From: Chelativorans sp. J32
GTDB lineage: Bacteria > Pseudomonadota > Alphaproteobacteria > Rhizobiales > Rhizobiaceae
Reading direction: 5' to 3'
Assembly (NCBI RefSeq): GCF_000518985.1
Contig: NZ_JAEQ01000004.1
Location: 195,782 to 259,781 of the forward strand
DNA length: 64,000 bases
In this document: positions 1-64,000 of the stretch, in pieces
Numbering within the stretch: the first letter of the stretch is position 1
Layout: the number at the start of each line of letters is the position of its first letter
Position numbers and translations under genes: made by a program
The notes under the pieces: model-generated
Database searches by the model: none
Seen by the model: the letters and a program-made list of their open reading frames with translations, nothing else
What the model was told of the DNA's origin: nothing

Positions 1-684
1 GCGCTGAGCTTCCGTCGCATGATCGAACGGCACGGCACGCACGCCGCCGTTCGCGCCGCGCTTGCATCGGACCGCCGCTTGCCTTCCGACTGCCGTCATC
101 TTCTGCTCGTTCAGGTGGGAGAGGCTCTTTCCTCAGCCCGTTTTGTACAGGCGCTCATGGGTTCCGAACGCGCGGAAAAACTGACGCGAGAGGCCTGCGT
201 GAAAGCATCGCTGACCCTGATCGATGCCACCGAGCCCCGGGAGCATGCAGCCCTGGTGGAGCATCTGCGGCTGCGCGGAGATCTTACATCCGGGTTCCTC
301 GTACGGGCTGTGACTTACGGCAAGATCGACTTTTTCGGGGTGGCGCTCGTAGCCCTTACAGGCCTGAGCGAGTCACGCGTGCGCTCGGTCCTCTCGCGCG
401 GAAGGGACGGGGCCGTGACAGGACTGCTCGTCAAAGCCGGCCTCAAGCCGGTTACCCATGCGCCGATTCTTGCAGCGCTGAAGATCTGGCGCCAAGTCGC
501 AAACGGAAAACGCGCGGCAGGGCCTCAAGAGGCTTCCTGGCACATGCTGAAAGCCCTGGAGGGCAATCCGAAAACCCTGGAAGACCCGACCGGTACCGCG
601 CTCACCACTCTGCTGCGCCGTATCCACCTCGATGCGATGCGGCAGAACGCGCGTCAGCAGGCTCTGACGCTGGTGGCGGCGTGA
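1..684 (+). CDS. DUF2336 domain protein, 5' end outside the window
   Basis: The frame is open from the first base, so the N-terminus lies upstream of the window; 227 codons are visible, ending at TGA 682-684. The alpha-helical sequence has the look of the DUF2336 family, which is common in Hyphomicrobiales and has no settled function. There are no membrane segments and no catalytic motif that I can see. An internal ATG at base 19 exists, but nothing marks it as the true start. The gene converges on parE across an 81-bp gap. The family call rests on general resemblance only. Confidence 0.6.
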   Translation, partial: ALSFRRMIERHGTHAAVRAALASDRRLPSDCRHLLLVQVGEALSSARFVQALMGSERAEKLTREACVKASLTLIDATEPREHAALVEHLRLRGDLTSGFLVRAVTYGKIDFFGVALVALTGLSESRVRSVLSRGRDGAVTGLLVKAGLKPVTHAPILAALKIWRQVANGKRAAGPQEASWHMLKALEGNPKTLEDPTGTALTTLLRRIHLDAMRQNARQQALTLVAA

Positions 685-765
685 CGCTGGGCCAATAAAG
701 AACGGGATGGCCTCGGAGAGCAGTGCAGGCGCTTGGCTATCGGTTTTTGACCCCGACCGCCCCCC

Positions 766-2814
766 CTAGATATCCAGATCTTCGACGAACTCCGCATTTT
801 CCTGGATGAAGCGGAAACGGGCCTCGGGTTTCGTTCCCATCAGGGCATCGACTGCGCTGTTGGTGGCCTCAGGACTATCAAGGACCTCCACGCGAAGAAG
901 CGTGCGATGTTTCGGGTCCATGGTCGTTTCCTTAAGCTGAGCCGGCATCATTTCGCCAAGGCCCTTGAAGCGGCCGATCTCGACCTTGCCCCTGCCGGTG
1001 AATTCCGTTCGCAGGAGTTCGTCCTTATGCGCGTCATCACGGGCATACATGGTCTTGCCGCCCTGGCTGATGCGGTAAAGGGGCGGCACGGCCAGAAAGA
1101 GATGGCCGTTCGTGATGAGCTGCGGCATCTCCTGATAAAAGAAGGTGATGAGCAGCGAAGCGATATGCGCGCCGTCGACGTCGGCGTCCGTCATGATGAT
1201 CACGCGCTCGTAGCGTAGGTCGTCTTCCCGGTATTTGGAACGCGTGCCGCAACCGAGCGCCTGGATGAGGTCGGTGATCGTCTGATTGGCGGCAAGCTTG
1301 CCCGATCCGGCGCTGGCGACGTTAAGGATCTTGCCGCGCAAGGGAAGGACGGCCTGGGTGGCGCGATCGCGTGCCTGCTTGGCCGAGCCACCGGCGGAAT
1401 CTCCCTCGACGATGAAGATCTCGGCACCGGCTGCAGCGCCCACCGTGCAGTCTGCGAGTTTGCCGGGCAGGCGCAGCTTGCGCACCGCGGACTTGCGGCT
1501 CACCTCTTTTTCCTGCCGGCGCTTTAAGCGCTCGTCTGCGCGCGCGATCACCCAGTCCAGCAGCTTCGAGGCCTCGGCCGGATTGTCGGCGAGCCAATGG
1601 TCGAACGGGTCGCGGACCGCGTTCTCGACGATCCGCATGGCAGCGGCGGTGGCGAGCTTGTCCTTCGTCTGGCCGACGAATTCCGGTTCGCGCACGAAGA
1701 CCGAGAGCATGCCGGCGGCCGAGATCATCACATCCTCGGCTGTGACGATGGAGGCGCGCTTGTTGCCGGTAAGATCGGCATAGCCGCGCAGGCCCCTCAG
1801 AAGCGCGTTACGGAAGCCCTGTTCATGAGTGCCGCCCTCAGGCGTTGGAATCGTATTGCAGTAGGAGTTGAGGAAGGCGTCGCCGCCATACCAGGTGACC
1901 GCCCATTCCACGGCACCATGGCCGCCTTGTTTCTCGCTCTTGCCGGCGAAAACTTCCTTCGTGACCTGGAACTCGCCGTCGATGCTCGCGGCGAGGTAAT
2001 CTTTGAGGCCACCCGGGAAATGGAAGACAGCTTTTTCGGGGGTCTCGTCCTTTTCCTTGATGAGCGAGGGGGCACAATTCCAGCGAATCTCGACGCCGCC
2101 GAAGAGATAGGCCTTGGAGCGCGTCATCCGGTAGAGGCGGGCGGGCTCAAATTTGGCGTCGGCGCCGAAAATCTGCGGGTCGGGCTTAAAGCGCGTGCGC
2201 GTGCCGCGGCGGTTGTGAACCTCCCCCACATTTTCAAGCGGCCCCAGCGGGTGCCCGCGCGAAAAACGCTGGCGGTACAGCTGGCGCCCGCGCGCCACCT
2301 CCACTTCGAGCGATTCCGACAAGGCGTTGACGACCGAAACGCCGACGCCGTGCAGGCCGCCCGAGGTTTCGTAGACCTTGGAATCGAATTTGCCGCCCGA
2401 ATGGAGCGTCGTCATGATCACTTCAAGGGCGGACTTGTTCTTGAACTTGGGGTGCGGATCGATCGGAATGCCGCGGCCATTGTCAGTGACCGTGAGGAAG
2501 CCGTCCTCGGAAAGATCGACCTCGATGAAGGTCGCGTGGCCGGCCACGGCTTCGTCCATGGAGTTGTCGATCACCTCGGCGAAGAGATGATGCAGGGCCT
2601 TGTCGTCCGTGCCGCCAATATACATGCCGGGGCGCCGTCGCACCGGCTCCAGGCCCTCCAGAACCTCAATGTCCGCCGCGCTGTAGCTGTCGCTCCCGTC
2701 ACGCGCCTGGGAAGGGGCGCGCTGCGGCTTGCTCGCCGCGATGGGATCCGGCTGCTTGATCCGCTCAGCGCTGGAGGAGCCAAGCGTTCCAAAGAGGTCG
2801 TTGCTATCGTCCAT
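766..2814 (-). CDS. parE: DNA topoisomerase IV subunit B (ParE)
   Basis: This is the ATPase subunit of topoisomerase IV, which works with ParC to unlink daughter chromosomes. The 682-residue protein has a GHKL ATPase domain (EVIDNSMDE near residue 80, DNGRGIP near 112, GGLHGVGVSVVN near 153). It then has the transducer, a TOPRIM domain (EGDSAGGSAK, DADVDGAHI) and the C-terminal RFKGLGEM motif. The length fits ParE rather than the roughly 800-residue GyrB. ATG 2814 was chosen over an in-frame ATG 12 codons upstream because a GGGGAAGA Shine-Dalgarno site precedes it and the protein then begins MDDSNDLF. Confidence 0.95.
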   Translation of the reverse strand: MDDSNDLFGTLGSSSAERIKQPDPIAASKPQRAPSQARDGSDSYSAADIEVLEGLEPVRRRPGMYIGGTDDKALHHLFAEVIDNSMDEAVAGHATFIEVDLSEDGFLTVTDNGRGIPIDPHPKFKNKSALEVIMTTLHSGGKFDSKVYETSGGLHGVGVSVVNALSESLEVEVARGRQLYRQRFSRGHPLGPLENVGEVHNRRGTRTRFKPDPQIFGADAKFEPARLYRMTRSKAYLFGGVEIRWNCAPSLIKEKDETPEKAVFHFPGGLKDYLAASIDGEFQVTKEVFAGKSEKQGGHGAVEWAVTWYGGDAFLNSYCNTIPTPEGGTHEQGFRNALLRGLRGYADLTGNKRASIVTAEDVMISAAGMLSVFVREPEFVGQTKDKLATAAAMRIVENAVRDPFDHWLADNPAEASKLLDWVIARADERLKRRQEKEVSRKSAVRKLRLPGKLADCTVGAAAGAEIFIVEGDSAGGSAKQARDRATQAVLPLRGKILNVASAGSGKLAANQTITDLIQALGCGTRSKYREDDLRYERVIIMTDADVDGAHIASLLITFFYQEMPQLITNGHLFLAVPPLYRISQGGKTMYARDDAHKDELLRTEFTGRGKVEIGRFKGLGEMMPAQLKETTMDPKHRTLLRVEVLDSPEATNSAVDALMGTKPEARFRFIQENAEFVEDLDI

Positions 2815-3010
2815 CGAAAGTCTTCTTCCCCATGCGCGCCCACGAATCACATCGAGTTTGCCATGGATTTCATGGCAAAGCGAAGGCCCGTTCCGGTTCC
2901 GTTCGGTAGTTGTGAACGGCTCTTATCGGAAGAACCGCCGTTAGCCAACCCGATAATGCGGCGCATTCCTTAACGGAGTGCACCGCATTTGTTAACCTTT
3001 CGGGTGGCGA

Positions 3011-5815
3011 TCAGCTGGCGAGCGCTTCGATGGGTGGGCAGGCGCAGACAAGGTTACGGTCGCCGGCGACATTGTCGACCCGGGAGACCGGCGGCCAGTA
3101 TTTTGCTGCCCAGTCCATGCTGCCCGAGGGGAAGGCTGCGTCCGTGCGGGTATAGGGATGCGTCCAATTTTCCGCCGTTAACTCAGCCGCCGTATGGGGA
3201 GCGTTGACGAGCGGATTGTCGTCCTTCGGCCACTCGCCCCTCTCCACGCGCCGGGCTTCCTCGGCGATGGAGATCATCGCGTCGCAGAAGCGGTCTATCT
3301 CGCCCTTAGGCTCCGATTCCGTTGGTTCCACCATGAGTGTCCCGGCCACAGGCCAGGACATGGTGGGGGCATGGAAACCGTAGTCGATGAGGCGCTTCGC
3401 AATGTCTTCCACCGTGATCCCTGCGCGATCTTTGAGAACGCGGGTGTCCAGGATGCATTCATGCGCGACGCGCCCGTTGCGGCCCTTGTAGAGCACCGGA
3501 TAGTGAGCCTTGAGCCGCTCGGCGATGTAGTTGGCGTTGAGGATCGCCATCTCGGTCGCACGTTTCAGGCCGGCGGCGCCCATCATGCGGATATACATCC
3601 AGGTGATGGGCAGGATCGAGGCGCTGCCGAAGGGGGCTGCCGCAACCGCATCGCCGGACCCGAGCTCCACATGGCCGGGCAGGAACGGTTTCAGGTGCTC
3701 CTTCACGCCGATCGGGCCGATACCGGGGCCTCCGCCGCCATGGGGAATGCAGAACGTCTTGTGCAGGTTCATGTGGCAGACGTCGGCACCCAGATCGCCG
3801 GGCCGCGCGAGGCCCACCAGCGCGTTCAGGTTCGCTCCGTCGAGATAGACCTGCCCGCCATGCTCATGAATGACCGCGCACATGTCGCGCACACCCTCCT
3901 CGAACACGCCATGGGTAGAGGGATAGGTGATCATCAGGGCGGCAAGCCGCGTCGCATGCTCGGCGGCCTTCGCCTTGAGGTCCTCCACATCGATATCGCC
4001 ATCATCCGTGCAACGGACAACCACGACCCTCATGCCCGCCATCGCGGCGGAGGCGGGATTGGTGCCGTGAGCTGACGAAGGAATGAGGCAGACATCGCGA
4101 TGGCCTTCGCCACGCTCGCGGAAATAGCGGCGGATGGCGAGCAGCCCGGCATACTCGCCCTGACTGCCCGCATTGGGCTGCAGCGAGACGGCGTGGAAGC
4201 CGGTGATTTCCGCCAGCCAACCCTCAAGTTCGTGGATCATGCGGCGGAAGCCCACCGTGTGCTCCTCGGGCGCGAAGGGGTGTAGCCCGTTCACCTCGGG
4301 CCAGCTCACCGGCATCATTTCCGCCGCCGCATTGAGCTTCATGGTGCAGGAGCCGAGCGGGATCATGGCCCGGTCGAGCGCCAGATCCTTGTCGGCCAGC
4401 CTGCGCAGGAAGCGCATCATCTCCGTTTCCGAACGATGTTCGTGGAACACGGGCTGGGTGAGGAAATGTTGGCCGCGGGGCGCAGCCGCCGCGAGCGTGG
4501 CAGCTTCGGATGGGACGGAAATGCCGAAGAGGGAGGCGATCGCCTGAAGATCCGCTTCTGTGGAGGTCTCGTCGAAGGCGACGCCGATGCGATCCGCGTC
4601 GATGACGCGAAGCAGCCGACCCGACTTCTCGGCTTCCGCCGCGATGGCTTCGGTCCTGCCCGGAACACTGACCGTGATCGTGTCGAAGATCTTCTCACCT
4701 GCGAGCTTCAGTCCGGCGGCTTTGAGCCCGGCATGGAGGCGGGCGGCAAGCCCGTGAACATGCGTAGCGATGGCCTTCAGCCCCTCGGGTCCGTGCCAGA
4801 CGGCGTAGGCTGCTGCCATATTGGCGAGCAGCGCCTGCGCGGTGCAGATATTGGAAGTCGCCTTATCGCGGCGGATATGCTGCTCGCGCGTTTGCAGGGC
4901 GAGGCGGTAACCGGGACGGCCATGGGCATCCACGGATTGGCCGACGAGACGGCCCGGCATGAGGCGCGTGAGCCGATCCGAGACGGCGCAATAGGCAGCA
5001 TGTGGCCCGCCGAATCCCATGGGAACACCGAAACGCTGCATCGAACCCACCGCGATCTCCGCGCCAAGGCTTGCCGGCGTTTCGCTAAGGAGCAGTCCCA
5101 GCGGATCGGCCACGAAGATGACGATGATGTCCTTTGTCTTCGCCTCGCGGATGAGGGCGGAATGATCATGATAGACGCCATAGGTGTCCGCCCATGGAAT
5201 GACGAGAGCGAACGTATCGCTGTCGAGCTGGCCATTGGCGGCGATCTCGATCCCGAGCGGCTCGGCACGCGTCTTCACCACATCCTGGGTTTGCGGGTTC
5301 AAGGCACCCGCAATCACCAGCCTGTTGCGGCTGCTGCGATGGTGGCGCCAGGCAATCCCGACAGCCTCCGCCGCAGCAGTGGCTTCGTCCAACAGGGAGG
5401 CGGAGGCGACGGGAAGGCCCGTCAATTCCGTCACCAGCGTCTGGAAATGAAAGAGCATCTCCAGACGTCCCTGGCTGATCTCCGATTGGTACGGCGTATA
5501 GGCCGTGTACCAGGCCGGGTTCTCAAAGAGATTGCGCTGGATGACCGGCGGCACGTGGCAGCCATGATAGCCTGCGCCGATGAAGCTCTTCAGAACCTTG
5601 TTGTCCCGCATATGCGCTTGCAGCTCGGCAAGCGCCTCGGCCTCGCTCGCCGGCGGCGGCAGGTCGAGCGCGCGGTCAAGTCGAATCGAGTTCGGCACGG
5701 CCTGGCTGATCAGCGTCTCCAGCGAGGGCAGCCCCAGCGATGCGAGCATCGCCTTGGTTTCATCGGCACGGGGGCCGATATGGCGGGCGGAAAAGGGGGC
5801 GGTAGAAGACGTCAT
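3011..5815 (-). CDS. gcvP: Glycine dehydrogenase (decarboxylating), P protein
   Basis: This is the PLP-dependent decarboxylase of the glycine cleavage system. It removes CO2 from glycine and passes the aminomethyl group to lipoyl-GcvH. The 934-residue protein is the single-chain form, with both halves fused, unlike the split GcvPA/GcvPB of Gram-positive bacteria. The PLP lysine is K686 in [16 protein letters not shown], next to the glycine-rich loop. The start has an AGGAAA ribosome site. It is the last gene of gcvT-gcvH-gcvP, 79 bp after gcvH, and is expected to be controlled by the glycine riboswitch upstream of gcvT. Confidence 0.97.
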
Positions 5816-5894
5816 GAGATGTTTCCTATTCGCAGATGCGCCTCATGGGGAACCGGGAGATAAGGGCGATCTGCTCCATTTCTTCTATATGGGG

Positions 5895-6263
5895 CTAGGC
5901 GATGCTCGCCTTATAGGCGGCTTCGTCCATCAGGCCTTCGAGCTCGCTTTCGTCGGCAAGCTTCATCTTCCATAGCCAGCCGTCACCCATCGCTGAGCTG
6001 TTGACGAGGGCAGGCTCGCTGGAAAGCGCCTGGTTCACCTCCGTCACTTCACCGTCGACAGGAGCGTAGACATCGGAGGCCGCCTTGACGGATTCGACGA
6101 CCACGGCGGTGTCGCCTTTTTTGAGGGCCTTGCCCACTTCCGGCAATTCGACAAACACCAGGTCACCAAGCTGTTCCTGGGCGTAGTCGGTGATGCCCAC
6201 GGTCGCCGTGCCGTCCTCAACACGGAGCCATTCGTGGTCGGACGTGAAATAGGTCTTGCTCAT
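5895..6263 (-). CDS. gcvH: Glycine cleavage system H protein
   Basis: This is the 122-residue lipoyl carrier that shuttles the aminomethyl intermediate between GcvP, GcvT and lipoamide dehydrogenase. The lipoylated lysine is K60 in VESVKAASD, and the protein starts with the family's typical [14 protein letters not shown] longer in-frame extension upstream overlaps gcvT and has no family match, so ATG 6263 is preferred. It lies 4 bp after gcvT. Its lipoyl group would come from octanoyl transfer by LipB, encoded at 36925-37707. Confidence 0.97.
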
Positions 6264-6267
6264 CTTG

Positions 6268-7362
6268 TTATCCTTTGCGGTAGCGATGGGGCGTGAAGGG
6301 AAGGGCGTAAATGGCGACCGGCAGCCGGTTTTCGCGAACCTGCGCCTCGAGCATCGTGCCGGACTCGCGGTAGGCGGGGGCGACATAGCCCATGGCGATG
6401 GGATAACCGGCGGACGGGCCGAAGCCGCCGGATGTTACCTGGCCTACAATTTCGCCCTTTTCGTTCAGGAGCTTGGCGCCGGCGCGGATAGGCTGGCGCC
6501 CTTCCGGCTTGAGGCCGACGCGCACGTGGCGGGGACCTTCGGCGATGATGCGTCGCAACGCGTCCGCTCCGACGAAGTCTCCGGCTTCGCGCAGCTTCTT
6601 CGGAATGGCCCAAAGGATGGCTGCGCTTACCGGGTCGGTGTCCTCGTCCAGGTCCTGACCGTGCAAACAAAGCCCAGCTTCCAGCCGAAGACTGTCGCGC
6701 GCAGCAAGGCCGATCCACATGACACGGTCGTCCGCAAGAAGCTTCTCGGCAAAATTCCGCGCTTCCTCTGGAGGCAGCGCGATTTCGAATCCATCTTCGC
6801 CGGTGTAGCCGGAGCGCGCCGCGAACCAGTTTTCGCGTGGTTCCGCGGCGGTCATGAAGGTGAGGTCGGTAAGGTCCAGGCCTGCGCCGACCAGCACGCT
6901 TTCTGCCTCCGGGCCTTGCAAGGCGAGAAGGACGCGATCCAGAGCCTCGATCGCCACATCGAAGTCACCTGCGATGGCGCGGAAATGAGCCTCATCCTTT
7001 GCGGCATTCCCGGCATTGGCCACCACCATGAAGCGGTCCGGGCCGAGCCGGGTGACGATCAGATCGTCGATGATGCCGGCATTCTCATTGAGGAGGATCG
7101 TGTATTTCGACGTGCCCGGCTGCAACGCAGCCGCATCCAACGGACAAGCGCGGGAAAGGAAGGCGGCGGCATCTTTTCCTTCCATCGCAAAAAGCTGCAT
7201 GTGGGAGATATCGAAAAGGCCCGCCTCTTGCCGGGTATGAAGATGCTCCTTCATCACGCCTGCGGGATAGGTAAGCGGCATGCGCCAGCCAGCGAAGGCG
7301 CCGAAGCGCGCGCCCGCTTCCTCATGCAGGGATTCGAGTGGAAGATGTTTCAGGTCGCTCAT
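6268..7362 (-). CDS. gcvT: Aminomethyltransferase, glycine cleavage T protein
   Basis: GcvT transfers the one-carbon unit from aminomethyl-GcvH to tetrahydrofolate and releases ammonia. The 364-residue protein has the usual folate-binding aminomethyltransferase domain ([12 protein letters not shown] near the N-terminus, [15 protein letters not shown] in the C-terminal third). ATG 7362 has a clear GGAGG site; an upstream ATG at 7398 lacks one. It is the first gene of the operon. The leader between 7363 and about 7600 carries a tandem glycine riboswitch, so glycine should induce all three genes. Confidence 0.96.
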
Positions 7363-7404
7363 CAGGCCTCCAAAGCTGCACCGACGCTGCTTGCGCAACG
7401 CATC

Positions 7405-7590
7405 CGTGCCCCTCTGTCGGAAGCCTGAGAGACTCGCGCACCGGACCTATCGGCAGCGCTTACACCTTCGGCGCGGGGAATATCCCCGACTTTCCAGAGC
7501 GTCTAACCCGTCCGCGGTTCTTTTGCCTGAGAGATTTCGGGCGATTTCCCCTTCGGCGGCAGCGTCGCTGCTCTCTCCCACGGACAGGCA
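7405..7590 (-). promoter_or_regulatory. Tandem glycine riboswitch in the gcvT leader
   Basis: Read on the minus strand, two aptamers follow each other. The first (about 7590-7510) has GGGAGAGAG, then GCCGCCGAAGGGG, then TCTCTCAGGC. The second (about 7505-7405) has GCTCTGGAAAG, GCGCCGAAGGTG and again GTCTCTCAGGC. The repeated CTCTCAGGC and CGCCGAAGG elements are hallmarks of the cooperative two-aptamer glycine riboswitch. It lies about 45 bases before gcvT, which suggests control of expression by glycine. The exact edges are approximate. Confidence 0.93.
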
Positions 7591-7613
7591 GGATTTCTCC
7601 TGCGACGTGGCGA

Positions 7614-7642
7614 TACCTAGCGCAGCCGCATCGCTTTGTCAC
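7614..7642 (-). promoter_or_regulatory. Likely sigma-70 promoter of the gcv operon
   Basis: On the minus strand, GTGACA (7642-7637) is followed after 17 bp by TAGGTA (7619-7614), just upstream of the first riboswitch aptamer. The position is right for the leader transcript. The hexamers are imperfect, so this is an inference. Confidence 0.5.
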
Positions 7643-7691
7643 CTGCCTGCATGCAATGTCGGAACACTTCTTTGTGGGGGATCCTTATGCC

Positions 7692-8144
7692 TCAGCTTTG
7701 GCGTAAGGCGCGGCGAGCCGCTGCTTCCAATGCCTGGAGAAAAGCGCTGCGATCCTTGGCGGTGAAACCGGGATTGTAGCCCTTGATCTCACCCGCCTCC
7801 CGCAGATCCTGCTTCAGGTTCCGCATGGCGACGTCCATGCCAATGCTTTCTCGGGTAAAGGAACGTCCTGTCGGCCCAAGCACCTGCAGGTGCTTCTCGA
7901 CCAGTCTTGCGGCGAGAGGAACATCGGCGGTGACCGCGATATCGCCGGCAGACGCATTTTCAACGATCCAATCATCGGCCGCGTCGGCCTTTCCGGGAAC
8001 CACGACATGGCGAATCATCGGATCTCGGGAGGGACGCAGTCCACCATTCGAGACAAAGACGACAGGCAAGCCGTGGCGCGCGGCAACGCGCGTGACCTCT
8101 TCTTTAACGGGGCAGGCATCGGCATCGACATAGATTGTGGGCAC
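7692..8144 (-). CDS. YaiI/YqxD family protein (DUF188)
   Basis: This 150-residue protein belongs to the conserved UPF0178 (YaiI/YqxD) family, which has a PIN-like fold but no firmly assigned role. It starts VPTIYVDADACPVKEEV, the usual family N-terminus, and keeps VVVPGKADAADDWI and DIAVTADVPLA. The start is taken as GTG 8144 because AGGAGAA stands just upstream. Further in-frame sequence to 8396 would run into the divergent pccA and matches nothing. It stands alone between the gcv leader and pccA. Confidence 0.9.
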   Translation of the reverse strand: MPTIYVDADACPVKEEVTRVAARHGLPVVFVSNGGLRPSRDPMIRHVVVPGKADAADDWIVENASAGDIAVTADVPLAARLVEKHLQVLGPTGRSFTRESIGMDVAMRNLKQDLREAGEIKGYNPGFTAKDRSAFLQALEAAARRALRQS

Positions 8145-8304
8145 GCGTGTTCTCCTGCCGGGCAGCCGAACGGATCGAATCGACCCCATGTACGGTGCGA
8201 GCGCCGCGAATGAAATAGCGACGGCGATTGTGCGACCGAACGCACCCGCTTGAGGACTGTGTTGTGAAACCATAGAAAGGATTGTCCGGGAGGGGAAACT
8301 CCGC

Positions 8305-10317
8305 ATGTTCAAGAAGATACTCATTGCCAATCGTGGCGAGATCGCCTGCCGGGTGATCAAGACCGCCCGCCGGATGGGGATCGCAACGGTCGCCATCTAT
8401 TCGGAGGCTGATGCGGACGCGGTGCATGTGGAGATGGCCGATGAGGCGGTGGCGATCGGACCGGCGCCTGCGAGCCAGAGCTACCTCGTGGCGGACAGGA
8501 TCATTGCCGCCTGCAAAGAGACCGGCGCCGAGGCCGTGCATCCGGGTTATGGCTTTCTTTCGGAGAACGCGGATTTCTGTGAGAGACTGGAGGCGGAGGG
8601 GATCGTCTTCATTGGTCCGAAGCCCAAGGCGATCCGCGCGATGGGCGATAAGATCACCTCGAAGAAGATCGCGGCCCAGGCGGGCGTGTCCACCGTGCCC
8701 GGTTTCATGGGCCTGATCAAAGATGCCGCGCACGCGGCAAGGATCGCCGCCGAGATCGGCTATCCGGTGATGATCAAGGCGTCAGCCGGGGGTGGCGGCA
8801 AAGGCATGCGCGTCGCGGGAAACGACGTGGAGGCCCGCGAGGGATTCGAGCGGTCGCGCTCGGAGGCTGCCTCGTCCTTCGGCGACGACCGCATCTTCAT
8901 CGAGAAGTTCATAGAGGAGCCGCGCCATATCGAAATCCAGGTGCTGGCGGATGCCTTCGGCAACTTCATCCATCTGGGCGAGCGCGAATGCTCGATCCAG
9001 CGACGCAACCAGAAGGTCGTTGAAGAGGCGCCGTCACCCTTCCTCGATGAGGCGACGCGTCAGGCCATGGGTTCGCAGGCCGTGGCGCTCGCCAAGGCTG
9101 TGGACTACCAGAGCGCGGGTACGGTGGAGTTCATCGTCGATCGCAATCGGAATTTCTATTTCCTGGAAATGAACACAAGGCTGCAGGTGGAGCATCCGGT
9201 GACGGAGCTCGTGACCGGCATCGATCTCGTCGAGCAGATGATTCGCATTGCGGCAGGTGAAAGACTGCAAATCACCCAGGAAGAGGTGAAGCTCGAAGGG
9301 TGGGCGATCGAGAGCCGGCTTTATGCCGAGGACCCGACCCGCAACTTCCTTCCCTCGATCGGCCGGCTTGCGCGTTACCGCCCGCCGGCGGAAGGCCGAT
9401 ACGGCAGCATTGTGGTGCGTAACGACACCGGCGTGGCCGAAGGGTCGGAGATCTCGATGTTTTATGACCCGATGATCGCCAAGCTCTGCGCCCACGCGCC
9501 GGACCGCCCAGGCGCAATCGATGCGATGGCCGCGGCGCTCGACCGGTTCGTTATCGATGGAATCGCACACAATATCCCTTTTCTCGCGGCGCTCATGCGC
9601 CACCCTCGCTGGCGCGAAGGACGGCTATCGACGGCCTTCATCGCGGAGGAATATCCCGAGGGGTTTTCGATCCCGCGGGCCGGGAAAACCGAGCGCGCCG
9701 TGTTCTGCGCCGTGGCGCTCGCCATCGAGCTGATCCGACGCGACCGGCTCGACCGCTTGCCCGGACGGCTGGGACCGCATTCAGGCGATCTCCGGCGTGA
9801 CTGGGTGGTAAAACTCGATCAGGATTATGTACCGGTCTCGCTGGTGGAAGGAATGATCTCCATTCCGGCCGAACTGGACGTCTCGATCGAGGGCGCCCCT
9901 CCTGTCACGCTCACTTCTTCATGGCGTCCGGGTGAGCCGATCTGGGAAGGCCGCATCGGCCGAAGGGAAATCGCAGTGCAGGTTCGTCCGGTGCTGAACG
10001 GTTATGAGCTTTCCTGGCAGGGTGTGGCCTCCGTGGCGAAAATGATGACGCCGCGCGTCGCCGAACTTGACCGGCTCATGCCGGAACGCGCGACGCCGGA
10101 TACATCCAAGAAGCTGCTTTGCCCCATGCCGGGCCTCGTGGTCTCCATTGCGGTAAAGGAGGGGCAAGAGGTGAAGGCGGGAGAGGTGCTTGCCGTGGTC
10201 GAGGCCATGAAGATGGAAAATGTGCTGCGCGCCGAACGCGATTGCACCATCGCGGCGATCAACGCCGGACCCGGCGACAGCCTGGCCGTCGACGCCGTCA
10301 TCATGGAATTCGCCTGA
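8305..10317 (+). CDS. pccA: Propionyl-CoA carboxylase alpha (biotin) subunit
   Basis: This subunit carries the biotin carboxylase and biotin carrier functions that, with PccB, turn propionyl-CoA into methylmalonyl-CoA. The 670-residue protein begins MFKKILIANRGEIACRV. It has the ATP-grasp glycine-rich loop KASAGGGGKGMR near residue 160, the EMNTRLQVEHPVTE active-site segment near 290, and the biotinyl lysine K636 in EAMKMEN, 34 residues from the C-terminus. The middle BT domain favours PccA over acetyl-CoA or methylcrotonyl carboxylase subunits. pccB is not in this window. BirA (28969) and Mce (31484) act in the same pathway. Confidence 0.9.
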   Translation: MFKKILIANRGEIACRVIKTARRMGIATVAIYSEADADAVHVEMADEAVAIGPAPASQSYLVADRIIAACKETGAEAVHPGYGFLSENADFCERLEAEGIVFIGPKPKAIRAMGDKITSKKIAAQAGVSTVPGFMGLIKDAAHAARIAAEIGYPVMIKASAGGGGKGMRVAGNDVEAREGFERSRSEAASSFGDDRIFIEKFIEEPRHIEIQVLADAFGNFIHLGERECSIQRRNQKVVEEAPSPFLDEATRQAMGSQAVALAKAVDYQSAGTVEFIVDRNRNFYFLEMNTRLQVEHPVTELVTGIDLVEQMIRIAAGERLQITQEEVKLEGWAIESRLYAEDPTRNFLPSIGRLARYRPPAEGRYGSIVVRNDTGVAEGSEISMFYDPMIAKLCAHAPDRPGAIDAMAAALDRFVIDGIAHNIPFLAALMRHPRWREGRLSTAFIAEEYPEGFSIPRAGKTERAVFCAVALAIELIRRDRLDRLPGRLGPHSGDLRRDWVVKLDQDYVPVSLVEGMISIPAELDVSIEGAPPVTLTSSWRPGEPIWEGRIGRREIAVQVRPVLNGYELSWQGVASVAKMMTPRVAELDRLMPERATPDTSKKLLCPMPGLVVSIAVKEGQEVKAGEVLAVVEAMKMENVLRAERDCTIAAINAGPGDSLAVDAVIMEFA

Positions 10318-10399
10318 AGGCCGCGCTCGTTTCTCCGTTTTCAGGAAGGCCGTGAGGCCTTAAAACAAGGCAGCATCCCTCAAGCAAGAGGAACGATCC

Positions 10400-12253
10400 A
10401 TGGCGGGTGAAGCGGCACACGGGGTTGACCTCGTTCCGGTGGTGGTGCTGCTCACGGCAGGCGTGGTGGCCGTACCGCTCTTCAAGCGTTTCGGGCTCGA
10501 TTCCGTGCTCGGCTATCTGGCGGCCGGGCTCGTGATCGGGCCGTTCGGGCTCGGGCTGTTCACCGACGCCGGTTCCATCATCAGCGTCGCCGAGCTCGGC
10601 GTGGTGATGTTCCTTTTTATTATCGGGCTGGAGATGCAGCCTTCTCGCCTGTGGAGCCTCAGGCGGGAGATCCTCGGCCTGGGGGTGCTCCAGGTCGTCG
10701 CCTGCGGCGTGCTGCTTACCGGTGCCGGCATCGCATTCGGCTATTCGGCCGCTGCCGCCTTCGTGTTCGGCATGGGCTTCGTGCTAACTTCGACGGCAAT
10801 CGTGTTCCAGATCCTCAACGAGCGCGGAGAGCTTTCGACGCCGAGGGGCCAGCGCATCGTTGCGATCCTGCTGCTCGAGGACATGGCGATCGTGCCATTG
10901 CTTGCCTTTGTCGCCTTCATCGCGCCCGGGCAGGTATCCGCCGATGGCGGCTCGGGCCTTGTGCAGATCGCAATTGCGCTCGGCGTGCTTGGCGCCCTCG
11001 TTCTGACCGGGCGCTTTCTCCTCAATCCCATGTTTGGCATCCTGGCCCAGGCCGGCGCCCGCGAGGTGATGACGGGCGCTGCATTGCTGGTGGTGCTTGG
11101 CGCCGCGCTCGCCATGCAACTCGGCGGCCTCTCAATGGCGATGGGTGCGTTCCTTGCCGGCGTGCTTCTTTCCGAAAGCTCGTTCCGGCATCAGCTGGAG
11201 GCCGATATCGAGCCGTTCCGAGGCCTCCTCCTCGGTCTTTTCTTCCTGGGGGTCGGCATGGCCCTCGACCTGAGCGTAGTGGCTCGGAATCTCGGGCTGG
11301 TCGTGCTCGCGGTCACGGCCTTCATGATCCTGAAGGGATTGGGTATTTATGCCGTTGCGAGGCTTCTGAAAACCACACATGAAGAGGCCGTGGAACGCGC
11401 CACGCTGATGGCACAAGGCGGCGAGTTCGCCTTCGTACTCTATTCGGCAGCCGCCTCTGTCGGGATCATCGATGCACCGACAAACGCCATCTTCACCTCG
11501 ACGGTCATTATTTCGATGGTGCTCACGCCCTTCATCAGCATGGTCGCGCGTCGTCTTCAGCCCCGACCCGCCCCATCCATGGAAGGCGTGGAGGCTCCCG
11601 ATGGGCTTTCCGGCAATGTGCTGATCATCGGTTTCGGCCGCTTCGGCCAGATTGTTAGCCAACCGCTGCTAGCGCGCGGCTTTGACGTCTCGACCATCGA
11701 TACGGATGTCGAAATGATCCAGGCCGCGGCGACCTTCGGTTTCAAGGTGTATTATGGCGACGGCACGCGCCTCGACATCTTGCATGCGGCGGGCGTCGGA
11801 CATGCCCAGGCGGTCCTCGTCTGCGTCAACGACCCGGACACGGCTATCCGCATCACCGAACTGGTGAAGGCGGAATTTCCGTTTGTGCCAGTGCTGGCCC
11901 GAGCGTTCGATCGGGGAACGTCCTTAAGTCTCATCAAGGCAGGTGTGGATTACCAGATCCGCGAAACGGTCGAATCGGCCTTCGCCTTCGGTCAGGCAAC
12001 GCTCAGAAAGCTCGGAGTTCCGGAGATGGACACGGCCGAGATCATGGAGGATGTGCGCCGGCGCGACGCGGAGCGGCTGGAGTTGCAAGTCGCAGGCGGG
12101 CTTTATGCCGGTTCGCAGCTTCTCCGCGGCAATCAGCCGGTACCGACACCGCTTACCCAGCCCCGCCGGGCAGGCCGGGCCGGTAACCCGGAAACGGCCG
12201 CGGTGCTCGACCAAGCGCCTTCCGGCGATGGCAAACAGCCGCAGGCGAGCTAG
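10400..12253 (+). CDS. CPA2 family cation:proton antiporter with TrkA-N domain
   Basis: The protein has 617 residues: about 12 membrane helices of the Na+/H+ exchanger type over residues 8-385, followed by a cytoplasmic RCK/TrkA-N domain. That domain starts at NVLIIGFGRFGQ (about residue 410) with the GxGxxG nucleotide-binding motif. The layout is that of KefB/KefC/YbaL potassium efflux antiporters, which suggests K+/H+ exchange gated by a nucleotide or thiol signal. The ion cannot be read from sequence. The C-terminal 60 residues are proline-rich and probably disordered. The stop codon overlaps that of the convergent ycaQ-like gene. Confidence 0.88.
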   Translation: MAGEAAHGVDLVPVVVLLTAGVVAVPLFKRFGLDSVLGYLAAGLVIGPFGLGLFTDAGSIISVAELGVVMFLFIIGLEMQPSRLWSLRREILGLGVLQVVACGVLLTGAGIAFGYSAAAAFVFGMGFVLTSTAIVFQILNERGELSTPRGQRIVAILLLEDMAIVPLLAFVAFIAPGQVSADGGSGLVQIAIALGVLGALVLTGRFLLNPMFGILAQAGAREVMTGAALLVVLGAALAMQLGGLSMAMGAFLAGVLLSESSFRHQLEADIEPFRGLLLGLFFLGVGMALDLSVVARNLGLVVLAVTAFMILKGLGIYAVARLLKTTHEEAVERATLMAQGGEFAFVLYSAAASVGIIDAPTNAIFTSTVIISMVLTPFISMVARRLQPRPAPSMEGVEAPDGLSGNVLIIGFGRFGQIVSQPLLARGFDVSTIDTDVEMIQAAATFGFKVYYGDGTRLDILHAAGVGHAQAVLVCVNDPDTAIRITELVKAEFPFVPVLARAFDRGTSLSLIKAGVDYQIRETVESAFAFGQATLRKLGVPEMDTAEIMEDVRRRDAERLELQVAGGLYAGSQLLRGNQPVPTPLTQPRRAGRAGNPETAAVLDQAPSGDGKQPQAS

Positions 12254-13518
12254 GCTTCCTCGTCCATTTCCGGCTGAAGCGCTTGTTCTTCGGGCGCTGG
12301 CTCTCGCATGCCGACATTTCCCGCTTTTGCCAAAGACGCTGCGAAGTTGCCGCTACGGGAAACCTCCACCTTCTCCAGTCCCAGCCATTCGGCCATCGCG
12401 TTGAGCGAGCGCCAAAGCTCCGGCGCGGTCTCGGAAGGCGCACCAGTTTCTGCGTGGGCAGCTTGAACGCGCAACGTGCCGTTCTGGCGGTCGGCCTTGA
12501 GATCGACGCGGGCGACGATGCTCTCGCCGAGGAGGAAAGGATACACGTAATAGCCGTAAACCCGCTTGTGCGCGGGCGTGTAGATCTCGATCCGGTAGCG
12601 GAAGTCGAAAAGCCGTTCGGTGCGCGAGCGCTCCCAGATGAGTGGATCGAAGGGAGCGAGGAGCGCCCGTGCCTCGATCTTGCGCGGCAACCGAGCGTCC
12701 CGATGCATATAGGCCTTCTGCGGCCAGCCGCTGACGGTGACCGGCAGCAATGTGCCTTCCTCGACCAGTTCCTCGATGCGCGGATAGGCATCTTGCGGCG
12801 AGAGGCGGAAATAGTCACGTAGATCGCTCGCCGTCGCAACGCCCAGCGCCCGGGCGGAAATATCGATCAACTTGCGTTGGGCATTCTCGGGGGAAGGCGT
12901 GGGTGCCTCGTGAACTGACCTTGGCAGGACGCGTTCGGGCAGGTCATAAAGCCTCTCGAAGCTTGCGCGCCGCGAGTGGGTTGTGATGAAACCGGCCCAG
13001 AAAAGCCATTCGAGCGCGCGCTTCGCATCACTCCACTGCCACCAGCCCGATGTGCCCTTATGGCCTTCTATATCCGAGGCGGCCAAGGGCCCGCGTTCCA
13101 CAACCTCGGCAAAGACCTGCTCGATGAACTCCCGCTGCTCGCGGCCGAAGCGTGCGAGCCCGCCGTAAATGCCGACGCCTTCCCGCGCACGTTCCATGCG
13201 CCAGCGCATGAGCGGTTGGGTTTCCACAGGCAGGAGCGAGGCTTCATGCGCCCAGTATTCGAAAAGCACACGCGGCTTCCGGGCAGCCGCGCGGTCGATG
13301 AGGTCGGCGGGGTAGGGGCCGAGGCGGGAAAAGAGCGGCATATAATGCGCGCGCGCTGCCACGTTGACGGAGTCGATCTGGAACATGCCGGTGCGCCCGA
13401 GGACGCGAGAGAGATGCCGCCGCTCTATGGTGCCCGTCGGCAGCCTGTCGGCAAAACCCTGCGCCCAAAGGGCGATCCGGCGCACCTCTTTTATCGTCAG
13501 CTTTTCACGTGGCTTCAT
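12250..13518 (-). CDS. YcaQ/AlkZ-like winged-helix DNA glycosylase
   Basis: This 422-residue protein belongs to the HTH_42 (DUF1006) family. Members AlkZ and E. coli YcaQ (AlkX) are DNA glycosylases that unhook interstrand crosslinks and bulky alkyl adducts. The conserved N-terminal segment reads GMFQIDSVNV, giving Q47-I-D49, the QxD catalytic motif typical of the YcaQ branch rather than the QxQ of AlkZ. Repeated winged-helix units follow, with FEYWAHEASLLP near residue 90. The gene is convergent with the antiporter, overlapping its stop by 4 bp, and has no repair partner beside it. Confidence 0.82.
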   Translation of the reverse strand: MKPREKLTIKEVRRIALWAQGFADRLPTGTIERRHLSRVLGRTGMFQIDSVNVAARAHYMPLFSRLGPYPADLIDRAAARKPRVLFEYWAHEASLLPVETQPLMRWRMERAREGVGIYGGLARFGREQREFIEQVFAEVVERGPLAASDIEGHKGTSGWWQWSDAKRALEWLFWAGFITTHSRRASFERLYDLPERVLPRSVHEAPTPSPENAQRKLIDISARALGVATASDLRDYFRLSPQDAYPRIEELVEEGTLLPVTVSGWPQKAYMHRDARLPRKIEARALLAPFDPLIWERSRTERLFDFRYRIEIYTPAHKRVYGYYVYPFLLGESIVARVDLKADRQNGTLRVQAAHAETGAPSETAPELWRSLNAMAEWLGLEKVEVSRSGNFAASLAKAGNVGMREPAPEEQALQPEMDEEA

Positions 13519-13881
13519 TCGCTCGGATGTCCTGTTGGCTTGGGCGAAGGTAGAGCCCCCGCTTCCCCCGCGCCACCCGGTTTGTGGAATGGCGGTTGGA
13601 CTCCTGACATTTTTCGCCGGGGCCAGCGGCGCCGCACTTCAAATGTGTTTTCAGCCTCCCTAAATGCCGGGCATGGTCAGCATGCGGGGGTGCGCGAGGA
13701 TTCCTGAGAAAATCCTGCAGCGGTACCGAAGGCCTCACTTGGGCCAAGGTTTGACTTGCTTCACCGGACCGGCTGCGCTAACCCTCGCCGCGGTGCAACA
13801 AGGGCTTGCCGCGCTGCTTATAAGCCGGCGTCGCACGTGCCCGGTACGGAGCCTGCTGGTCGGGCAACGGAAAGTCGGAAA
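13519..13881 (+). other. Intergenic region upstream of the nuo operon
   Basis: These 363 bp separate the divergent ycaQ-like gene and nuoA, so they should hold both promoters. A TTGACT hexamer at 13751-13756, followed by GCGCTAACC about 18-21 bp on, is the best candidate for the nuo promoter, but the -10 element is weak. I see no coding frame with a ribosome site, no tRNA and no clear hairpin. Confidence 0.4.
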
Positions 13882-14247
13882 ATGAACGATCTTTTGAGTT
13901 CATATCTACCAGTCATCATCTTCATGGGCGTGGCGCTGGCAATCTGCCTCGTGCTCATCGTCACCCCATTCATCATTGCCTACAGGAACCCGGATCCGGA
14001 AAAGCTGTCGGCTTATGAATGCGGCTTCAACGCCTTTGATGACGCTCGCATGAAGTTCGATGTGCGCTTCTACCTGGTCGCGATCCTCTTCATCATCTTT
14101 GATCTCGAGGTCGCCTTCCTGTTCCCCTGGGCGGTGTCTTTCGGCGAAATCGGCTGGCTCGGTTTCTGGTCGATGATGATCTTCCTCGGCGTGCTGACCA
14201 TCGGCTTCATCTATGAATGGAAGAAGGGAGCGCTGGAATGGGATTGA
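13882..14247 (+). CDS. nuoA: NADH-quinone oxidoreductase subunit A
   Basis: This is the 121-residue membrane subunit (ND3 type) at the start of the complex I operon. It has three membrane helices: residues about 8-30, a second around 60-85, and one near 95-115. The conserved loop [20 protein letters not shown] between helices 1 and 2 contains the cysteine that marks the active/deactive transition in other complexes. ATG 13882 begins [11 protein letters not shown], as in the family; upstream in-frame sequence to 13756 is not conserved. nuoB starts 10 bp before its stop. Confidence 0.96.
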
Positions 14248-14810
14248 ACGACACCCTTGTCGCGCCCAAGCCCCGCGGCATCATAGACCCCAATACGGGC
14301 AATCCGGTCGGGGCGGATGATCCGTTCTACGGCGCCATCAATGACGAGCTGTCCGACAAGGGTTTTTTGGTCACCTCGTCGGAGGCGCTGATCACCTGGG
14401 CGCGCACCGGCTCGCTCATGTGGATGACCTTCGGCCTTGCCTGCTGCGCCGTGGAAATGATGCACACTTCCATGCCGCGCTACGACGCCGAGCGCTTCGG
14501 TATCGCGCCGCGCGCGAGCCCCCGTCAGTCCGACGTGATGATCGTGGCCGGTACGCTGACCAACAAGATGGCCCCGGCGCTGCGCAAGGTTTACGACCAG
14601 ATGCCCGAGCCGCGCTACGTCATCTCGATGGGCTCCTGCGCCAATGGCGGCGGCTACTACCACTATTCCTATTCGGTGGTGCGGGGCTGCGACCGCATCG
14701 TTCCGGTGGACATCTATGTTCCCGGCTGCCCGCCCACCGCGGAAGCGCTGCTCTACGGCATTCTTCTTCTGCAGAAGAAGATCCGCCGCACCGGCACCAT
14801 CGAGCGCTAG
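14238..14810 (+). CDS. nuoB: NADH-quinone oxidoreductase subunit B
   Basis: This 190-residue peripheral-arm subunit (PSST type) binds cluster N2, the last iron-sulfur centre before quinone. The ligands are visible as the tandem cysteines in [10 protein letters not shown], the cysteine of [11 protein letters not shown] and that of [16 protein letters not shown] 14238 overlaps the nuoA end by 10 bp, which points to translational coupling. An in-frame ATG 7 codons upstream exists but gives a non-conserved N-terminus. Confidence 0.97.
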
Positions 14811-14819
14811 GGAAACGAC

Positions 14820-15425
14820 ATGAGTGAAGAAGCGCTGAAGGACCTTGCTGGCTATATCAAGGAAAAGCTCGACGGCCGCGTTCAAGATTGGATCGTGGCC
14901 TATGGCGAGTTGACCCTTTTCATCGAGCCGGGCGACATCCTCGATGTGCTGACGTTCCTTAAGAGCGACGTCCAGTGTCAATTCTTCGCCTTCATCGATA
15001 TATCCGGTGCGGATTATCCGGCGCGCGAGAAGCGCTTCGAAGTGGTCTACCACCTGCTCTCGCCGCGGCAAAACCAGCGCATCCGGATCAAGGTGTCGAC
15101 AGACGAGGATACGCCGATCCCTTCCGCGGTGGAGGTGTTCCCGGCCGCCAATTGGTACGAGCGTGAGATCTATGATCTTTACGGCGTGCTCTTTTCGGAT
15201 CATCCGGACCTGCGCCGCATCCTCACGGACTATGGGTTTGAAGGGCATCCCCTGCGCAAGGATTTCCCGCTGACGGGCTTTGTCGAGGTCCGCTACGACG
15301 ATGAGGCCAAGCGGGTGATCTACGAGCCGGTGAACCTGCGCCAGGAATTCCGCAATTTCGATTTTCTCTCCCCATGGGAAGGCACGGATTACGTGCTGCC
15401 GGGGGACGAGAAAGCCAAGCAGTGA
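14820..15425 (+). CDS. nuoC: NADH-quinone oxidoreductase subunit C
   Basis: This is the 30-kDa hydrophilic subunit of complex I, 201 residues, separate from NuoD as in most alphaproteobacteria and mitochondria (they are fused in E. coli). The family signature is clear: [20 protein letters not shown] near residue 105, followed by [20 protein letters not shown]. It has no cofactor of its own and supports NuoB/NuoD at the quinone site. It starts 9 bp after nuoB and ends 15 bp before nuoD. Confidence 0.97.
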
Positions 15426-15440
15426 TCGGGAAGGTGGCCT

Positions 15441-16631
15441 GTGCCTGAAACATCGGTCCGCAATTTCAATATCAATTTCGGCCCGCAGCATCCGGCTGCG
15501 CACGGCGTTTTGCGCCTGGTGCTCGAACTCGATGGCGAGGTGGTCGAGCGTGTCGATCCGCATATCGGGCTTTTGCATCGCGGCACCGAGAAGCTGATCG
15601 AGCATAAGACCTACCTGCAGGCGATTCCCTATTTCGACCGCCTCGACTATGTGGCGCCGATGAACCAGGAGCACGCCTTCGCGCTCGCGGTGGAGCGGCT
15701 CTTAGGCATCGACGTGCCCATTCGCGGCCAGCTCATCCGCGTGCTTTATTCAGAGATCGGCCGCATCCTGAACCACCTGCTGAACGTGACGACTCAGGCC
15801 ATGGACGTCGGCGCGCTCACCCCGCCATTGTGGGGGTTCGAAGAGCGCGAGAAGCTGATGGTCTTCTACGAGCGGGCCTCGGGTGCGCGCATGCACGCCG
15901 CCTATTTCCGCCCGGGCGGCGTCCACCAGGATTTGCCCGAGAAGCTGGTGGAGGATATCGGCAAGTGGATCGACCCGTTCCTGAAGACGGTCGATGATCT
16001 CGATGAGCTTCTGACGGAAAACCGCATCTTCAAGCAGCGCAACGCCGATATCGGCGTGATCTCGCTCGAGGACGCATGGGCCTGGGGTTTCTCGGGCGTG
16101 ATGGTGCGCGGTTCCGGTGCGCCATGGGACTTGCGCAAGAGCCAGCCCTACGAGTGCTACCCGGAGATGGATTTCGATATTCCGGTCGGCAAGAACGGCG
16201 ACTGCTATGACCGCTATCTGATCCGCATGGAGGAGATGCGCCAGTCGGCCAAGATCATGCGGCAATGCGTGGAGCGTCTGCTCGGCAAGGACCGCGTCGG
16301 ACCCGTTTCGAACCAGGACGGCAAGATCGTTCCGCCAAAGCGTGCCGCCATGAAGCGTTCGATGGAAGCGCTCATCCACCATTTCAAGCTCTACACGGAA
16401 GGCTATCACGTGCCGGCCGGCGAGGTTTATGCGGCCGTCGAGGCGCCCAAAGGCGAGTTCGGCGTCTATCTCGTCGCCGACGGCACCAACAAGCCTTACC
16501 GCTGCAAGCTGCGGGCGCCGGGGTTCGCCCATCTTCAGGCCATGGACTATATGTGCCGCGGCCATCTTCTGGCCGACGTCACGGCCGTGCTCGGCTCCCT
16601 CGATATCGTGTTTGGTGAGGTAGACAGATAA
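15441..16631 (+). CDS. nuoD: NADH-quinone oxidoreductase subunit D
   Basis: This is the 49-kDa subunit of complex I, 396 residues, related to the large subunit of NiFe hydrogenases and lining the quinone pocket with NuoB. Conserved parts include [19 protein letters not shown] at the N-terminus, [15 protein letters not shown] near residue 47 and the C-terminal [12 protein letters not shown]. The start is GTG 15441, which gives the family N-terminus ([18 protein letters not shown]); no ATG is nearby. Its TAA shares one base with the nuoE start. Confidence 0.97.
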
Positions 16632-17917
16632 TGGCAGTGCGCCGTCTCGCAGACGAAGCCGTCCAGCCCCAGGGCTTTGCCTTCACCAAGGAGAACGAGG
16701 TCTGGGCGCATCATACCATCCGGAAATATCCTCCGGGCCGCCAGCAGTCGGCGGTGATCCCGCTTCTCATGCGTGCGCAGGAGCAGGAAGGCTGGGTGAC
16801 CCGTCCGGCGATCGAATATGTCGCCAGGATGCTCGACATGCCGCTGATTCGCGTGCTGGAGGTCGCGACCTTCTACACGCAGTTCCAGTTGGCACCGGTC
16901 GGCACCCGCGCCCATGTGCAGGTCTGCGGCACCACGCCTTGCATGTTGCGGGGGGCCGGCGATCTGATCGAGGTCTGCAAGAAGAAGATTCACCCCGAAC
17001 CCTTCCATATCAATGAGGGCGGCACGCTTTCCTGGGAAGAGGTCGAGTGTCAGGGCGCCTGCGTGAACGCGCCCATGATTATGATCTTCAAAGACACCTA
17101 CGAGGATCTGACGCCGGAGCGTCTGGAAGAGATCATCGATGCATTCGAGGCCGGTAGGGGCGATACCATCAAGCCGGGGACGCAAATCGATCGTCTCACA
17201 TCGGCGCCAGCGTCGGGTCTCACGTCGCTGACGGATGAGAGCGTCGTTCTTAAATTTCCGCAGGGCGAGGAGAAGGTCGCCAAGCGGAGTAGGGCAGCTG
17301 CAACGGGCGCTGATGTGCCGCCCACGCGCGCTGCCAAGCCCAAAACGGATGCCGTAGAGACCGATGCCGCGATCAGGTCGCCTTCGCCGGTCAAGGCGCG
17401 TTCCAACGGCGAGGAGCGCGCGAGCGCCGGGGCACCGAAGGAAAACCCGGTCCAGGCAGACCGCGTGGCAGAGGAAGCTGAGTTTGCTTCCCGTACTCGC
17501 CGTCACAGCGAAAAGCCCAGCGAAGAGCAACCCTCCCTGCGCGCCCCGGAACTTAAGAAGCAGAAGGCCGCGCCCGGAATGGATGTGGGGCCGGAATCGC
17601 CCGAGCCTGCCGCAGCGCTCCAGGCGGGCAAGCCTTTGAAGATGACGCGCCCGCAGGGGATCGAGCGGCCGGCGCAGCCGGACGATCTCAAGATGATTTC
17701 CGGCGTCGGTCCGCGGATCGAAGGCATCCTGCACGAGCTCGGCATCTACACCTATGCGCAAATCGCCTCGTGGAAGAAGGCCGAGCGTGAATGGGTGGAC
17801 AGCTATCTGAAATTCAGAGGCCGTATCGAGCGTGAGGACTGGGTAAAGCAGGCCAAGGCGCTCGCGAAGGGCGGCGTGGCCGAGTACGAGCGCGTGTTCG
17901 GCAAGAAGCCGCGCTGA
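16631..17917 (+). CDS. nuoE: NADH-quinone oxidoreductase subunit E with C-terminal extension
   Basis: Residues 1-180 are the 24-kDa thioredoxin-like subunit that holds [2Fe-2S] cluster N1a; its ligands are C99, C104, C140 and C144. At 428 residues the protein is about twice the usual length. From about 190 to 350 it is charged, proline/alanine-rich and probably disordered. From 351 to the end (DDLKMISGVGPRIEGIL) it forms a helix-hairpin-helix-like domain of about 78 residues, similar to those in DNA-binding or L21-like proteins. Such extended NuoE forms occur in Hyphomicrobiales; the role of the tail is unknown. Confidence 0.93.
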   Translation: MAVRRLADEAVQPQGFAFTKENEVWAHHTIRKYPPGRQQSAVIPLLMRAQEQEGWVTRPAIEYVARMLDMPLIRVLEVATFYTQFQLAPVGTRAHVQVCGTTPCMLRGAGDLIEVCKKKIHPEPFHINEGGTLSWEEVECQGACVNAPMIMIFKDTYEDLTPERLEEIIDAFEAGRGDTIKPGTQIDRLTSAPASGLTSLTDESVVLKFPQGEEKVAKRSRAAATGADVPPTRAAKPKTDAVETDAAIRSPSPVKARSNGEERASAGAPKENPVQADRVAEEAEFASRTRRHSEKPSEEQPSLRAPELKKQKAAPGMDVGPESPEPAAALQAGKPLKMTRPQGIERPAQPDDLKMISGVGPRIEGILHELGIYTYAQIASWKKAEREWVDSYLKFRGRIEREDWVKQAKALAKGGVAEYERVFGKKPR

Positions 17918-17927
17918 GGAGAGATAG

Positions 17928-19232
17928 ATGCTTCAGGACAAGGACCGCATCTTCACCAACATATACGGCCAGTTCGACCGCTCGCTTAAGGGCGCGATGG
18001 CGCGCGGCCATTGGGACGGCACGAAGGCCATCCTGGAGAAGGGCAGGGACTGGATCATCAACGAGATGAAGGCCTCCGGGCTGCGCGGGCGCGGCGGTGC
18101 TGGCTTTCCGACCGGCCTCAAATGGTCCTTCATGCCGAAGGAACCTGGCGAGAGGCCGCACTATCTGGTCGTCAATGCGGACGAGTCGGAACCGGGCACC
18201 TGCAAGGATCGAGACATCCTGCGGCACGATCCTCATACGCTCGTGGAAGGCTGCCTCATTGCCGGTTTCGCGATGGGCGCGCATGCGGCTTATATCTATG
18301 TGCGTGGCGAGTTCATCCGCGAGCGTGAAGCGCTGCAGGCGGCAATCGACGAGTGCTACGCGCACGGCCTTCTCGGCAAGAACAATATCCATGGTTGGGA
18401 CTTCGACGTCATCGTTCACCATGGAGCCGGCGCCTATATCTGCGGCGAGGAGACGGCTCTGCTCGAAAGTCTCGAGGGCAAGAAGGGCCAGCCGCGGCTA
18501 AAGCCTCCATTCCCGGCGAATATGGGCCTTTATGGCTGCCCGACAACGGTGAACAATGTGGAATCCATCGCAGTGGCGCCGACGATCCTGCGCCGGGGCG
18601 CTGCATGGTTCTCCTCCTTTGGCCGGCCGAACAACGCAGGCACCAAGCTTTTCTGCATTTCCGGACATGTCAACAATCCCTGCACCGTGGAAGAGGAGAT
18701 GTCGATCCCCTTCCGCGAGCTGATCGAGCGCCATTGCGGCGGGATACGCGGCGGGTGGGACAATCTCCTGGCGGTGATCCCAGGCGGCTCGTCGGTTCCG
18801 CTGGTGCCGGCCGAGCAGATCATCGACACGCCGATGGATTTCGATTCGCTGCGCGACCTGAAGTCCGGCCTCGGCACCGCGGCGGTGATCGTCATGGACA
18901 AGTCCACGGATATCGTTAAGGCCATCGCGCGGCTTTCCTACTTCTACAAGCACGAGAGCTGCGGCCAGTGCACGCCCTGTCGCGAGGGCACGGGCTGGAT
19001 GTGGCGCGTGATGGAGCGGCTGGTGCGCGGCGAGGCCCGCAAGCACGAGATCGACATGCTGCTCGATGTGACGAAGCAGGTGGAAGGCCACACGATCTGC
19101 GCGCTGGGTGATGCCGCGGCCTGGCCGATCCAGGGCTTGATCCGGCATTTCCGGCCGGAGATAGAGCGGCGCATCGACGAATTCACCCGCAATGCGCACC
19201 GCGCGGAGCCCGCGCTGGTGGCTGCGGAGTAG
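17928..19232 (+). CDS. nuoF: NADH-quinone oxidoreductase subunit F
   Basis: This is the 51-kDa NADH-binding subunit, 434 residues. The nucleotide/FMN site begins with [15 protein letters not shown] (about residues 52-66). Cluster N3 is bound by C345, C348 and C351 in [12 protein letters not shown] plus a later cysteine in [10 protein letters not shown]. It takes the hydride from NADH and passes electrons through N3 to NuoG. The start is ATG 17928, preceded by GAGGAGAG, 10 bp after nuoE. Confidence 0.97.
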
Positions 19233-19286
19233 GAAGAGCGGAAACGGGTTTTGCTTTCAGAAGCAAGCAGTTAGCGGACGGCGATA

Positions 19287-21368
19287 ATGGCAAGATTGAA
19301 AGTCGACGGCACGGAGATCGAGGTACCCGATCACTACACGCTGCTGCAGGCTGCCGAGGAGGCGGGGGCGGAGATCCCGCGCTTCTGCTTTCACGAGCGG
19401 CTTTCCGTCGCCGGCAATTGCCGCATGTGTCTCGTCGAGGTGAAGGGCGGTCCGCCCAAGCCGCAGGCCTCCTGTGCCATGGGCGTGCGCGATCTGCGCC
19501 CTGGGCCGAATGGAGAGCTGCCGGAGGTATTCACCAAGAGCCCCATGGTGAAGAAAGCGCGCGAAGGCGTGATGGAGTTCCTGCTCATCAACCATCCGCT
19601 GGACTGCCCGATCTGCGATCAGGGCGGTGAGTGCGATCTGCAGGACCAGGCCATGGCCTATGGCGTGGACTCCTCCCGCTTTCACGAGAACAAGCGCGCC
19701 GTGGAGGATAAGTATATCGGCCCCTTGGTGAAGACGATCATGACGCGTTGCATCCACTGCACGCGCTGCGTTCGCTTCACGACCGAAGTGGCGGGCATCT
19801 CCGAGCTCGGCGCCACCGGCCGCGGCGAGGACATGGAGATCACCACTTATCTGGAGCGGGCGATGACGTCCGAGCTCCAGGGCAACGTGATCGATCTCTG
19901 CCCGGTTGGGGCACTGACGTCGAAGCCATACGCATTCCAGGCGCGGCCTTGGGAGCTCGGCAAGACGCAGTCCGTCGATGTCATGGATGCGGTGGGCTCG
20001 GCCATTCGCGTCGATACGCGGGGCCGCGAAGTGATGCGTATCCTGCCCGTCGTGAACGATGCCGTGAACGAGGAGTGGATTTCCGACAAGACCCGCTTCG
20101 TGTGGGATGGCTTGAGGACGCAGCGCCTTGACCGGCCTTATGTACGTAAGGGCAAGCGCCTGCAGCCGGCCACCTGGGGCGAGGCCTTCGAGGCTATTGC
20201 CAAGGCCGTGAAAAAGGCAGCACCTGAGAAGATCGGTGCGATCGCTGGTGACCTCGCCAGCGTCGAGGAGATGTATGCGCTGAAGCTGTTGATGCAGTCG
20301 CTGGGCTCGCCCAACATCGACTGCCGCCAGGACGGCACGGCGCTCGACCCCAAGCTGGGCCGGACCAGCTATATCTTCAACCCGACGATCGAAGGCATAG
20401 AGCAGGCAGACGCGCTGCTGATCATTGGTTCCAATCCCCGCATCGAGGCGGCGGTGCTCAACGCACGCATCCGCAAGCGTTGGCGCATGGGCGAATTCCC
20501 CATTGGCGTGATCGGCGAGGGCGGCGAGCTGCGCTACGATTACACGCATCTCGGCACCGGGCCGGAAACGCTGTCGGAGCTTGCCGAAGGGCGGGGAAGC
20601 TTCCTATCCGTGCTGAAAAACGCCAAGCGGCCGATGGTCATTGTCGGCCAAGGCGCTCTCGCACGCCCGGATGGGGCTGCCGTCTTGGGGCTCGCTGCCA
20701 AGCTTGCGCGCGATATCGAGGCAATCACACCGGAGTGGAACGGCTTTGCGGTCCTCCACACGGCGGCTGCCCGCGTGGGGGGGCTCGATCTCGGTTTCGT
20801 ACCCGCTAAGGGCGGCAAGAGCGTAGCCGGGATGATGGGCACGATGGAGGTGCTCTTCCTGCTTGGAGCCGACGAGATCGACATGGGCAGGATCGGTGAC
20901 GCCTTTACGGTCTATATCGGCACCCACGGCGATGCCGGCGCACACCGCGCCGATGTGATCCTTCCCGGCGCGACCTATACAGAGAAATCGGCAACCTATG
21001 TGAACACCGAAGGCCGTGTGCAGATGACCAACCGGGCTGGCTTCGCCCCCGGCGATGCCCGCGAGGACTGGGCGATACTACGCGCTCTTTCGGATGTGCT
21101 CGGCCGCAAGCTGCCCTTCGATTCGCTTCAGCAGCTGCGCTCCAAACTTTATGCCGAATTTCCGCATTTTGCGGCGCTCGATGCGATCGCGCCGGGGGCG
21201 GCGGACCAGGTTCTGGCGCTCGCGACGCTGGCGGGCAAGCTCAATCCGATGCCCTTCCTTTCGACGGTCACGGATTTCTACCTCACCAATCCGATCGCGC
21301 GGGCATCAGCCGTTATGGCCGAATGCTCCGCGCTCGCACGCGGCGAACTCAAACAGGCGGCCGAGTAG
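19287..21368 (+). CDS. nuoG: NADH-quinone oxidoreductase subunit G
   Basis: This is the 75-kDa iron-sulfur subunit, 693 residues. The N-terminal ferredoxin domain binds [2Fe-2S] N1b (C34, C45, C48, C63). The [13 protein letters not shown] segment near residue 110 and the [10 protein letters not shown] segment near 155 supply ligands for N5 and N4. The rest is a molybdopterin-oxidoreductase-like domain that has lost its cofactor, as in all complex I G subunits. It starts 54 bp after nuoF, a wider gap than most in this operon. Confidence 0.97.
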
Positions 21369-21380
21369 GGACGAGAAACG

Positions 21381-22424
21381 ATGGAATCCTTTGTCACGCT
21401 CTACGTTCTTCCCGGCCTCTTGATCCTCCTCAAGTCGGTGGCGCTTATCGTCATCCTGCTCGTTGGGGTAGCTTATATCCTCTATGCCGACCGCAAGATC
21501 TGGGCTGCCGTGCAGCTTCGCCGCGGTCCGAACGTGGTCGGTCCCTGGGGCCTGTTCCAGGCCTTTGCGGATCTGTTCAAATTCGTCTTCAAGGAGCCGG
21601 TCATCCCCTCCGGCGCCAATAAGGGCGTGTTCCTGCTGGCGCCGCTGGTTGCTGCCGCACTTGCGATCGCCGCCTGGGCCGTCATCCCGGTGAACGAGGG
21701 TTGGGCCATCGCCAACATCAATGTCGGCATTCTCTACGTCTTCGCCATCGCCTCGCTCGAAGTCTATGGCGTGATCATGGGCGGCTGGGCGTCGAACTCG
21801 AAATATCCCTTCCTGGGGGCGCTGCGCTCGGCCGCGCAGATGGTCTCCTATGAAGTCTCGATCGGCTTCGTCATCGTTACCGTGCTGCTGTGCGTCGGCT
21901 CGCTCAACCTGACGGATATCGTTCTGTCCCAGCGTGACGGTATCGGAACCATGGTGGGCCTGCCCAATACGTTCCTCGATTGGCACTGGCTGGCGCTGTT
22001 CCCGATGTTCATCATCTTCTTCATCTCGGCGTTGGCCGAGACGAACCGCCCGCCCTTCGACCTGGTGGAAGCTGAGTCGGAGCTCGTCGCCGGCCACATG
22101 ATCGAGTATTCCTCGACGCCGTTCCTGCTCTTCTTCCTTGGCGAGTATGTCGCCATCGTGCTCATGTGCGCGCTCACCACCATCCTCTTCCTCGGAGGCT
22201 GGCTGCCGCCCTTCGACTTCGCGCCGTTCACGTGGGTGCCGGGCGTTGTCTGGTTCGTGCTCAAGGTGGTGGCCGTCTTCTTCATGTTCGCCTTGGTGAA
22301 GGCTTTCGTGCCGCGCTACCGTTACGACCAGCTGATGCGGCTCGGTTGGAAGGTGTTCCTGCCGATCTCGCTCTTCATGGTGGTGGCGACTGCCGCATTC
22401 CTGAAATTCACGGGGCTGGCATGA
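21381..22424 (+). CDS. nuoH: NADH-quinone oxidoreductase subunit H
   Basis: This is the ND1-type membrane subunit, 347 residues with about eight helices, joining the peripheral and membrane arms and forming the quinone entry tunnel. Signature segments are [20 protein letters not shown] (about residues 35-54) and [20 protein letters not shown] (about 218-237), whose acidic residues line the proton channel. It starts 12 bp after nuoG. Confidence 0.97.
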
Positions 22425-22458
22425 GTAGCCGCCTGTCACGATTTGCCGGAGAATTATG

Positions 22459-22950
22459 ATGTCGGCTCTTGCCCAAGCTGCGAAATCCCTTCTTCTGAAG
22501 GAATTTTTCGGTGCGATGGTCCTATCGATGCGGCAGTTCTTCGCGCCGAAGGCGACGTTGAACTACCCGCATGAGAAGGGCCCTCTTTCGCCGCGCTTCC
22601 GTGGCGAGCACGCTCTACGCCGTTACCCCAACGGGGAAGAGCGCTGCATCGCATGCAAGCTTTGCGAGGCGATTTGCCCGGCGCAGGCCATCACCATCGA
22701 GGCAGGCCCGCGCCGCAACGATGGCACGCGCCGCACCGTGCGCTACGACATCGATATGGTGAAGTGCATCTATTGCGGCTTCTGCCAGGAGGCTTGCCCG
22801 GTGGATGCAATCGTTGAAGGGCCGAATTTCGAGTTCGCGACGGAAACGCGCGAGGAACTCTATTACGACAAGGAAAAGCTGCTTGCGAATGGCGACCGGT
22901 GGGAGCGCGAGCTTGCGCGCAACATCGCGCTTGATGCGCCATATCGCTGA
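22459..22950 (+). CDS. nuoI: NADH-quinone oxidoreductase subunit I
   Basis: This is the 23-kDa subunit (TYKY type), 163 residues, with two ferredoxin motifs: C63, C66, C69, C73 ([12 protein letters not shown]) and C103, C106, C109, C113 ([12 protein letters not shown]). These bind clusters N6a and N6b, which feed N2. Two ATGs stand in tandem at 22456 and 22459; the second has the better distance from the GGAGA site at 22448. Confidence 0.96.
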
Positions 22951-23067
22951 GCAGGCGGGGCTTGCAGGAGTAGACGAGGGCGGGGCGCTCCTTTAAGAGG
23001 GCCGGCAATCGGGGCGGAATGAAGCCGCGGCGGGCAGCCGTGGCCAGGAAAAACACCGAGGGTATCG

Positions 23068-23688
23068 ATGCTGACAGGACTCGAGGCGATCTTCTTTTAT
23101 CTCTTCGCCTTCATCGGGGTTGCGGCGGCCTTCATGGTCATTTCCGCACGCAATCCGGTGCACTCGGTGCTTTATCTGATCCTGACCTTTTTCAATGCGG
23201 CGGCACTGTTCCTGCTCGCAGGCGCCGAGTTCCTGGCGATGATTCTCCTCATCGTCTATGTGGGCGCGGTGGCCGTGCTCTTCCTCTTCGTCGTCATGAT
23301 GCTCGACGTCGATTTTGCCGAGCTGAAGCAGGGCGCGCTGCAATATGCGCCGATCGGCGCGACAGTCGGCATCATACTTGCGGTCGAGTTGATCGTGGTG
23401 CTCGGCGGATATGCTTTTTCGCCGGAGATTGCCGCCGACATCGCCCAGCCGGCACCGGCACTTGCCGAGCGGCACAACACGGCCGCCTTGGGCGATATCC
23501 TTTACACGAACTACTTTTTCTTCTTCCAGGTCGCGGGACTGATCCTGCTCGTCGCCATGATCGGGGCGATCGTTTTGACGCTCCGCCACAAGCCCAATGT
23601 GAAGCGGCAGAACATTGCCGCCCAGGTGGCACGCACACCGGCGACCGCAATCGAGATTCGCAAGGTGGAAACGGGCGAGGGAATTTGA
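23068..23688 (+). CDS. nuoJ: NADH-quinone oxidoreductase subunit J
   Basis: This is the ND6-type membrane subunit, 206 residues with five predicted helices. [19 protein letters not shown] (residues about 25-43) and [20 protein letters not shown] are the conserved second and third helices; the latter contains the pi-bulge region tied to the conformational switch. The 117-bp gap after nuoI is the largest in the operon and holds no frame I can support. A CCGAGGG site precedes the ATG. Confidence 0.96.
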
Positions 23689-23692
23689 AGCA

Positions 23693-24001
23693 ATGGAAGT
23701 CGGTATTGCGCACTATCTCACCGTTTCGGCCGTCCTGTTCACGCTCGGCGTCTTCGGCATTTTCCTCAATCGCAAGAACGTCATCATCATCCTGATGTCG
23801 ATCGAACTCATCCTGCTTTCCGTGAACCTCAATTTCATCGCCTTCTCGGCGGTGCTGGGCGATCTGGTGGGGCAGGTCTTTGCACTGTTCGTGCTCACCG
23901 TCGCTGCGGCCGAGGCCGCAATCGGGCTTGCCATCCTGGTGGTCTTCTTCCGCAACCGCGGCTCGATCGCGGTGGAAGACATCAACACGATGAAGGGCTG
24001 A
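23693..24001 (+). CDS. nuoK: NADH-quinone oxidoreductase subunit K
   Basis: This is the ND4L-type subunit, 102 residues with three membrane helices, carrying part of the proton path. The conserved glutamate lies in [15 protein letters not shown] (second helix), and a second acidic residue lies in the third helix ([17 protein letters not shown]). ATG 23693 gives the usual length; earlier in-frame ATGs lie inside nuoJ. It starts 4 bp after the nuoJ stop. Confidence 0.96.
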
Positions 24002-24016
24002 GGCTAGAGGGACATC

Positions 24017-26005
24017 ATGTATCAAGCGATTGTTTTCCTTCCGCTTGCGGGATTCCTGATTGCTGGGCTGTTCGGCCGTTCCATCGGGGCAAGAGGGTCG
24101 GAGCTGATCACCTCCGGGTTCCTGGTGATCGCTGCCGTGCTTTCTTGGATTGCCTTCTTCACCGTCGCGTTGGGCGATGGCGAGGCTTTCACCGTCCCGC
24201 TCCTGCGCTTCATCTCCTCGGGTGCGCTCGATGTCGACTGGGCGCTCAGGATAGATACGCTCACCGCCGTGATGCTGGTGGTGGTCAACACGGTTTCGGC
24301 GCTGGTTCATATCTACTCGATCGGGTACATGCACCACGATCCGGACAGACCGCGCTTCTTCGCCTATCTGTCGCTCTTCACCTTTGCCATGCTGATGCTG
24401 GTGACCGCCGACAATCTGGTGCAGATGTTCTTCGGCTGGGAAGGGGTGGGCCTCGCCTCCTATCTTCTAATCGGCTTCTGGTACAAAAAACCTTCCGCGA
24501 ATGCGGCGGCCATGAAGGCCTTCATCGTCAACCGTGTGGGCGATTTCGGCTTCCTGCTCGGCATTTTCGGGATTTTCGTTCTTTTCGGCTCGGTCAATTT
24601 CGACACGATCTTCGCGAACACGGCCGCGTTCATGCCCTCGGAGGGCGCCGCTGAAGCCGCGCAGCCGGTGCTCACCTTCCTCGGCTACGCGCTCGATCCT
24701 CATGCAGCCTTGACCATCGTTTGCCTGCTCCTCTTCATGGGCGCGATGGGCAAGTCGGCGCAGGTGCCGCTCCACACCTGGCTCCCGGATGCCATGGAAG
24801 GCCCGACGCCGGTTTCAGCGCTCATCCATGCGGCGACCATGGTGACCGCCGGCGTCTTCATGGTGGCGCGTCTCTCGCCAATCTTCGAGCTGTCGCCGAC
24901 CGCATTGACGGTAGTGACCGCGGTCGGCGCCATCACTGCGTTCTTTGCAGCCACCGTCGGCCTCGTGCAGAACGACATCAAGCGCGTAATCGCCTACTCG
25001 ACTTGCTCGCAGCTCGGCTACATGTTCGTGGCGCTCGGGACCGGCTTCTATAGCGCGGCGATCTTCCACCTCTTCACCCACGCTTTCTTCAAGGCGCTGC
25101 TCTTCTTGGGCGCGGGCTCCGTGATCCATGCCGTTTCCGACGAGCAGGACATGCGCAAGATGGGCGGCCTGAGAAGGCTCATCCCGCAGACCTATTGGAT
25201 GATGGTGATCGGTACCCTCGCTTTGACCGGCGTCGGCATCCCCGGCACGCTCATCGGCACCGCAGGCTTCTTCTCGAAGGACGCTATCATCGAAGGTTCG
25301 TTCATGGGCCACAATGCCGTGGCGCCCATTGCCTTCGTGCTCCTGGTCGTCGCGGCGGTGTTCACGAGCTTCTATTCGTGGCGGCTGATCTTCATGACGT
25401 TCCACGGCAAGCCCCGTGCTTCCGCCGACGTCATGCACCACGTGCACGAATCCCCCTATGTGATGCTTGTGCCTCTGTTTCTGCTGGCCATCGGCGCGAT
25501 CTTTGCCGGCCTCGTCTTCCAAGGCTTCTTCATCGGCGCTGGCTACGAGAATTTCTGGAAGGGCACGCTTTTCACGCTTCCGGAGAACCACATCCTCGAG
25601 GAGTTCCACCACGTGCCGCTTTGGGTCAAGTTCTCGCCCTTCGTGGCCATGCTTCTCGGCCTCTTGATCGCCTGGCAGTTCTACATCCGCTCGCCGGAAA
25701 GCCCGAAGCGGCTCGCCGAGCGGCATCGCGGGCTTTATGCCTTCCTTCTCAACAAGTGGTATTTCGACGAGGCCTACGATTTCCTGTTCGTGCGCCCGGC
25801 GAAGCGCCTCGGCCGCTTCCTCTGGAAGAAGGGCGACGGTTGGTTCATCGATGGCCTGGGCCCGGACGGCATTTCCGCCCGCGTGGTCGATGTCGCCAAT
25901 CGCGTGGTCAAGCTGCAGACCGGCTACCTCTACCACTACGCCTTTGCGATGCTGATCGGCGTCGCCGCCTTCGTGACCTGGATGATGCTTGGGAGCTCGT
26001 TCTAA
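24017..26005 (+). CDS. nuoL: NADH-quinone oxidoreductase subunit L
   Basis: This is the largest antiporter-like subunit, 662 residues with about 16 helices. It contains [20 protein letters not shown] (key glutamate in helix 5), the [20 protein letters not shown] segment in helix 7 with its lysine, and the long C-terminal lateral helix that spans the membrane arm. It pumps one of the four protons at the distal end. A GAGGGAC site precedes ATG 24017. Confidence 0.97.
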
Positions 26006-26008
26006 ACC

Positions 26009-27511
26009 ATGACCGATTGGCCCATTCTTTCCACGGTCACCTTTCTGCCGCTGGTCGGTGCCTTCCTCATCCTGCTCATCAGGGATGACGGGCAGAGCGC
26101 GCGCCGCAATATCCGCAATGTTGCGCTGCTGACGACGGTCTTCACGTTCATCCTGTCCCTCTTCATCTGGATTGGGTTCGACTATTCGAATCCGGGCTTC
26201 CAGATGGTGGAGAAGCGGGAGTGGCTCGACTCCGGCATCTCCTATCATATGGGCGTTGACGGCATCTCGATGCTGTTCGTCATCCTCACGACGTTCCTGA
26301 TGCCCTTCTGCATCCTGGCGAGCTGGGAAACCATCGAGAACCGCGTCAAGGAATACATGATCGCGTTCTTGATCCTGGAAACGCTGATGATCGGCGTTTT
26401 CTGCGCGCTCGACATCGTGCTCTTCTACGTGTTCTTCGAGGCGGGCCTCATCCCGATGTTCATCATCATCGGCGTCTGGGGCGGCAAGCGGCGCGTCTAT
26501 GCGAGCTTCAAGTTCTTCCTCTACACGCTTTTGGGCTCCGTGCTGATGCTGCTGGCCATGATGGCCATGTTCTGGCAGGCCGGCACGACGGATATCCCGA
26601 CGCTGTTGACGCACGCCTTCCCGGTTCAGATGCAGTATTGGCTATGGGCTGCCTTCTTCGCCTCCTTCGCGGTGAAGATGCCCATGTGGCCGGTGCATAC
26701 CTGGCTGCCGGACGCTCACGTGGAGGCGCCGACGGCCGGTTCGGTCATCCTTGCCGGCATTCTCCTCAAGATGGGCGGTTACGGGTTCCTGCGTTTCTCG
26801 CTTCCCATGTTCCCTGTCGCCTCGGCGGATCTCGCGCCCTTCGTCTTCACGCTTTCGGTCGTCGCCATCGTGTACACTTCGCTGGTGGCGATGATGCAGG
26901 AGGATATCAAGAAGCTTATTGCCTATTCCTCCGTCGCCCATATGGGCTTCGTGACCATGGGCATCTTCACCATGAACGAGCAGGGCGTGCAGGGAGCCAT
27001 CTTCCAGATGCTCTCCCACGGTCTGGTCTCGGGCGCGCTGTTCCTCTGCGTCGGCGTGATCTATGACCGCATGCACACCCGCGAGATCGCCGCCTATGGC
27101 GGCCTCGTGAACAACATGCCGAAATATGCGGTCGCGTTCATGCTCTTCACAATGGCGAATGTGGGCCTGCCTGGCACCAGCGGGTTCGTGGGCGAATTCC
27201 TGACCTTGCTCGCGGCCTTCCGGGTCAATACCTGGGTTGCTTTCTTCGCCACTACGGGCGTGATCCTTTCGGCAGCCTATGCGCTGTGGCTCTATCGGCG
27301 CGTGATCTTCGGTGCGCTGACGAAGGAGAGCTTGAAAGGCCTTACGGATCTTTCGCTGCGCGAGAAAACGATCCTTTATCCGCTTATGGCCTTGGTCATT
27401 TTCTTCGGCATCTATCCTTCCGCGCTGATCGATACGACCACGGCTTCGGTGAGCGCGCTGCTCGACCATGTCAGCGCATCGCTTTCATCCGCGCAAGCGG
27501 CGCTAAATTGA
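26009..27511 (+). CDS. nuoM: NADH-quinone oxidoreductase subunit M
   Basis: This is an antiporter-like proton-pumping subunit, 500 residues with about 14 helices. Visible motifs are [20 protein letters not shown] (key glutamate) and [20 protein letters not shown] with the conserved lysine and proline. It starts 3 bp after the nuoL stop. Confidence 0.97.
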
Positions 27512-27527
27512 ACGGGAAGACCTCGCA

Positions 27528-28967
27528 ATGACCTTTGATCTCGCTTCGAGCCTGGCCCTCGCGGTTCCCGAGGTGGCGCTTGCCGTAGGCGCGATGGTGC
27601 TGCTGATGATCGGCGTCTTCTCGAATGAGAAGGCGAACAACACCGTCACGGGTCTTGCCGTGGCGCTTTTCCTCGCCGTCATCGCGTGGACCATCATCTT
27701 CCCCGCCGATGGCGAGGCATTCGGCGGCGCCTTCATCAGCGACGCTTTCTCGCGTTTCATGAAGCTCTTGACTCTGGTTGGCGCGGTCGTGACGCTCATC
27801 ATGTCCGTGGGCTTTGCCAAGGCCGAGAAGTTCGACAAGTTCGAGTATCCGGTCCTGATCATGCTATCGACGCTCGGCATGCTTCTCATGGTCTCGGCCA
27901 ACGATATGATCTCGCTCTATCTTGGCCTCGAGCTGCAATCGCTCGCCCTTTATGTGGTCGCTGCGATCAACCGCGACAGCGTGCGCGCAACGGAAGCTGG
28001 CCTGAAATATTTCGTCCTGGGCGCGCTTTCCTCAGGCATGCTGCTTTACGGCGTTTCCCTAGTCTACGGCTTCACCGGCAACACGGGCTTTGAAGCGATC
28101 GCCACGGCGCTTTCCAATGGCGGTGAGCGGCAGCTTGGCCTCGTCTTTGGTCTGGTCTTCGTGCTCGCCGGTCTTGCGTTCAAAATCTCGGCGGTGCCGT
28201 TCCATATGTGGACGCCCGACGTCTATGAGGGCGCGCCAACGCCGGTAACGGCCTTCTTCGCGGCTGCCCCCAAAATGGCTGCCATTGCTCTTCTCGTCCG
28301 CGTGACGATGCAGGCATTCGAGCCGATCGCGATCGATTGGCAGCAGATCGTGGTCTTCATCTCGATCGCTTCGATGCTGCTCGGCTCCTTTGCCGCCATC
28401 GGCCAGCGCAACATCAAGCGGCTGATGGCCTATTCTTCCATTGGCCATATGGGCTTTGCGCTGGTGGGACTTGCTGCCAATTCGCAGGCCGGCGTCCGCG
28501 GCGTCATCATTTACATGCTGATCTATCTGGCGATGACGCTCGGCACCTTCGCCTTCATCCTGGCGATGCGGCGAAACGATACCAATGTGGAACAGATCGA
28601 GGATCTGGCGGGCATCGCCTCCACCAATCCGGTCATGGCGACGGTCATGACCATCCTGATGTTCTCGATGGCCGGCATCCCACCGCTCGCGGGTTTCTGG
28701 GCCAAGTGGTACGTGTTCCTGGCGGCGATCAATGCCGGGCTGGTTCCCCTCGCGATCATCGGCGTCCTCTCCTCCGTCGTTGCGGCCTATTATTACCTCC
28801 GCATCATCAAGATCATGTGGTTCGACGAGTCCGTCGGCGCGTTCCAGTCCATGGCAGGCGAGTTGCGTTTTGTGCTCACCCTTTCGGGCGCCTTCGTTCT
28901 CCTCTACGTGTTTTTTGGCGGACCTTTGGGCCGTTTGGCGGAAGCCGCGGCGATGACGTTCTTCTGA
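27528..28967 (+). CDS. nuoN: NADH-quinone oxidoreductase subunit N
   Basis: This is the third antiporter-like subunit, 479 residues with about 14 helices, and the last gene of complex I here. It includes [20 protein letters not shown] with the key glutamate and [20 protein letters not shown] with the helix-7 lysine. One base separates its stop from birA, so birA and probably the genes beyond read from the same transcript. Confidence 0.97.
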
Positions 28968-28968
28968 A

Positions 28969-29793
28969 ATGTTTGCGCTTGCACCCTCGGCCTCTGTCGC
29001 CGACTACCGGCTTGAAGCGCATGAGAGTGTGGGTTCCACAAACGCGCTGGCACTTGAAGCTGCGCTGAAAGGCGATCCAGGAAAGCTTTGGATCGTCTCG
29101 AAAAACCAGACAAGCGGGCGCGGGAGGCGTGGCCGCGCCTGGGCCACGCCTCCCGGGAATCTCGCAGCCACCCTGCTTCTTGCCGACAGGATCGAGCCAG
29201 GCATGGCCGCGACGCTCGGCTTCGTCGCGGGCCTGTCGCTTTCGGATGCGCTGCGCCAAGTGGCGCCGGCGGCCCGACTCGGCATCGGAATTGATGGTGG
29301 CGAAGAGAAGGGGAAGCGCAACCGTTTTGAGCTCAAGTGGCCAAACGATGTGCTCGCCGATGGTTCCAAACTAGCCGGCATCCTTCTCGAATCCTCTGTC
29401 CTGGACCAAGGGCGGTTTGCGGTGGCTATCGGGATCGGCGTCAATATTGTTTCGCATCCGGTCGACACGCCCTATCCCGCAACCTCTCTGCAGACGCTCG
29501 GCGTCGACTGTGATGCCGAGCGGGTATTCGAAGCGCTTTCGGCGGCCTGGGTCGACAATTTCGATCTCTGGCGAGGACCGGGAGGGATGTCAGCCATCCG
29601 CAACCGTTGGCTCGAGCAGGCCGCAGGTCTCGGCTCTATGGTCTCTGTACGGGCGGACGGGCGCGTGGTGCGCGGCACCTTTGAAACAATCGACGACCAG
29701 TGCCGGTTCGTCGTAAGGGAAGATGATGGATCGCGGCTCCTGATTGCCGCGGGTGATGTGCATTTTGGCGCCGTGGCGTCAGTGAGGGAATAG
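28969..29793 (+). CDS. birA: Biotin--[acetyl-CoA-carboxylase] ligase
   Basis: BirA attaches biotin to the carrier lysine of carboxylases such as PccA (this window) and AccB. The 274-residue protein is the short form without the N-terminal repressor domain of E. coli BirA. The ATP/biotinyl-AMP loop reads SGRGRRGRAW (about residues 48-57), followed by LKWPNDVLADGSKLAGIL (about 122-139) and a C-terminal SH3-like part. It is joined to the nuo operon by a 1-bp gap, an arrangement common in Hyphomicrobiales. Confidence 0.93.
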   Translation: MFALAPSASVADYRLEAHESVGSTNALALEAALKGDPGKLWIVSKNQTSGRGRRGRAWATPPGNLAATLLLADRIEPGMAATLGFVAGLSLSDALRQVAPAARLGIGIDGGEEKGKRNRFELKWPNDVLADGSKLAGILLESSVLDQGRFAVAIGIGVNIVSHPVDTPYPATSLQTLGVDCDAERVFEALSAAWVDNFDLWRGPGGMSAIRNRWLEQAAGLGSMVSVRADGRVVRGTFETIDDQCRFVVREDDGSRLLIAAGDVHFGAVASVRE

Positions 29794-29807
29794 GAAAAGG
29801 AGAGGGC

Positions 29808-31475
29808 GTGGCATCCGGCGAAGCGGAACTGGTTTTCTGCCCATTGGGCGGAGTCGGCGAGATTGGAATGAATTTGGCCCTTTATGGTTACGGGCCGCGC
29901 GACAACCGCTCCTGGATCATGATCGATTGTGGGGTGAGCTTCCCCGGCGAGAACCTGCCAGGGGTCGATCTCGTTCTGCCGGACACCCGCTTCGTCGAGG
30001 AACAGCTTCCCAATCTCGCGGGCATCATCATCACCCATGCCCATGAAGACCACTACGGCGCGCTGCTGGATCTTTGGCCACGGCTGAAGGCAAATGTTTG
30101 GATGTCGCCCTTTGCCGCCGGACTGCTCGAGGCCAAGCGGGAAGGGGAGACGAATGCGCCGAAGGTGCCGGTTACGATCTACAGGGCCGGGGAGACGTTC
30201 ACCGTCGGCCCCTTTAAGATCGAGGCGATTGCGGTCGCCCACTCCATTCCCGAGCCCGTCTCGCTTGCGATTACCACGCCGGCGGGAACGCTGATCCACA
30301 CTGGCGACTGGAAGATCGATCCGGCGCCCGAACTGGGGCCGAAGACGGACGAGAACCGTTTCCGCGCATTGGGCGAAAAGGGCGTGCTCGCCCTGGTTTG
30401 TGATTCCACGAACGCGCTCCGCGAAGGCGTTTCCCCGTCGGAGCAGGATGTTGGAAAGGGATTGAAAGAGGTTATCGAGAAGGCGTCGGGGCGTGTCGCC
30501 GTCACCACCTTCTCCTCCAACGTGGGCCGTATCCGCTCCATCGCGGAAGCGGCGCGCGACGCGGGCCGGCAGGTGCTTGTCCTTGGCCGTTCTCTGCAGC
30601 GCGTCATCGATGTGGCTGCCGAACTGGGCTATCTGGATGGGCTGCCGCCTTTTCTCTCGGAAGAGGATTTCGGGTATATTCCCCGCGAGAATGCGGTCAT
30701 CCTGTGCACCGGAAGCCAAGGCGAACCGCGCGCGGCGCTCGCCAAGCTTGCCCGCGACGAGATGCGCAATGTGGCGCTTTCGCCCGGTGACACCGTCGTC
30801 TTCTCCTCCCGCGTCATTCCCGGGAACGAAAAGGCCATTCTCACCATCAAAAACCAGCTCATCGAGCAGGGAGTAAAGGTGATCGAGGATGGCGACGCGC
30901 TGGTCCACGTTTCCGGCCATCCGCGCCGGAGCGAGCTGAAGCAGATGTATGACTGGGTGAAGCCGCGCATCCTGGTTCCCGTGCATGGGGAGGCCGCTCA
31001 CCTCGTCGCACAGGGATCCCTGGGCGCTATGTCCGGTATCCCGGAAGTGGTCCAGGTCAGGAATGGAGACATGCTGCGGCTTTCGCCCGGACCTGCCGAG
31101 ATCATCGACCAGGTTCCTTTCGGCCGCATCTATCGCGACGGAAAGGTCATCGGCACGGATGAGACGGTGGGTGTCCGCGAGCGGCGCAAGCTTTCCTTCG
31201 CGGGCCATGTCGCTGTGAACGTGGTGCTCGATGACCGCTATGACCTCGCAGGCGATCCGGACCTTGTGGCAATCGGCGTTGCGCATGCGGACGCGGCAGG
31301 CGAGCCACTTGAGGACATCATGCTGGACGCAGCCATCGGAGCGGTGCGCAGCATACCCCGCGGCAATCGCAGGGATCTTGATCTTGTGGGAGAGGCGGTT
31401 CGGCGCGCCGTTCGCGCGGCGGCGAACGATGCCTGGGGCAAGAAGCCCATTGTGACGGTATTCGTTACCCAGTGA
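29808..31475 (+). CDS. rnj: Ribonuclease J
   Basis: This is a metallo-beta-lactamase/beta-CASP ribonuclease of 555 residues, with 5'-exonuclease and endonuclease activity on RNA; in rhizobia the homologue takes part in 16S/23S rRNA maturation. The metal site is H77, H79, D81, H82 in THAHEDHYGAL. HSIPEPVSLAI, LIHTGDWKID and the C-terminal SGHPRRSELKQMYDW are also conserved. The start is GTG 29808, preceded by AGGAGAGGG. It is co-directional with birA and mce. Confidence 0.93.
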   Translation: MASGEAELVFCPLGGVGEIGMNLALYGYGPRDNRSWIMIDCGVSFPGENLPGVDLVLPDTRFVEEQLPNLAGIIITHAHEDHYGALLDLWPRLKANVWMSPFAAGLLEAKREGETNAPKVPVTIYRAGETFTVGPFKIEAIAVAHSIPEPVSLAITTPAGTLIHTGDWKIDPAPELGPKTDENRFRALGEKGVLALVCDSTNALREGVSPSEQDVGKGLKEVIEKASGRVAVTTFSSNVGRIRSIAEAARDAGRQVLVLGRSLQRVIDVAAELGYLDGLPPFLSEEDFGYIPRENAVILCTGSQGEPRAALAKLARDEMRNVALSPGDTVVFSSRVIPGNEKAILTIKNQLIEQGVKVIEDGDALVHVSGHPRRSELKQMYDWVKPRILVPVHGEAAHLVAQGSLGAMSGIPEVVQVRNGDMLRLSPGPAEIIDQVPFGRIYRDGKVIGTDETVGVRERRKLSFAGHVAVNVVLDDRYDLAGDPDLVAIGVAHADAAGEPLEDIMLDAAIGAVRSIPRGNRRDLDLVGEAVRRAVRAAANDAWGKKPIVTVFVTQ

Positions 31476-31483
31476 GGGAAGCA

Positions 31484-31888
31484 ATGCTGGGCAGGCTCAA
31501 TCACGTGGCGATCGCGGTGCCGGATCTGGCAGCGGCTGCGGCGCGATATCGCGACCTGCTCGGCGCCGACGTCTCACCTCCTTTGGCTCTGCCGGATCAT
31601 GGCGTGACGGTGGTCTTTATCGACCTCGGCAACAGCAAAGTGGAACTGCTCGAACCGCTTGGCGGGAATTCGCCCATTGCAGCGTTTCTAGAAAGAAACC
31701 CGACGGGCGGCATGCACCACATCTGCTATGAGGTTGACGATATCCGCGCCGCACGTGACCGCCTCTTGGCAAGCGGCGCCCGCGTACTGGGGGATGGGGA
31801 ACCCAAAACCGGCGCTCATGGCAACCCGGTGCTCTTCCTTCATCCCAAGGATTTCTCCGGAACGCTGGTCGAGCTTGAGCAGGTGTGA
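31484..31888 (+). CDS. mce: Methylmalonyl-CoA epimerase
   Basis: This 134-residue vicinal-oxygen-chelate enzyme interconverts (S)- and (R)-methylmalonyl-CoA between propionyl-CoA carboxylase and methylmalonyl-CoA mutase. Metal ligands include H7 (MLGRLNHVAIAVPDL) and the histidine in GGMHHICYEVDD, plus the C-terminal glutamate of LVELEQV. ATG 31484 has AGGGAAG before it; an upstream in-frame GTG overlaps the rnj stop. Together with pccA it shows a propionyl-CoA to succinyl-CoA route. Confidence 0.93.
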   Translation: MLGRLNHVAIAVPDLAAAAARYRDLLGADVSPPLALPDHGVTVVFIDLGNSKVELLEPLGGNSPIAAFLERNPTGGMHHICYEVDDIRAARDRLLASGARVLGDGEPKTGAHGNPVLFLHPKDFSGTLVELEQV

Positions 31889-32077
31889 CGGCACGCCGCG
31901 CTGCCAGCGATTTCAATGGGCAGACCTAGAGAGTATTTAGGACGGATTGGAAGACAGCTTGTTGGGACGGCTGCGTCACATCCAGGCTGGGATTGATCAT
32001 CTGGCGGCCTTATCGATGCGTATGGAAGCAGCAGCGGCCATTGGAACCTTACCGCCGGTCGCCTACGGAGAGTTCAA

Positions 32078-32347
32078 ATGAGCTGGATATCGCTCGTTGC
32101 GGTTTTTTTCATCATCTGGTGGCTGATGCTGTTCGTGTCGCTGCCGATCGGGCTGCGCACCCAAGATGATGAGCAGGACGTCGTGCTCGGAACGACCTCG
32201 AGCGCGCCGCGCGGGCCGCATATGATGCGCGCGCTGATCCGCACGACGGTGCTGACTTTGATCATCTTTGCAGCCTTCTACGTCGTGACGCGCGTCTTCG
32301 GCTACACGATCGACGACATTCCCCGGGTCGTCCCTGAATTCCGCTAG
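32078..32347 (+). CDS. DUF1467 family membrane protein
   Basis: This 89-residue protein has two membrane helices (about residues 5-25 and 55-78) with the conserved WLMLFVSLPIGLRTQDD motif between them. The DUF1467 family is typical of alphaproteobacteria, usually sits near proS and lolC, and has no known function. A GGAGAG site precedes the ATG. A strong terminator of the opposite strand starts 12 bp beyond its stop. Confidence 0.9.
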   Translation: MSWISLVAVFFIIWWLMLFVSLPIGLRTQDDEQDVVLGTTSSAPRGPHMMRALIRTTVLTLIIFAAFYVVTRVFGYTIDDIPRVVPEFR

Positions 32348-32358
32348 GAAGTTTCTGC

Positions 32359-32385
32359 AAAAAAAAAGCAAGGCAAAAGCCTTGC
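32359..32385 (-). terminator. Strong intrinsic terminator on the minus strand
   Basis: On the minus strand a perfect 7-bp stem, GCAAGGC-TTTT-GCCTTGC (32385-32368), is followed directly by nine T residues (32367-32359). On the plus strand the hairpin is preceded by A9 and followed by AACTAG, so it cannot terminate the DUF1467 transcript well. It therefore implies a minus-strand transcript starting between here and proS. Confidence 0.9.
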
Positions 32386-32417
32386 AACTAGAACGCGTCC
32401 GATCCGCTTCCGTTTCT

Positions 32418-32495
32418 TTAAACGGCGGCTGCGAGAAACCGCGCCAGGACCGTATCCTCCCAAGACTTTTGACCGCGTAGTAAGGGCGGATTCAT
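32418..32495 (-). CDS. Candidate 25-residue small protein (or small RNA)
   Basis: ATG 32495 opens a 25-codon frame ending in TAA at 32418. AGAGGGTGG stands 5 bp before the ATG. A promoter-like pair lies 29-58 bp upstream and a strong intrinsic terminator 33 bp downstream, so the whole unit is about 160 nt. The peptide starts MNPPLLRGQKSWED and ends in a short hydrophobic stretch (LARFLAAAV), which suggests an amphipathic helix. I recognise no family. An inverted repeat CCGTTT-AAAG-AAACGG overlaps the stop, so the transcript could instead be a non-coding RNA. Confidence 0.5.
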   Translation of the reverse strand: MNPPLLRGQKSWEDTVLARFLAAAV

Positions 32496-32523
32496 TGTCC
32501 CACCCTCTTGTTTTGTGGTGGGT

Positions 32524-32553
32524 ACATTAGACCAAGTTTTGACTCAATGTCAC
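32524..32553 (-). promoter_or_regulatory. Promoter candidate for the 25-codon unit
   Basis: On the minus strand GTGACA (32553-32548), an 18-bp spacer and TAATGT (32529-32524) form a sigma-70-like promoter. A start near 32517 would leave a leader of about 22 nt before the ATG at 32495. A TTGACT on the plus strand at 32539-32544 overlaps it and may serve proS. Confidence 0.5.
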
Positions 32554-32723
32554 GCGAAATTTTGCATTCATATGACAGGGGTTGCGGGAATGGTTGACAG
32601 TGCTTGCGGAGCCGGCTCCACAACTTGCCGGGCGGGTTTTCAACTTGCCCCGAAACCGATAAGAAACCTCACCACTTTGGCCGGTGGAAATGATTCCGCC
32701 TCACTCTCGCCTTGGATAGACTC

Positions 32724-34052
32724 ATGCGTGTATCGCGTTATTTCCTGCCCATCCTGAAAGAGAACCCCCGCGAGGCGGAGATTGTATCCCACAGGCTGAT
32801 GCTGCGCGCCGGAATGATCCGTCAGCAGGGCGCCGGCAGCTTCTCGTGGCTGCCGCTGGGTAAGCGGGTTCTCGACAAGGTGTGCCAGATCATTCGCGAG
32901 GAGCAGAATCGCGCGGGTGCTCAGGAGATTCTGATGCCCACCATCCAGTCTGCCGATCTGTGGATCGAGAGCGGGCGCTATAACGATTACGGCAAAGAGA
33001 TGCTGCGCATCCGCGATCGGCAGGATCGCGCCATGCTGTATGGACCGACCAATGAGGAGATGGTGACGGATATTTTCCGCGCCTATGTGAAATCCTATAA
33101 GGATCTGCCGCTCAATCTCTACCACATCCAGTGGAAGTTCCGGGACGAGGTGCGCCCACGTTTCGGCGTCATGCGCTCCCGCGAATTCCTCATGAAGGAC
33201 GCCTACAGTTTCGATCTCGATTACGAGGGCGCGAAGGCAGCCTATAACAGGATGTTCGTGGCTTATCTGCGCACCTTCGCGCGCATGGGGTTGAAGGCGA
33301 TCCCGATGCGTGCCGACACCGGCCCGATCGGCGGCGACCTCAGCCATGAATTCATCATCCTCGCCTCGACCGGCGAGAGCGCTGTGTTTTGCGACAGTGG
33401 CTTCCTTGAGCTGCCCGTCCCCTCGGCCGAGATAGACTTCGCCAATGATGCGGAAATCGCCCGGACGGTGACGGAGTGGACGACGCTCTATGCGGCGACC
33501 GACGAAATGCATGACGAAGACGCCTGGTCGAGCGTCCCCCAGGGCAATCAACTTGCCGCCCGTGGCATCGAAGTCGGTCACATCTTCCACTTCGGCACGA
33601 AATACTCCAAGCCGATGAATGCGAAGGTGAGCGGGCCCGACGGGCAGGAGCATTTCGTCTCCATGGGTTCCTACGGCATAGGCCCCTCGCGGCTCACCGC
33701 AGCGATCATCGAAGCGAGCCACGATGAAAACGGTATCATCTGGCCGGAAAGCGTCGCTCCCTTCGAACTGGCGCTCATCAACATGAAGGCGGGCGATTCC
33801 GAATGCGACCGGGTTTGCGAGGAGCTTTACGCAGGCCTGACCGCAGCCGGCCGCGAGGTGCTCTATGACGACACGGATCAGCGGGCCGGCGCCAAATTCG
33901 CAACGGCAGACCTGATCGGGCTCCCCTGGCAGGTGATTGTCGGCCCCCGCGGGGTGGCCGTCGGCGAGGTCGAAGTGAAGAACCGCGCCACTGGCGAGCG
34001 CCAGACCCTGCCGATCTCGGCTGTGGCGGAGCGGTTCGGCGCAAAGCGATGA
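32724..34052 (+). CDS. proS: Prolyl-tRNA synthetase
   Basis: This class II synthetase charges tRNA-Pro. At 442 residues it is the short alphaproteobacterial ProS that lacks the inserted editing (INS) domain found in E. coli. Conserved segments are [19 protein letters not shown] at the N-terminus, motif 2 ([20 protein letters not shown]) near residue 135 and motif 3 ([10 protein letters not shown]). ATG 32724 is preferred to one 4 codons upstream because family members begin MRxSRYF. It overlaps lolC by 4 bp (ATGA). Confidence 0.96.
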
Positions 34053-35332
34053 GCAAGGCCGAGGCGGCAAACGGGGCGATCAGACCCTTCTCCTATTTCG
34101 AGCGGCTTGTCGCCTGGCGCTATCTGCGCTCGCGCCGCAAGGAAACCGTCGTTTCCGTTATCGCGTTGATCTCCTTCCTCGGCATTATGTTGGGAGTGGC
34201 CACTCTCATCGTCGTCATGGCTGTGATGAACGGCTTTCGAGGCGAGCTCCTGACGCGCATTCTTGGCGTCAATGGCCACATCGTGGTGCAGCCGATCGAT
34301 TCCCCCTTGAGCGATTACGAAGCCGTTGCGGGCCGCATCTCCCAAATACCGGGAGTGAGATACGCGATGCCGCTCGTGGAGGGGCAGGTGCTCGCCTCCG
34401 GGCGCAGCGGAGCAGGCACGGGCGCGCTGGTGCGCGGGATGCGTGCCGAGGATTTGACGAAGGTCGACTTGGTCGCAAAAAACATCCGCGCTGGCTCCCT
34501 GGTCGATTTTGCGGCGGGGCAGGGTGTGGCGGTCGGCTCCCGCATGGCGGCGAATCTTGGTCTTGCGGTAGGTGACTCCATCACGCTTGTCGCTCCGGAA
34601 GGCGATGTCACGCCCTTTGGCACCACGCCGCGCGTGAAGGCCTATCCGGTGACTGCCGTCTTCGAGATCGGCATGTCGGAATACGACGCCTCGATCGTCT
34701 TCATGCCGCTGGAGGAGGCACAGCTCTTCTTCAATGTCGAGGGCCTTGCGCAGTTCATAGAAGTGTTTGTCGATCAGCCCGACAGCGTCGAGGCTTTGCG
34801 TCCGCTTGTGGAGGAGGCGGCGCAGCGTCCGGTGTCGATCACCGACTGGCGCCAGCGCAACCAGGTGCTTTTCTCCGCGCTCGAGGTGGAGCGAAACGTC
34901 ATGTTCATGATCCTGACCATGATCGTGCTCGTGGCCGCGCTGAACATCATTTCGGGCATGATCATGCTCGTGAAGGACAAGGGGCATGACATCGCCATCC
35001 TGCGCACAATGGGCGCGACAAGCGGCTCGATAATGCGAATCTTTCTCATGGCAGGCGCTTCGATCGGCGTTGCCGGGACGTTTGCCGGCCTTGTTCTCGG
35101 GACGCTGATCTGCCTCAACGTGGAAAGCATTCGCGAGTTCTTCACCTGGCTCTCCGGGACCATGATTTTCGATCCGGAAGTGTATTTCCTCAGCCAACTG
35201 CCTGCGGATATGGAAAGCGACGAGACGATTTCCGTGGTCCTCATGGCGCTTATCCTTTCCTTCCTGGCAACGCTTTTCCCGGCCTGGCGCGCCTCGCGCC
35301 TCGATCCGGTTGACGCCTTGAGATACGAGTAG
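34049..35332 (+). CDS. lolC: Lipoprotein-releasing ABC transporter permease LolC/LolE
   Basis: This inner-membrane permease releases outer-membrane lipoproteins to LolA together with LolD. The 427-residue protein has one helix near residues 38-62, a periplasmic MacB-like domain to about 275, and three C-terminal helices of the FtsX type. Only one LolC/E-type gene is present here, which fits species that use a homodimeric permease. It overlaps proS by 4 bp and touches lolD without a gap. Confidence 0.92.
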
Positions 35333-36022
35333 ATGCCGACAAGCGTATTGGAATTGAAGTCGGTCGACCGGCATTACGTTCAGGGACCGAACACGCTTAC
35401 AATCCTCAAAAATGCTGATTTTTCGCTTCTGCCGGGCGAGATGGTCGCCCTTGTCGCCCCGTCGGGCACGGGCAAGTCGACGCTGCTCCATATTGCGGGA
35501 TTGCTCGAACATCCCGATGACGGTGACGTTGTCGTCAACGGGCAGTCCTGCGCCGGCCTTTCCGATGACAGAAGGACGGAAATCCGCCGGAAGGAAATCG
35601 GCTTCGTCTATCAGTTTCACCACCTTCTGCCGGAATTCACCGCGCTCGAGAATGTGATGATGCCGCAACTCATCGCCGGCTTGAGCCCGGCGGAGGCAAG
35701 GGAGCGCGCCGGCCAGCTTCTCGCCTATATGAAACTGGGCCCCCGCGTCGAACACAGACCGTCCGAGCTTTCAGGCGGCGAGCAGCAGCGCGTCGCGATC
35801 GCGCGCGCTGTGGCAAACGCGCCGCTGGTCCTGCTTGCCGACGAACCCACCGGCAATCTGGATCCCGAAACGGCCGGCTATGTGTTCGAGGCTCTTGAGG
35901 CCATCGTGCGCCATTCCGGCCTGGCGGCGCTGATCGCGACGCACAATGAAGAGCTTGCAGCGCGAATGGACCGCCGCGTCACCCTCTCGGAAGGGCGCGT
36001 CGTGGAACTGCCGAAAAAGTAA
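35333..36022 (+). CDS. lolD: Lipoprotein-releasing ABC transporter ATPase LolD
   Basis: This is the 229-residue ATPase partner of LolC/E. The Walker A motif is APSGTGKST (about residues 43-51), the signature [14 protein letters not shown] (near 145-158), the Walker [13 protein letters not shown] (near 166-177), and the switch histidine lies in [17 protein letters not shown] after the Q-loop is the segment typical of the LolD/MacB group. It starts at the base after the lolC stop. Confidence 0.95.
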
Positions 36023-36164
36023 CTGGCAGCTTGCCTTTCCACCCATGTGCCCACGGATAGATAGGGCTAACCGGAGCAGGCTTGCGAAGTTGCCCTGGTG
36101 CAGCTGGACTGCCACCTTTTCGAAGGGCTATCTGAGTGGCTGACGCTCGCTCGACCGCTGACAC

Positions 36165-36518
36165 TCACGCGGTATGGGCCAGGATATTGACCAGCTTCCT
36201 GAAAGGGTCCCGAACAAAGAAACGTCGCACGCCCCAGGGTTCGATCGCGGGCCCGTATTCGATCGGAATGCCAGCGTTTTTCACCCGGTCAAGAATAGTT
36301 TCGAGGTCGTCCACCTCGATCGATAGATCTGGCACTGGCGTGCCGGATCCGCCCTCCGAGGCGAAGCTGATCTGGACGGTCATCTGCTGCTCCGATCCAT
36401 AGGTGGAAATCCACCCATGATCCATCAGCGGTTCGAGCCCGAGCACCTTGCCGTAGAACGCATCGGCCGCCTCGATATCCGAGGTCGCTATATTCGCGAC
36501 GATTCTCCTGACCTTCAA
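36165..36518 (-). CDS. VOC family protein (glyoxalase/bleomycin-resistance fold)
   Basis: This 117-residue protein has the vicinal oxygen chelate fold (VRRIVANIATSDIEAADAFY at the start, GVRRFFVRDPFRKLVNIL at the end). The substrate is unknown; single-domain proteins of this kind include glyoxalase-like enzymes and drug-binding proteins. The start is a TTG at 36518, because GGAGGG lies 6 bp before it and the nearby ATG is out of frame. It is convergent with lolD. Confidence 0.85.
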   Translation of the reverse strand: MKVRRIVANIATSDIEAADAFYGKVLGLEPLMDHGWISTYGSEQQMTVQISFASEGGSGTPVPDLSIEVDDLETILDRVKNAGIPIEYGPAIEPWGVRRFFVRDPFRKLVNILAHTA

Positions 36519-36656
36519 CTCATCCCTCCGCAGGCGTTTGCCGGATCTGGTCCCCGATCAAGCGCTGGGCTGCTCCAACCCAAGCCCGTCGTCCTCGACA
36601 GCCCCGTGCCATCGCGTCCATAGCCTCCCCGCAGAGCCTATGGCTCGACTGTTCTG

Positions 36657-36685
36657 TTGACTCGAACAAAAATAGAACATATAGA
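36657..36685 (+). promoter_or_regulatory. SOS (LexA) box within a sigma-70 promoter
   Basis: TTGACT (36657-36662), a 17-bp spacer and TATAGA (36680-36685) make a good promoter. Inside the spacer lies GAACAAAAATAGAAC (36664-36678), that is GAAC-N7-GAAC, the direct-repeat SOS box recognised by LexA in alphaproteobacteria. Repressor bound here would block RNA polymerase. The transcript would lead to the 28-codon frame at 36730. Confidence 0.85.
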
Positions 36686-36729
36686 GATCATATCAAGTTT
36701 TATCCCACGGTTGTCCACAGGAGAGACAC

Positions 36730-36816
36730 ATGACGGAATTCGCGCAGGATCTTGCTTCCCTCATCGCATTGGGCTCCTTTGTTCTCGCTGTTTCGACTTG
36801 GATCGTAATGATTTGA
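36730..36816 (+). CDS. SOS-controlled 28-residue membrane peptide, SidA-like
   Basis: ATG 36730 has AGGAGAG 5 bp upstream and opens a 28-codon frame ending TGA 36814-36816. The peptide begins MTEFAQDLAS and continues as one hydrophobic segment of about 18-20 residues to the C-terminus, with a single tryptophan near the end. It follows a perfect SOS box and promoter. Size, topology and control match SidA of Caulobacter crescentus, a 29-residue SOS-induced inner-membrane peptide that blocks division at FtsW/FtsN. The functional link is by analogy; I cannot align the two here. Confidence 0.7.
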   Translation: MTEFAQDLASLIALGSFVLAVSTWIVMI

Positions 36817-36924
36817 CTGGCCGCGGCCGAAAGCGTGCGCCAGCGAAAAACGATGTACCACATTGCCCGGTGTTGCCCGAACGCCCTCTCTCTGAGAGCA
36901 GCCGGCGCTCCTCAGGAGGAGCCA

Positions 36925-37707
36925 CTATTGATCACGGCACATTCCGGATGCTGGCGGGTGTGAATCCAGCGTCCTAGCTTCGGGTGAGCGCGGCGGATCC
37001 TGGGATTCACACGGGCCAAAGACCTCTTCGAACGCCTGCTTCAACGCCACGTCAAAGTCAGCCATGGTGACGGGCAGGCCTAGATCAACAAGGCTGGTCA
37101 CGCCGAAGTCAGGGATACCGCAGGGCACGATGCCTGAAAAATGGCTGAGCTCCGGTTCCACATTGACCGCGATGCCGTGAAAGCTGACCCAACGGCGCAA
37201 GCGGATTCCGATGGCGGCGATCTTGTCTTCCATGGACGTGCCGTCGGGGAGGGGGGGCTTGTCGGGCCGTACCACCCATACGCCGACGCGGCCCTGCCTG
37301 CGCTCCCCTTTCACGTTGAAATGGGCGAGGCTGGTGATGATCCACTCCTCGAGTGCGGCGACGAAGGCGCGCACATCCTCGCGGCGGCGCTTGAGGTCGA
37401 GCATCACATAGGCCACCCGCTGGCCGGGCCCGTGATAGGTGTATTCTCCGCCCCGTCCGGTCTGGTAGACCGGCAGTTCGCCGGGATCGAGCAGGTCCTG
37501 CGAATCAGCGCTCGTTCCGGCTGTGTAGAGGGGAGGATGCTCTACGAGCCAGACCATCTCGTTGGCGCAGCCGGCCCGAATCGCTTCGGCGCGGCTTTCC
37601 ATGAAGGCAAGTGCGGTCTCATAGGGCGTGAGGCCGGCCTCGACGCGCCATTCGACGGGTGGCGAGGGAAGGCGCGGAAGAAACTGATTCTGGTTGCTAC
37701 GGTCCAT
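36925..37707 (-). CDS. lipB: Lipoyl(octanoyl) transferase
   Basis: LipB moves octanoyl from acyl carrier protein to lipoyl domains, such as GcvH in this window and the 2-oxoacid dehydrogenases. The 260-residue protein has [14 protein letters not shown] near residue 53, the [19 protein letters not shown] segment near 83, the catalytic lysine in [18 protein letters not shown], and the catalytic cysteine in [17 protein letters not shown] 37707 has an AGAGGAAA site. The last 25 residues after FGPCES are not conserved. Confidence 0.95.
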
Positions 37708-37880
37708 ATTTCCTCTTGCTCCGCGCCTTGCTGATGGCCCGAAAACGATGATGGGTCCAGCGCCGCGGAAGGAGAATTGGGCATTATTCTACTTTTTGCA
37801 TATTTGCGTTCAGCAGGCTTGTTTCGCCAGAGGTGATTTGCTACATGCGCCCTGCCGGTGCTTACCGGCCTTCTGTCCGT

Positions 37881-37965
37881 GCGGTCGTGGCGGAATTGGT
37901 AGACGCGCAGCGTTGAGGTCGCTGTGGGGCAACCCGTGGAAGTTCGAGTCTTCTCGACCGCACCA
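37881..37965 (+). tRNA. tRNA-Leu (anticodon GAG)
   Basis: This is an 85-nt class II tRNA. The acceptor arms GCGGTCG and CGACCGC pair fully. The D-arm region reads TGGCGGAATTGGTAGACGCG, the anticodon loop TTGAGGT gives GAG, a long variable arm follows, then GTTCGAGTC in the T-loop, and CCA is encoded at 37963-37965. GAG reads CUC/CUU leucine codons. Confidence 0.97.
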
Positions 37966-38981
37966 GACTTTCTCAGCTAGATCCTGTAGCCTCTTGATCG
38001 ATGACCTCCGGGCCTCCGGCGATCTCGCTTTTGATCTGCGATAGACGATGCGGCGATGCGAGGAAGCCGCGGCCGAACAGCATCGGTCCGGTTCACTATC
38101 AAGCTGATCGGGGTTGATGAGCAAACCATCGCGCTTTCGCTCGTCATCTATGGCAGCTGTCGCCCGGCGGCTCTTCATCGATGTCTTGCGGGCTGCTGCA
38201 CCCAAAACCCTCGACAGTCTGCGTTATGGAAGCGCAAGTGGCGATTCGCCATCGGCTCAGGCCGGCGATTAGCTGCCCGGCTCTCGGCCGGTACGAGCCC
38301 CGTCGGGACGGAACTGCTCATCTCCCTTATGCGCCAGTCCGGATTCGCATTCCACGCGTGATTCCCACAAAGACGGGTTGGGACATCTGGGGACCTCGTT
38401 TTGATAACAAACCACGACACCCTCTGGGACATCATGGGTCCGTGGGTCCAAGCCATTCCACCATTTGGAGTAGGCTCACTACGCGCGGCCGGTTCGAATA
38501 CTCACGATTCGGGGGCTCGAGCCTCGCCGGTGCCAGCGATGCCATCCGGGTGCCCTATGCCTCGATTGTCGATATTTCCCCCGTCGGGATGGACGCCTTG
38601 ATCGGTGTGGAGGCTGGAAAGTCGCATTCGACCACAGCATGCCTCTGGCACAAAGAGGTGACAGCCAGGACCATGCGTTCGGTATCAAACTGGGTGCGCA
38701 GGTTCTGACGATCGCAAATGCTCCGAATGACTGATTCCAGATGTGATCAGCGCCGATATGACAGTTGAGACGAGGGCGTCAGCGAAAGGCGGCTTGTCGC
38801 ACTCTGCCGAACCGACGGGCAGAGACGGCCGAGAGTGGAACAGTCATAGCGGATTTGCCTCGTGGCGCGCGGAATCCGAGACATCATGCGAACATCCCGT
38901 AAGCACCTGCACTCCCTCTGGCGTCGTGTTGCATCCATCTGGAGCTAGTGCAACACTACACCACCAGCGAAGGAGGACACC
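37966..38981. other. Gene-poor kilobase after tRNA-Leu
   Basis: No frame here combines a start, a ribosome site and a recognisable family. The longest open frame (38181-38708, plus) lacks a Shine-Dalgarno site and has the arginine/serine-rich composition of non-coding frames. I looked for an integrase, a direct repeat of the tRNA 3' end and insertion-sequence ends and saw none. It may be a decayed remnant, as it sits between the tRNA and the accessory genes. Confidence 0.4.
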
Positions 38982-39257
38982 ATGTGCCGAAACATAAAGC
39001 CGCTGTTCAACTTCGAGCCGCCAGCCACCAAGGACGAAGTCCACGACGCGGCGCTTCAGTTCGTGCGCAAGATCTCTGGAACCACGCGGCCCTCGCACGC
39101 CAATGAAACTGCATTTCATACTGCCGTGGAGGAGATCGAGCGATCTGTGCACAAGCTCTTGCAGGCTCTGGAAACCAAGGCGCCGCCCAAAGACCGCGAA
39201 GTCGTCGCTTCCAAGGCACGCGAGCGGGCCAGGCAGCGTTATATGCGCGCCAGCTGA
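38982..39257 (+). CDS. DUF2277 family protein
   Basis: This 91-residue soluble protein belongs to the DUF2277 family, recognisable from MCRNIKPLFNFEPPATKDEV at the start, LQFVRKISGTTRPS in the middle and PPKDREVVASKARERARQRY near the end. The family is found across bacteria and has no known function; the conserved cysteine at position 2 is notable. AGGAGG stands 7 bp before the ATG. Confidence 0.9.
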   Translation: MCRNIKPLFNFEPPATKDEVHDAALQFVRKISGTTRPSHANETAFHTAVEEIERSVHKLLQALETKAPPKDREVVASKARERARQRYMRAS

Positions 39258-39626
39258 GCTATCCTCATTCGGCGCGTAGTTCCCGAAACACCGACTTCTC
39301 GCAGCCTAAGGTGACGGTCACTTGCACCTCTGGGATGAGGTTCCGGATCATCGAACATGGCCCTAGACGAACGTCCTCGCCGGGAACGAGTTTCAAAAAG
39401 CCCACCGAGTGCATGGCCCGGTGGTCAGGTTCGAAAGAACGATCTGTTCTTGCTGCGTCGTTCGCCCACGGCCGAGTAACCGAAGGCAGGGAGCCCGGTT
39501 GCAACCGCGTCAGGTTCCAGAAATGCAGTAGACCTATTCAAGCGTCGTGGCGAAGCCCGGTGCAACTGACGGGTATTGGAATGTTCAGTTCCATTTTTCG
39601 AGTTACCAGGGCCCGCCTGCCTAGGG
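39258..39626. other. Intergenic stretch without a supported gene
   Basis: These 369 bp lie between DUF2277 and the VOC gene. A minus-strand open frame (39265-39504) has no ribosome site and no firm family match. No hairpin followed by a T-run was seen. Confidence 0.35.
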
Positions 39627-40106
39627 CTAGCCCGCTGCTGCGGCTTCCAGCGCTGCAATATCGATCTTCTTCATCGTCATCATCGCTTCCATTGCGCGCT
39701 TGGCCTTGGCCCGGTCGGGGCTGGTCGTCAATTCCATCAGCCGCCTCGGCGTGATCTGCCAGGAGAAGCCCCACCGATCCTTGCACCAGCCGCAGGCGCT
39801 TTCGCTGCCGCCGCCTCCGACGATCGCGTTCCAGTAGCGGTCGGTCTCTTCCTGGTCTTCGGTCAGCACCATGAAGCTGACGGACTCGTTCGCTTTGAAG
39901 TTCGGGCCGCCGTTCAGGCCCAGGAAGGATTGGCCGAGCAGGGTGAACTCCACGGTGAGTTCGTTGCCCTCCTTGCCGCCGGGATAGTCGGATGCGGACG
40001 CATTCACGCGATCCACATGGCTGTTCGGAAAGGTGGCGGCGTAGAACGCGGCCGCCTTGCTTGCTTCGCCGTGGTCGAACCACAGGCAGGTCACGAATTT
40101 GCTCAT
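39627..40106 (-). CDS. VOC family protein, PhnB/3-demethylubiquinone methyltransferase-like
   Basis: This 159-residue protein of the PhnB-like glyoxalase superfamily starts [19 protein letters not shown] and has the family's [19 protein letters not shown] near residue 104. Database names such as 3-demethylubiquinone-9 3-methyltransferase are historical; the fold is that of a VOC protein with no methyltransferase motifs, and its ligand is unknown. ATG 40106 has a GGAG site. It lies 99 bp downstream of the DoxX gene on the same strand. Confidence 0.88.
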
Positions 40107-40205
40107 CTCTGATCTCCGTCGTGGATTACGTGTCAGCACCGTATCTGCAAGGGAGGGTTGGTACGACAGAACCAAATCTTCTAGCCTTCGCCTTGCGGGG
40201 CTTCA

Positions 40206-40685
40206 CTAGGACGAACGACCGGCTGCCCTTCCGACAGGGCTGCTCGATTTTTCCAGCAATGCAGGCGTTGTGGCCGGCACGTCGTTCGTGTCGCAGCGTT
40301 TGGCGGCGAGCGGGAACAGAGCCCGAAGGCGCTGGTCGCGAAGCCATAGCCCGCCCCACATGAACAGTCCGAGATAGATGCTGAACAGGATATGGCTGAA
40401 GAGGGGATTCTCCACTCTAATTTGCGTCGCCATCGCGCCTCCCAGCAACCCCATCATCAGAACCGCACCGAGCAGGCTGGTGCGGGGAAAGAGGTAGAGC
40501 ACAAGGCATGTCAGCTCGATCAGACCGATTGAGAAGGCATATCCTGCAGGCCAGCCGAGTTGCGCCATGGTCTCTTCGGCGACGGACATTCCCAGCAGTT
40601 TCGGCGCGATCGATGCGCCAAGCATGAACAGGGCGAAAACGCCAGTCAGGACGCGGCCGGTCCAGACCATTGCGGATGTGTTCAT
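40206..40685 (-). CDS. DoxX-like membrane protein
   Basis: This 159-residue protein has four membrane helices (about residues 8-28, 47-66, 71-89, 97-114), matching the DoxX-like family. Some relatives take part in redox stress defence or quinone chemistry; this one is unassigned. A strong AAGGAGGG site precedes ATG 40685. It probably forms a two-gene unit with the VOC protein downstream. Pairs of DoxX and VOC/PhnB genes often recur in accessory regions. Confidence 0.85.
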   Translation of the reverse strand: MNTSAMVWTGRVLTGVFALFMLGASIAPKLLGMSVAEETMAQLGWPAGYAFSIGLIELTCLVLYLFPRTSLLGAVLMMGLLGGAMATQIRVENPLFSHILFSIYLGLFMWGGLWLRDQRLRALFPLAAKRCDTNDVPATTPALLEKSSSPVGRAAGRSS

Positions 40686-40889
40686 ATCTTCCCTCCTTAG
40701 GTATTATGCGCCTGTTGCGCCTGCTTTAAGACGGACAACCCGCGGCGAGTCCGACAGCGATCGGGGCAACCGAGAAGAATTTTGTCCGGCATGTGCTTCA
40801 GGGGGGCAATCCCGGCTTGCGTCGTGATGAAAATGGTCACGAAGTGGCCGTGGGGCCGGATCTCATTGGCGACGGCCACGTTAGTGGCG

Positions 40890-41747
40890 ATGATCTCGTT
40901 CGCGCCTGAACATCGGTTCGTCAATGCCGGGAACATTCGGCTCCATGTCGTCGAAGCAGGTCCTGCCGGGGGTAAGCCGGTCATCCTCCTGCACGGCTTC
41001 CCCGACTTCTGGATCGGATGGAGACGGCAGATCGATGCGCTAGCCTCCGCCGGATTCCGGGTCATCGTTCCCGACCAGAGAGGCTACAATGTCAGCGACA
41101 AGCCAAAGGGCGTCCGCGAATATGCGCTGGCCAAGCTCCTTGGCGATGTCGTGGCCCTGGCCGACGCGCTCGGCATTGAACGCTTCCACCTCGTCGGCCA
41201 TGACTGGGGTGGCGTCGTCGCTTGGACGGCAGGGGCGAAGCTGCCTTCGCGCTTGGACAAGCTTGTCATCCTGAATGCGCCCCATCCCGAGGCGCTGTTT
41301 GCCCACCTCCTGCGCTCGCCGACGCAGCTGCTGCGGAGCAGTTATGCCGCGTTTTTCCAGGTTCCTGTTCTGCCCGAAGCCGTCCTGGGTGCGCGCCACT
41401 CGGCGTTGCTCGCCCGAGCGCTCAGGACATCCAGCCGCTCGGGCGCCTTCCTGGAGGAGGAAATCGCGGAATACCGTCAGGCCTGGCAGCAGCCGGGAGC
41501 GCTTACAGGTATGCTCAACTGGTATCGAGCCCTTCGCTTCCGCCCGAGCGTGAAGGAGCCGATCACGACGCCGACCCTGGTCTTGTGGGGTATGCAGGAT
41601 CACGCTTTGGAAGGAGGACTGGCCGAGCGCAGCCTGTCCTTTTGCAATATTGGCCGCCTGCAGCCTTTCGAGAGGGCGATGCATTGGGTGCAACGGGAAG
41701 AGGCCAGCGCGGTGAATGCGGCCCTTCTAACCTTCCTGGACGGTTAA
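40890..41747 (+). CDS. Alpha/beta hydrolase, epoxide hydrolase-like
   Basis: This is a 285-residue alpha/beta hydrolase. The oxyanion-hole motif is HGFPDF (35-40), followed by DQRGYNVSDKP, and the nucleophile elbow is VGHDWGGVV with D105, an aspartate as in epoxide hydrolases and haloalkane dehalogenases. The C-terminal histidine lies in RAMHWVQREE. The start is uncertain: ATG 40890 begins just before conserved sequence but has no clear ribosome site, and the frame stays open up to ATG 40782. The next gene begins 2 bp after its stop. Confidence 0.85.
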   Translation: MISFAPEHRFVNAGNIRLHVVEAGPAGGKPVILLHGFPDFWIGWRRQIDALASAGFRVIVPDQRGYNVSDKPKGVREYALAKLLGDVVALADALGIERFHLVGHDWGGVVAWTAGAKLPSRLDKLVILNAPHPEALFAHLLRSPTQLLRSSYAAFFQVPVLPEAVLGARHSALLARALRTSSRSGAFLEEEIAEYRQAWQQPGALTGMLNWYRALRFRPSVKEPITTPTLVLWGMQDHALEGGLAERSLSFCNIGRLQPFERAMHWVQREEASAVNAALLTFLDG

Positions 41748-41748
41748 G

Positions 41749-42513
41749 GTGCAATCCCGGTCTCAGGGCGGTCCGAGCCGTCGCAATCTCTTGGTTGCGC
41801 TTGCAGCTGCCGCTGCGACCCACCATCTTGCCTCTGGCGCTGATACATCGGAGGCAGAGGCATCAACGGAGCACGCCATGCCGCATATCATTCTTCTTGG
41901 GGATTCGATCTTCGACAACGCTGCTTATGTCGCAGGCGGATCCGACGTCGTGCGGCAGTTGCGGGAGCGGCTGCCTAAGGGTTGGCGTGCTACGCTCAAT
42001 GCTGTCGACGGCGCTGCCACGGACGGCATCGAGCGGCAGCTTGAACGGCTCCCGCAGGATGCGAGCCATCTCGTTGTCAGCATCGGTGGCAACGATGCTC
42101 TTCGTCACGCCGGGCTTTTGGACCAGGAGGCTCGTTCGGTGGCCGAGGCTCTGGACAGGATCAGCGGTGCCCGGGAGCAGTTCGAGCAGGATTACAGAAC
42201 GATGCTGGATGGGGTCCAGCGCCGAGACCTGCCCACGGCTTTATGCACGATCTACGACGCGCGTTTTCCCGACCCGCAGCGTCGCAGGCTTGCGGCGACT
42301 GCACTGACGACCTTCAACGACGTCATCACCCGAGCGGCGTTCTCGCGTGGCTTGCCGGTCATCGACCTGCGCCTGGTCTGCGATGACGATGCCGACTTTG
42401 CCAATCCAATCGAACCCTCGGTGCGGGGCGGCGCGAAGATTGCGTCAGCCATCGCGGCTCTCATCGCGGAACACGATTTTTCCGGGAGGCGGACGGAGGT
42501 CTTCGCCCGCTGA
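41749..42513 (+). CDS. SGNH/GDSL hydrolase family protein
   Basis: This 254-residue protein has the block I motif LLGDSIFDNA (catalytic serine) and block III SIGGNDALRH. Near the C-terminus it has DFANPIEPSVRGG, the form this subgroup shows in place of the usual DxxH. With GTG 41749 as start the N-terminus reads PSRRNLLVALAAAAATHH, a twin-arginine-like export signal. ATG 41878 would give a cytoplasmic protein starting MPHIILLGDS. The tight link to the hydrolase upstream favours GTG, but no strong ribosome site is seen for either. Confidence 0.82.
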   Translation: MQSRSQGGPSRRNLLVALAAAAATHHLASGADTSEAEASTEHAMPHIILLGDSIFDNAAYVAGGSDVVRQLRERLPKGWRATLNAVDGAATDGIERQLERLPQDASHLVVSIGGNDALRHAGLLDQEARSVAEALDRISGAREQFEQDYRTMLDGVQRRDLPTALCTIYDARFPDPQRRRLAATALTTFNDVITRAAFSRGLPVIDLRLVCDDDADFANPIEPSVRGGAKIASAIAALIAEHDFSGRRTEVFAR

Positions 42514-42558
42514 TCAGCGTCTTCACTCTACGAGCTTCCCAATAGGGCCCGTTGGAAC

Positions 42559-42867
42559 ATGCATCTCGTTCAACTCCTCCTTCCCCTCTACGACAATGAC
42601 GGGATCGCTCTCCCGCAGGAAAATTTCAGGCGTGTCCGGCGAGACCTCACCGAGACCTTTGGCGGGCTGACAGCGTTCACACGGGCTCCCGCCGAGGGTC
42701 TGTGGAAGCAGGTAGGCGAGCCTGCCAACCGGGACGAAATCGTCATCTTCGAGGTCATGGTGCCCGAGATCGATGAAGGTTGGTGGCGCGATTATCGCCG
42801 GGAACTGGAACGCCGATTTCGGCAAGAAAGCATCGTCATCCGCGCACATACCGTCCAGCTTCTATAG
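42559..42867 (+). CDS. Small conserved-looking protein of unknown function
   Basis: This is a 102-residue soluble protein with no membrane segment. It starts MHLVQLLLPLYDNDGIALPQ and ends in an alternating pattern (QESIVIRAHTVQLL) that suggests a ferredoxin-like or ACT-like alpha/beta fold. The even codon use and balanced composition look like true coding sequence. I do not recognise the family. It follows the SGNH gene by 45 bp and converges on the enolase-family gene. Confidence 0.65.
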   Translation: MHLVQLLLPLYDNDGIALPQENFRRVRRDLTETFGGLTAFTRAPAEGLWKQVGEPANRDEIVIFEVMVPEIDEGWWRDYRRELERRFRQESIVIRAHTVQLL

Positions 42868-42921
42868 GCAGCCTTCCGGTGCGACGGCCCCGAGCTATGA
42901 TTAGGAGTGCGTCAAGTGCGA

Positions 42922-44016
42922 TTACTCCGTGGCATAAGGCGAGAGCAGTTCCCAATTGAAGGTGACCCCGATGCCGGGCTCTTCCGGTGCGACCGCTTGC
43001 CCTTGGTCGAGAAGCAGTGGGCGGGTAGTATACTGATCGATGTCGAAGCTGTGCGCCTCGACCCAGCCGCTGCTTGGGTATCCGGCAACCAGACTGACAT
43101 GCAATTCCTGCATGCCGTGACTGCAGACGGGAATACCGGCAGGCCCGAACAGGGCAGCTACCCTCAGCCAGCCGGTGATGCCGCCGCAATTGCTGGCATC
43201 GGGCTGAATGAACGAAAGCTTCGACTGAGCCAAGGCATATCCAAATTCGTGAACGGTATGGAGGTTTTCGCCCATAGCCAAGGGCATGCCGGTTGCGTCT
43301 GCGATCGTGGCATAACCGAGATAGTCATCCGGTTCGATCGGCTCCTCGAACCAGTAGATGTCATAGGGTGCGAAGGCTTTCGCCGCCGCGATCGCCTGCG
43401 GCACGTCCAGCGCGTAGTTGGCATCCACCATGAAGGTGACATCGGGCCCGATCATTTCGCGCACCGCCCTCACGCGCGCGACGTCCTGCTCGAGCGTCGG
43501 CTGGCCAACCTTGATCTTGACCGCGGTGTAGCCTGCGTCGAGATATCCGGCGACGCTCGAAAGGAGCTGATCGAGGGGGAAATTGAGATCGATGCCGCCG
43601 CGATAGGCTTTGGCCGTGCGGCCGGCGCCACCTGCCATCTGCCACAGCGCCTGGCCTTCGCGTTTTCCGCGGAGATCCCAAAGCGCGATGTCGACCGCTG
43701 ACACGGCGAAGGCCGTGATCCCCCCACGCCCCACATAATGCAGGTGCCACCACATCCAATCATGAATGGCATCGATATCGGCACCATCCCTGCCGATCAG
43801 GAAGGGAACGAGATCGTGCTCGATCACCGCTCTGATGGCTCGGCCGCCCTTACCGCCGGTATAGGTGTAGCCTGTCCCCTCGCTGCCGTCGGCAAGCCGA
43901 ATTGTGACGGTGAGGAGCTCGAAATGCGTATGGGTGCCGTGCTTGGCGTCGCTCATGGCCTCGCGCAGTGGCACACGGAACAGCTGACATCGAATGTCGG
44001 CAATCTTGCTGCTCAT
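42922..44016 (-). CDS. Enolase-superfamily dehydratase (mandelate racemase/muconate lactonizing group)
   Basis: This 364-residue protein has the capping domain and TIM-barrel of the enolase superfamily. The mandelate-racemase-group residues are all there: K167-I-K169, metal ligands D198, E224 and E250, and the D273/H300 pair (QPDASNCGG and CSHGMQELH). Members of this group dehydrate sugar acids or racemize mandelate. With a sugar importer and a dehydrogenase alongside, a sugar-acid dehydratase is likely, substrate unknown. GGGAGG precedes ATG 44016. It is divergent from the FadR-type regulator. Confidence 0.85.
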
Positions 44017-44185
44017 GCTCGCCTCCCATTGCCGGCCAGGATCACCAAGCCCTCTTCGACGGTCGCTCCGGGCGGTTCCGGGAGCTTTTGTTCAAGCACG
44101 ATAGATCTCTGTTTGGTCTGACGAATTGGGGCAAAGAAGGCGCCATAGCCACGCGATAGTCAACGCAAAACTCATCTTTTCGCAT

Positions 44186-44202
44186 TTTTGTACGACAAAA
44201 AT
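44186..44202. promoter_or_regulatory. Palindromic operator candidate for the FadR-type regulator
   Basis: TTTTTGTACGACAAAAA is a perfect inverted repeat with 7-bp arms and a 3-bp centre. Its core GT-N3-AC matches the operator layout of FadR/PdhR-type GntR regulators. It lies in the 253-bp divergent region between the dehydratase gene (start 44016) and the regulator (start 44270). Outer CGCAT (44182) and ATGCG (44207) segments flank it unevenly. Confidence 0.65.
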
Positions 44203-44269
44203 AGAATGCGGCTTGCGCTTTTATTCGATCTGTCGGATCAAATATGTCTGTGCAACGGCAGGAACACGC

Positions 44270-45031
44270 ATGCTGGAGGAGCCCGAGCTGCCGAGCGAGA
44301 CCGTCTCCCGCGCCACGGCGCGCGCGGCGGATGCCGTGGTCGTGCATATCGAATCCCGCATCTCCGTCGGAGAATGGCCGGACGGCGCCTTTCTTCCTGC
44401 CGAGCGAGAGTTGATGGCGGAATATGGGATCAGCCGAACGGTCGTGCGCGAGGCCATCGCGCGCCTTGCGAGCCGTGGATTGGTCGAAGCGCGCCACCGG
44501 TTCCGGCCCGTCGTCCGACGCCCGGGCTATGATGCGGCCTTGTCGGCCGTCGGCGGCATCGTTTCGCATCTCCTGAGCAGCAGCGGCGGCGTCAAGAACC
44601 TATACGACGTGCGGGTGTTCCTGGAGGCGGCGCTGGTGAGGCACGCTGCGCTTCACGCCCGCAGGGAGGATATTGCCGCACTCCGCTCCGCCCTGGCGGC
44701 GAACGAACAGGCCATACCGGACTCGCAACGCTTTTACGCCACGGACGTGGCCTTCCATGGCGTGCTTTACCAGGTTCCGCGCAACCCGGTATTCCCCGCG
44801 CTGCACAAGGCGTTCACGTCCTGGCTGGCGCCGCACTGGGAGCGGATGCTCCGCTCCCCGGAGCGCAACCGCATCAATTATCTCAGTCATCGAGAGATCT
44901 GCGAGGCCATCGTCGAACGGGACCCTGATGCGGGCGAGAGGGCACTTCAAAACCACTTAGGCGCCGCATGGGAATATGTCCGCGGCACCTTTGCCGATCC
45001 GGCTGCAGACGCGGGGCCGGCCGATGCGTGA
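44270..45031 (+). CDS. FadR/GntR-family transcriptional regulator
   Basis: This is a 253-residue regulator with an N-terminal winged helix-turn-helix (about residues 12-78; FLPAERELMAEYGISRTVVR is the recognition region) and a C-terminal FCD ligand domain (about 98-230). The metal/ligand histidines lie around DVAFHGVLYQ and HREICEAI. FCD regulators usually sense carboxylic or sugar acids and repress nearby catabolic genes. AGGAA precedes ATG 44270. The stop overlaps the GMC gene by 8 bp, so regulator and enzyme are co-transcribed. Confidence 0.9.
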   Translation: MLEEPELPSETVSRATARAADAVVVHIESRISVGEWPDGAFLPAERELMAEYGISRTVVREAIARLASRGLVEARHRFRPVVRRPGYDAALSAVGGIVSHLLSSSGGVKNLYDVRVFLEAALVRHAALHARREDIAALRSALAANEQAIPDSQRFYATDVAFHGVLYQVPRNPVFPALHKAFTSWLAPHWERMLRSPERNRINYLSHREICEAIVERDPDAGERALQNHLGAAWEYVRGTFADPAADAGPADA

Positions 45032-46685
45032 GGGATACGATCACATCGTCATCGGAGGCGGCGCGGCCGGATGCGTCGCAGCCGCTAGGCTGGTCGAGGC
45101 GGGCCGGCGCGTTCTCCTGCTCGAGGCCGGCCCGTCCCATCATCATCCGCTGCTCGATATGCCGCCGGGCATCTTCAAGATGATCAATGGCAGCAAGTTC
45201 ATGCGGTACCACCGCACGACGCCGCAGGAACATCTGGACGGCCGGGTGCACGAGATCAGCCAGGGGAATGTGCTGGGCGGCGGGACCTCGGTCAACGCCC
45301 AGGTCTATATGCGCGGGCGGCCGTCGGACTACGACGAGTGGGACGAACTCCTGCGCGGCAACAATGCCGGCGTGCGGTGGGACTGGCGGCATGTGCTGCC
45401 GCACTTCCGCAACATGGAAGGGAACAACCGGCTTTACGACGAGCGGCACAACAGCGATGGGCCTCTGCTCGTCTCAGATCCCGGCCATATCGATGACGTC
45501 TCGCGCTGGTTCGTCCAGACCATGCAGGGGCTCGGCGTTCCCTTTACGTACGACTTCAACGGAGAAAGCCAACGAGGTGTCGGCTTCTACCAGTTCATGA
45601 ACCGACGCGGCAAACGCAGCAGCGCTGCTTATGCGTTCATAGAGCCGCTGCGCAAGGATCCGCGCCTGAAGGTGAAGCTGAATACCGCCGCCCGCCGAAT
45701 TGTCGTCGAGGGCAAGCGCGCAGTCGGAGTGACCTATAGCGACGGTCAGGTCGAGAGGACCGCCTTCGCCGATGCCGATATAGTCATCTCCTCGGGCGCG
45801 CTGGTCACTCCGAAGCTGTTGATGCTGTCCGGCATCGGCCCTGCAGACGAGCTCAGGACACACGGCATCGATGTGGTGGCCGATCTGCCGGGCGTCGGAC
45901 AGAACCTGATCGACCATCCCGAGGTCCCGATCCTTGCGACATGCAACGGCCCCTACGGCTATTTCACACACACCAGCGGATGGCGCATGCTCATGCACGG
46001 CATCCAGTTCAAGGTGTTCGGAACCGGCGTCATCACCTCCGCCGGCGTCGAGGCGGGTGCTTTCGTCAATCCCCTGGATCCCGATGCGGAGCCGACGATT
46101 CAGGCCTTCTGCGTGCCTTTCGTCTATCTCGACCGCGACCTCCTGCAGCTCATCAAGCCTACATACGGCGTCACCGTGACGACGGTGGTGACCAAGCCGA
46201 AGTCTCGCGGCTTCGTCAGGCTGGCCTCGGCCAATCCGGCCGACATGCCCATCGTTTCGCCGCATCTGCTCAAGCACAGCGATGACATGGCGATGATGAT
46301 CGCCGGTCAGAGATTCTTCCTGCGCGCATTCCAGAACCCGCCGCTCGGCAACCGCATCGACCGGGTACTGAGGCCGGACCCGAACGATCTGAGCGACGAG
46401 GCGCTGGCGGCCCATTGCAAGAAGACCGTGAAGACCAACTATCATCCGGCAGGGACGGCGCGCATGGGCGTCGACGGCGATCCGATGGCCGTTCTCGACG
46501 CGGCCATGCGCGTTCGAGGAATCGAGAACCTTCGCGTTGCCGATATGTCCGCCTGTCCGAACATCAATTCCGGCAATACCGCCGCGCCGGCCATGATGCT
46601 TGGGGACCGCTGTGCGAGCTTCATCCTTCAGAGCCAGTCGGCAGCTAGCTCTGGCATCGATACCGAGGTCCGCTGTGTGGCTTGA
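45024..46685 (+). CDS. GMC family FAD-dependent oxidoreductase
   Basis: This 553-residue glucose-methanol-choline oxidoreductase has the FAD dinucleotide fold HIVIGGGAAGCVAAARL at the N-terminus, GGGTSVNAQVYMRGR near residue 88 (GMC signature 1), and the C-terminal active-site histidine in NYHPAGTARMG, followed by NSGNTAAPAMM. It would oxidise an alcohol or polyol to the aldehyde or ketone. It overlaps the regulator by 8 bp and precedes the ABC importer, so its substrate is probably the imported compound or a derivative. Confidence 0.9.
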   Translation: MREGYDHIVIGGGAAGCVAAARLVEAGRRVLLLEAGPSHHHPLLDMPPGIFKMINGSKFMRYHRTTPQEHLDGRVHEISQGNVLGGGTSVNAQVYMRGRPSDYDEWDELLRGNNAGVRWDWRHVLPHFRNMEGNNRLYDERHNSDGPLLVSDPGHIDDVSRWFVQTMQGLGVPFTYDFNGESQRGVGFYQFMNRRGKRSSAAYAFIEPLRKDPRLKVKLNTAARRIVVEGKRAVGVTYSDGQVERTAFADADIVISSGALVTPKLLMLSGIGPADELRTHGIDVVADLPGVGQNLIDHPEVPILATCNGPYGYFTHTSGWRMLMHGIQFKVFGTGVITSAGVEAGAFVNPLDPDAEPTIQAFCVPFVYLDRDLLQLIKPTYGVTVTTVVTKPKSRGFVRLASANPADMPIVSPHLLKHSDDMAMMIAGQRFFLRAFQNPPLGNRIDRVLRPDPNDLSDEALAAHCKKTVKTNYHPAGTARMGVDGDPMAVLDAAMRVRGIENLRVADMSACPNINSGNTAAPAMMLGDRCASFILQSQSAASSGIDTEVRCVA

Positions 46686-46761
46686 TGCGACATATACGCG
46701 CGCGGCCGGCGACGAAGAGAGGAGAGGGGACCCCGGCTGCTGAGGCGTGCATAGAAAACCA

Positions 46762-46810
46762 TCCAGGACAACAGGGAGGAATACATGTCCAGGACAATAG
46801 GGAGGAGTAC
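46762..46810 (+). repeat. Tandem duplication of a ribosome-binding segment
   Basis: Two 23-nt copies (46762-46784 and 46788-46810) differ at only two positions and repeat with a period of 26. Each holds a GGGAGGA ribosome site. The first copy is followed by ATG 46785 and the second by ATG 46814, the start of the binding-protein gene. Confidence 0.85.
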
Positions 46811-46817
46811 AAGATGA
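46785..46817 (+). CDS. Possible 10-residue leader peptide
   Basis: ATG 46785 with GGGAGGA 4-5 bp upstream opens a 10-codon frame (MSRTIGRSTR) that ends in TGA 46815-46817. That stop overlaps the ATG (46814-46816) of the binding-protein gene as ATGA. The frame runs straight through the second ribosome site. Its function is unproven; it may be only a by-product of the duplication. Confidence 0.35.
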   Translation: MSRTIGRSTR

Positions 46818-47794
46818 TTACCCGTCGCAAACTGCTGATTTCATCAGCCGCGGCAGCGGCTGCAGCCTCGATGGCAGGGCGCGCCTTTGCTGCGGCGCCG
46901 CCCCTGCCCAAGAAGGACACCTACAAGGTCGGCTTTGCCCAGACGGAATCGAACAATCCGTGGCGTCTGGCTCAGACAAAGTCCATGCAGGACGAAGCGG
47001 CCAAGCGCGGGTGGCAGTTGGTTTATACCGATGCCGCCGGTTCCGCAGCCAAACAGGTGGCCGATGTGAATTCCATGATCGCGCAGCAGGTCGACCTGAT
47101 CTTCCTTGCCCCGCGCGAGGAAGTGCCGTTGATACCAGCGATCATGGCGGCCAAGGCCGCGAACATCCCGGTGATCCTGCTTGACCGGAACGTCGACCAG
47201 AGCCTGGCGAAACCCGGCGAGGACTATGTGTGCTTCATCGGCTCCAACTTCATCGAAGAAGGCCAGCGGATCGCCGAATATCTCGTAAACATGAACGGCG
47301 ACAAGAAGACCATCATCGAGCTCGAGGGCACCGTCGGCTCCTCTCCGGCCAACGACCGCAAGAAAGGCTTCGATGAGTACCTCGCCAAGCATGAGGGTTA
47401 CCAGATCGTGGCGTCGCAGTCGGGCGACTTTGCCCGCGACAAGGGACGGCAGGTCGCAGAAACCCTGCTGCAGGCGCACCCGGAAGCCAATGTCATCTAC
47501 GCCCACAATGACGAGATGGCGATCGGCGCGATCGCGGCGCTCGAGGCTGCCGGCCGCAAGGCCGGCCGCGAGGATTGCCTGGTGTTCTCGATCGACGGCG
47601 GCCGAGAAGCCGTGCAGCTGGTCGTTGACGGCAAGATCGAAGCCGTGGTCGAGTGCAATCCGCGCTTCGGACCCAAGGCTTTCGACACTGCCGTAGCCTA
47701 CGCCAATGGCGAACAGATCCCGCCGGTGATCATCAATCCGGACCAGATCTATACGCCCGAAAACGCGGCCAAGCTGCTGGACACCGCGTACTGA
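46814..47794 (+). CDS. Sugar ABC transporter substrate-binding protein, RbsB-like
   Basis: This is a 326-residue periplasmic binding protein of the ribose/autoinducer type (Peripla_BP_4). The N-terminus MITRRKLLISSAAAAAAASM is an export signal with a twin-arginine-like motif, cut probably after AFAA near residue 26. The mature part starts KVGFAQTESNNPWRLAQT. ELEGTVGSSPANDRKKGF and YAHNDEMAIGAIAALEAAG are typical of the family. It opens the importer operon after 128 bp of leader containing the duplicated ribosome site. The ligand cannot be read from sequence; a sugar, polyol or sugar acid fits the cluster. Confidence 0.9.
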   Translation: MITRRKLLISSAAAAAAASMAGRAFAAAPPLPKKDTYKVGFAQTESNNPWRLAQTKSMQDEAAKRGWQLVYTDAAGSAAKQVADVNSMIAQQVDLIFLAPREEVPLIPAIMAAKAANIPVILLDRNVDQSLAKPGEDYVCFIGSNFIEEGQRIAEYLVNMNGDKKTIIELEGTVGSSPANDRKKGFDEYLAKHEGYQIVASQSGDFARDKGRQVAETLLQAHPEANVIYAHNDEMAIGAIAALEAAGRKAGREDCLVFSIDGGREAVQLVVDGKIEAVVECNPRFGPKAFDTAVAYANGEQIPPVIINPDQIYTPENAAKLLDTAY

Positions 47795-47803
47795 CGAGAC
47801 GGT

Positions 47804-47836
47804 GCAGGCCGCGGCTGGCGCTAGGCCGCAGCCTGC
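47804..47836 (+). other. Intercistronic stem-loop after the binding-protein gene
   Basis: GCAGGCCGCGGC (47804-47815) pairs with GCCGCAGCCTGC (47825-47836), 11 of 12 positions, around a 9-nt loop. There is no T-run, so it is probably not a full terminator. Such hairpins after binding-protein genes protect the upstream mRNA and reduce read-through into the ATPase gene. Confidence 0.7.
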
Positions 47837-47865
47837 TCTACTCTTCCCGCGAGGGGAACAAGCTC

Positions 47866-49407
47866 ATGATCGACGGCGCGCTGCTCTCCATGCGCGGCAT
47901 AGACAAGCGCTTCGCCGGAATTCCGGCCCTGAGGCAGGCTTCGCTCGAGGTCAGGCCCGGCGAGGTTCACGCGCTCATCGGCCAGAATGGCGCCGGCAAG
48001 TCCACTCTCATCAAGGTGCTGACCGGCTATCACCGCCGCGACGCCGGCGAAGTGACGTACCTTGGCCGGCCGTTGGAGGCGAACTCCCCCCAGCAGGCGC
48101 AGGCGAGCGGCATCAGCACCATCTATCAGGAGATCAACCTGGTGCCGCTGCGCAGCGTCACCGAGAACATCTGCCTGGGGCGCGAAAAGCGGCGCTTCGG
48201 CCTGCTCGACTGGCGCGCCATGCATCAAGAAGCAGAGCGTCTTCTAAGCAGCTTTCGGGTGAAGCTCGACGTCCGCCGGCCACTCATGGATTTCTCCACT
48301 GCGACCCAGCAAATGGTGGCGATTGCGCGGGCGATCGGGTTCTCGGCGCGCCTCGTGATCATGGACGAGCCGACCTCTTCGCTGGACGAGCAGGAGGTTG
48401 GCGTCCTCTTCGACGTCATCCGTCAGCTCAAGACGAATGGCGTGTCGGTCATCTTCGTCTCGCACAAACTCGATGAGCTTTACGAAGTCTGCGACCGCGT
48501 CACCATCATGCGCGACGGCAGCACGGTGTGCAGCGCGAACATGACCGAAATAACGAAGCTCGAGCTCGTTTCGCAGATGCTCGGCCGCGACGTGAGCAAG
48601 GTCGCCGGTCATGCGACGGCGTTCAGCCGCTCGGCGACGGACGGTGAGGGCGATGTCGTGCTCGTCGCCGAATCCCTTGCGGCCGGCCAGGCGGTCCGTG
48701 ACGTGAGCTTTCGGCTGCGCCGCGGCGAGATCGCCAGTTTCGCCGGTCTGCTCGGCGCCGGCCGTACCGAAACGGCGCGCGTCGTGTTCGGCGCCGATCG
48801 TCCTCGCGCCGGCAGCATGTCGCTTGGAGCGCGGCCGTTCGCCCCGGCGCACCCCCGCGATGCCATCGACGCAGGCCTCGGCTTCGTAACGGAAGACCGC
48901 AAGATGGAAGGCATCGTGCCCGATATGAGCGTTGCCGAAAACATGACGCTTGCGCTCTTGCCCCGGATCAGCCGCAACGGCGTCGTGGACGAGAAGCGCC
49001 AGCGCGAGGTGGTGAAGCGCTTTATAAAGGAACTTGGCATCAAGTGTTCCGGACCGGCGCAGAAAATCCGCGAACTTTCGGGGGGCAACCAGCAGAAGGT
49101 ATTGCTCGCCCGCTGGCTGGCGATGAACCCTGACGTGCTCATCCTGGACGAGCCCACGCGCGGTATCGACGTGGGAGCGAAAGGCGAAATCCAGCGCCTG
49201 ATCCGCTCGCTTTCAGATAGCGGTCTGACAGTACTGATGATCTCCTCCGAACTCGAGGAGGTGGTCGAAGGTGCAGACCGGGTGTTCGTGCTCCGCGAGG
49301 GCCGGACGGTGGCTGAACTCTCCGGCGAGGAGATCACCGAGGAGCGCATCCTCGCCGCCATGGCGCAGGGCCATGTCGCGCATCACGATCAGGAGGCCGC
49401 GCAATGA
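47866..49407 (+). CDS. Sugar ABC transporter ATPase, RbsA-like
   Basis: This 513-residue protein has two fused ABC domains, the layout of RbsA/MglA/XylG. The first has Walker A GQNGAGKST (about residues 39-47) and Walker B VIMDEPTSSLD. The second has the family's degenerate Walker A (GLLGAGRTETA), the intact signature ELSGGNQQKVLLARWL and Walker B VLILDEPTRGID. ATG 47866 follows GAGGGGAA. The gene overlaps the first permease by 4 bp. Confidence 0.92.
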   Translation: MIDGALLSMRGIDKRFAGIPALRQASLEVRPGEVHALIGQNGAGKSTLIKVLTGYHRRDAGEVTYLGRPLEANSPQQAQASGISTIYQEINLVPLRSVTENICLGREKRRFGLLDWRAMHQEAERLLSSFRVKLDVRRPLMDFSTATQQMVAIARAIGFSARLVIMDEPTSSLDEQEVGVLFDVIRQLKTNGVSVIFVSHKLDELYEVCDRVTIMRDGSTVCSANMTEITKLELVSQMLGRDVSKVAGHATAFSRSATDGEGDVVLVAESLAAGQAVRDVSFRLRRGEIASFAGLLGAGRTETARVVFGADRPRAGSMSLGARPFAPAHPRDAIDAGLGFVTEDRKMEGIVPDMSVAENMTLALLPRISRNGVVDEKRQREVVKRFIKELGIKCSGPAQKIRELSGGNQQKVLLARWLAMNPDVLILDEPTRGIDVGAKGEIQRLIRSLSDSGLTVLMISSELEEVVEGADRVFVLREGRTVAELSGEEITEERILAAMAQGHVAHHDQEAAQ

Positions 49408-50402
49408 TTGACGCTGCTTCGAGCCGCAGCGACAGCCGCCCTGCCGCGAGCTTCGACCTCTTCGGCTTCCTGGCACGTTACGGAACGCTGATCGCACTTC
49501 TGCTGCTGATCGTCTTCAACCTGTTCTTCACCCGCAACTTCGCGACGCTGCAAACGCTGAACGTCAACTTGACCCAGGTCTGCACCATCGTCATCGTCGC
49601 CACCGGTATGACGCTGGTGATCGCGACCGGCGGCATAGACCTGTCGGTCGGCTCGATCATGGCGATCGCCGGCGCATTGGCGCCGCTGATCTTCCTGAGC
49701 CCGGTCTTCGGCGGCAATGTCGCCCTGGCCGTCGCAGTCGGCATGGCGGCCGCCATCCTCGCCGCGACGCTGTGCGGTCTGTTCAATGGCTGGTTGGTCG
49801 CGCAATTCCGTATCCAGCCGATCGTCGCGACGCTCATACTGTTCATTGCCGGCCGCGGCATCGCCCAGGCGATGACCAATTCCAACCTGCAGGTCTTCCG
49901 CGTGCCGGAATTCCAGTGGATCGGCCTCGGCCGGCCACTCGGCATCCCGGTTCAGGTGATCATCATGGTTGCGCTGGTGATCATCGCGGCATGGATGCTG
50001 CGCCGCACCCGCTTCGGCCGATCCATCCTCGCCACCGGCGGCAATGAACGGGCGGCAGAGCTCGCCGGGATCGCCGTGAAACGCACCAAGCTCGCCGTCT
50101 ACGCCATCTCGGGGTTCTGCGCAGGAATAGCAGGCCTCGTCGTGATCGCCATCAACTCGGCCAGCGACGCCAACCTGGTCGGGCTCGGCATGGAGCTCGA
50201 CGCCATCGCGGCAGTGGCCGTGGGCGGCACGCTGCTCGTCGGCGGCCGAGCGACGATCCTCGGCACCTTGCTCGGGGCGCTCACCATACAACTGGTCCGT
50301 TATACCCTGCTTGCGAACGGCGTGCCGGATGCGGCGGCACTGATCGTCAAGGCGGCAATCATCGCGTTCGCAGTCTGGCTGCAGCAGCAGAGGCGCGCAT
50401 GA
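49404..50402 (+). CDS. Sugar ABC transporter permease 1, RbsC-like
   Basis: This 332-residue BPD_transp_2 permease has about ten helices. The coupling and pore signature ATGGIDLSVGSIMAIAGALA lies near residue 75, and GTLLVGGRATILGTLLGAL near 273. It starts in an ATGA overlap with the ATPase gene and ends in another ATGA overlap with permease 2. Confidence 0.92.
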   Translation: MIDAASSRSDSRPAASFDLFGFLARYGTLIALLLLIVFNLFFTRNFATLQTLNVNLTQVCTIVIVATGMTLVIATGGIDLSVGSIMAIAGALAPLIFLSPVFGGNVALAVAVGMAAAILAATLCGLFNGWLVAQFRIQPIVATLILFIAGRGIAQAMTNSNLQVFRVPEFQWIGLGRPLGIPVQVIIMVALVIIAAWMLRRTRFGRSILATGGNERAAELAGIAVKRTKLAVYAISGFCAGIAGLVVIAINSASDANLVGLGMELDAIAAVAVGGTLLVGGRATILGTLLGALTIQLVRYTLLANGVPDAAALIVKAAIIAFAVWLQQQRRA

Positions 50403-51367
50403 ACCGCGCTCAGTATGCCCGGCTGGTAGGCACGTACGGCGTTCTCATCGCGCTCGCTGCGCTTATCCTCTTCGGCTGGTGGCGATACGACAATTTTCTT
50501 AGCGCCTTCAATGTCACGACCGTGGTGCGTTACAACGCCATGTTCGCGCTGATTGCGCTCGGCATGTGCTTCGTCATCATGACCGGCGGTATCGATCTCA
50601 GCGTCGGGTCCACGGCGGCGCTCGGCAGCGTGGCCGCGGCGATGGCCAGCCATTATGGCATGGCAGCAGGTATCGGCGGCGGGGTAGGGGCGGGGCTGCT
50701 TGTGGGCTTCGTCAACGGGCTCCTGGTCACACGCGCCAACATCATGCCGTTCATCGCGACGCTTTCCACCTTGTTGGCAGCGAGCGGCGCTGCCCTGCTT
50801 CTTTCCAAACAGACGTCGGTCCCGATCTCACCCACCAGCGGTTTCATGCTGGTCGGCCACGGCATGTTGTGGATCATCCCGGTGCCGGCCGCCATCGCTA
50901 TTATCGCCTACCTGCTCGGCGCGATCCTGCTCAACTACACCAGCACGGGACGCACCGTGCTCGCCATCGGCGGCGGGGAAGATGCCTCGCGGCTGATGGG
51001 ATTGCCGGTGGCGCGGGTGACCTTCCTCGTCTATCTGGCAAGCGGCGGTTTGGCGGGAATGGCGGGCGTTCTGCTGGCCGCGCTGGGCTTCGCGGGCCAG
51101 CCGACCGAAGGCGTGGGCTGGGAGCTCTTCGCCATCGCCGCCGTCGTCGTCGGCGGCACGCTGCTCACCGGGGGCAGCGGCTCGGTGCTGACCACGCTCG
51201 CCGGCGTGCTCCTGCTTGGCATCCTCTTCAACGTGCTGAATTTCGAGAACGGAAAAGGCTGGATCTCCCTGTCCGCCGCCTGGCAATCCGTCGTTCGTGG
51301 CCTGTTTCTGCTGGCGGTTGTCCTCCTGCAGGCTAGGCTCACCCGCCAACACACAAGGAGCGCATGA
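50399..51367 (+). CDS. Sugar ABC transporter permease 2, RbsC-like
   Basis: This is a second BPD_transp_2 permease, 322 residues, with MTGGIDLSVGSTAALGSVAA near residue 60 and GGTLLTGGSGSVLTTLAGV near 257. Two different permeases imply a heterodimeric channel, as in the AI-2 (LsrC/LsrD) and some polyol systems, rather than the RbsC homodimer. A GC-rich palindrome (51373-51388) follows the stop. Confidence 0.92.
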   Translation: MNRAQYARLVGTYGVLIALAALILFGWWRYDNFLSAFNVTTVVRYNAMFALIALGMCFVIMTGGIDLSVGSTAALGSVAAAMASHYGMAAGIGGGVGAGLLVGFVNGLLVTRANIMPFIATLSTLLAASGAALLLSKQTSVPISPTSGFMLVGHGMLWIIPVPAAIAIIAYLLGAILLNYTSTGRTVLAIGGGEDASRLMGLPVARVTFLVYLASGGLAGMAGVLLAALGFAGQPTEGVGWELFAIAAVVVGGTLLTGGSGSVLTTLAGVLLLGILFNVLNFENGKGWISLSAAWQSVVRGLFLLAVVLLQARLTRQHTRSA

Positions 51368-51372
51368 ACCAG

Positions 51373-51388
51373 GCCTGCCGCGGCAGGC
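51373..51388. repeat. Inverted repeat after the importer operon
   Basis: GCCTGCCGCGGCAGGC is a perfect 16-bp palindrome 5 bp after the last permease stop. No T-run follows, so it may mark the end of the operon only as an mRNA-stabilising hairpin. The rest of the spacer to 51608 holds no gene I can support. Confidence 0.5.
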
Positions 51389-51608
51389 ATCCCGGCCCCT
51401 ATCGAACAGTTCTGCGTGCGAGATCCGGGGGCACCTCCATGGCTGGCAAAGGCCATGGATTGACAGTCTGCGCCGATCTAAGAATAGGCATCGGCATAGA
51501 CCGGCCGTTTCGACTAGACGCAAATCAGGAGACAAGGTTCTGACCTGGCGATGGGTCGACCCGTTTACCGAAAAGCTGGTCGCTTAATATTGTGGCAGGA
51601 CCAGCAGA

Positions 51609-52628
51609 TCAGGCGCCTTGAGCGTCTACATCCTGGATCGCCGACAGCTTCCACTCGCCGCCGTTTTTCCGCACGAAGGTCCAAAGCTCTACCGTCTCGG
51701 TCGGCTCCTCAACGCCGCCGGCCAAGGCACCTGTGACGCGGTCGCGCAGGACGTCGATCGCCTCATAGCGGAAGGCGGCGGTAGCGTAATCTTCCTCGCC
51801 TTCGTTCCACGCTTCAGCAATATCCGCCTGCAGCAACCGCACGCCGGATACCTCGTTGCGCACGCCGCGTTTGGCGTTGTCGGCAAGTTCTTCGGAGAAG
51901 TAGGAGACCATCTCGGGCGTCGAGAGGCGACGGAGAGCGGCGTGATCCTCATCCGCGAAGGCACGCTGCACCTCTCCCAGCCGGCGCTCGAACACGTCGA
52001 GATCGGCGGGGTCGAGGGTGATGTCGGTCATCTGCGGTGTCGCGGCCACCGCGCCGCCGCCTCCGATCCGCGGCAGTGTGAATCCGGCAGACGATCGGGC
52101 AGGCGCAGATCGAGGTGCCGCATCGCGCTGGGAGCGCTGCCCGAAATCTGGGCCGCGGGCCGGCTCTGGCGCAGGTGCGCCGCCCGCAACGGCGGGCTGG
52201 CTGCGCGAGCGGAAGAAGGCCATCGCCAGCCAGATGAGCGCGCCGATCAGGAGCAACTGGACCAGGAAGCCGAGGACGCCTGCCATGCCGCCGAAGCCGT
52301 AGCCGAGCAGCATGCCGAACAGACCGCCGATCAGGATGCCGCGCATCAGTCCGCCACCCAGTCCGTTGAACAGGCCGGGTCGCTGCTGCTGGCCCATGGT
52401 CTGCTGCTGACGCGTCGCCGCGTTCGGCGCCGGCGTCATGCTGCGCTCGACGGGACCGGTCTGGTTCGGGGCGGTCCGTGTGGGCGGCACCGTCTGCTGC
52501 GTGCGAAGGCCGCGACTGCCGAAGCTGCCGCCGCGACGCGCCTCGGCAAAGTCCACTGAGACTAGTGTCATGGCGACGAAGGCCGCCGAGAGAAGAGCAA
52601 TAAATCGAAAGCGTCCGAAGCGCATCAT
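51609..52628 (-). CDS. Tim44-like domain protein
   Basis: This is a 339-residue protein with an export signal or N-terminal helix (MMRFGRFRFIALLSAAFVAM), a glutamine/proline-rich linker to about residue 85, and a glycine-rich pair of membrane helices (about 90-140). It ends in a C-terminal Tim44-like domain (about 195-335; FERRLGEVQRAFADEDHAAL). In mitochondria Tim44 tethers mtHsp70 at the import pore; in alphaproteobacteria such proteins are envelope-associated and of unknown role. GGAGGAA precedes the tandem ATGs at 52625-52628. Confidence 0.87.
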   Translation of the reverse strand: MMRFGRFRFIALLSAAFVAMTLVSVDFAEARRGGSFGSRGLRTQQTVPPTRTAPNQTGPVERSMTPAPNAATRQQQTMGQQQRPGLFNGLGGGLMRGILIGGLFGMLLGYGFGGMAGVLGFLVQLLLIGALIWLAMAFFRSRSQPAVAGGAPAPEPARGPDFGQRSQRDAAPRSAPARSSAGFTLPRIGGGGAVAATPQMTDITLDPADLDVFERRLGEVQRAFADEDHAALRRLSTPEMVSYFSEELADNAKRGVRNEVSGVRLLQADIAEAWNEGEEDYATAAFRYEAIDVLRDRVTGALAGGVEEPTETVELWTFVRKNGGEWKLSAIQDVDAQGA

Positions 52629-53257
52629 CGCACCGTTCCTCCAGTTGCCCGCTTACGACCGTCGCAAAGCGGGCGCATATCCAAACGGTCCGACATCGCG
52701 ACGCTTCAAGAAGTTCGCCAGGGGCCCGGTCCGCTGCGCTGGATATGGCAATATCCCGCTCCCGTTGCAAGGATGCGGGATGTTCGATGCGGCAGCAAAG
52801 TTGCCAAGCACGGCGTCGGTTCGTTCGGCAACTGCCGGCGGCGCATGCCAGCGTTGTGGAGTATCCTATCACGTCGAGCGCAAGTCCGATTCGGCGGCGT
52901 AAGGCCGACAGGCAAACTGTGCCTGAAAAAGGGCCCAGAGCGGACTGTCCGGTCCGGGGACAATCAATGAGCTGCCGTTGAGCATCTCGGTGATGCCGGC
53001 GTCCGCTTGCGCCCCCATCTCGGCCATTCAAAGACCTGTGGCGGTCTCCCGAAAGCTGCCGCTCGATCAGTTAGCGAGAGTGACAGGATGGGGCCGATTC
53101 CGAACCGTCCGGTTCGGGCTGAGAAACTGGGAAAGCTGCCATTCAGCAGCCGACCCCAAGTCGGCCGTCCAGGGCAACGATCGACGATGCTGAAAGCGGG
53201 CGTAGCCGAGCGTTGCCAACCTGGGCCGACATCTGAGCCAATTTCGGGGATTTGGAT
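52629..53257. other. Intergenic stretch without a supported gene
   Basis: These 629 bp lie between the Tim44-like and HxlR genes. Only short frames without ribosome sites occur. A frame reading YPITSSAS near 52865 resembles the spurious peptides encoded by interspersed intergenic repeats of rhizobia, so a decayed repeat copy is possible, but I cannot confirm a second copy inside the window. Confidence 0.35.
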
Positions 53258-53671
53258 TTATAACTCCGCCTGGTCGTAAGCGCGCCGGCGCGCCTTGATG
53301 GAGTCCAGATTGTCGTGGACCCAGAAATTAAATCCCTCAAGGGCGCGCAAAGCACCTTGGCCGATCTCCGTCAGCTCGTACTCGACACGCGGCGGCACTT
53401 CGGGGAAATAGTGACGTACGACAAATCCTTCGCGCTCGAGATTGCGCAGCGTGAGCGTCAGCATCCGGTGGGTGATTTCGCCGGCCTCTTTTCTCAAAGC
53501 TGAAAATCGGAGCCGATGATCCTTCGCGAGCGAAAGACGCCAAAGAACCGGCAGAGTCCATTTGTCACTCAGCAGGCTGCAGACCCCGTTTGACGGGATG
53601 GGTCTGAAGTGTCTGTCGTTCTCTGATCCGCGCAATGTGCCGGCATCGATCTCTTTGTCCAAGAGTATCAT
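53258..53671 (-). CDS. HxlR-family transcriptional regulator
   Basis: This is a 137-residue winged-helix regulator of the HxlR/MarR-like group. The DNA-binding domain spans roughly residues 20-115 (CSLLSDKWTLPVLWRLSL, RMLTLTLRNLEREGFVVRHY, RVEYELTEIGQGAL). HxlR proteins often sense electrophiles or quinones and repress a neighbouring detoxification gene. ATG 53671 is chosen because it leaves the inverted repeat at 53688-53721 in the upstream region; an in-frame ATG at 53716 lacks a ribosome site. It is divergent from the NmrA-type gene. Confidence 0.85.
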   Translation of the reverse strand: MILLDKEIDAGTLRGSENDRHFRPIPSNGVCSLLSDKWTLPVLWRLSLAKDHRLRFSALRKEAGEITHRMLTLTLRNLEREGFVVRHYFPEVPPRVEYELTEIGQGALRALEGFNFWVHDNLDSIKARRRAYDQAEL

Positions 53672-53687
53672 CCTTGTGCCTGATGCT

Positions 53688-53721
53688 GAAAAATGTGCCG
53701 TCTTCCGACCGAACATTTTTC
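53688..53721. promoter_or_regulatory. Inverted repeat between hxlR-type and nmrA-type genes
   Basis: GAAAAATGT (53688-53696) and ACATTTTTC (53713-53721) are perfect 9-bp inverted arms with a 16-bp spacer. They lie between the divergent genes, next to a TATATA-like stretch at 53723. This is a good operator candidate for the HxlR-type regulator. Confidence 0.6.
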
Positions 53722-53760
53722 GTATATATGGATGGCCCTTGTTTAACGCGAGGGTTTCAA

Positions 53761-54648
53761 GTGACCAATAGCAAACACCCCATTCTGGTTTTCGGCGCTA
53801 CCGGAAGGCAGGGAGGATCAGTCGCCAAAGCCTTGTTGAAGGCGGGATGGCCTGTTCGCGCACTCGTTCTGGATTCCACCAAAGCTGCGTCGCTGCAATT
53901 GCGGAATGCAGGCGTCGAGCTTGTGCAGGGTTCATTTGAAGAGGCCGATGTTATCCGCTCAGCGATGAAAGACGCTTACGGTGTCTTTAGCGTACTGCCA
54001 GCCAACCTGGCCGCCGAGGACGAAGTCCGTCATGGCATTTCGATTGCGGATATCGCTGCTGAAACCGGCATCAACCATTTTGTCTACTCGTCGGGCGCCA
54101 GCGTGGGGAATGAACTGACAGGTGTTCCGCGTTTCGACGCCAAGCCTCGTATCGAAGCACATGTTCGGGAACTGGCCATGACTACGACCATCATCCGGCC
54201 GACGATTTTCATGGAAATGCTGGTGCGACCCGGCTTCGGTCTGGATGAGGGCCGGCTGGTGTCCCTGATCCGACCGGAGCATTCCATTCAGCTTACCGCA
54301 GTGGAAGACATCGGCAGGTTTGTTGCTGCAGTGTTCGCCGACAGGCCCCGTTTCGGCGGCAGGACGCTTAAGATCGCGAGCGACCGCCTGACCGGGCGCG
54401 AGCTTGAGGCAGCCTTCAGCGAAGCAGCCGGTTGCCCGATAACCTATGAACGTTTTCCCGACGACGTTCTCGCTGCAAACGCTGATCTCGCGCATATGGC
54501 AAAGAGCCTGGAAGACGGGCCGCTTGCCGAGCAGGTCGATCTGAAATTCATGCGCGAAATCAATCCCGACCTGCTGACTTTCGCGTCCTGGCTTGCTGGC
54601 AATGGGCGCAGGTCGCTTGATGAAGCCTTGCGAGCATCATCCTCCTGA
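53761..54648 (+). CDS. NmrA-like NAD(P)-binding protein
   Basis: This 295-residue atypical short-chain dehydrogenase of the NmrA/HSCARG group has the nucleotide-binding motif ILVFGATGRQGGSVAKALL at residues 8-26. The canonical YxxxK active site is replaced (FVYSSGASVG). Members sense the NADP(H) redox state or act as NAD(P)H:quinone reductases. GTG 53761 is preferred because GAGGGT lies 7 bp upstream; an ATG 11 codons earlier has no such site. Its divergent HxlR neighbour is the likely regulator. Confidence 0.88.
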   Translation: MTNSKHPILVFGATGRQGGSVAKALLKAGWPVRALVLDSTKAASLQLRNAGVELVQGSFEEADVIRSAMKDAYGVFSVLPANLAAEDEVRHGISIADIAAETGINHFVYSSGASVGNELTGVPRFDAKPRIEAHVRELAMTTTIIRPTIFMEMLVRPGFGLDEGRLVSLIRPEHSIQLTAVEDIGRFVAAVFADRPRFGGRTLKIASDRLTGRELEAAFSEAAGCPITYERFPDDVLAANADLAHMAKSLEDGPLAEQVDLKFMREINPDLLTFASWLAGNGRRSLDEALRASSS

Positions 54649-54960
54649 CCCGCCTTCGTCCTCGTTAGAGTAATGGCGTTTCATAGCGGACTGGCAGGAA
54701 ACCACCCCAAATCGGTAAAAACCTTAGGCCTGATGTCGGTCTTGGATAAAAGCGTGAGATGTCGGAATGTCCGGTATGGGGACGCATTCACGTCATTGCG
54801 CTGCGGAAACGACGACTTTGAATGGAGGCGCGTCTCGTCGGACCATTTCTGCTGCCGATCCTCAAATGAACGGAAGCATCTATCTAAGGCGCTCATGCGC
54901 TCGAGTGGGGCGCCACCCGGGCTTTGTCCTTAGCAAGGCCGGTGATGAATTAACGGGGCC
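54649..54960. other. Spacer between convergent genes, nothing recognised
   Basis: These 312 bp separate the convergent NmrA-type and LysR genes. The GC content is lower than in the flanks. I see no frame with a ribosome site and no terminator with a T-run. Confidence 0.35.
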
Positions 54961-55878
54961 TCATCGGCCTTCTTCGCCGTCGCCGAGGAACTGCTGCAGT
55001 CGCGGCACGACGAAATCGAGAAAGGCGCGCACGCGCTGCGGCATTCTGGGCCCTCCAAGAAAGACGGCGTGAATCTCTTCTTCGTCGGGTTCGATCACAT
55101 CGGCGAGCACTTCCACCAGACGGCCAGCGGCAATGTCGGCCCGCACATGATAGTCGCCCATGCGGGCAAGCCCCACGCCGGCGAGTGCCATGCGCCGCAC
55201 CGTCTCGCCATTGTTGGCGAGCAGCGATCCATTCACCACGCGATCGACCGTTCGCCCGCTTTGCCTGAGCGGCCAGACAGGTGCAGCGCGCCGGAAGTTG
55301 AAGCCCAGGCAATTGTGCCGGGAGAGGTCTTCGACCTTGCGCGGCGTCCCGCAGCGGCCGAGATAGGAGGGCGCCGCCACAATCTTCCGGCGGGCGACCC
55401 CGATCCGGCGCGCCATCATACCGGAATCGGGGAGGGGTCCCACCCGGAAAGCGATGTCGGTACGATCGAGATAGAGATCGACGATCTCGTCAGACAGCGA
55501 TAGATCGACGACGATATTGGGATAAGTGCGCCAGAACTCGGGCAAGAGCGGCTCCAGGCCCAGCACCCCCAATGCGACCGAGGCGTTGACGCGGACCGTA
55601 CCGCCGGTCGCCGTGGCCCCATATGAAAGTTCCCGCTCGATCAGGTCGAGATCCTGGAGGAGTGCCTGACTGCGCTCATAATAGAGTTGCCCCTCCATCG
55701 TCAGAGACAAACGCCGGGTGGAGCGCTCGACAAGACGCACCCCGAGCCGCGTTTCCACGCGCGAGATCAGCTTGCTGACCGTAGAGGGCGTCATGCGCAA
55801 ATGCCGCGCGGCTTCCGAGAAACTGCCCGTCTCCACCACGCGCAGGAAAACCTGCATCTCGCCGATCCGGTTGTCCAT
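54961..55878 (-). CDS. LysR-family transcriptional regulator
   Basis: This is a 305-residue LysR regulator. The N-terminal helix-turn-helix covers residues 5-62 (FLRVVETGSFSEAARHLRMT, TVSKLISRVETRLGVRLVER), and the rest is the substrate-binding domain (about 90-295). It belongs to the broad subgroup that often controls a divergent oxidoreductase. Divergent neighbours at 56046 onward are an aldo-keto reductase and an MFS exporter, the probable targets. Confidence 0.92.
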   Translation of the reverse strand: MDNRIGEMQVFLRVVETGSFSEAARHLRMTPSTVSKLISRVETRLGVRLVERSTRRLSLTMEGQLYYERSQALLQDLDLIERELSYGATATGGTVRVNASVALGVLGLEPLLPEFWRTYPNIVVDLSLSDEIVDLYLDRTDIAFRVGPLPDSGMMARRIGVARRKIVAAPSYLGRCGTPRKVEDLSRHNCLGFNFRRAAPVWPLRQSGRTVDRVVNGSLLANNGETVRRMALAGVGLARMGDYHVRADIAAGRLVEVLADVIEPDEEEIHAVFLGGPRMPQRVRAFLDFVVPRLQQFLGDGEEGR

Positions 55879-55899
55879 GCATGCCTCAGCTATGATTTC

Positions 55900-55921
55900 G
55901 TTTCACAGATGATGTGGAAAC
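55900..55921. promoter_or_regulatory. Possible LysR operator in the divergent region
   Basis: Arms GTTTC and GAAAC enclose ACAGATGATGTG, making a 22-bp interrupted palindrome about 20 bp upstream of the LysR start and 125 bp before the aldo-keto reductase. The position suits autoregulation, but the dyad is short. Confidence 0.4.
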
Positions 55922-56045
55922 AGAAGTGATTATCAAGTCGGAACAGGCACTTTATCTGAGGTGGTATGCAATCGCTCCCACCCTCGAACTCCTTCGCGTC
56001 GCCTGATTAACGCTGCCGCCCAACCAATCCAAAAGGAATTCTGCA

Positions 56046-56870
56046 ATGCAAACCGTCACCGCTCATGGCGCGGCCATCCCCGCTCTTGGCTTCGGCGTCT
56101 TCCGTATGTCCGAGGCTGAGGTAGAGCGCATCATCCCCACGGCGATCGAGGCGGGCTTGCGCCATTTCGATACCGCGCAAATCTACCAGAATGAAGCCGC
56201 GCTTGGCCGCGCGCTGCGGCGCGCCGGGGTCCGTCGTGAGGATTTGTTCCTGACCACCAAGGTTTGGGTCGACAACTACAGCGCCGGCAGGTTCGCCGCT
56301 TCGGTTGACGAAAGCCTCGACAAGCTGAAGGTCGAGCAGGTTGACCTCCTTCTTCTGCATTGGCCGGCCGACAAGGTTCCGGTCGCGGCACAGATCGAGA
56401 TGCTCAATGCCGTCAAGGCCGCCGGCAAAACCCGGTTCATTGGTGTCTCCAACCAGAACATCGCGCAGATGCGGGAATCCGTCGAACGTTCCGGGGCGCC
56501 GATCGTCACGAACCAGATCGAGTTGCATCCCTATCTGCCGCAGCGCGCGCTTGTCGCGGCCGCACAGGGCAGCGGTGTCGCCGTCACGGCCTATTACGGC
56601 ATGGCCGACGGCGCAGTGCCGAAGGACCCGGTGCTGCAGCGGATCGGCGCCAAATATGGCAAGAGCGCCGCACAAATTGGGTTGCGCTGGCTGGTCCAGC
56701 AGGGCCATATCGCCCTTTCCAAGACGGCCAACCCAGCACGCGTCGCCGAAAACATCGAGATTTTCGACTTCGCCCTTGACGAAACCGACATGGCCGCCAT
56801 CGCCGGGCTTGCCCGCTCCGACGGACGGCTCGTCAGCCCGCCCGGCCTTGCTCCCGCTTGGGACGCTTAA
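56046..56870 (+). CDS. Aldo/keto reductase
   Basis: This 274-residue NADPH-dependent reductase of the AKR family is close in layout to 2,5-diketo-D-gluconate reductases. The catalytic tetrad is D42, Y47, K72 and H105 (DTAQIYQNE, TTKVW, LLHWP). The C-terminal NADPH site lies near KTANPARVAEN. Its carbonyl substrate is unknown. It is followed after 12 bp by an MFS exporter and is divergent from a LysR gene. Confidence 0.92.
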   Translation: MQTVTAHGAAIPALGFGVFRMSEAEVERIIPTAIEAGLRHFDTAQIYQNEAALGRALRRAGVRREDLFLTTKVWVDNYSAGRFAASVDESLDKLKVEQVDLLLLHWPADKVPVAAQIEMLNAVKAAGKTRFIGVSNQNIAQMRESVERSGAPIVTNQIELHPYLPQRALVAAAQGSGVAVTAYYGMADGAVPKDPVLQRIGAKYGKSAAQIGLRWLVQQGHIALSKTANPARVAENIEIFDFALDETDMAAIAGLARSDGRLVSPPGLAPAWDA

Positions 56871-56882
56871 GGAGCATCGATC

Positions 56883-58082
56883 ATGAACACCCATGTCTCG
56901 ACGGCCGAAGAAACCTTGTCCGCCCGTCTGGCGCTTCTCGCTCTTGCGATCGGCGCCTTCGGCATCGGCACGACCGAGTTCTCGCCGATGGGGCTTCTGC
57001 CCGTCATTGCGCAGGGAGTCGATGTCTCGATCCCAACGGCGGGGCTCCTCATCAGCGCCTATGCGATCGGCGTGATGGTCGGCGCGCCAATCATGACGCT
57101 GGCCTTCAGCCGTTTCGGCAGGCGGACGGCGCTGATCCTTTTGATGGCCATCTTCACCATCGGCAATCTGATGTCGGCGATGGCGCCGGGCTACTTCACG
57201 CTGCTCGCTGCGCGTCTCGTGACGAGCCTCAATCACGGCGCCTTCTTCGGCTTGGGGGCGGTTGTGGCGGCAAGCGTCGTGCCAAAAGAAAAGCAGGCAA
57301 GCGCCGTGGCCACCATGTTCATGGGGCTGACGATCGCCAATATAGGCGGTGTGCCGGCAGCCACCTGGATCGGCCAGCAAATCGGCTGGCGCATGGCCTT
57401 CGCCGGAACGGCACTGATTGGCATCGCAGCCATCGCGGCGCTTTGGGTCGCTCTTCCGAAGGGCCGGCGCGGTGCGATGCCGGACGTGAAGCACGAACTC
57501 CGCGTGCTCACCCGGCCTTCGGTGCTGCTTGCCATGGCGACCACCGTCATGGGCGCCGGCGCGATGTTCACGCTCTACACCTATGTCGCGCCCACCCTTG
57601 AGACGCTCACGGGCGCGTCAGGCCGCTTCGTCACTTTCGGGCTGGCGTTGATCGGCATCGGCTTCACCATCGGCAATTGGCTGGGCGGGCGGCTCGCAGA
57701 CTGGTCGCTCGACGGCGCGACCAAGATGTTCCTCGGTGCGCTTGCCCTAATCATGTTGGTCCTTCCGCTGGCCTTCGGCAGTCATGTGGGGGCGGCAGTC
57801 GGTCTCCTCTTCTGGGGCGCGGCGGCATTTGCGATTGTTCCGCCGGTGCAGATGCGGGTGATGCAGGCTGCGGCGGAAGCGCCGGGCCTTGCCTCCTCGA
57901 TCAATGTCGGAGCCTTCAATCTTGGCAACGCGCTCGGGGCCGCGATGGGGGCAGGAGTCATCAGCCTTGGCCTGGGCTATGCCTCAGTCTCGATCGCCGG
58001 CGGCGTTCTCGCCGCTGCCGGCTTGGCGCTGGTCTGGCTAGGGAGCCGGAAGAGCAGCATTCTGCAGCCCTGCGAAGCATGA
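56883..58082 (+). CDS. MFS transporter, AraJ/DHA1-like
   Basis: This 399-residue transporter has twelve membrane helices. The N-terminal FGIGTTEFSPMGLLPVIAQG and the loop FSRFGRRTALIL are typical of the DHA1/AraJ drug and sugar exporter group. Such pumps export small aromatic or sugar-like compounds and are often controlled by LysR or TetR proteins. It is probably co-transcribed with the aldo-keto reductase. A hairpin at 58098-58118 follows the stop. Confidence 0.9.
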   Translation: MNTHVSTAEETLSARLALLALAIGAFGIGTTEFSPMGLLPVIAQGVDVSIPTAGLLISAYAIGVMVGAPIMTLAFSRFGRRTALILLMAIFTIGNLMSAMAPGYFTLLAARLVTSLNHGAFFGLGAVVAASVVPKEKQASAVATMFMGLTIANIGGVPAATWIGQQIGWRMAFAGTALIGIAAIAALWVALPKGRRGAMPDVKHELRVLTRPSVLLAMATTVMGAGAMFTLYTYVAPTLETLTGASGRFVTFGLALIGIGFTIGNWLGGRLADWSLDGATKMFLGALALIMLVLPLAFGSHVGAAVGLLFWGAAAFAIVPPVQMRVMQAAAEAPGLASSINVGAFNLGNALGAAMGAGVISLGLGYASVSIAGGVLAAAGLALVWLGSRKSSILQPCEA

Positions 58083-59160
58083 CGCGTGAAAAGACCCAGA
58101 ATGTCGACACGACATTCTCCTCCAGGGTGGGCAGCTTTTCGAGGTCGTCAATGGCGTGGTCTGGTTGCGGAGAACGCCTGCGCTGAATCCGGCTGTTGGC
58201 ACTATTTTACGGCCGCCAGAGGAAGTATTGCTGCTACCATCGTCTCTGCTGGGTCGTGCGCGATCTAAGAGGCGGTAGCAACAAGCTATTGCAAACAACG
58301 TGTAAGTCGGCCCACCGTTGTAACGCCCAAACATTCTAAACACGCCCTGAAGAGCTTCAGGGGTTGGGATAGATCGAACAAGGGCGCCGCGAACCAGAAG
58401 GATTGGCGGCGGCTCTCTTCTGGACCTTCCGTGATGGCTATGGGCATTGCCGCTATCGCGGATCAACTCGATGAAGCGGCCTGCCGGGACAACTGTAGCA
58501 TTCACTGACGCAATTCCGCTCTTTGCTGTTATCGTAAAGCCGAGTGAGGGCAGCTGGGTCCACTGATGCTTGCAGTTGGTCTCAACGTGCAAATGCCTGT
58601 CCTCGTCTACAGGATCGGGCACCTAACTTTGGCGCAATTCCTGATAGTGATCGCAATTGGATTGTACCTGCGAGAGAGGAGGAGGGGGACGGCTAACGTT
58701 GTCAGATGGTCTATTCTTATTCTAACCGCTTTATAATTACCGAGATGGTTGTCGCCTTGTTGCTCGCTGGCGCAATCGACTTTGACCTGAGTGGAAGAAC
58801 TGCGGTTTTGTGGCGCTACTTGCTCACGCCTATACCGTTCTTGTGAGCTTCCCAATAATGTTTGATAGGGGGTTGGGGGACTTCGCTTCACGAAGGCGGA
58901 TACGTTTTTTTCTATGAACCTGTTCGCGCCGCGTCGGCGGAAGTCTAGTCCAGTTTCCAACATTTAGCCTAGGAACAATTGGCCAGAATGCTATCTCGCG
59001 AGATATATGCCTGACTGTAATTGCGACGATAATCAATTGGCCACCGCGAATAGTGGTCGTTCAGTTTTCGTCTACGCCACTATCCAATTTCAACTTGGAG
59101 CAGGCGAGGAAGTATGCTCCAGCCGAGTGTTATGCCAGCCACAGAACCAATGGATTGTCG
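58083..59160. other. AT-richer gene-poor kilobase beside gtrB
   Basis: This 1,078-bp stretch is visibly richer in A and T than the rest of the window, mainly after 58620. Open frames are short or broken, and none has a ribosome site or a family I recognise. In gtr clusters a type-specific glycosyltransferase usually follows gtrB, and none is found here. The stretch may be transferred or decayed DNA. Confidence 0.4.
58098..58118. repeat. Perfect hairpin after the MFS gene
   Basis: AGAATGTCG-ACA-CGACATTCT is a perfect 9-bp inverted repeat with a 3-nt loop, 15 bp after the MFS stop. The next bases are CCTCCAGG, with no T-run, so it is a weak terminator candidate at best; it could also be a protein-binding site. 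Confidence 0.55.
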
Positions 59161-60144
59161 CTAACTCCGATCTCTAATGATGTATCTCGGGCGATGTTTT
59201 GATGCATCGTAGATACGGGCGATGTATTCCCCCACAATCCCAATCGACAGGAGTTGAACGCCTCCAAAGAAGAGGATGAGGGCGACAATCGTAGCATAAC
59301 CGGGAACGTCGCGCCCTCTCATAAGGGTCTCGGCCAAGACTACGACAAGGTAAAGGAACGCCAAAAGAGCCACTGATGCCCCGACCAATGACCATACGCG
59401 CAATGGCCATGAACTGAAAGAAAGGAAGGCGCCGAAGGCAAGCGTGAACTTTTTCCTAGTGATGGATTTGGGTTCTCCACCTCTGCGCGGGCGAATGATG
59501 ATAGGTACGAGCTTTCTTCTGAACCCGATCCATCCAACCAAGCCCTTTATGAAGGGATATTCTTCAGGGATTTGGCGGAGCGCGTGCACGACCTTCGGAC
59601 GTAAAACGTTGAAGTCCCCAGCGCCTTCATCAATTGGGCGTCCGCTTAGGTGATGAAAAAGTCTGTAGAAGCCCTTTGTCATCCAGCGTTCGAACCTTGT
59701 CTGGTAGCTGCGATCAGTTCTTACGCCACACACCATATCGATCGAGGGGTCTTCCGCTTCCTTAATGAGGCGCACGAGATCCCATGCGGAATGCTGCCCG
59801 TCGCTGTCCATATAAGCAAGAACATCGAAATCTTCCCCGGCTTCTGAAAGGCCGGCCATAATGGCGGCTTCTTTGCCAAAATTTCTGGAGAAAGAAATGT
59901 AGGAGAATTCTGGATGACTTTCGCACAGAGACTCAACTACGTCCTTTGACGAGTCGGTACTGCCGTCGTCTACCAGCAGGATCGAGGGCTTATATCCGGC
60001 CTCCTTGAGGGCTGACATAGCTTCGACGGCGACGGCCTTGATGTTCGTTTCCTCATTGTGCAGAGGGAGAATAAGCTTTACCTTTTCGATGGCAGCATGA
60101 TTACGAACATTGCTGGACTGCTTAAAAGACCGGTCATGGCGCAA
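59161..60144 (-). CDS. Family 2 glycosyltransferase, GtrB/DPM1-like
   Basis: This membrane glycosyltransferase probably moves a sugar onto undecaprenyl phosphate for envelope polysaccharide changes. The GT-A domain has VKLILPLHNEETN, VDDGSTDSS, the metal site YMDSDGQH and RTDRSYQTRFERWMTKGFY. Two C-terminal helices (VWSLVGASVALLAFLYLVVV and ATIVALILFFGGVQLLSIGI) are as in GtrB/ArnC. The start is uncertain: TTG 60144 gives 327 residues and little overlap, ATG 60216 gives 351 but would run 81 bp into gtrA. No ATG or GTG lies closer to the conserved core. Confidence 0.85.
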   Translation of the reverse strand: MRHDRSFKQSSNVRNHAAIEKVKLILPLHNEETNIKAVAVEAMSALKEAGYKPSILLVDDGSTDSSKDVVESLCESHPEFSYISFSRNFGKEAAIMAGLSEAGEDFDVLAYMDSDGQHSAWDLVRLIKEAEDPSIDMVCGVRTDRSYQTRFERWMTKGFYRLFHHLSGRPIDEGAGDFNVLRPKVVHALRQIPEEYPFIKGLVGWIGFRRKLVPIIIRPRRGGEPKSITRKKFTLAFGAFLSFSSWPLRVWSLVGASVALLAFLYLVVVLAETLMRGRDVPGYATIVALILFFGGVQLLSIGIVGEYIARIYDASKHRPRYIIRDRS

Positions 60145-60501
60145 CTCCTGCGCTACGGAATCGTCGGCGGGGCGTCGGTCTTCGTCTATATCGGTCTTCT
60201 CGCGACCCTCGTGCATCTAATCCCCCAACATTCCGTGCTGGCCAACGCAGCAGCCTACACGATCGCAACAGCCGTCAATTATCTGCTCAACTACTACTGG
60301 TCCTTCACCGCGAAAAGGCCCCATGCGCAGACCTCGTGGCGTTTTTTATCAATCGTTGTGGCAGGCGTCATTCTTAATTCATTCTATGTAGCGGCGATGA
60401 GCAGGTGGACCGAACTTCCTCTCGAATTGATAGGGCTCTCATTCGCTTTGGCTTGGCCGATTATTTCATTTGCCTGCCTGAGATTTTGGGTTTTCCGCTA
60501 G
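60136..60501 (+). CDS. GtrA family membrane protein (flippase-like)
   Basis: This 121-residue protein has four membrane helices, matching GtrA/DPMS-related proteins thought to flip undecaprenyl-phosphate-sugar. Signatures are LLRYGIVGGASVFVYIGLL at the start and AVNYLLNYYWSFTAKRP near residue 48. ATG 60136 matches the family N-terminus; another in-frame ATG lies at 60097. It runs head to head with gtrB, overlapping its possible 5' ends, whereas gtrA and gtrB usually lie in the same direction. Confidence 0.85.
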   Translation: MAQLLRYGIVGGASVFVYIGLLATLVHLIPQHSVLANAAAYTIATAVNYLLNYYWSFTAKRPHAQTSWRFLSIVVAGVILNSFYVAAMSRWTELPLELIGLSFALAWPIISFACLRFWVFR

Positions 60502-61011
60502 GCCGCTCTGCTAGAGGCGCGAGTCCGCGCTCGAATTGCTAGGCGCGTAATCGCGTTCTGAAGGACGTCGGCCCAGTTGGCTAGGCATCTTCGCCGGTCG
60601 GAGCGACGCCAAGCTTAAAGTCATCGCGCAGACAAGTGAGACATTCGAAAACTTCCTTCGGTCTCAGATCCGCTCGATTTGCATGCGGCTGTTGATTTTA
60701 AAGTTTGCGGTGCACTCCTGTGCAAGAAAGGAACGAGCCTCCTCTCCGTTCGGCCCACGGTAGATTAACATGGACGAACAAGACGGCGAAAATTCTCTAG
60801 CGCATGCTGTGCACAGCTGTGCAAAAATCGCTTGACAGTCGATATCCGCCGGACAATCCTGTCACCAGGATGCTCGCGGCCGGTGGAGGAGGGGCGCGGG
60901 AGAGTGCTTCCGGGAGCCGAGCGTCCGTGCGTTGGGAGGAAAAATGCCAAAGGTTTTTGCGCCGGGAGACGCATCAGAGGCCTTTCGCGCACATCCTATG
61001 TGGTGTGGGCG
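60502..61011 (+). other. Leader region of the Fbp-type importer
   Basis: No gene is recognised in these 510 bp. The expected periplasmic binding-protein gene is absent. A perfect 12-bp palindrome GCTGTGCACAGC (60806-60817) lies 15 bp before a consensus TTGACA at 60832, and a weak AATCCT follows at 60855. These may be the operator and promoter for the importer genes. Confidence 0.4.
60806..60860 (+). promoter_or_regulatory. Palindrome and promoter candidate before the Fbp-type operon
   Basis: The palindrome GCTGTGCACAGC is followed by a further TGTGCA, then TTGACA (60832-60837), a 17-bp spacer and AATCCT (60855-60860). The -35 hexamer is perfect and the -10 poor. A transcript from here would have a leader of about 145 nt before ATG 61012. 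Confidence 0.4.
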
Positions 61012-62862
61012 ATGAGTTTCGACGGAAGGAGAGCGCTTCCGGCCGGGGGACCGGTGGAGTTCTCGCGGCCGACGCGCGGCAGACAGCTTCGCTACAAGGC
61101 CCGGATCGCCCTGCGGGAGCCAACCACGCTCATCGGCGTGCTCATGGCGCTACTCTTCACCTATCTGATCGTCGTCCCGATTCTTTCGCTTCTGATGGAC
61201 GCGGGTCGCGTGCAGTTCGGCGACGAGAGGCGGATCGGCGCCGCTATCGGCGAGTGGACGCTCTACTATGTAAACCGCACGATGTTCTCGCCGGTGGCGC
61301 AGGATCTTTTCTGGCTTCCGCTCTACCACACGCTTTCGGTCGCCTTCGGCGCAATCGGTGTGTCCGTGCTGATCGGCTGCATCCTGGCCTGGCTCCTGAG
61401 CCGCACCGATATGTTCGCGCGGCGCTGGTTCGCCACTGCGCTCATCGTCCCCTACATGCTGCCTGCGTGGACTTTCGCGCTTGCCTGGACCACCCTTTTC
61501 AAGAACCGTTCGGTTGGCGGACAGCTCGGTTGGTTCGAGACCCTCGGCTTCTCGCCACCCGATTGGCTGGCCTACGGACAGGTGCCGATCACCATCATCC
61601 TGGCACTGCACTACACGCCCTTCGTCATCCTTCTTTTCGGCAATGCCTTGCGTCGGTTCGATTCGCAACTCGAGGATTCGGCTCGCGTCCTCGGCGCGCG
61701 ACCCTACACGGTGGCCTGGAAGATCATGCTGCCGCTGATGCTGCCCTCCGTGATGAGCGCGGTGGTGTTGATTTTCGCCAAATGTCTCGGGGAGTTCGGT
61801 GTTCCCTATGTGCTGGGCTTGCCCGTCAAATACGACGTGCTCGCCACATCGCTTTACCGCAGCATCTCGTCCCGGCAGACCGGCGTGGCGGCGGTGCTTG
61901 CAGGAGCGATCATGCTTATCGGCATCATCACGCTTCTCGTGGATGCGCGGCTTGTCCGCGAAGCGCGGAAATTCGTTACGGTCGGCGGCAAGGGCGCGAT
62001 GGCCCGCCGCACTGCGCTCGGCATATTCCGGCTGCCTGCCACTGTCTTTGCGGCCCTCATATTCGTGCTGTCCGTCGGCCTGCCGATCCTGACACTTTTC
62101 CTCTCCACGGTGATGAAGCTTCCGGCGGATTTCTCATGGTCCAACTTCACCCTCGACTATTGGATCGGCCGCAATCTCGATACGGTGGCGCTGCGTGAGG
62201 GCGTGCTCCTGACGCCCGATCTCTGGCAGGCGGCCTGGAATACGTTGAGGATCGTGGGCACCGCTTCAGTGTGCTCCGGACTGCTGGGGCTTCTCGTTGG
62301 CTACGTGGTGGTTCGCACGCCGGTACGGCCGCTTTCGGGCTTCCTGCGGCAAGTGACGTTCCTGCCGTATCTCGTTCCTGGCATCGCCTTTGCCGCGGCT
62401 TACCTCTCGCTCTTTGCGGTCCAGCGCGGCCCCATTCCCGCGCTTTACGGCACCGCGGCGATCCTGATGCTGGCCTTGGTCGCCGACCAGATGCCATACG
62501 CCTCGCGTGCCGGAATTTCCGCCATGATGCAGCTCGGCAAGGACCCCGAGGAGGCGGCACAGATCGCAGGCGCGGGGTGGCTGCGGCGCATGATCGCCAT
62601 TATCGTGCCGATCCAGAAGGGCGCGCTGGTCACGGGCGTCCTGCTGCCGTTCATTTCCGGCATCAAGGGGCTGAGCCTCTTCGTCATATTGGCGGTACCG
62701 GCAACGGACGTGCTCACCACCTATTCGCTCCGTCTGGTCGATTACAATTACACGCAGGCCGCCAATGCCGTGGTCCTGATCATCGCCGGCATCGCGTATT
62801 TCGGGACCGTTCTCGCCCAGAAACTCACAAGAACCAATCTGGCCGACGGACTAGGGAGCTGA
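61012..62862 (+). CDS. ABC transporter permease with two fused membrane domains, FbpB-like
   Basis: This is a 616-residue inner-membrane permease with two BPD_transp_1 domains (about residues 95-300 and 385-590). Each has an EAA loop (ALRRFDSQLEDSARVLGARP and QLGKDPEEAAQIAGAGWLRR). The fused layout is that of FbpB/HitB/SfuB ferric-iron importers, also used for 2-aminoethylphosphonate and thiamine. ATG 61012 begins MSFDGRRALP; in-frame sequence upstream to 60832 is unlike coding sequence. The gene ends 9 bp before the ATPase gene. Confidence 0.87.
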   Translation: MSFDGRRALPAGGPVEFSRPTRGRQLRYKARIALREPTTLIGVLMALLFTYLIVVPILSLLMDAGRVQFGDERRIGAAIGEWTLYYVNRTMFSPVAQDLFWLPLYHTLSVAFGAIGVSVLIGCILAWLLSRTDMFARRWFATALIVPYMLPAWTFALAWTTLFKNRSVGGQLGWFETLGFSPPDWLAYGQVPITIILALHYTPFVILLFGNALRRFDSQLEDSARVLGARPYTVAWKIMLPLMLPSVMSAVVLIFAKCLGEFGVPYVLGLPVKYDVLATSLYRSISSRQTGVAAVLAGAIMLIGIITLLVDARLVREARKFVTVGGKGAMARRTALGIFRLPATVFAALIFVLSVGLPILTLFLSTVMKLPADFSWSNFTLDYWIGRNLDTVALREGVLLTPDLWQAAWNTLRIVGTASVCSGLLGLLVGYVVVRTPVRPLSGFLRQVTFLPYLVPGIAFAAAYLSLFAVQRGPIPALYGTAAILMLALVADQMPYASRAGISAMMQLGKDPEEAAQIAGAGWLRRMIAIIVPIQKGALVTGVLLPFISGIKGLSLFVILAVPATDVLTTYSLRLVDYNYTQAANAVVLIIAGIAYFGTVLAQKLTRTNLADGLGS

Positions 62863-62871
62863 GGGAGGATC

Positions 62872-64000
62872 ATGCCTACCATTGCTTTGCAGAACGCAGA
62901 CAAGAGCTATGGCGCAAACGCTGCCAACGCCGTGTCCAACCTCAACCTGGAGATCGGCGACGGCGAGTTCATGTGCCTGCTGGGTCCCTCCGGCTGCGGC
63001 AAGACCACCACGCTCAGGATGATTGCTGGCCTTGAGCACCTTTCGGCGGGCCGGATCGCCATCGGCGACCGGGTGGTTGATTGCGTCGCCTCCGGCACCT
63101 TCGTGCCGCCGGAGCGGCGGGAGATGGGGCTGGTGTTCCAAAGCTACGCGCTCTGGCCGCACCTGACGATCGAGCGCAATATCGATTTCGGCCTGCGTCT
63201 GCGCCGTGTCTCCAAAGCTGAGCGGGAGGCCTGCGTGGACCGCGTGATGCGCACGCTGGGCATCGAGCAGTATCGCAAACGCTACCCGTCGCAGCTCTCA
63301 GGCGGCCAGCAGCAGCGCGTGGCATTGGCGCGCATGCTGGCAGTAAACCCGGATGTTCTGCTCCTGGACGAACCGCTCTCCAATCTCGACGCGCGGCTGC
63401 GCCTCGAAATGCGCGCCGAGCTCAAGCGGCTGCACGAGGAATTCAAGACAACCATCGTTTTCGTCACCCATGACCAGTGGGAGGCGATGACGCTTGCCAC
63501 CTTGATCGCCGTCATGAGCGAGGGCGAGCTGCAGCAAGTGGGCACGCCGAACGATATCTACGACCGGCCGGCCAACCGGTTCGTCGCGGAATTCGTCGGC
63601 AGCCCGCCGATCAACATCATCGAGATGGACACGGGGCCGGCAACCGGTCTCACAGCGCTCGCGCAGGACTATCTCACCAGTCACTACCCGCAGCTTACGG
63701 AGATCGGCTCGGTCGGACTGCGGCCGGAAGCGATCGCAGCCGTCTCCAGCAGGGCCGAATTGCCCGCAGGTCACCTTTCCGGGGAGATGAGGATTTCGGG
63801 AATTCTGCCGACAGGGGGAAGCTGGATATTGGAGCTCGAGGCTGCTGACGCAAAGCTGTTCCTGACAATCCACCAGCCCCCCCGATTCAGGGTGGGCGAT
63901 ACAGGCTTTTTCCACGTCGCGCCTCAAGCACTTCATGTGTTCGATCGACAGGGCAGGCGATCGGCAATGGCCGATGAGCAACTGCGTCCAAGCGAGTTGG
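62872..64000 (+). CDS. ABC transporter ATPase, FbpC-like, cut by the window edge
   Basis: The frame runs open to the end of the window, with 376 codons visible. The ABC domain is intact: Walker A GPSGCGKTT (38-46), Q-loop Q90, signature LSGGQQQR (142-149), Walker B LLLDEPLSNLD (D166, E167) and switch histidine H200. A C-terminal TOBE-type regulatory domain follows from about residue 235. The start is ATG 62872 behind GGGAGGA. It pairs with the fused permease. Iron, phosphonate or another small anion could be the substrate, and the binding protein may lie beyond 64000. Confidence 0.9.
   Translation, partial: MPTIALQNADKSYGANAANAVSNLNLEIGDGEFMCLLGPSGCGKTTTLRMIAGLEHLSAGRIAIGDRVVDCVASGTFVPPERREMGLVFQSYALWPHLTIERNIDFGLRLRRVSKAEREACVDRVMRTLGIEQYRKRYPSQLSGGQQQRVALARMLAVNPDVLLLDEPLSNLDARLRLEMRAELKRLHEEFKTTIVFVTHDQWEAMTLATLIAVMSEGELQQVGTPNDIYDRPANRFVAEFVGSPPINIIEMDTGPATGLTALAQDYLTSHYPQLTEIGSVGLRPEAIAAVSSRAELPAGHLSGEMRISGILPTGGSWILELEAADAKLFLTIHQPPRFRVGDTGFFHVAPQALHVFDRQGRRSAMADEQLRPSEL

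Follow-up and report, generated by a model that had tools for sequence, protein, structure and literature searches.

A small membrane-peptide gene with a conserved LexA box in Chelativorans and other Hyphomicrobiales, a candidate SidA-type division inhibitor

Small membrane proteins that stop division after DNA damage have been described in several bacteria. In Caulobacter, the inner-membrane protein SidA, 29 residues long and SOS-induced, acts on FtsW (PMC4211646), and the filamentation of a lexA mutant is due to sidA (PMC12700426). The Caulobacter SOS box, given as GTTC-N7-GTTC (PMC12700426), is the GAAC-N7-GAAC repeat read on the other strand. DidA, also of Caulobacter, is a further small division inhibitor with a single helix, likewise produced after DNA damage, but it has 71 residues, is SOS-independent and DriD-driven, and binds FtsN (PMC4211646). 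YneA of Bacillus, SosA of Staphylococcus and ChiZ of Mycobacterium are SOS- or damage-induced membrane division inhibitors too, and FtsW has been proposed as their common target; structure models of SidA with FtsW are not of high confidence according to their authors (PMC13396833).

We analysed a stretch of 64,000 nucleotides from Chelativorans sp. J32 (hereafter the window), in which an earlier note had proposed an SOS-controlled peptide related to SidA. The best reading of the locus, to which we assign a probability of roughly 0.7, is that it encodes a LexA-repressed division inhibitor of the SidA type, with division arrest suggested by analogy. Identity with DidA is ruled out, since the window peptide has 28 residues and its gene has an SOS box. 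YneA, SosA and ChiZ differ from it in carrying elements in addition to the helix, for instance LysM in YneA and ChiZ and an extended helix in SosA (PMC13396833), and in belonging to distant phyla. Among the matches listed from the open-licence literature, we found nothing on the peptide in rhizobia and nothing on how Hyphomicrobiales halt division after DNA damage. Subscription papers, older LexA-regulon surveys included, were outside the scope of this search, so earlier reports of the peptide, or of a box upstream of dnaE, may exist. As a widespread, order-level gene with a LexA box, the peptide gene is a division-arrest candidate for Hyphomicrobiales that could be tested by one deletion.

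A 28-codon gene behind a putative LexA site

The features of the locus are collected in Table 1. As the earlier note had claimed, a GAAC-N7-GAAC box sits inside a TTGACT/TATAGA promoter (36657-36685), where it fills the 17-bp spacer, and AGGAGAG precedes a 28-codon frame that runs from ATG to stop. In most relatives from the genus the -10 region reads, by eye, ATATA or ATAAA. A stock sigma-70 scan did not list the promoter of the peptide gene, because TATAGA lacks the final T that the scan demands; the scan gave one weak promoter-like site on the minus strand, at 36696-36669. Judged from the position of the -10 element, the leader would be about 40 nt long, and an Rfam search of positions 36000-37700 (E up to 1) returned no family match. 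The gene is too short for ordinary gene finders. The earlier note erred in placing it upstream of lipB, which lies on the minus strand and faces the peptide gene.

Table 1. Features of the window locus (window positions) and of the peptide's relatives in phage-like recombination operons (positions within each locus read)
Feature	Position	Strand	Basis or context
-35 element TTGACT	36657-36662	+	read from sequence
Putative SOS (LexA) box GAACAAAAATAGAAC, within promoter spacer	36664-36678	+	sequence and conservation in relatives
-10 element TATAGA, 17-bp spacer from -35	36680-36685	+	read from sequence
Ribosome binding site AGGAGAG	36719-36725	+	read from sequence
28-codon gene MTEFAQDLASLIALGSFVLAVSTWIVMI, ATG at 36730, stop included	36730-36816	+	sequence, homologues, pN/pS, family pattern
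lolC/E permease, conserved upstream neighbour	34049-35332	+	TIGR02212, E 4e-146, over cut-off; synteny
lolD ATPase, conserved upstream neighbour	35333-36022	+	ABC_tran; TIGR02211 LolD E 1.5e-77, below cut-off; synteny
Small glyoxalase-like gene	36165-36518	-	
lipB, facing neighbour	36925-37707	-	NF010921, E 1.3e-113, over cut-off
L018 relative	frame start 883		operon with ERF and YqaJ
L019 relative	1498-1584		operon with PD-DEXK domain (DUF3799), weak sub-cut-off RecT match
L189 relative			operon with DUF3799
L210 relative			operon with ERF
L135 relative	3001-3090		Pseudochrobactrum plasmid, operon with ERF and NinB

A separate observation concerns the DNA directly 5′ of the ribosome site. The DnaA-box-like sequence TTATNCACA occurs there in 10 of the 16 loci of the genus (L005-L010 and L012-L015) and in none of the 201 loci outside those 16; in the window, positions 36711-36719 hold TTGTCCACA, a one-letter variant of it. 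This site could possibly tie the gene to replication initiation, a tie that would be confined to the genus Chelativorans.

Conservation of the box and the peptide

Taken alone, the box is no more than chance would give. The exact GAAC-N7-GAAC pattern is found twice in the window against 1.83 expected, and 49 of 100 shuffles reach two; the whole genome holds 73 + 73 matches, against 47 + 60 for the reversed pattern. It is conservation that lifts the feature above chance, and a chance box is ruled out by conservation across related loci. Within the genus, 14 of 16 genomes carry the exact box 62-67 nt 5′ of the start, and the other two carry AAAC-N7-GAAC. In 217 related loci taken together, the 18,445 positions lying at -100 to -15 of the peptide match contain 209 exact boxes, against just 16 in the remaining 635,609 positions of that strand. 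The conservation in close relatives that the earlier note had asked about thus holds. Among the 216 related loci read, 180 have an exact box in the 130 nt upstream, a further 20 have a box with one mismatch and 16 have none. When four loci whose inclusion came after the box had been sighted are subtracted and two weak, box-less matches (L063 and L068) are added, the count becomes 177 of 214.

The 216 places at which DNA was read are the source of the related-locus counts. Of the places that the profiles matched in the family and order samples, they include most, not all, with E up to about 0.005, plus a few second copies, a choice that preceded any view of their DNA; L087, L088, L089 and L096 entered the set after the box sighting. 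L020-L023, L118-L127 and L132 are repeats of places already in the set, L077 is the same place as L116, and L017 belongs to a 729-codon frame. L131 was excluded for its wrong register; L063 and L068 were left out, and L066, L069 and L070 are also outside the set. Twelve weak class-level matches were read, and the eight without a box were excluded. The counts retain L274 and L089, whose start codons are poorly placed; L089 coincides with L312, and L347 with L380.

Among the 195 loci with lolCD upstream or with dnaE or lipB downstream, 172 have an exact box, 16 a box with one mismatch and seven none, and nine of the 16 box-less loci adjoin neither lolCD nor dnaE nor lipB. TTGAC lies within 14 nt 5′ of the box in 116 of the 180 exact-box loci (about 0.7% would be expected in ten positions), and 170 of the 180 have a purine-rich ribosome site. 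Furthermore, the sole match to the LexA DNA-binding family in the window genome carries a similarly built box, GAACACAACTCGAAC, ahead of its own start. The peptide gene is thus, as far as its DNA can tell, almost certainly under LexA control through this putative LexA site.

Two variations of the box were seen. More than one exact box is present in 30 of the 180 loci, and some of these boxes stand in tandem with a common half-site, GAAC-N7-GAAC-N7-GAAC (L035, L038, L041, L045, L048, L053 and others). At six loci, a peptide without an exact or one-mismatch box in the 130 nt stands before dnaE (L157, L182, L184, L247, L255 and L242), in five of them after lolD; the seventh box-less locus with a conserved neighbourhood, L183, is cut at a contig end. 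SOS control may possibly have been lost at the box-less dnaE-side loci.

The peptide itself has a homologue in all 16 Chelativorans genomes; the nine loci with organism names comprise seven from Chelativorans, one from Nitratireductor luteus and one from a Phyllobacteriaceae bin. A profile built from 15 peptides of the genus finds a match in 219 of the 297 family genomes when E is allowed up to 1, where the weak end is chance, and in 41 of the 397 genomes sampled from the order when the limit is 0.1. A wider profile matches 220 of these 397 at E up to 0.3, and 68 of 385 in the class sample, most of these last matches resembling chance. No curated family gave a significant match in Pfam, NCBIfam or PHROGs: four peptides had no match in Pfam and NCBIfam at E up to 10, 22 family members had none in Pfam at E up to 1, and PHROGs returned only phrog_35398, of unknown function (best E 0.026). 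Twenty peptides of a family that bears hfaA, discussed below, gave a single NCBIfam match, holin_5 (E 0.034). Plasmid searches at the DNA level and with a second peptide gave no useful match.

The codons are under purifying selection. The ratio pN/pS is 0.289 among 14 Chelativorans genes, a set that omits L003 (one residue longer) and L009 (whose peptide is identical to that of L008), and 0.185 among 17 hand-picked loci that we label Rhizobium-like; in the other two frames it exceeds 1, and third codon positions are the most variable. The amino acids are thus conserved and not the DNA alone, which rules out the outcome that the earlier note had named as counting against a gene, namely conserved DNA with unconserved amino acids.

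A residue pattern, acidic-x9-F-x6-W, runs through the family. An alignment on the acidic residue, from which 13 mobile or badly placed loci were left out, is possible for 178 of 179 distinct chromosomal peptides (D in 161, E in 17). Position +3 is S or A in 175 of the 179, position +10 is F in 178, partly by construction since the register search favoured F there, and position +17 is W in 156; the counts other than that for F are free of this bias. Mean hydropathy per position is positive or near zero from +1 to +18 past the acidic residue, and residues 0, 3, 10 and 17 share one face of a helix. This conserved face may be where another membrane helix binds. Box, selection and residue pattern together give strong support to the small SOS-controlled gene, coding for a peptide with one hydrophobic segment, that had been proposed from the window.

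These peptide properties also bear on a different kind of SOS peptide. TisB of Escherichia coli is a 29-residue SOS-induced membrane peptide; it is cationic and antisense-regulated and acts on membrane potential, its gene comes with a long leader and an antisense RNA, and SOS peptides such as TisB target the membrane and not the divisome. The window gene could accordingly be thought to encode a toxin like TisB or DinQ, which would insert into the membrane, lower the proton motive force and cause dormancy with no specific protein target. The size class, the single hydrophobic segment and the SOS box agree with such a toxin. Of the 177 distinct peptides whose box is exact or has one mismatch, 103 have 28 residues and 45 have 32 (range 27-43). 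However, these peptides are mostly acidic, with a net charge of 0 or below in 171 of the 177 and of -2, counted from its letters, in the window peptide, where TisB is cationic. That the acidic residue, F and W share a helix face hints at a partner protein, and a leader of about 40 nt and the lack of an Rfam match would be unlike the long leader and antisense RNA of tisB. The toxin explanation is weakened by these points, and we consider it unlikely.

Gene neighbourhood, dnaE and the link to SidA

Upstream of the peptide gene, lolC or lolD is found in 135 of the 216 loci; in the other 81 there is no lolCD within the stretch read, some of these stretches being cut by contig ends or read length. 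Downstream, dnaE follows on the same strand in 102 of 216 loci, and 102 of the 103 listed offsets are 84-777 nt. (The dnaE query was the first 465 codons from L157; PHP and DNA polymerase III alpha models match the first 200 residues of this query.) From these counts, the ancestral order was probably lolC-lolD-peptide-dnaE. A further 43 of the 216 loci have lipB downstream on the opposite strand, as in the window, and 42 of these keep the exact box. The dnaE gene of the window genome is on another contig and has no box in the 1.5 kb upstream; therefore, the box has stayed with the peptide and not with dnaE.

The closeness of dnaE at so many loci raises the alternative that the frame is a leader peptide or short upstream frame for dnaE expression, and that the replicative polymerase is what the SOS box really controls. 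The offsets given above and the box-and-frame regions upstream of dnaE outside the order, described below, would fit this. On the other hand, the lipB-type loci retain the box, the dnaE of the window genome is box-less, which together rule out for these loci that the box belongs to dnaE, and selection acts on the amino acids of the peptide. We therefore regard a role as dnaE leader as very improbable.

With the start of DnaE as anchor, we searched 149 genomes (148 outside the order plus the window's own), matched 131 and read 100 upstream regions, 99 from outside the order and one from the window genome. Fourteen of the 100 hold an exact GAAC-N7-GAAC followed, 20-130 nt on, by a hydrophobic frame of 22-60 residues; they span 11 families, and a LolD-like sequence was seen by eye upstream in nine of them. 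The other 86 regions, the window genome's own among them, do not have box and frame, and four of the 86 have only a box in the GTTC orientation without a frame of this kind, a rough indication of the chance level. The locus is thus patchy outside the order.

Two of the 14 regions belong to one family (f56), and both of its tested genomes carry the holdfast gene hfaA. This gene scored over the cut-off in three of 32 genomes, the third belonging to another of these families, and among 14 control genomes it matched in Caulobacter vibrioides only. Within f56, dnaE was matched in 88 of 96 genomes, and 35 of 50 dnaE-upstream regions have the box and a small hydrophobic frame, which are absent from the other 15. 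A set of 20 chosen peptides has a consensus near WxKDAAAGxGLVxFxxxSF. Aligned with the Rhizobiales profile, the f56 profile falls in the same register (D, with F ten on) with a probability of 76 and a score of 22.3, against 7.4 for the reversed control and 17.1 for the best of 300 column shuffles.

For Caulobacter itself, the arrangement can be approached through gene tags given in several papers. There sidA is CCNA_02004 (PMC10769358), dnaE is CC1926 and lexA CC1902 (PMC1839093), and lexA is also CCNA_01979 (PMC11535069). The offset of 77 between the two lexA tags would make dnaE CCNA_02003, adjoining sidA; by this tag arithmetic, as distinct from sequence, sidA is probably beside dnaE in Caulobacter. 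Since CCNA_02005 is a nucleoside hydrolase (PMC3667746), we chose nucleoside-hydrolase loci of f56, and dnaE was nearby in none of the 30 that were read, so that the Caulobacter arrangement was not confirmed in DNA at these loci.

The link to SidA that the earlier note had drawn from size and regulation is thus extended in part. The window peptide resembles SidA in length (28 against 29 residues), as a predicted inner-membrane peptide and in its almost certain LexA control via a GAAC/GTTC direct repeat (PMC4211646, PMC12700426). To this are added the linkage to dnaE, seen both within the order and in 11 families beyond it and, probably, by tag arithmetic, for sidA too, and the similar box-bearing peptides upstream of dnaE in f56 with their profile match; the comparison with SidA is by description. 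Against it stands the sidA-dnaE arrangement, which was not seen in DNA at the nucleoside-hydrolase loci. Moreover, most members of the present family keep the acidic-x9-F-x6-W pattern and follow lolC-lolD, and the window gene is parted from dnaE, which sets them apart from SidA.

Relatives in phage-like operons and a possible mechanism

Five phage-like recombination operons hold relatives of the peptide that lack an SOS box in its usual position (Table 1), and L204 appears by eye to have the same arrangement as L189. Kil of phage lambda is a small division inhibitor that acts on FtsZ and is encoded beside the Red recombination genes. As the box-less relatives also adjoin phage recombination genes, lambda Kil would be their obvious analogue, a likeness drawn from context. 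Phage records searched with the peptides gave no match or one weak match, a DNA-level search of phages gave no useful match, and none of 19 stretches from viral contigs was confirmed.

The phage-like relatives also bear on the idea that the peptide is an SOS-induced regulator of some other membrane protein, such as a transporter, a protease or LolCD itself, and not of the divisome. A conserved helix face would suit any partner, and the frequency of lolC or lolD upstream could point to LolCD. However, the relatives in prophage-like operons are away from lolCD, and so, within the stretches read (some of them truncated), are the 81 loci mentioned above. We consider such a regulator quite improbable.

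For the SidA-type division inhibitor that we prefer, we infer LexA binding, induction, membrane insertion, target and arrest as follows. In the undamaged cell, LexA on the GAAC repeat between the -35 and -10 elements would block RNA polymerase. After damage, RecA would trigger LexA cleavage and free the promoter, and the short leader and strong ribosome site would let the peptide be made at once. The peptide would insert into the inner membrane, where the helix face formed by the acidic residue, the small residue at +3, F at +10 and W at +17 may bind a membrane protein of the divisome. By analogy with SidA and from the low-confidence FtsW models of several SOS inhibitors (PMC13396833), the target would most likely be FtsW. 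Septal wall synthesis would then be held inactive until LexA returns.

A wider hypothesis, which we offer tentatively and hold to be somewhat less probable than its negation, is that SidA belongs, as one branch, to an SOS checkpoint gene that is ancestral in the Alphaproteobacteria and lies in front of dnaE. One LexA-controlled promoter would halt division and could also raise the replicative polymerase, and temperate phages of these hosts would have acquired the peptide but not its box, as a Kil-like blocker of division in their recombination operons. If SidA is a relative by descent, the Caulobacter checkpoint would date back at least to the split of these orders. The dnaE link suggests that division arrest and the supply of replicative polymerase may share one damage signal.

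A longer relative (43 residues by the nearest ATG) was also found in one genome (L275 in G517). It occurs with the same score at four places on several contigs, and the one copy that was read adjoins a ParB-N-like gene; this relative is perhaps on a mobile element.
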